Translations under genes and position numbers: made by a program | Shown here: positions 1-16,612 of the stretch, in pieces | Position numbering within the stretch: position 1 is the stretch's first letter | Layout: every line of letters begins with the position of its first letter | The notes under the pieces: generated by a model | What the model was told of the DNA's origin: nothing | The model's input: only the letters and a program-made list of their open reading frames with translations | Database searches by the model: none | Assembly: GCA_025526995.1 (NCBI GenBank) | Contig: JAHLKG010000057.1 | Coordinates: 1-16,612, forward strand | DNA: 16,612 nt | Reading direction: 5' to 3' | DNA from: Powellomyces hirtus | Lineage: Eukaryota; Chytridiomycota; Chytridiomycetes; Spizellomycetales; Powellomycetaceae

Positions 1-322
1 GATAGTAAATTAAATTAATGTTAGGGTTACAGTATAAAAACTTGGCTGTATGCTGGAATATCCTTAGAGCTCCGGGTGCTAGCTCACACTTCATACTCGT
101 GAGCAGAAACAATTCCGGAGATTGGACAATCAGCAGGAAACCAAAGCCGGCGTCAGTAAGAATCTATAATCCTTGCTGTAAAGTGCTGGTAAGTAGGCTC
201 CTCAGAGACTGGATACCGAAAGTATCCCCCGGTACCGACTGGGACACGCCAAGCATCTTACCAGAAATTCCGATGGTAAGTAAAGATATAGTCCACCGCC
301 CAAGAAATTGGTGCGATAACTG
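1..322 (+). other. Group I intron, 3' part (rnl H69 region), 5' end outside window
   Basis: Catalytic core of a group I intron. The landmarks in order are an ATGCTGGAATATCC segment (about 55-69), the Q-like element GGACAATCAGCAGGAAACC (124-142), an R-like element with CTCAGAGACT (about 202-211) and the S-like element AAGATATAGTCC (about 283-294). The Q segment matches the one in the orphan core at 13.6 kb. I place the 3' end after GATAACTG (about 322), because the L2449 and L2504 introns in this window also end in GATAAC followed by AACTG, and group I introns end in G. The next bases resume rnl helix 69. The exact insertion position (L1915-L1917) is uncertain because the 5' exon is not in the window. 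No endonuclease gene is visible in this part. Confidence 0.8.
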
Positions 323-350
323 CTAACAGTCCTAAGGTAGCGAAGCTCCT
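323..350 (+). rRNA. rnl: Large-subunit rRNA exon (helix 69 3' strand), about 28 nt
   Basis: The string AACAGTCCTAAGGTAGCGAA corresponds to the near-universal AACGGUCCUAAGGUAGCGAA of 23S rRNA (about E. coli 1918-1937), at the helix 69/71 junction of domain IV, which contacts the decoding centre and tRNAs. The exon lies between two group I introns. The 3' boundary is set after CTCCT: exon TCCT can pair with GGGA in the next intron with a terminal U-G pair, as expected for P1, and the following exon restores the helix 71 hairpin. Boundaries may be off by a few nucleotides. Confidence 0.88.
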
Positions 351-1285
351 CCAAAGTCGGGGACTTTATAAATTTTTTAGGTTTTGTATGTGCTAGTCAA
401 TGTGCTCTGTTTAAAGTAAACCTCAAATAAAAGATAAATTAATAATTTGAAGGAATCAAAAAAAAGTAAAAAATGAACATGAATTATTTCTAGGTTATGG
501 ATATGTTAGTTAACAACCCAACGTGGTTGTCTGGTTAGATAGATGGGGAAGGCAGTTTTCAAGTAGGTGTAAATAAAAGAGTAAGTAGTGCAGGTAGAGA
601 ATATTATGTGGTAACTACCACATTTTATTTGGGTTTGCATACCATGGACCATTATGTTTTGGAGGCCGTTCGTGACTACTTGCACTGTGGGCATATTTAT
701 CAGAAAGGTCCTGCTTTCTGTTCTTTTGAGATTAAAGCTAAAGGCGATTTGAGTTCTTATCTTTTTCCTCATTTAGACAAATATCCTTAGTGTGGTTCGA
801 AACGCCTAGATTATTTAGATTTTAGAAATGTTGCAGATATGGTTAGTAAAAAACAACATTTGACTCCGGAGGGTTTAGAAGAAATAAGAGTAATTAAAGC
901 CGGAATGAACAATGCTAGAAGAAAAAACTTCATGAGCTGCGTTCAGAAAGGATTGATTTAATTTCCCTTTAAGTTTATATAGCAAATCTTTCTATATGCT
1001 GGAACACCCTTAGAGCCTTGTACGCTAACCTGCACTCCGAACGCAAGCAGGTAGAGACAGTTACAAGGATTGGGCAATCAGCAGGAAACCAAAGTCGGCA
1101 GCAACCGAGTGGTGGAGCCCTTGGCTTCGGTACGTTTGCCATCCCCGTGGTGGCTAGGGGTTGCAGGGTGCGGATTAGTAGGATCCTCAACGACTACACG
1201 AAAGAATTACTGGAAACGTTGGGCACGCTTCTTTCCGGTAATATGATATAGTCTGGCCGTATTCGAAAGAATATGGGTTAACGCG
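351..1285 (+). other. Group I intron in rnl (about L1943) encoding a LAGLIDADG endonuclease
   Basis: The intron separates GCGAAGCTCCT from GGCACTTAATTGGTGTCCCGC, two neighbouring parts of rnl domain IV. The core follows the ORF: ATGCTGGAACACCC (about 996-1010), Q-like GGGCAATCAGCAGGAAACC (about 1072-1090), R-like CCTCAACGACTACACG (about 1185-1200) and S-like TGATATAGTCTGG (about 1244-1256). It resembles the first intron and the orphan core at 13.6 kb, so these three look like one family. The ORF sits upstream of the core, near the 5' end of the intron. The 3' splice site is taken at the G just before GCACTTAATT. Confidence 0.83.
473..961 (+). CDS. Single-motif LAGLIDADG homing endonuclease (read with TAG = Leu)
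   Basis: Reads as 162 residues ending in TAA if TAG is leucine. The motif LSGLIDGEG lies at residues 19-27, and its E26 is the expected metal-binding acid. Later come a YPLCGSKRLD segment (about 104-113) and the C-terminal LTPEGLEEIRVIKAGMN. This matches the I-CreI-type family, whose members carry one motif and act as homodimers cutting rRNA-gene target sites to spread their intron. TAG codons fall at residues 7, 22 and 106. The one inside the LAGLIDADG motif and the one in YPL are positions where leucine is expected. No TGA or internal TAA occurs. The start at 473 is the first ATG after a TAA; ATG at 497 or 503 is also possible. It is probably intact, but activity is inferred. Confidence 0.85.
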
Positions 1286-1399
1286 GCACTTAATTGGTGT
1301 CCCGCATGAATGGTGAAACGAACTATCAACTGTCTCCTAAATGGACCGCGTGAAATTTTAATTCCAGTGCAGATACTGGTAACTCTCAACTAGACGAGA
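1286..1399 (+). rRNA. rnl: Large-subunit rRNA exon (helix 71 to entry of the peptidyl-transferase ring)
   Basis: GCACTTAATTGGTGTCCCGC rebuilds helix 71, followed by ATGAATGG (23S ACGAAUGG), CAACTGTCTCC and GTGAAATTTTAATTC (23S GUGAAAUUGAACUC), ending TAGACGAGA. Joined to the next exon this gives GACGAGA plus AGACCC, the form common in mitochondrial rRNAs at E. coli 2053-2065. The sequence is moderately divergent, but every helix landmark is in order. The split in front of AGACCC places a group II intron directly in the peptidyl-transferase ring. Confidence 0.9.
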
Positions 1400-2744
1400 G
1401 GATCGAGAAGCTAAGTTTATAAATACAATGGAAACTATTGGAAACGTTATAGCTCGATATTGGACCCGCAAGGGGCCTAGGCAACTGCCGACAGTCGGGC
1501 AAAATGCTGGTACTGTAGGTGTAGGTTTTTCAGTCTGTAGTTGACCCGGCGGGGTTGGCTTATGGTTGAGCGAGCTCGACTTTGATGGAACTTTAAAAAT
1601 GCCCTAGGAAGTCGGGTTCAATGGCTTTTGTAGAGAGTCGATACTCTGATTTATAACGGGCTTACACCCCAACCTATAGAGGTAATGGACCATTGGTTTA
1701 AAGTATTTTTTAAGGGACCGTCCAGATGTAGTAATGCAACTTAAATAATAAATAAAGTATTCAACAATAACAACAAAAAATTCAAATTAAGCAGAGCTGT
1801 GAAAGCCGCTCTGATATTTTATAAAGAGTTTTCATAAATGATAACTGGCATGCTTTTGAGTGACGCCCGCATGCAAATGAATGGGAAAAATGCTAGATTA
1901 TTCTTTGTACTGATAATTTTACTAAAGAAGAAATCCTGTTGTAGATAGACATTATTTATAGTACCTTAAACATTAAAGGTGAACTTTAAAGACATCATGA
2001 GTATTGGCGTATTAGATTTAGTAGAGCATAAAGTGAAAAATAACGGAATTGGTGAAAGAATATATGCCAAAAAGTTATTAGTATAGAATTGTAATAAGAG
2101 ATTAAAAAAATAACGTGACTCCAATAAAATTCCCTTGGATACCCTTTCCATGAGTTTAGAACAGCATAAATTCCGAGTAATTGGGTTTATGAAGACTGTT
2201 CGATAAGGCATAGATTTTATTTGTGCTTAACTAGTTATCAACGGGCAGCGTGAGCGAATCTATGGTAGAAGCATCATTAGGAAAGCTAAGTCTTTCTGCA
2301 AGCAACAAGCTTGTGTTTTTGGAATAAACTTTTCGTCTTTATTCTGAGGGTAATAGAAGGCTGATGATGTATAGTAGGGCCCTAAAGATAACGTGAATGT
2401 GTATTTATAGAAACTTCGTAAGCCCAATGGTTTGTAATTGATGGATAAAATCCATTAATAATGACTTACAGTCATCATTTATTACCGGACAAGTGGCAAC
2501 ATTTGTTATCGGCCAGTGGGTAAAGGATTGTCTAAAAAGCGAATGGTTTATTGTAATGATAGACATAGGGTTATTTAACCTACACCGAAAGGTGGCCAAC
2601 TTAGACTATAGGTGCTAAAGCCTTATAAGGAAAGGTAGATCCAATTTAAGGATCTTGTAAATTTAGTGCGTGAGCCGTATGTGATGAAAGTTGCTCGTAC
2701 GGTTCTTACCGGGGCAAGGTTCGTGAGAACTTTCCTACCGGAAC
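1400..2744 (+). other. Group II intron in rnl (about L2059)
   Basis: Domain V is clear at 2672-2706: GAGCCGTATGTGATG, then GAAAG, then a complementary arm ending CGTACGGTTCT, including the AGC catalytic triad. Domain VI follows (about 2709-2740) as CCGGGGCAAGGTTC / GAACTTTCCTACCGG with a candidate bulged branch A seven or eight nucleotides before the 3' end, and the intron ends in AC. Both flanks are rnl exons that join correctly. The 5' end would be GGATCG, which is not the usual GUGYG, so the 5' boundary is less certain. Length is about 1345 nt. It contains a broken LAGLIDADG frame rather than a reverse transcriptase, an arrangement known for some organellar rRNA group II introns. Confidence 0.85.
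1838..2031 (+). pseudogene. Decayed LAGLIDADG endonuclease inside the group II intron
   Basis: One frame from ATG 1838 reads GMLLSDARMQMNGKNARLFF, a first LAGLIDADG motif and its usual follow-on. A second frame, from about 1912, reads NFTKEEILLLIDIIYSTL and then EYWRIRFSRA, typical of the region after the second motif of double-motif enzymes. The two are joined out of frame, the central part with the second motif is missing, and TAA codons interrupt the second segment (1987 and 2029). The remaining loop to about 2600 has only short broken frames. I read this as a deleted, frameshifted endonuclease; it is unlikely to be functional. Confidence 0.65.
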
Positions 2745-3006
2745 AGACCCTTTAAAGCTTTACTACTAGGAATTGTGACAATCGATTCTGAGGTAGTTTG
2801 TCTGGGGCGGAAGCCTACTAAATAGTAACGTAGGCCTACAAAGGTATGGATCTATATAAAGATCGAAATGTCGCAATGGATTAAACATACTTGACGGGGT
2901 GGTTCACAAACCTACCCGGGATCCAGTCCGCTCGCCGGGCTTGGTCGGTCATAGTGATCCGGATGATTTAGTCATCCGCTCAAGGAATCAAAGTTACTTA
3001 AGGGAT
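2745..3006 (+). rRNA. rnl: Large-subunit rRNA exon (domain V, peptidyl-transferase centre)
   Basis: Starts AGACCCTTTAAAGCTTTACT (23S 2060 onward), continues through GTTTGTCTGGGGCGG (23S GUUUGACUGGGGCGG), AAATAGTAACGTAGGCC and GGTCATAGTGATCCGG, and ends CTTAAGGGAT at the U2449 equivalent. These are core elements of the peptidyl-transferase ring and the A/P-site region of domain V. Conservation here is much better than in the SSU rRNA gene downstream. The 3' boundary follows the exon-terminal T rule for group I introns, and the next exon continues AACAGGCTGG. Confidence 0.93.
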
Positions 3007-3347
3007 AAATTTTGTCCCCCATCATCGTAAGGTGATGCGCAAAACTGGGTGAATTGCAAGAAAATCCGACTGTAAAACCAAGGATAACTTGCAGCGAAGC
3101 TGTTGTCGGCACATGATCACTTGGCCCCGTCCCGTCGATAGACGGGCTCAGGGGCGTCGGCTACGCCCGACAGTGATTTGGCAGCAGAACGTTCAACGAC
3201 TAGACAGTGAGTTATGCCAACAATAATCTGTCCACGAGCGCCCAGCCCCTGAACCCGTCGTCTACGGGCTTTCAGGGTGATGACATAGTCTGAGCATGAC
3301 GGTAACGTCATGAAGGTGGTATAAAGAGGCCATCGATAACACAACTG
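3007..3347 (+). other. Group I intron at rnl L2449, no ORF
   Basis: A short intron (about 341 nt) interrupting GGGAT/AACAGGCTGG at the well-known L2449 site. Its core has GGTGAATTGCAAGAAAATCC, AACTTGCAGCGAAGC, GTTCAACGACTAGACAGTG and TGACATAGTCTGAGC, and it ends GATAACACAACTG. The core nearly duplicates that of the L2504 intron 50 nt downstream. Two GC-rich hairpins of the dispersed palindrome type (about 3126-3172 and 3240-3288) have been added in peripheral loops, giving loop segments unlike the AT-richer core. No endonuclease frame remains, so mobility would need a trans-acting enzyme. Confidence 0.88.
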
Positions 3348-3402
3348 AACAGGCTGGTCGTGGGTTGGAGTCCTTATCTTACCCGCGCTTCGGCACCTCG
3401 AT
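3348..3402 (+). rRNA. rnl: Large-subunit rRNA exon, 55 nt, between L2449 and L2504 introns
   Basis: Begins AACAGGCTGGTCG (23S 2450 onward, carrying the A2451 equivalent) and ends CGGCACCTCGAT (23S 2493-2504). It carries several of the central catalytic-site nucleotides. Both boundaries follow group I rules: the upstream intron ends in G, and this exon ends in T at the U2504 equivalent. Joined to the next exon it gives CACCTCGATGTCGGCTC. Confidence 0.93.
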
Positions 3403-3545
3403 GAATATAAACGTCCCCCCGCTTAGTAATAAGCGGTGTGGAATTGGGTGAATTGCAAGGAAATCTCCCTGAGATAATTTGCAGCGAAGCCTAGTGCGGT
3501 AGCTTGCTCTATGCATGTGCACTAGGAACGTTCAACGACTAATGA

Positions 3546-4176
3546 GTGAGTTTTACCGACAATAATCTCGACACGAGCGCCCAACAACTTTTTTTTGTAT
3601 TGGCGGGTTCTATTTTTAATAATTTCTTCTATTTGGTGTTTTCGGTTATTTTAGGTTATTATTTAAAGTTTTTTTAGGGTGCTACCCTGGAGGTACATCA
3701 GTCCAGGGGACTTATTGGGATAATTAGGGGGGAGGTTCAAGGTACCTTCACGGAAATAATACCCCCGTACGCACAGGCCCTCCTTGACGGGCTAGCAAAC
3801 CCAACTCATGGTAAAATAATGAAGACGATAAGCCAAGTAGTTAGCAACTACACTGAAAAACATATTAATATTAAATGCTTTCTACACTAATAACTTCAGC
3901 GTATCTACCTTGATACCAACATCCACAGACTTAGTTCCGTACACGGCCCCGGCCGTGGAGCTAATTCCATATTCAGCCCAAATAACAGACGTGGTCCCCG
4001 TAGCCCTCCCTAAGGGCACTATTGCGTTTATTGGTGGGTTTTCAGGTTTAATTATTAGGCCTTTTAGATCCACAGCAGTTTTATAGAACATTCCCCTAGA
4101 GGAGGATGACATTAATTTAGCAATAGTTAGGGGTAACATAAACCCTAAAACAGGCAAAATAGATTTTAGTTATAGA
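3546..4176 (+). other. Unrecognised open frames upstream of the L2504 endonuclease
   Basis: Two overlapping frames stay open when TAG is Leu. Frame A (3546-3890, TAA end) reads from about 3600 a hydrophobic segment (FYLVFSVILGYYLKFFLG) followed by soluble sequence such as RGLIGIIRGEVQGTFTEIIP. Frame B (3832-4176) is in phase with the endonuclease, has no stop for 115 codons, and reads for example PKGTIAFIGGFSGLIIRPF. Neither matches a family I can name, and no ATG opens frame B. A minus-strand frame of 91 codons (3882-4157) also exists. This could be an N-terminal extension of the endonuclease reached by frameshift, a captured gene fragment, or chance. Function unknown. Confidence 0.35.
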
Positions 4177-4839
4177 ATGGGGTTACACCAAACCTCTAAG
4201 TATTGGAAACAACATAGAGAAAATCTGCCTAAAGAGTTCCCTGTTGAATTAGGAGAAATTATAGTAGGGATTATGCTGGGTGATGCAACAATGTATAAAA
4301 AACCTGGTGGCAATGCATTCCTAAAAATAGAACAAGGCTGGAAACACAAAGAATATGTCGACCATCTTTTCTCCTTATTCCAAGATTGGGTCTTTAGAGT
4401 TGAGCCTTATGCTCGCTCTGACCGCGGAGTAAGAGAAGGTTAGGTTAAAAGTTATAGTTTTAAAACTATGGCTTGTGAGGCCACTAATCCATTTTATTAT
4501 CTGTTTACTCCAGAGGGCAAAAAAATAATTGTCGAGGGGGTAGTCAGAGACCGCTTAACCGCCCGCGGGTTAGCTTACTGGATTATGGACGACGGATCAT
4601 TAGAGTCTGGGCGCGCCACCGTCTAGCACACAGAAAGCTTTAGTGATTCTGAAATAGACATATTAGTGGCGGAGCTGGGTTCTAAATTCGGTCTTGAAGC
4701 AAAAAGAGTTAGACACGTTAACGGAAAAGGGAGTGTCTACTCAATAATAAGATTTACTGCAGCTTCTTCTAGAGACCTAAGAAACCTGGTTTGGCCTTAT
4801 ATGTTGCCAATGTTTCAATACAAATAGCCAAAAGTCTGA
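4177..4839 (+). CDS. Double-motif LAGLIDADG homing endonuclease of the L2504 intron (TAG = Leu)
   Basis: 220 residues from ATG to TGA if TAG is leucine. Motif 1 is IVGIMLGDA (29-37, acid D36) and motif 2 is [10 protein letters not shown] (132-141, acid D139), the two metal-binding aspartates of a monomeric LAGLIDADG enzyme. Between them lie SYSFKT and the family-typical [19 protein letters not shown]. After motif 2 come LHTESFS, FGLEAK and a C-terminal [15 protein letters not shown] codons are at residues 89, 150 (the L of LHTESFS) and 217 (the L of YKLP), all leucine positions in the family. TCA encodes serine in DDGS and in VYSII. The frame is open upstream for 115 codons, so the true start is uncertain. 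Its likely role is mobility of the L2504 intron. Confidence 0.87.
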
Positions 4840-4923
4840 TAAGACAAAAAGTTGATGACATAGTCTGAGCAATGTGGCGACACATTGAAGGGGGGTTTAA
4901 GTGACCCTCCGATAACATAACTG

Positions 4924-5175
4924 GTCGGCTCTTCTCTTCCTGGTGTTGTAAGTGATACCAAGGGTGTGGCTGTTCTCCACATAAAGAGGAACGTGAGCTG
5001 GGTTCAGATCGCCGTGAGGCAGATCGGATTCTATCTATTGAGAGAGAAGTAGAATAAAGATACTCGCCCCTAGTACGAGAGGACTGGGTTGAGAGAACCA
5101 ATGGTGAGGGGATATTAGATCCCGAAGCTACGTTCTTTAAAGATAACTCCTGAAACCATCTTAAGGAAGAAACAT
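4924..5175 (+). rRNA. rnl: Large-subunit rRNA 3' exon (end of domain V and domain VI)
   Basis: Runs GTCGGCTCTTCTCTTCCTGG, CCAAGGGTGTGGCTGTTC, GTGAGCTGGGTTCAGATCGCC, GTGAGGCAGATCGG and then the sarcin-ricin loop sequence CCTAGTACGAGAGGAC (5071-5086), which binds elongation factors. It continues through domain VI (GATCCCGAAGCTACG) and loses recognisable similarity near 5165-5180, so the 3' end is approximate. No intron lies within this exon. Confidence 0.92.
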
Positions 5176-5179
5176 CATC

Positions 5180-6640
5180 TGATATTATGATCTACTAATT
5201 AATGACACTGGGATAACCCCAGTTGTATTGGGTCATCATCCCACATTCACTTTGACGCTACCTCCCTATACCAATTGTCCTCCCTGTCTGGGTGCCGGTT
5301 GTCATAACACCGACCTGGTCTGTATGGACCACAAAACCTATACGTGGCTAAACCACCCTGGGGTGGTGACCATTATCACTGTTTTGTAATGTGTTGTCTG
5401 TTGACTTTGAATATCAAGATAAAGTCAATGAGGAGCTTTGTGTCGGTGGCCGCCTCGGGCGGTTCAACACCGACGTGGTTGAGTGGCAACCACAAAAGGT
5501 TCGATAAAGACGCTTTATATCCAACCATGGGTTGGATTGGAGGCTACACTCTATTGATCAAAGGTTTTACCGTAGATGCGTATCTCAAGCTCGTGGCCCC
5601 GAGCGTTATATTATGGTTGGAGCAAAGCGTCAACGCTTGGTCTGATAGACCGATCAAAGAGAGGGCTAGTAAGCCGTTGGAAGGACGGCTGAACAAGACG
5701 CATATACCCGACTGGGGCCGTCCCGTCGGGGGCCCCTGGGAAGGGTTCTATTCCGAACGTAGGTGAGGTTATAAAATCGATCGACCTGTTGGGGAGATGC
5801 TTGTTTCTCTTGGTCTGGTGGACCGATATAAGGAGGTCCATGAAGGTGTGGGCCCGACGGCAGTCGGGTGATGGTCCACAGACCCACACGCCTGATAAAG
5901 ACGCACTGTACTGGGGCCTGAAGGCCCCGCCGGCTCCGACCGGCAGCGAGGGATCGAGCCCATATTAAATGGTTTGAGCAAAGCGATAACGCCCTTGTGG
6001 TCGTTGACTTTGAGTAGAACGTAAAGGCATGAGAGCCATCTTGAGATGATTCGAAAAGACCGCTCTGTGTTGGGTCAGGGGGCCCTGAGCCCGGCTGCCG
6101 CCGGGCCGGCCCCTGTCGGGTTCGTGAAACGTATGACACCTTTGATCGAAAGGAATTTGACAACTCTAAAGTTGTCGAGGTCTTGGTGACCTCAATGACT
6201 GTAGATGCTGGTCTGGTGTGGTCACAAAGACCACGTCATCTTTAGGATGATAGCTGTGTCGGCTGTAACGCCTACGTGGTTAAGTGGCAACACCAACAGG
6301 TTGGATAAGACCGCTGTGATAGCGACATAAGGAGCGTCATATAATATTGGTTGAGCCTGGGGCGAAACGCTGTTATCGGAAGACTATTTCTAGGCTGTAG
6401 ATGGATGTGATGTATAGGGAACCACCAACAATACTGGAACCACACTAAATTAATGGTGGCACGTTGTCAAACGTGATCATGAAATCCCCGACATAAGTCG
6501 GGTGATGGTCCACAGACCCAACGCCTGGTAGAAACGAAAGGATTGAGTGAATACGCGTCTTATCAGTCATCCTGAACCCGACCCCAGTCGGGCCTTCCTG
6601 CCTTATCACAACAAGTTGCTCAAGTAAACGGCTAGTGCCG
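5180..6640. repeat. Degenerate stem-loop repeat region
   Basis: Spacer without a supported gene. Similar blocks recur in the same order: ACGTGGTTGAGTGGCAAC...GATAAAGACGCT at 5474-5513 against ACGTGGTTAAGTGGCAAC...GATAAGACCGCT at 6274-6315; a 24-nt identical block at 5863-5886 and 6497-6520; and ATGGTTGGAGCAAAGCG (5612) against ATGGTTTGAGCAAAGCG (5969). Many short hairpins have different stems between similar flanks. Frames that look long on either strand here (up to 165 codons) arise from GC-rich repeats and have no protein-like conservation. It may be an older, more decayed relative of the hairpin array at the right end. Confidence 0.65.
6087..6107. repeat. GC mini-palindrome, copy 1 of 3 identical cores
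   Basis: Contains GAGCCCGGCTGCCGCCGGG, an imperfect palindrome (GCCCGGC / GCCGGG arms). The same 19 nt occur at 13356-13374 and 13925-13943. Related forms with arms varying as CCCGACTGCCGTCGGGC are scattered through the spacers and the right-hand array (about 7499-7515, 14302-14320, 15415-15432, 15749-15765). Compact GC palindromes of this kind are known in green-algal and fungal mitochondrial DNA. Confidence 0.75.
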
Positions 6641-6651
6641 TGGGCCCTTGC

Positions 6652-6699
6652 CTAGCCAGGCAAGGCCTGACTTGGCTGGCAAGGATGCTTGCCATCCTA
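6652..6699 (-). repeat. Double-hairpin element, copy a
   Basis: Inverse-oriented copy of the element best seen at 15075-15126. On the plus strand it reads CTAGCCAGGCAAGG then CTTGGCTGGCAAGG then ATGCTTGCCATCCTA. Two hairpins can form: a 5-bp GGATG/CATCC stem, and a stem of about 10 bp, CTAGCCAGGCAAG with CTTGGCTGGC, with one C-C mismatch. It is embedded in GC-rich spacer. Confidence 0.8.
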
Positions 6700-6801
6700 C
6701 GGTACCCCGTCGTGGGCCCGCTGCCGGGCGGGGTCTGTGGACCATCGCCGGCGGGCCCTTGAACCCGTCTTACGACGGGCGGCCCCAGGGGCGCTTAGCC
6801 C

Positions 6802-6893
6802 CTTGCCAGCCAAGCCAGCGACCGTGCAGTCACGGTTGCCTCGGGTCCTAGCCAGACAAGCTGTATTGGCTGGCAAGGATGCTTGCCATCCTA
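6802..6893 (-). repeat. Double-hairpin element, copy b (composite)
   Basis: Positions 6848-6893 are a full copy (CTAGCCAGACAAG, TTGGCTGGCAAGGATG, CTTGCCATCCTA). It is preceded by an inverted partial copy (CCTTGCCAGCCAAGCCAG) separated by an ACCGTG/CACGGT hairpin. The same composite arrangement recurs at 13683-13767 with the parts permuted, suggesting repeated insertion or inversion of the same modules. Confidence 0.75.
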
Positions 6894-6964
6894 GACCCGG
6901 GCTCGTCTGGCTACGACGGGCCATTCCATTTCACTGGCCCTTCCCCGAGTCGGGTCATAGCATC

Positions 6965-7440
6965 TCCATTACATTCCGATCAGAATGATTATTCATTACA
7001 CTCATTTCGATCTAGGATCTCATTCACTCCATTCATGGCATCTACATGATAAATCATTACGATCAAAACATCTCCCATAGGTCGATCAACTATTAATAAT
7101 GCATGTTACTGCCCTAACATCACAACATAGGTATTGCCCTACCTATAATCGTTCCACTAATCGTTACACAACATTCCTTAAAGTCATTACATTCCTTCTA
7201 GTCATTATGTTTCACTAATCGTTGCACTTCATTCATTTTATTCATTACGTTACACTACTCGTTCCACTCTATCGGGTTACACCCTCACCAATAGTTTCAT
7301 TATGCTCCACTACATTTCTTTTGGGGTCATAAAGACCCCGACACCTTTAGGGTGTCAGTCATTACATTCATAATAGCATCTTCATTTCATTACGATACAG
7401 GCATTTCCTTACAGTCAATCACTATATTAATGGCATCATT
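6965..7440. repeat. Low-complexity tract rich in CATTAC / TTCATTAC words
   Basis: About 475 nt poor in G on the plus strand, dominated by CATTAC, TTCATTAC, TCGTTCCAC and similar words. It is broken by a few hairpins such as GGGGTCATAAAGACCCC and GACACCTTTAGGGTGTC (about 7324-7356). No gene is visible. A shorter patch of the same word set appears at about 7755-7830, just upstream of the SSU rRNA gene. Confidence 0.75.
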
Positions 7441-7446
7441 ACAGCC

Positions 7447-7515
7447 CTAGCCAGACAAGTCTGTCTTGGCTGGCAAGGGTGCTGCCGGGCGGCGCTGATC
7501 CCGACTGCCGTCGGG
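7447..7515. repeat. Double-hairpin element, copy c, joined to GC palindromes
   Basis: CTAGCCAGACAAGTCTGTCTTGGCTGGCAAGG at the left, but the second hairpin is cut short (GGGTGCTGCC) and runs straight into GCCGGGCGGC and CCCGACTGCCGTCGGGC palindromes. It looks like a copy in which GC palindrome sequence has replaced the GGATG hairpin. Confidence 0.65.
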
Positions 7516-8002
7516 CGTAAGAAGCGTACCGCCGGCGGGCCCTACCGGCCCCAGCGCCCCTGACGGCGCGGCCACCCTAATGATCAAAGCATCTCCAAAC
7601 AATAGAATTGTCTTACGATCATCCAGCGCGTATTCCTGCTGTCATACCAGTGCGTCCTTTCGAACCTCTTCAAGCTTCTCATGTATTCTCACAACAAGTT
7701 GTTCTAATCCAACGGACAAAGCGTTGAACAAGTCAACCAATTTAATATTAAGATTCATTACATTCATAAGATCGGTATACCGATCTAGTCATTTCATTCA
7801 TAGCATCATTACTGCCCTAATGATCACCATTATTCTAAGCCTTCCCCGAGTCATGACCTTCATGATAGTGATAATGGTTAAACCAAGATGGATGTAAAAC
7901 GAGTAAGGGATTAAGTCAAATCCAAAGTAGAATAATGAAAGGGAAATAAGCGGCCTTACGAGACCCATACCCTCCTTACGGGGGGGGTCATTCCTATAGT
8001 AA
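7516..8002. other. Spacer upstream of the SSU rRNA gene, no gene seen
   Basis: Contains a GC-rich start, mixed unique sequence, a second CATTAC-like patch with the palindrome GATCGGTATACCGATC (about 7771-7786), and an inverted repeat ACCATTAT/ATAATGGT around 7827-7878. The frame of about 105 codons beginning at 7580 has no recognisable domain and its composition follows the low-complexity sequence, so I do not call it. Any rRNA promoter or processing signal would lie here, but none can be identified. Confidence 0.5.
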
Positions 8003-8247
8003 AGTGACCAGTGTATGATCATGGCTCATTATAAACGCAGGTCTTTGGCATAACACATGCTGGTAAAATGAATACAGAAGTATTCTTTGCAGAAAGGTGA
8101 GTAAAGGGTTTATCTGCCCGATGGGGTCCCTGGTGGCCCCCTTGGATGGTTTACCCCGTAGGATTAGGTAGATGGTTTGGTAACAGCAAACCATGCCTGT
8201 GATCCTTAGCATAGGCCACAGAGGGTTTAAATGAAGACCCTTCCCTT

Positions 8248-8278
<31 letters not shown>

Positions 8279-9280
8279 AAAGCTTGACCCAGCCAATGAC
8301 AGCAGGATCAATTCTGCTTCCTTGTACCTGTATAATGAACTAGGTCAAGAGAATAATCCCGGCAAAACCTGTGCCAGCAGCCGCGGTAATACAGGTGGGA
8401 TGGCGTTTGAAATCTTAAATAGGCATAAAGTGTGATTAGGTGGCCTAGGGCCAGCATCGTCCGGGCTATCAGCCCGAGGCACGATGGCTGGCTATGGCTT
8501 GAGTTCTAAGAGGAGAGTTAGAGGAATAACCAATGGAAGGATGAAATCTATAGATATTGGTTGGAACATCAAAAGCGACAGCATCACTCTATTTTAGAAC
8601 TGACACTGAATCACTAAAGTGTGGGGAGCAAACCGGATTAGATACCCGATTAGTCCACACCCTGAATACTGAATGTTCCGGTCAATACACTAATTACCCA
8701 ACATTCCGCCTCCATAGTACTATGGCAACGTAGAAATGGAATTGATTTGGCGGGTTTTAACACCAGCAGTGGAGCATGTGGTTTAATTGGAGGATACGCC
8801 CTAAATCTTACCTTCTCTTATAGTCAATAACGCCTTATGGCGGGACCGAGGTCATCACCTTGAACCTTTTGACTTTTGGTGTTGCATGGCTGTTGTAAGT
8901 TGGTTCAGTGATGATTCGATAACCAGCGCTACGTGCAATTAGGCACCCCACTTCAAGCACGCACGGCCCCATGAGAAGGGCTACACACATGCTACAAAGG
9001 TAACTATCAATATCATCAACCGTTACCTCAGTTCGGATTGTGATCTGGAACTCGGTCACATGAAGTTGGAATTGCTAGTAATCGCAGTTTATCATCCTGC
9101 GGTGAATCTAAGTCTTGAAATTGTACAAATCGCCTGTCGCACGCGCCGAGTTGAATTATCTGTAGTAATTTTTAGCTGTACTCTTATATCTTTTCCAGTT
9201 ATCTTACTTAGGTTTTTTGGCAAGGGGCGTTAAGTCATAACAAAGTCACGGTTCGGGAACGAGTTGTGAAATTAGATACA
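8003..9280 (+). rRNA. rns: Small-subunit rRNA, uninterrupted but divergent
   Basis: 5' landmark TGATCATGGCTCA (about 8016-8028). Then AGCAGTGAGGAATATTGGGCAATGGGCGAAAGC, a perfect 530 loop GTGCCAGCAGCCGCGGTAATAC (8371-8392), ATGAAATCTATAGATAT (690 loop), GGATTAGATACCCGATTAGTCC (8635-8656), GTGGAGCATGTGGTTTAATT, GGTGTTGCATGGCTG and GGGCTACACACATGCTACA. The 3' end is AAGTCATAACAAAGTCACGG plus a GGGAAC-capped helix 45. At about 1280 nt it is shorter than bacterial 16S. No intron or break is visible, unlike the split rRNA genes of many chlorophyceans. The decoding strand reads TTGTACAAATCGCCTGTCGC instead of TTGTACACACCGCCCGTCAC, so the gene is either fast-evolving or decaying. Ends are approximate. 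Confidence 0.9.
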
Positions 9281-9480
9281 TATCTATGTTTTATATTTGA
9301 TCATTATTACCCCTGGTGTGTTGATCCCACCTTCCTTATAACCAATTGGTCTTGTCTGGCCATAACCACGTTTCGTACTCTCCATGAAAGCTTGTGTCAC
9401 TGAATAGTCGATAGTCTGCTGGTTGCCCACCAGCAAGTATTGTACAGTATCACGATGATGCCGCCTGGCCGATAATGATT
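9281..9480. other. Spacer after the SSU rRNA gene, no gene seen
   Basis: Short AT-rich sequence with an ordinary hairpin (CTGCTGG / CCACCAGCAAG near 9417-9437). No reading frame, tRNA fold or terminator can be supported. Confidence 0.4.
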
Positions 9481-9592
9481 GTGGCGTATTGACCTTTGGT
9501 CATGACCAGTAGAAACATTTCTAAAGGGCGTCCAGGTTTGCCGGCGGAGCCGGCGGGGCACCATCACCTTCAGTAAAACCAGATAACCAATC
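9481..9592. repeat. Isolated pair of GCGT...ACC hairpin units
   Basis: Two consecutive units like those of the right-hand array: GGCGT with TGACC/GGTCA arms ending GACCA, a linker GTAGAAACATTTCTAAAG with its own AGAAA/TTTCT mini-hairpin, then GGGCGTCC with a GCCGGC-rich inner hairpin ending GGCACC. The linker is nearly the same as AGAAACTAATTTCTAAAG in the array (about 15519-15536). This shows the family is dispersed and not confined to the array. Confidence 0.7.
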
Positions 9593-10959
9593 CCCAGAAT
9601 TGTTTAGTCCAAAGACTCAGTAGTTTACTCCGCCCAAAATCGCAACCAGATTGTCGGCAAACTGTTGCCTCTCTTTTGACGATTTTGATCATTTCATGAT
9701 TTTGGTTAGAATTTATTATTTTTGCATATAGATTAAAATCTTTGGATCTTTTGGTTGTTGTCCGTTAATAGACGGTAACCCATGTTAGGGAGAGAACATC
9801 GACCGACCACGTTTCAACTTCTTGATTCATGATTAACATGAGGCCGTATAGGACTCTAACCTACATTTTACTGATTTACAGTGTTGTAACTAAGGGGACT
9901 CTATAAAATAAAGAGTTTTAACAATCATGATAGGCAGGAGTAAAAGCCTGATAAATTAGAATACTATATCTTATTTAAGATCATGCCGTGAATTTCTTCT
10001 AGTATAATTTTATCATATCACGAACATGCTGTACTCTACCATCAATTTCTAATGGTTCTTTAATAAACTCGGGGTGGAGTTACCCGATAACAACTATAGG
10101 GGCTACAGGGAAGACAGGTTAACTATAAATTCTTTCAATAATCTTACAGTTCTTTGGTGAGTCGTTTAACTTAAGGCGAACCCTCTCTTGCTTTCTATAC
10201 AACCTTACCATAAAACAGGGTGGCTAGAAATTAGTATAAAACTTTCGTAAATTGGAGAATATTCTTTACCTCATGAGCTTTACAACTAAATAGTTATAGC
10301 TTTGTCGACTCTGCCCGAAGGGATGTAATAATATCTAATGGTAAAATAAGTTTTACCAATGCACAACAGATAAAACTGTCCCTCCATAATCTCTACCTAG
10401 TATTTACGCTCTTATGGATTTATCCTTCAAAGATAATAACGTTTAGGGTCAAACTAATGCAACATCATAAATGGGTGAGGCAATATTTCCTTGACATGGA
10501 TTTTACTAAATAACCTGATTATTACAGTACTTATTAACCAAGGTTTCCTTGGTAACCTACAGCAAAGAATAGTTGGTATTATTATTATTCGTCCTACCAA
10601 AAATCTAAATTTTACTTGTTATTTCACCCCCTTTGTGGGTGAACCGACTACCGTAAAGCCCCTAGGGCTTGATTAATTAAACTGCCGCGTAGATATCTAC
10701 TAAACAATATCTGGCTCATAGTATACAAGTTTCTTGATAAAGATGGCATTTATTGAATATGTAACCGTAGTCTAGTTTAATCTATAAAAGAGTTACTATA
10801 CTGAATAGTTATTACGACCTTCAAGGTCTATTGTGCTGGGAGATTAAATTTAATAGGGGTAAGACTTTAAATGAGAAGGCTTGCTTTAAAAAGATAAATA
10901 ACATGTTGTAGTCATCTTGTCTTTCATCTATCTTTAAGATAAAATCAGACACGAACATC

Positions 10960-11046
10960 ACCCCCCGACCGCAGGGGGTTCCAGCATGTGATGGAATTCC
11001 CGAGGGCACCCGGTGGGGCCCATGGCCCGGCGGAGGAGCACCCATG
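10960..11046. repeat. GC-rich hairpin cluster in AT-rich region
   Basis: An abrupt block of GC-rich sequence (CCCCCCGACCGCAGGGGG, then GGGCACCCGGTGGGGCCC and GGCCCGGCGGAGG) within otherwise AT-rich DNA. It resembles the dispersed GC palindromes and looks inserted. No coding content is supported. Confidence 0.55.
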
Positions 11047-11935
11047 TCCATTTATTGACGTGATGGCTACGAGCCAGGAGGTCTTGTAACGATTTAGTCA
11101 TTTATTTGTTGGAAGGGCAGGTTAAAGTATTGGCGTATTTTACCTTATAGTTTTCGTTACATTCGTTTTAAACGATTTTGTCGAGAGAGATTAACTAGTC
11201 TTTATCTAGGGGGGCTTATCAGGCTTAAAGCCTAAAACAGTAGCTTGATTCATTAAATTACTAGACCCTATTTATTGGGCCCCTACGTGGCTACAGCCTT
11301 CCCATGAAGGGATTAGATTAAAATATCAGGAGGAATACAGTATGACGCTCTTGTTATTTCTCTAAGTTAACTTTAAGTTGAATTCTAGAATCGTTAGGTT
11401 AAGTATATAGTACTTCCTATTAAAGTAAGCAGCCAATAAAGTTTTAAGGTTATGTGCACTTATCTATTACCCATGTTGTTGACTCTAAAATAAAGGTCTA
11501 CTAGCTTATACATGTTCCTCATAAGAGTGAGTAGGTGCAAGTGTAATAATTAACCAAACCTACACTTTATGCATTTATTAACCCGCTTGCCGGGGTAGCC
11601 CTTTAAGATATAGTGTTTAAGGATGAGCTGTATAATACTAATACCTAAAAATATTAAAATGCGGATAGAAATGGTTCCACATTTATACAAGTTATTCAGC
11701 TAACTTTAGGGTGTGGCAGCTTCCTTCACTCTTAATCTAGACCAAAGGTTTGTTTGAGTAAGTTGCATTATAGCCTATGAATAAGATTTGCCGTTAGGCC
11801 CTTAAGGGGGAATTGTTACTATAACATGAACTTAGGTCGATGATTCGACATCCTAACATTAGTAATCTTGCTATACTCTATTTAGAGCTGCATGAACCAA
11901 TTAGTTGCCCCTGTGTTGTATGATTTGTAATAGCT

Positions 11936-12066
11936 GGCCCGACGGGGGCCCGGAAGGGGCCGACAGGCGGGTACGGTGTTGCAAGTTTGGTTGTGGAGCA
12001 GCCCTAGAGCCGGTGGGCTAGGTCCGTGGACCTGAGGCGTAAGCCGAGGGCCCGTCGGGGGCCCGT
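11936..12066 (-). repeat. GC-rich cluster with an inverted copy of an array hairpin
   Basis: Near 12008-12050 the minus strand reads CCCTCGGCTTACGCCTCAGG followed by TCCACGGACC. This matches the array unit at about 16385-16415 (CCCCTCGGCTTATGCCTCAGG then TCCAGCGGACC). The rest is made of GGGCCCG and GACGGG palindromes. This shows that array-type hairpins also occur in the opposite orientation several kilobases away. Confidence 0.65.
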
Positions 12067-13355
12067 TTAGGGTTTTGGTTATTATCCTATTTTTGATTAC
12101 TAACTTTAGCTTATTAACTGTCTACCCCCTCCCTTTAGCGTGATCCAGCACGTGCCATAGTTCAGCTAATATTTGTTTGGGTGAAACATTTAGTTATTTA
12201 AGATTTTATCTTTGCCATTGTTGCTCTCGCCTTGACCACGGTAAAACTTGTAATTAATGATAACACCTAATCAATTTAGGATGATCTTTTTGCCATGGAT
12301 TTAAGTATACTTGTTGGCCCGACAGCAGAGGTAAGTTCTCTTTAGCGGAACCTTTATAGTTTGGAGAACAGAATTGATACTTGGGCTATAGTAGGCAGGT
12401 AAAGTATTTATAACCTTTCCCGTTTAGGCAATTTGAATCCTGGATGATTCAAAATCATCTGGTTTGTAATGTTTGGATCTAGTTAAAATGATGTTTTTAC
12501 TATAACGAAGATCCAGACAAGAGTTAAGTTAGGAATAGTTTAGAATTCTTATTTGCTAGATTATGGATTATGGAGTCTCATTTAGGAAAACACTTATAGG
12601 TTTGGAGAAATCGAAGTAGGATTTATACAGACAGCAATTGTATTTTTAAATACGTAAACATAGAGAGGTGGTTTGTAAACATCACAAAATGAACATTAAC
12701 GATCCTTAACATTGTGGTTTATGTCGTAAAGTTGTGGTAGGACCATTAATAGTACCACAGCTAAACGAGCTTTACTATAAGATTATCCTGCTTACCTTTG
12801 AGTTTATCATGATGTCAACTCTATTTTACCACCTTTTAGTTTATGGCCTTATGTTCGTTATTAATTGATTGTTGCTTATTTAATTATAACGTTCCAGTTA
12901 TTTCGCTCCTTCACTTTGTTACGTCATGCCACGTCTACTGTTAAGCGAGAAATAATACTATAAATTAACGGGGAACTGCCAAACAAGAAATCTCCCTATA
13001 GGGTTTAAGTGTTAATGTACTTTATGGTGATTTTGGAACACCCAAGAATACTCATAAAATCACGCTAATAACTACGTGCTTGTTCCTGAGGTTTCCTATG
13101 GCCTACGGCAAACTTAGAACAGTTCTTGCTGTTTCTATCTATTCATGATTTCAATACTTTCTCAACTCATATTCAAATTTAGGATAAATTCAAGGGATTT
13201 ATTATCTCAACCAAGACGTGATAACCCTACGGAAATATCTTAGAACTACCTTATAAAATCCAATCTGTATCGACCGGTTTATTGTTCAGGGGCAATTAAT
13301 GCTATAATAAACAACCTAGAACTTCACGGTATAAAATACAATTTCCTTAGAACCT

Positions 13356-13374
13356 GAGCCCGGCTGCCGCCGGG
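13356..13374. repeat. GC mini-palindrome, copy 2
   Basis: GAGCCCGGCTGCCGCCGGG, identical to the copies at 6087 and 13925, located just left of the orphan group I intron core. Confidence 0.75.
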
Positions 13375-13682
13375 GACCCTGCCCAACGAGCCGGCAGCTC
13401 TTTCAACACCAAGATCACAAAAGTAGTACAAAAGATCATATCGTAGTACCAAAAGACTCGGAAGATTGGGTGATGTGGTTTTCTTTGGGTAAAATGGCGC
13501 TAGATGCTGGAACACCCTTTTAGCCCCATCTAGTTCAAAAAACCCAAACTCACCAACCAACTATTGCCTACTCTATGCAAGCTAACTTCCGGGGGGACCC
13601 TGCCTGCGCCAGGGCAGAAAGAGTTCCAACAATTGGACAATCAGCAGGAAACCAAAGCTGCTATCATTTAAAATCATGCGGC

Positions 13683-13767
13683 CCTAGCCAGACAAGCCCG
13701 GGTCTTGGACCCGAGGCAACCGTGCCAGCACGGTCGCTGGCTTGGCTGGCAAGGATGCTTGCCATCC
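13683..13767. repeat. Double-hairpin element, copy d (composite, inside intron core)
   Basis: CTAGCCAGACAAGCCCGGG at the left, then GGACCCGAGGCAACCGTG and CACGGTCGCTGGC, ending TTGGCTGGCAAGGATG CTTGCCATCC. It shares the ACCGTG/CACGGT hairpin and the CCGAGGCAACC segment with composite copy b at 6802-6893 but in a different order and strand arrangement. Confidence 0.72.
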
Positions 13768-13910
13768 GACGGCAGGCGGGCCAACGACACCCAAGGGTGA
13801 TGGCGGCAAAACAGCGACTGAGGCGAATCAGTGATTTTGATGCGGGCGGATCCCGGCTGAGGGCCGGGGGTATTTTCGATACCCAGTATCTGAGGAGCCT
13901 GGGCTACTTG

Positions 13911-13952
13911 CTGGCAAGGATGCTGAGCCCGGCTGCCGCCGGGGCCATCCTA
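13911..13952. repeat. Double-hairpin half-element with a GC palindrome nested in its loop
   Basis: The usual stem-loop is GGCAAGGATG CTTGC CATCCTA. Here the GGATG and CATCC arms are intact, but the 5-nt loop is replaced by a longer segment containing GAGCCCGGCTGCCGCCGGG (13925-13943). This is one family inserted precisely in the loop of another. Confidence 0.75.
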
Positions 13953-14126
13953 CTTTTTACCATTAATTGATAAGCGACGGAATTATCACATTTGAAGATC
14001 TAGTCCACCACCTGAGAAACTGTCGGTAGAACCGACGGCTGCGTGTATAAAGAACTAAAGCAAAAGCAACCATCGGCATCAGTAAAACCAGACGAGTCTG
14101 CCGAGGGAGAAATTGTCGGTAGAACC

Positions 14127-14175
14127 TAGGATGGCAAGCCACCCTTGCCAGCCAAGTCAGGCCTTGCCTGGCTAG
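14127..14175 (+). repeat. Double-hairpin element, copy f
   Basis: CCTAGGATGGCAAGCC then ACCCTTGCCAGCCAAG, TCAGGC, CTTGCCTGGCTAGG. The second hairpin is the same as in copies g and h; the first has changed from GCATCC to CCACCC, weakening its stem. Confidence 0.8.
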
Positions 14176-14179
14176 GCCC

Positions 14180-14425
14180 CGACCAGGAAACCTTTTATAG
14201 GGCGTTGGCTTTCAACCAACCATGGGGAAGGTGCTCCTCTCGTCCCTCAGGGACTCCTGGCCCTCGGTCTTCCAGACCTTGGTCCACCGGACCTGGGCCC
14301 GACTGCCGGCGGTCGGCTACGCCGAGGGCCCCTCAGGGCCCCGCCGGTGGGCCTTCCGGCCCCAGTCGGCAATCTGCTGAACACCCACAATTTTTGGTAT
14401 AACCAGGGGGGACGTTTCACGCCCT
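14180..14425. repeat. Array-type hairpin unit and GC palindrome cluster
   Basis: Positions 14182-14221 form a standard unit: ACCAGGAAACC, AT-rich linker, GGGCGTTGG, loop, CCAACC. It is followed by a cluster of GC palindromes (GGCCCTCGG, GGGCCCGACTGCCGGCGGTCGG, GGGCCCCTCAGGGCCCC written here as separate arms) up to about 14375. No coding content is supported. Confidence 0.65.
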
Positions 14426-14596
14426 AGGAGATTTTATAGTCTTTTTATCATTTTTCCCGTATAAAGATTAAAGAATCCTCCACAGGTGGTAAGTCTCCTG
14501 CCAGGTGTAAGTCCTGTATAATGACCAAGCATTGAGTATCCGTGGTGGGTTGCACGCTCGACACTCACGGCGCTTGTATTGCTCGCCAGTCCCCTA

Positions 14597-14788
14597 CCTC
14601 GCACGACCATCACATGCAACTTAATAAGAAAAGAGAAAATCAGCTAGTTAGATCACTTTAAGGTTCGAGTTCAAGCAACCTGCTTTCAAGCATGCGTAGT
14701 ACTCTGAACTAGCTGTGCACCCTGATAGTGGTAATCACCCCACACTCGAAACCCCTCCTACTCTTATTTAACCGCCCGTCGTGCGAGG
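14597..14788. other. Candidate multi-helix structured element
   Basis: An outer 11-bp perfect inverted repeat, CCTCGCACGAC (14597-14607) with GTCGTGCGAGG (14778-14788), encloses an inner 9-bp perfect pair, CAGCTAGTT (14641-14649) with AACTAGCTG (14707-14715). Inside that are small stems GGTT/AACC (14662-14680) and GCTT/AAGC. It does not fold as a standard tRNA on either strand: the anticodon loop and T-arm fail. It may be a structural RNA, an intron domain or another nested repeat. Confidence 0.4.
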
Positions 14789-14867
14789 GGGGGCTGGTTG
14801 CGCTTTTGGTCGTAGGCTCCTACCGAGCCTTTGGACTAAAGCAAAGCAACCATCAGCATCAGTAAAC

Positions 14868-14925
14868 CCCAGCTAACCAATCAGCAGCAGGAAACCAAGA
14901 TGATGATATAGTCCGATCTAGGTCG
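14868..14925 (+). other. Shrunken group I core: Q-like joined to S-like element
   Basis: CAATCAGCAGCAGGAAACC is followed within a few bases by GATGATATAGTCCG, with the R-like and P8 parts missing. The preceding AAGCAACCATCAGCATCAGTAAA resembles sequence at 14062-14085 near the orphan core, so this looks like a deleted copy of the 3' part of that intron. Confidence 0.55.
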
Positions 14926-15074
14926 AAACGTGCTCCAGCATACAGCCGGACGGAGCCAGCCGACAAGCGTCGGGTCAACCCGACCAGGAAACTGTTTAAA
15001 GGCGTTGGTCTGTCGGCTGTTGCCCAACCAAGAAACATTTATTTAGGCGTTGGGTTAAAACCACAACCATTGCC

Positions 15075-15126
15075 GTAGGATGGCAAGCATCCTTGCCAGC
15101 CAAGTCAGGCCTTGCCTGGCTAGCCC
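15075..15126 (+). repeat. Double-hairpin element, copy g, nested in an array hairpin
   Basis: Reference copy. Hairpin 1 is GGATG GCAAG CATCC; hairpin 2 is GCCAGCCAAG / CTTGCCTGGC with one C-C mismatch and loop TCAGGC. It lies in the loop of an array unit whose outer arms are CGTAG (15074) and CTACC (about 15167). It is identical to copy h over 52 nt. Confidence 0.85.
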
Positions 15127-15231
15127 TTGTATCAGCTTTGCTGCTATCCGCCTCAGCGGCAAGGACTACCAACTTTATAGGCGTTGGCTTTCAACCAACC
15201 AACCGACATGCGTGGATCCTGATCCACCAGG

Positions 15232-15320
15232 ATGATGGTAGCGGGAGCTAAAAAGAAGGAAAAAGGCTAAAAAAGGACAGACTAGAAAAGAAGAAGAGAA
15301 CTACTGGAAGGCAGGGTGGA
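15232..15320 (+). other. Purine-rich tract inside the array
   Basis: About 85 nt nearly free of pyrimidines in long stretches on the plus strand (AAAAAGAAGGAAAAAGG, AGAAAAGAAGAAGAGAA). It interrupts the regular hairpin spacing. There is no coding or structural signal; such strand asymmetry can favour RNA-DNA hybrid or triplex formation, but that is inference. Confidence 0.6.
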
Positions 15321-16440
15321 TCTAGTTCGCCGACTCACTATCTTAGGCGTCCTTGGCCCTCCCCTACGGTCAGGTCCAAAGGACCAGGGAGACAGTTTCT
15401 AGTGCGTTGGCTTGAACCCGACAACCGTCGGGCAACCAACCATGCGTAACCACCCAAGGGTGGTGACCAAAAGAATCATAAAGCGTAACGACCTGAGCCC
15501 GTAGAACGGGTCATTACCAGAAACTAATTTCTAAAGGGCGTTGGCCGGAGACCAACCAGATTTCTATAGCTCGCTGACTCGCTAGAGGCGTAGCCCTTGT
15601 CATGACCTTAGGTCATGGCCCTCCGTAGGAGGGTCTAGGACTACCAGCAGATGCGTCGGGGGACCCCCGACCAATACTTGGGCGTAAAGACCTGCACGAT
15701 CTTTACCAGCAAACATTGATTTAAGGCGTCCTTGTCGGTCGTGTGAACCCGCCTGCCGTCGGGCCCACAACCAACGGACCCATGCGTCGGGCCATCACCC
15801 GACCAGGAAACTGTTTAAAGGCGTTGGTCGTCGCCCAACCAAGAAACATTGATTTAGGCGTAAAGACCTGAACGTTCTTTACCAACCGACAGATGCACGC
15901 TAACCAGCAAACCTGCAAACGCAATCTGTTGTAGGGCGCCGGGGGCCCGGCCATTAGAAACCTTTATAGGCCGTTGGGTTAAAACCACAACCATGAGAAG
16001 GTGCGTTGGGTTCCCCAACCCCATGCGTGGCCCAAGGTCCACCAGATTCTATAGCGTCCTCTCGCCGGCCCTTTCAAGGCCAACTCATGGCCCCTCGCCT
16101 GGTCACCCAGCCTCAGGTCCAACGGACCAACATGCGTCATGACCAGGAGGCCATGACCTATAGATCATAATGCGTTGGGTTAAAACCACAACCATAGGCG
16201 TAGCCCTCAGGACTACCAACTGTATAGCGTTGGCTTTCAACCAACCTACTGATTTATTAAATGCGTTGGATTGCCCTCCAACCCAATCCGTCGTACTGCC
16301 CCTACGACCAGATGTTATAGGCGTTGGCCGGTGACCAACCAACTAACTATGCGTCCTTATCAGGCGTTATCACGCCTTCATGGCCCCTCGGCTTATGCCT
16401 CAGGTCCAGCGGACCAGGAAACTGTTTAAAGGCGTTGGTC

Positions 16441-16492
16441 GTAGGATGGCAAGCATCCTTGCCAGCCAAGTCAGGCCTTGCCTGGCTAGCCC
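16441..16492 (+). repeat. Double-hairpin element, copy h, nested in an array hairpin
   Basis: Identical over 52 nt to copy g but inside a different host hairpin, with outer arms GCGTTGG (16432-16438) and CCAACC (16491-16496). Identity between the copies in unlike hosts points to recent spread of the element. Confidence 0.85.
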
Positions 16493-16612
16493 AACCTGTT
16501 GAAACATTTCTTTAGGGCGTTGGCTTGACGGGCCTTCAGGGCCCCACCAACCCAGCCGACAAGGAAACATATTATTGGCGTAGCCTTACAGCTACCAGGA
16601 GAATTTGATATA

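Follow-up and report, generated by a model that had tools for sequence, protein, structure and literature searches.

Hairpin arrays with shared ends and covarying arms in chytrid mitochondrial DNA

Two mitochondrial contigs of Powellomyces hirtus, together with a nuclear insertion, contain hairpin units that mostly share their ends and covary in their stem arms. Within each array most units point the same way, and a few whole units that are found beside one neighbor are missing beside a similar one. We put the probability at about one half that these units constitute a new family of repetitive hairpin elements of mitochondria, resembling GC clusters and the double-hairpin elements (DHEs) of fungal mtDNA, and that the complementarity of their arms is preserved at the level of the DNA. 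Covariation normally counts as proof that an RNA is functional; stems that covary with few G·U steps could be a natural example of the signal arising from mutation alone. If true, this would be a caution against RNA-gene calls from covariation in repeat-rich organelle DNA, and the mitochondrial hairpin elements, whose mode of movement stays unsettled, would gain a chytrid family whose ends are defined.

The window (the whole stretch analyzed, 16,612 nucleotides) is contig C57 of assembly GCA_025526995.1 and is contained in contig C54 at 743–17354. Its DNA is mitochondrial. Rfam places 3′ pieces of rnl, a group I intron, a group II intron and a continuous small-subunit rRNA gene (rns; 8003..9282, + strand) in the window, and the two LAGLIDADG ORFs found there are open only when TAG is read as an amino acid; TAG stands for leucine in the chytrid mitochondrial code according to the pertinent part of PMC6131824. 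Across the assembly, 33 stretches match chitin synthase at E values down to 3.3e-229 and represent a smaller number of genes in pieces; light-harvesting proteins gave no match. Together these features point to a fungus, probably a chytrid. COX1 (PF00115) also gave no match in the assembly despite the mitochondrial contigs in it, which may reflect an incomplete mitochondrial genome or a gene split by introns. An AT-rich stretch at 9700–13400 of the window separates rns from the array, and the only ORFs of at least 130 aa found in it with code 16 are two that start at 13324 and 13335 and extend past the stretch.

The array runs on the + strand from 14967 to the last base of the window, 16612, and consists of GC-[GT...AC]-CA units with AT-rich linkers (CAGGAAAC...TTTAAAGGC and similar). 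The sequence-only reading had described hairpins with fixed GCGT and ACC edges at 14960..16612, and they are indeed present: 36 of the 43 CGT sites between these positions have an ACC partner with a stem of at least 4 bp, compared with a mean of 3.0 units and a maximum of 7 in 30 dinucleotide shuffles. Pairing was not preselected in an arm-permutation test, in which the 5′ arm of each of 31 GCGT-delimited segments was matched to any ACC, taken either from that segment or from a permuted one. The observed total pairing of 89 exceeds all 2000 permutations (mean 29.0, maximum 52), and stems extend 3 bp or more beyond GT/AC in 20 of the 31 units (permuted 5.8, maximum 12). The density of GCGT-type units is 18.15 per kb in the array; elsewhere in the window it is 0.27 per kb on the + strand and 0.60 on the − strand. 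The GC fraction of the array is 0.52–0.55, versus 0.31–0.51 over 1–5200 and 0.44–0.49 over rns; non-coding stretches at 5251–7000 (0.49–0.60) and 13501–14750 (0.53–0.56) are of similar GC. A purine-rich stretch (AAGAAGGAAAAAGG...) breaks up the array at 15244–15320.

Although the array had been described as lying within 14960..16612, it does not end at the window edge and continues to approximately C54:18975; a second array occupies the minus strand of C55, and a remnant is found in nuclear DNA. The permutation test gave 30 against 11.5 (maximum 25) for C54:17355–18990 and 65 against 23.3 (maximum 44) for the C55 array, while the value of 15 observed for the nuclear remnant equals the largest permuted one. 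No clear signal was obtained from the minus strand of 5200–6960 (14 against 7.3, maximum 18) or from 9700–13400 (2 against 2.0). Orientation is strongly one-sided, with 52 units versus 4 in C54:15001–19000 and 23 versus 4 in C55:8001–11000. The nuclear remnant belongs to a mitochondrial DNA insertion on contig C21 (~373005–373675), where an rnl fragment is joined to a diverged hairpin array. Short GTGTAACGTA-type repeats lie inside some units of the C55 array (piece L046, ~470–490 and 1430–1460).

One dense array each on C54 and C55 would suit a replication or control region, with a single hairpin-rich array per mitochondrial molecule for initiation or segregation. The two ends of C55 (1–1909 and 16092–18000) show no difference across the 1909 bases compared, as expected of a ~16.1-kb circle or concatemer, which also agrees with this idea. 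However, single units occur elsewhere and on the other strand, and the number of mitochondrial molecules is uncertain because C58 and C59 share tRNAs with C55; we therefore consider a control region quite unlikely. At gathering level Rfam finds four tRNAs in C55:8001–18000 and nothing in C55:1–8000; C55 also carries nad4L and nad6-like pieces just below the Pfam cut-off. At the end of C54, a 292-base repeat (14528–14819 and 19066–19356, 99.7% identity, ~4.5 kb apart) could be a tandem repeat, a small circle or an assembly loop.

Turning back to the preferred reading of a hairpin element family, we picture its unit as GC-[GT-stem-AC]-CA beside an AT-rich linker, in two forms: a simple hairpin, and a three-way junction with two inner hairpins. 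The first unit of the array is a 20-bp hairpin at 14967..14986 (+). The D-type unit is a three-way junction in which an outer GTCC/GGAC stem encloses a variable second and a variable third hairpin (median length 67 nt, range 40–110 among model matches). A search of 40.4 kb of C54, C55 and the nuclear insertion with a covariance model built from five exact copies, one of them at 16351..16416 (+), gave 38 matches at E <= 1, the five training units included. At E < 0.01 there are 31, or 29 distinct places after removal of two from the repeated C55 end. The control, 19.8 kb of phage DNA, yielded one match (E 0.099) at a site that a pattern search had previously picked by chance. Further + strand units of the array lie at 16054..16129 (E 4.4e-7) and, as a weak match, at 15726..15781 (E 0.042). 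Dispersed copies outside the array were detected at 14231..14294 (+; E 6.3e-5), between rnl and rns at 7652..7719 (+; E 0.0016) and in the rnl–rns spacer at 5811..5904 (−; E 6.3e-7).

In a set of 78 units, whose scoring favored edges so that the percentages are upper estimates, the edge bases G, C, C and A are conserved at 91, 97, 91 and 62%; among the 36 distinct D-type rows, for which the model includes the edges, 23 start with GC and 14 end with CA. No constant target duplication was seen at the GCGT units. In the 78 units the base preceding GC is A, C, G or T in 15, 3, 43 and 37%, and the second base past the final C in 37, 11, 32 and 19%. Because the units end in ACC, and often in ACCA (A follows ACC in 62% of 78), they could be imagined as small RNAs with a tRNA-like ACCA end that were reverse transcribed and pasted back, and an RNA intermediate is suggested for the Allomyces elements in the relevant passage of PMC2800124. 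The last A is, however, poorly conserved (a CA end in 14 of 36 D-type rows) and the linkers recur too, which makes this origin highly improbable. A tRNA-like CCA end was itself rejected as a description of the 3′ edge owing to the weak conservation of the final A in both sets.

The D-type alignment was fitted to the covariance model, which favors pairing figures; in it, 91.3% of 516 cells pair, compared with 75.1% in shuffles. Changes on both sides, counted with count_structure_pairs, were found for 15 of the 17 pairs, in 78 cells versus 18.0 ± 3.3 shuffled, and the covariation score is 0.296, against 0.104 for shuffled and at most 0.101 for slid versions. The sequence-only reading had expected a covariance model of the unit to show significant covariation, and the D-type model does covary. 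RNAalifold, applied to an earlier 18-row alignment, returned a terminal GGTCC/GGACC hairpin and one inner stem and did not recover the outer and second stems; the terminal hairpin fold was rejected, with no pair changed on both sides in the larger alignment.

Comparisons between close copies show the same behavior at short range. For hairpins whose loops and flanks are at least 70% identical, 21 comparisons cover 111 pairs: 100 stayed the same, 7 differ on both sides and 4 on one, the last two counts dropping to 4 and 3 after removal of one event counted twice. Seven overlapping comparisons with 114 pairs gave 20 double-sided versus 15 one-sided changes. In one helix, three pairs and one further side changed between copies whose loop and flanks are 92% identical.

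These data bear on whether the units are ordinary diverged tandem repeats, with pairing as a by-product of a palindromic ancestor. Groups of units do recur as segmental copies, with 84% identity over 89 nt and 91% over 65 nt, and the TGG arm is common to 13 of the 31 window segments, among which only ten kinds of 5′ arm triplet occur. Unconstrained divergence would nevertheless break pairs, whereas the structure-fitted alignment retains them in the proportion given above, and changes to both partners of a pair are no rarer than changes to one. At this location Tandem Repeats Finder, run at score 40, reported no array. We consider this account very unlikely. The earlier claims that the arms differ while still pairing, and that simple tandem duplication would have copied the stems too, hold in part: pairing is kept while arms change, including between close copies, but stems recur and the segmental copies show that ordinary duplication contributes.

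An RNA selected from the array strand should tolerate G·U pairs but not A·C. The stem cells of the D-type alignment comprise 463 Watson–Crick, 8 G·T, 19 A·C and 26 other combinations, whereas the acceptor and T stems of 21 phage T5 tRNAs comprise 231, 16, 2 and 3, respectively. The G·T share is thus 8 of 471 standard pairs versus 16 of 247 (Fisher p 0.0015), and the ratio of A·C to G·T is 19 to 8 versus 2 to 16 (p 1.6e-4); as 6 of the 19 A·C cells come from one column pair, they are not all independent, and the D-type stems alone (8 versus 19) give p 0.052. Across all array helices A·C and G·T stand at 10 to 6 and 16 to 2, and shuffled arrays give 7.8 to 4.4 and 6.6 to 4.0, so that the A·C excess is partly a matter of base composition. 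Three tRNAs of the same mitochondrion have 3 G·T and 3 A·C among 36 pairs, with A·C at acceptor positions 2 and 3. Scarce G·T and more frequent A·C on the array strand argue against an RNA selected from that strand.

The explanation at issue is that the array is transcribed and its RNA folds are under selection, perhaps because they act as signals for processing, stability or termination between mitochondrial genes. It would account for the strong covariation (15 of 17 pairs) and for units that lie on the gene strand of both contigs (the rRNAs on C54; the tRNAs and nad4L/nad6-like pieces on C55). The region also folds better than shuffled sequence, with z of −4.75 for + RNA and −5.54 for − RNA (20 shuffles for each strand), but DNA parameters give a similar value (−4.35, +), and the z-scores do not decide between an RNA and a DNA reading. 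Rfam has no match at E <= 1 in 14940–16612, and its gathering-level window scan placed no gene inside the array. Given these points and the contrast in G·T and A·C with the T5 tRNA stems, we judge an RNA role of the hairpins unlikely. An RNA from the opposite strand is possible; read on that strand, the D-type counts become 19 G·U and 8 A·C. The sequence-only reading had left a choice between selection on the folded form and a process that copies one arm from the other: the G·U test disfavors an array-strand RNA fold, and arm copying fits better, which falls short of proof.

Within the preferred reading of elements maintained as DNA, the most likely process is that replication switches template within a hairpin, such that one arm is copied from the other; complementary arms would then need no RNA function. 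Template switching makes perfect stems, with several paired changes per step, as set out in sections of PMC8794818, and the three-pair change in one helix of the close copies may reflect such a step. For within-strand switches the same sections predict a surplus of G-C and U-A over C-G and A-U in the 5′ to 3′ direction. D-type pairs comprise 180 G-C, 167 C-G, 94 T-A and 22 A-T, although the support for switching from pair orientation is weak because two nearly fixed pairs contribute 55 of the T-A cells. The process is described in PMC8794818 for rRNA and microRNA genes, as opposed to a mitochondrial array, and its part in stem maintenance is called less clear there. Template switching does not explain the fixed edges. 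A bolder form of the reading is possible but tentative: the arms would be continually rewritten by template switching, yielding RNA-like covariation without RNA function, and the units would form a new cassette family in which the GC-GT...AC-CA ends mark a recombination or transposition boundary.

We infer that the arrays grow and shrink via gain and loss of whole units at shared edges, and the edges may be kept as the ends used in these events. Reading the sequences directly, the linker pieces that surround the first array unit are found joined without it at 16553–16568, and a scored junction match for the same unit lies at C54:17148. The unit at C54:18098–18115 is absent on C55 between similar neighbors, again read directly, and the CAACAG-bordered unit at C54:18877–18897, also absent on C55, is a looser case. 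These cases could equally have arisen by insertion or by deletion between short repeats. In a joined-flank test, 76 of 312 joins (24.4%; four offsets per unit, and so not independent) span a match, compared with 24.1% of 860 null joins made from the flanks of unrelated units, which is no overall excess of real over null. The top scores lean to real units, with 3 of 312 versus 1 of 860 at scores of at least 20, and 2 versus 0 at scores of at least 22.

Bacterial REP sequences, which are associated with RAYT transposases, are likewise hairpins with a fixed tetranucleotide at the foot that occur in arrays; the likeness to the fixed-foot hairpins described here is one of analogy alone. Closer comparisons are found in mitochondria. 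DHEs are described from fungal mtDNA of Allomyces and fission yeasts, and DHE-like elements from Candida, in the parts of PMC2800124, PMC4618339 and PMC10085805 that deal with them. Like these, the present units are GC-rich, hairpin-forming, repeated and mostly outside genes, and the D-type unit (29 places at E < 0.01) also holds two adjacent stem-loops, which the simple hairpins do not. In contrast to DHEs, as far as the Allomyces elements are portrayed in papers that cite them, an outer stem with GC-GT/AC-CA ends here closes the hairpin pair, simple hairpins share the D-type ends, and the units stand in dense one-way arrays.

Yeast GC clusters such as GC42 are palindromic and dispersed, with units that merge and shuffle (PMC4478555, sections on the clusters), and the array units resemble them in each of these respects. 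The constant AG flank of the clusters was not found at the 78 GCGT units, and GC42 loops are described as gathering more changes than stems, whereas array stems differ between types. The repetitive hairpin-forming elements (RHEs) of sponge mitochondria lie in intergenic mtDNA and, like the array units, range from single and double hairpins to more elaborate ones; two RHE types differ from the array in that their stems are conserved and their loops variable, and the word "compensatory" has no occurrence in the available text of PMC2800124, the source for both statements.

The sequence-only reading knew of no named family with this layout, and this stands as far as tested by the Rfam search of 14940–16612, although mitochondrial hairpin elements are known as a kind. 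We found no published account of the array in the open-licence literature searched. A D-type pattern search gave one chance match in phage and none in genome contigs, and the simple-hairpin pattern hit four viral and two bacterial stretches at no more than 0.93 units per kb. An rnl pattern and part of an intron protein matched nothing in viral contigs or in bacterial and archaeal genomes. No relatives were thus found outside the assembly in these collections of viral contigs and bacterial and archaeal genomes, which are a weak test for a mitochondrial family.

The window also has a second kind of element, a double hairpin of 48 nt that is bounded by TAG on each side and present in five full and several partial copies and in both orientations. 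Full copies lie on the − strand at 6652 and 6848 and also occur at 14127; within the array, one at 15076..15123 (+) sits inside a GTAG...CTAC unit, for which a related unit without the element is found at ~C54:18811, and an identical second copy at 16442..16489 (+) sits inside a GTTGG...CCAAC unit. TAG flanks both sides of all five full copies. From its sequence, the element is consistent with a GC-cluster-type insertion with TAG duplication, and it recalls the AG target of yeast GC clusters.

In the C55 tRNAs for Gln and Pro (piece L051, 7724–7796 and 8060–8131, where L051 8092–10000 corresponds to C55 16092–18000), acceptor pairs 1–3 contain mismatches, while the first three acceptor pairs of tRNA-Asp are fully paired. 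Acceptor mismatches of the same pattern accompany 5′ tRNA editing in chytrids, as reported in the section of PMC4284800 on this process.
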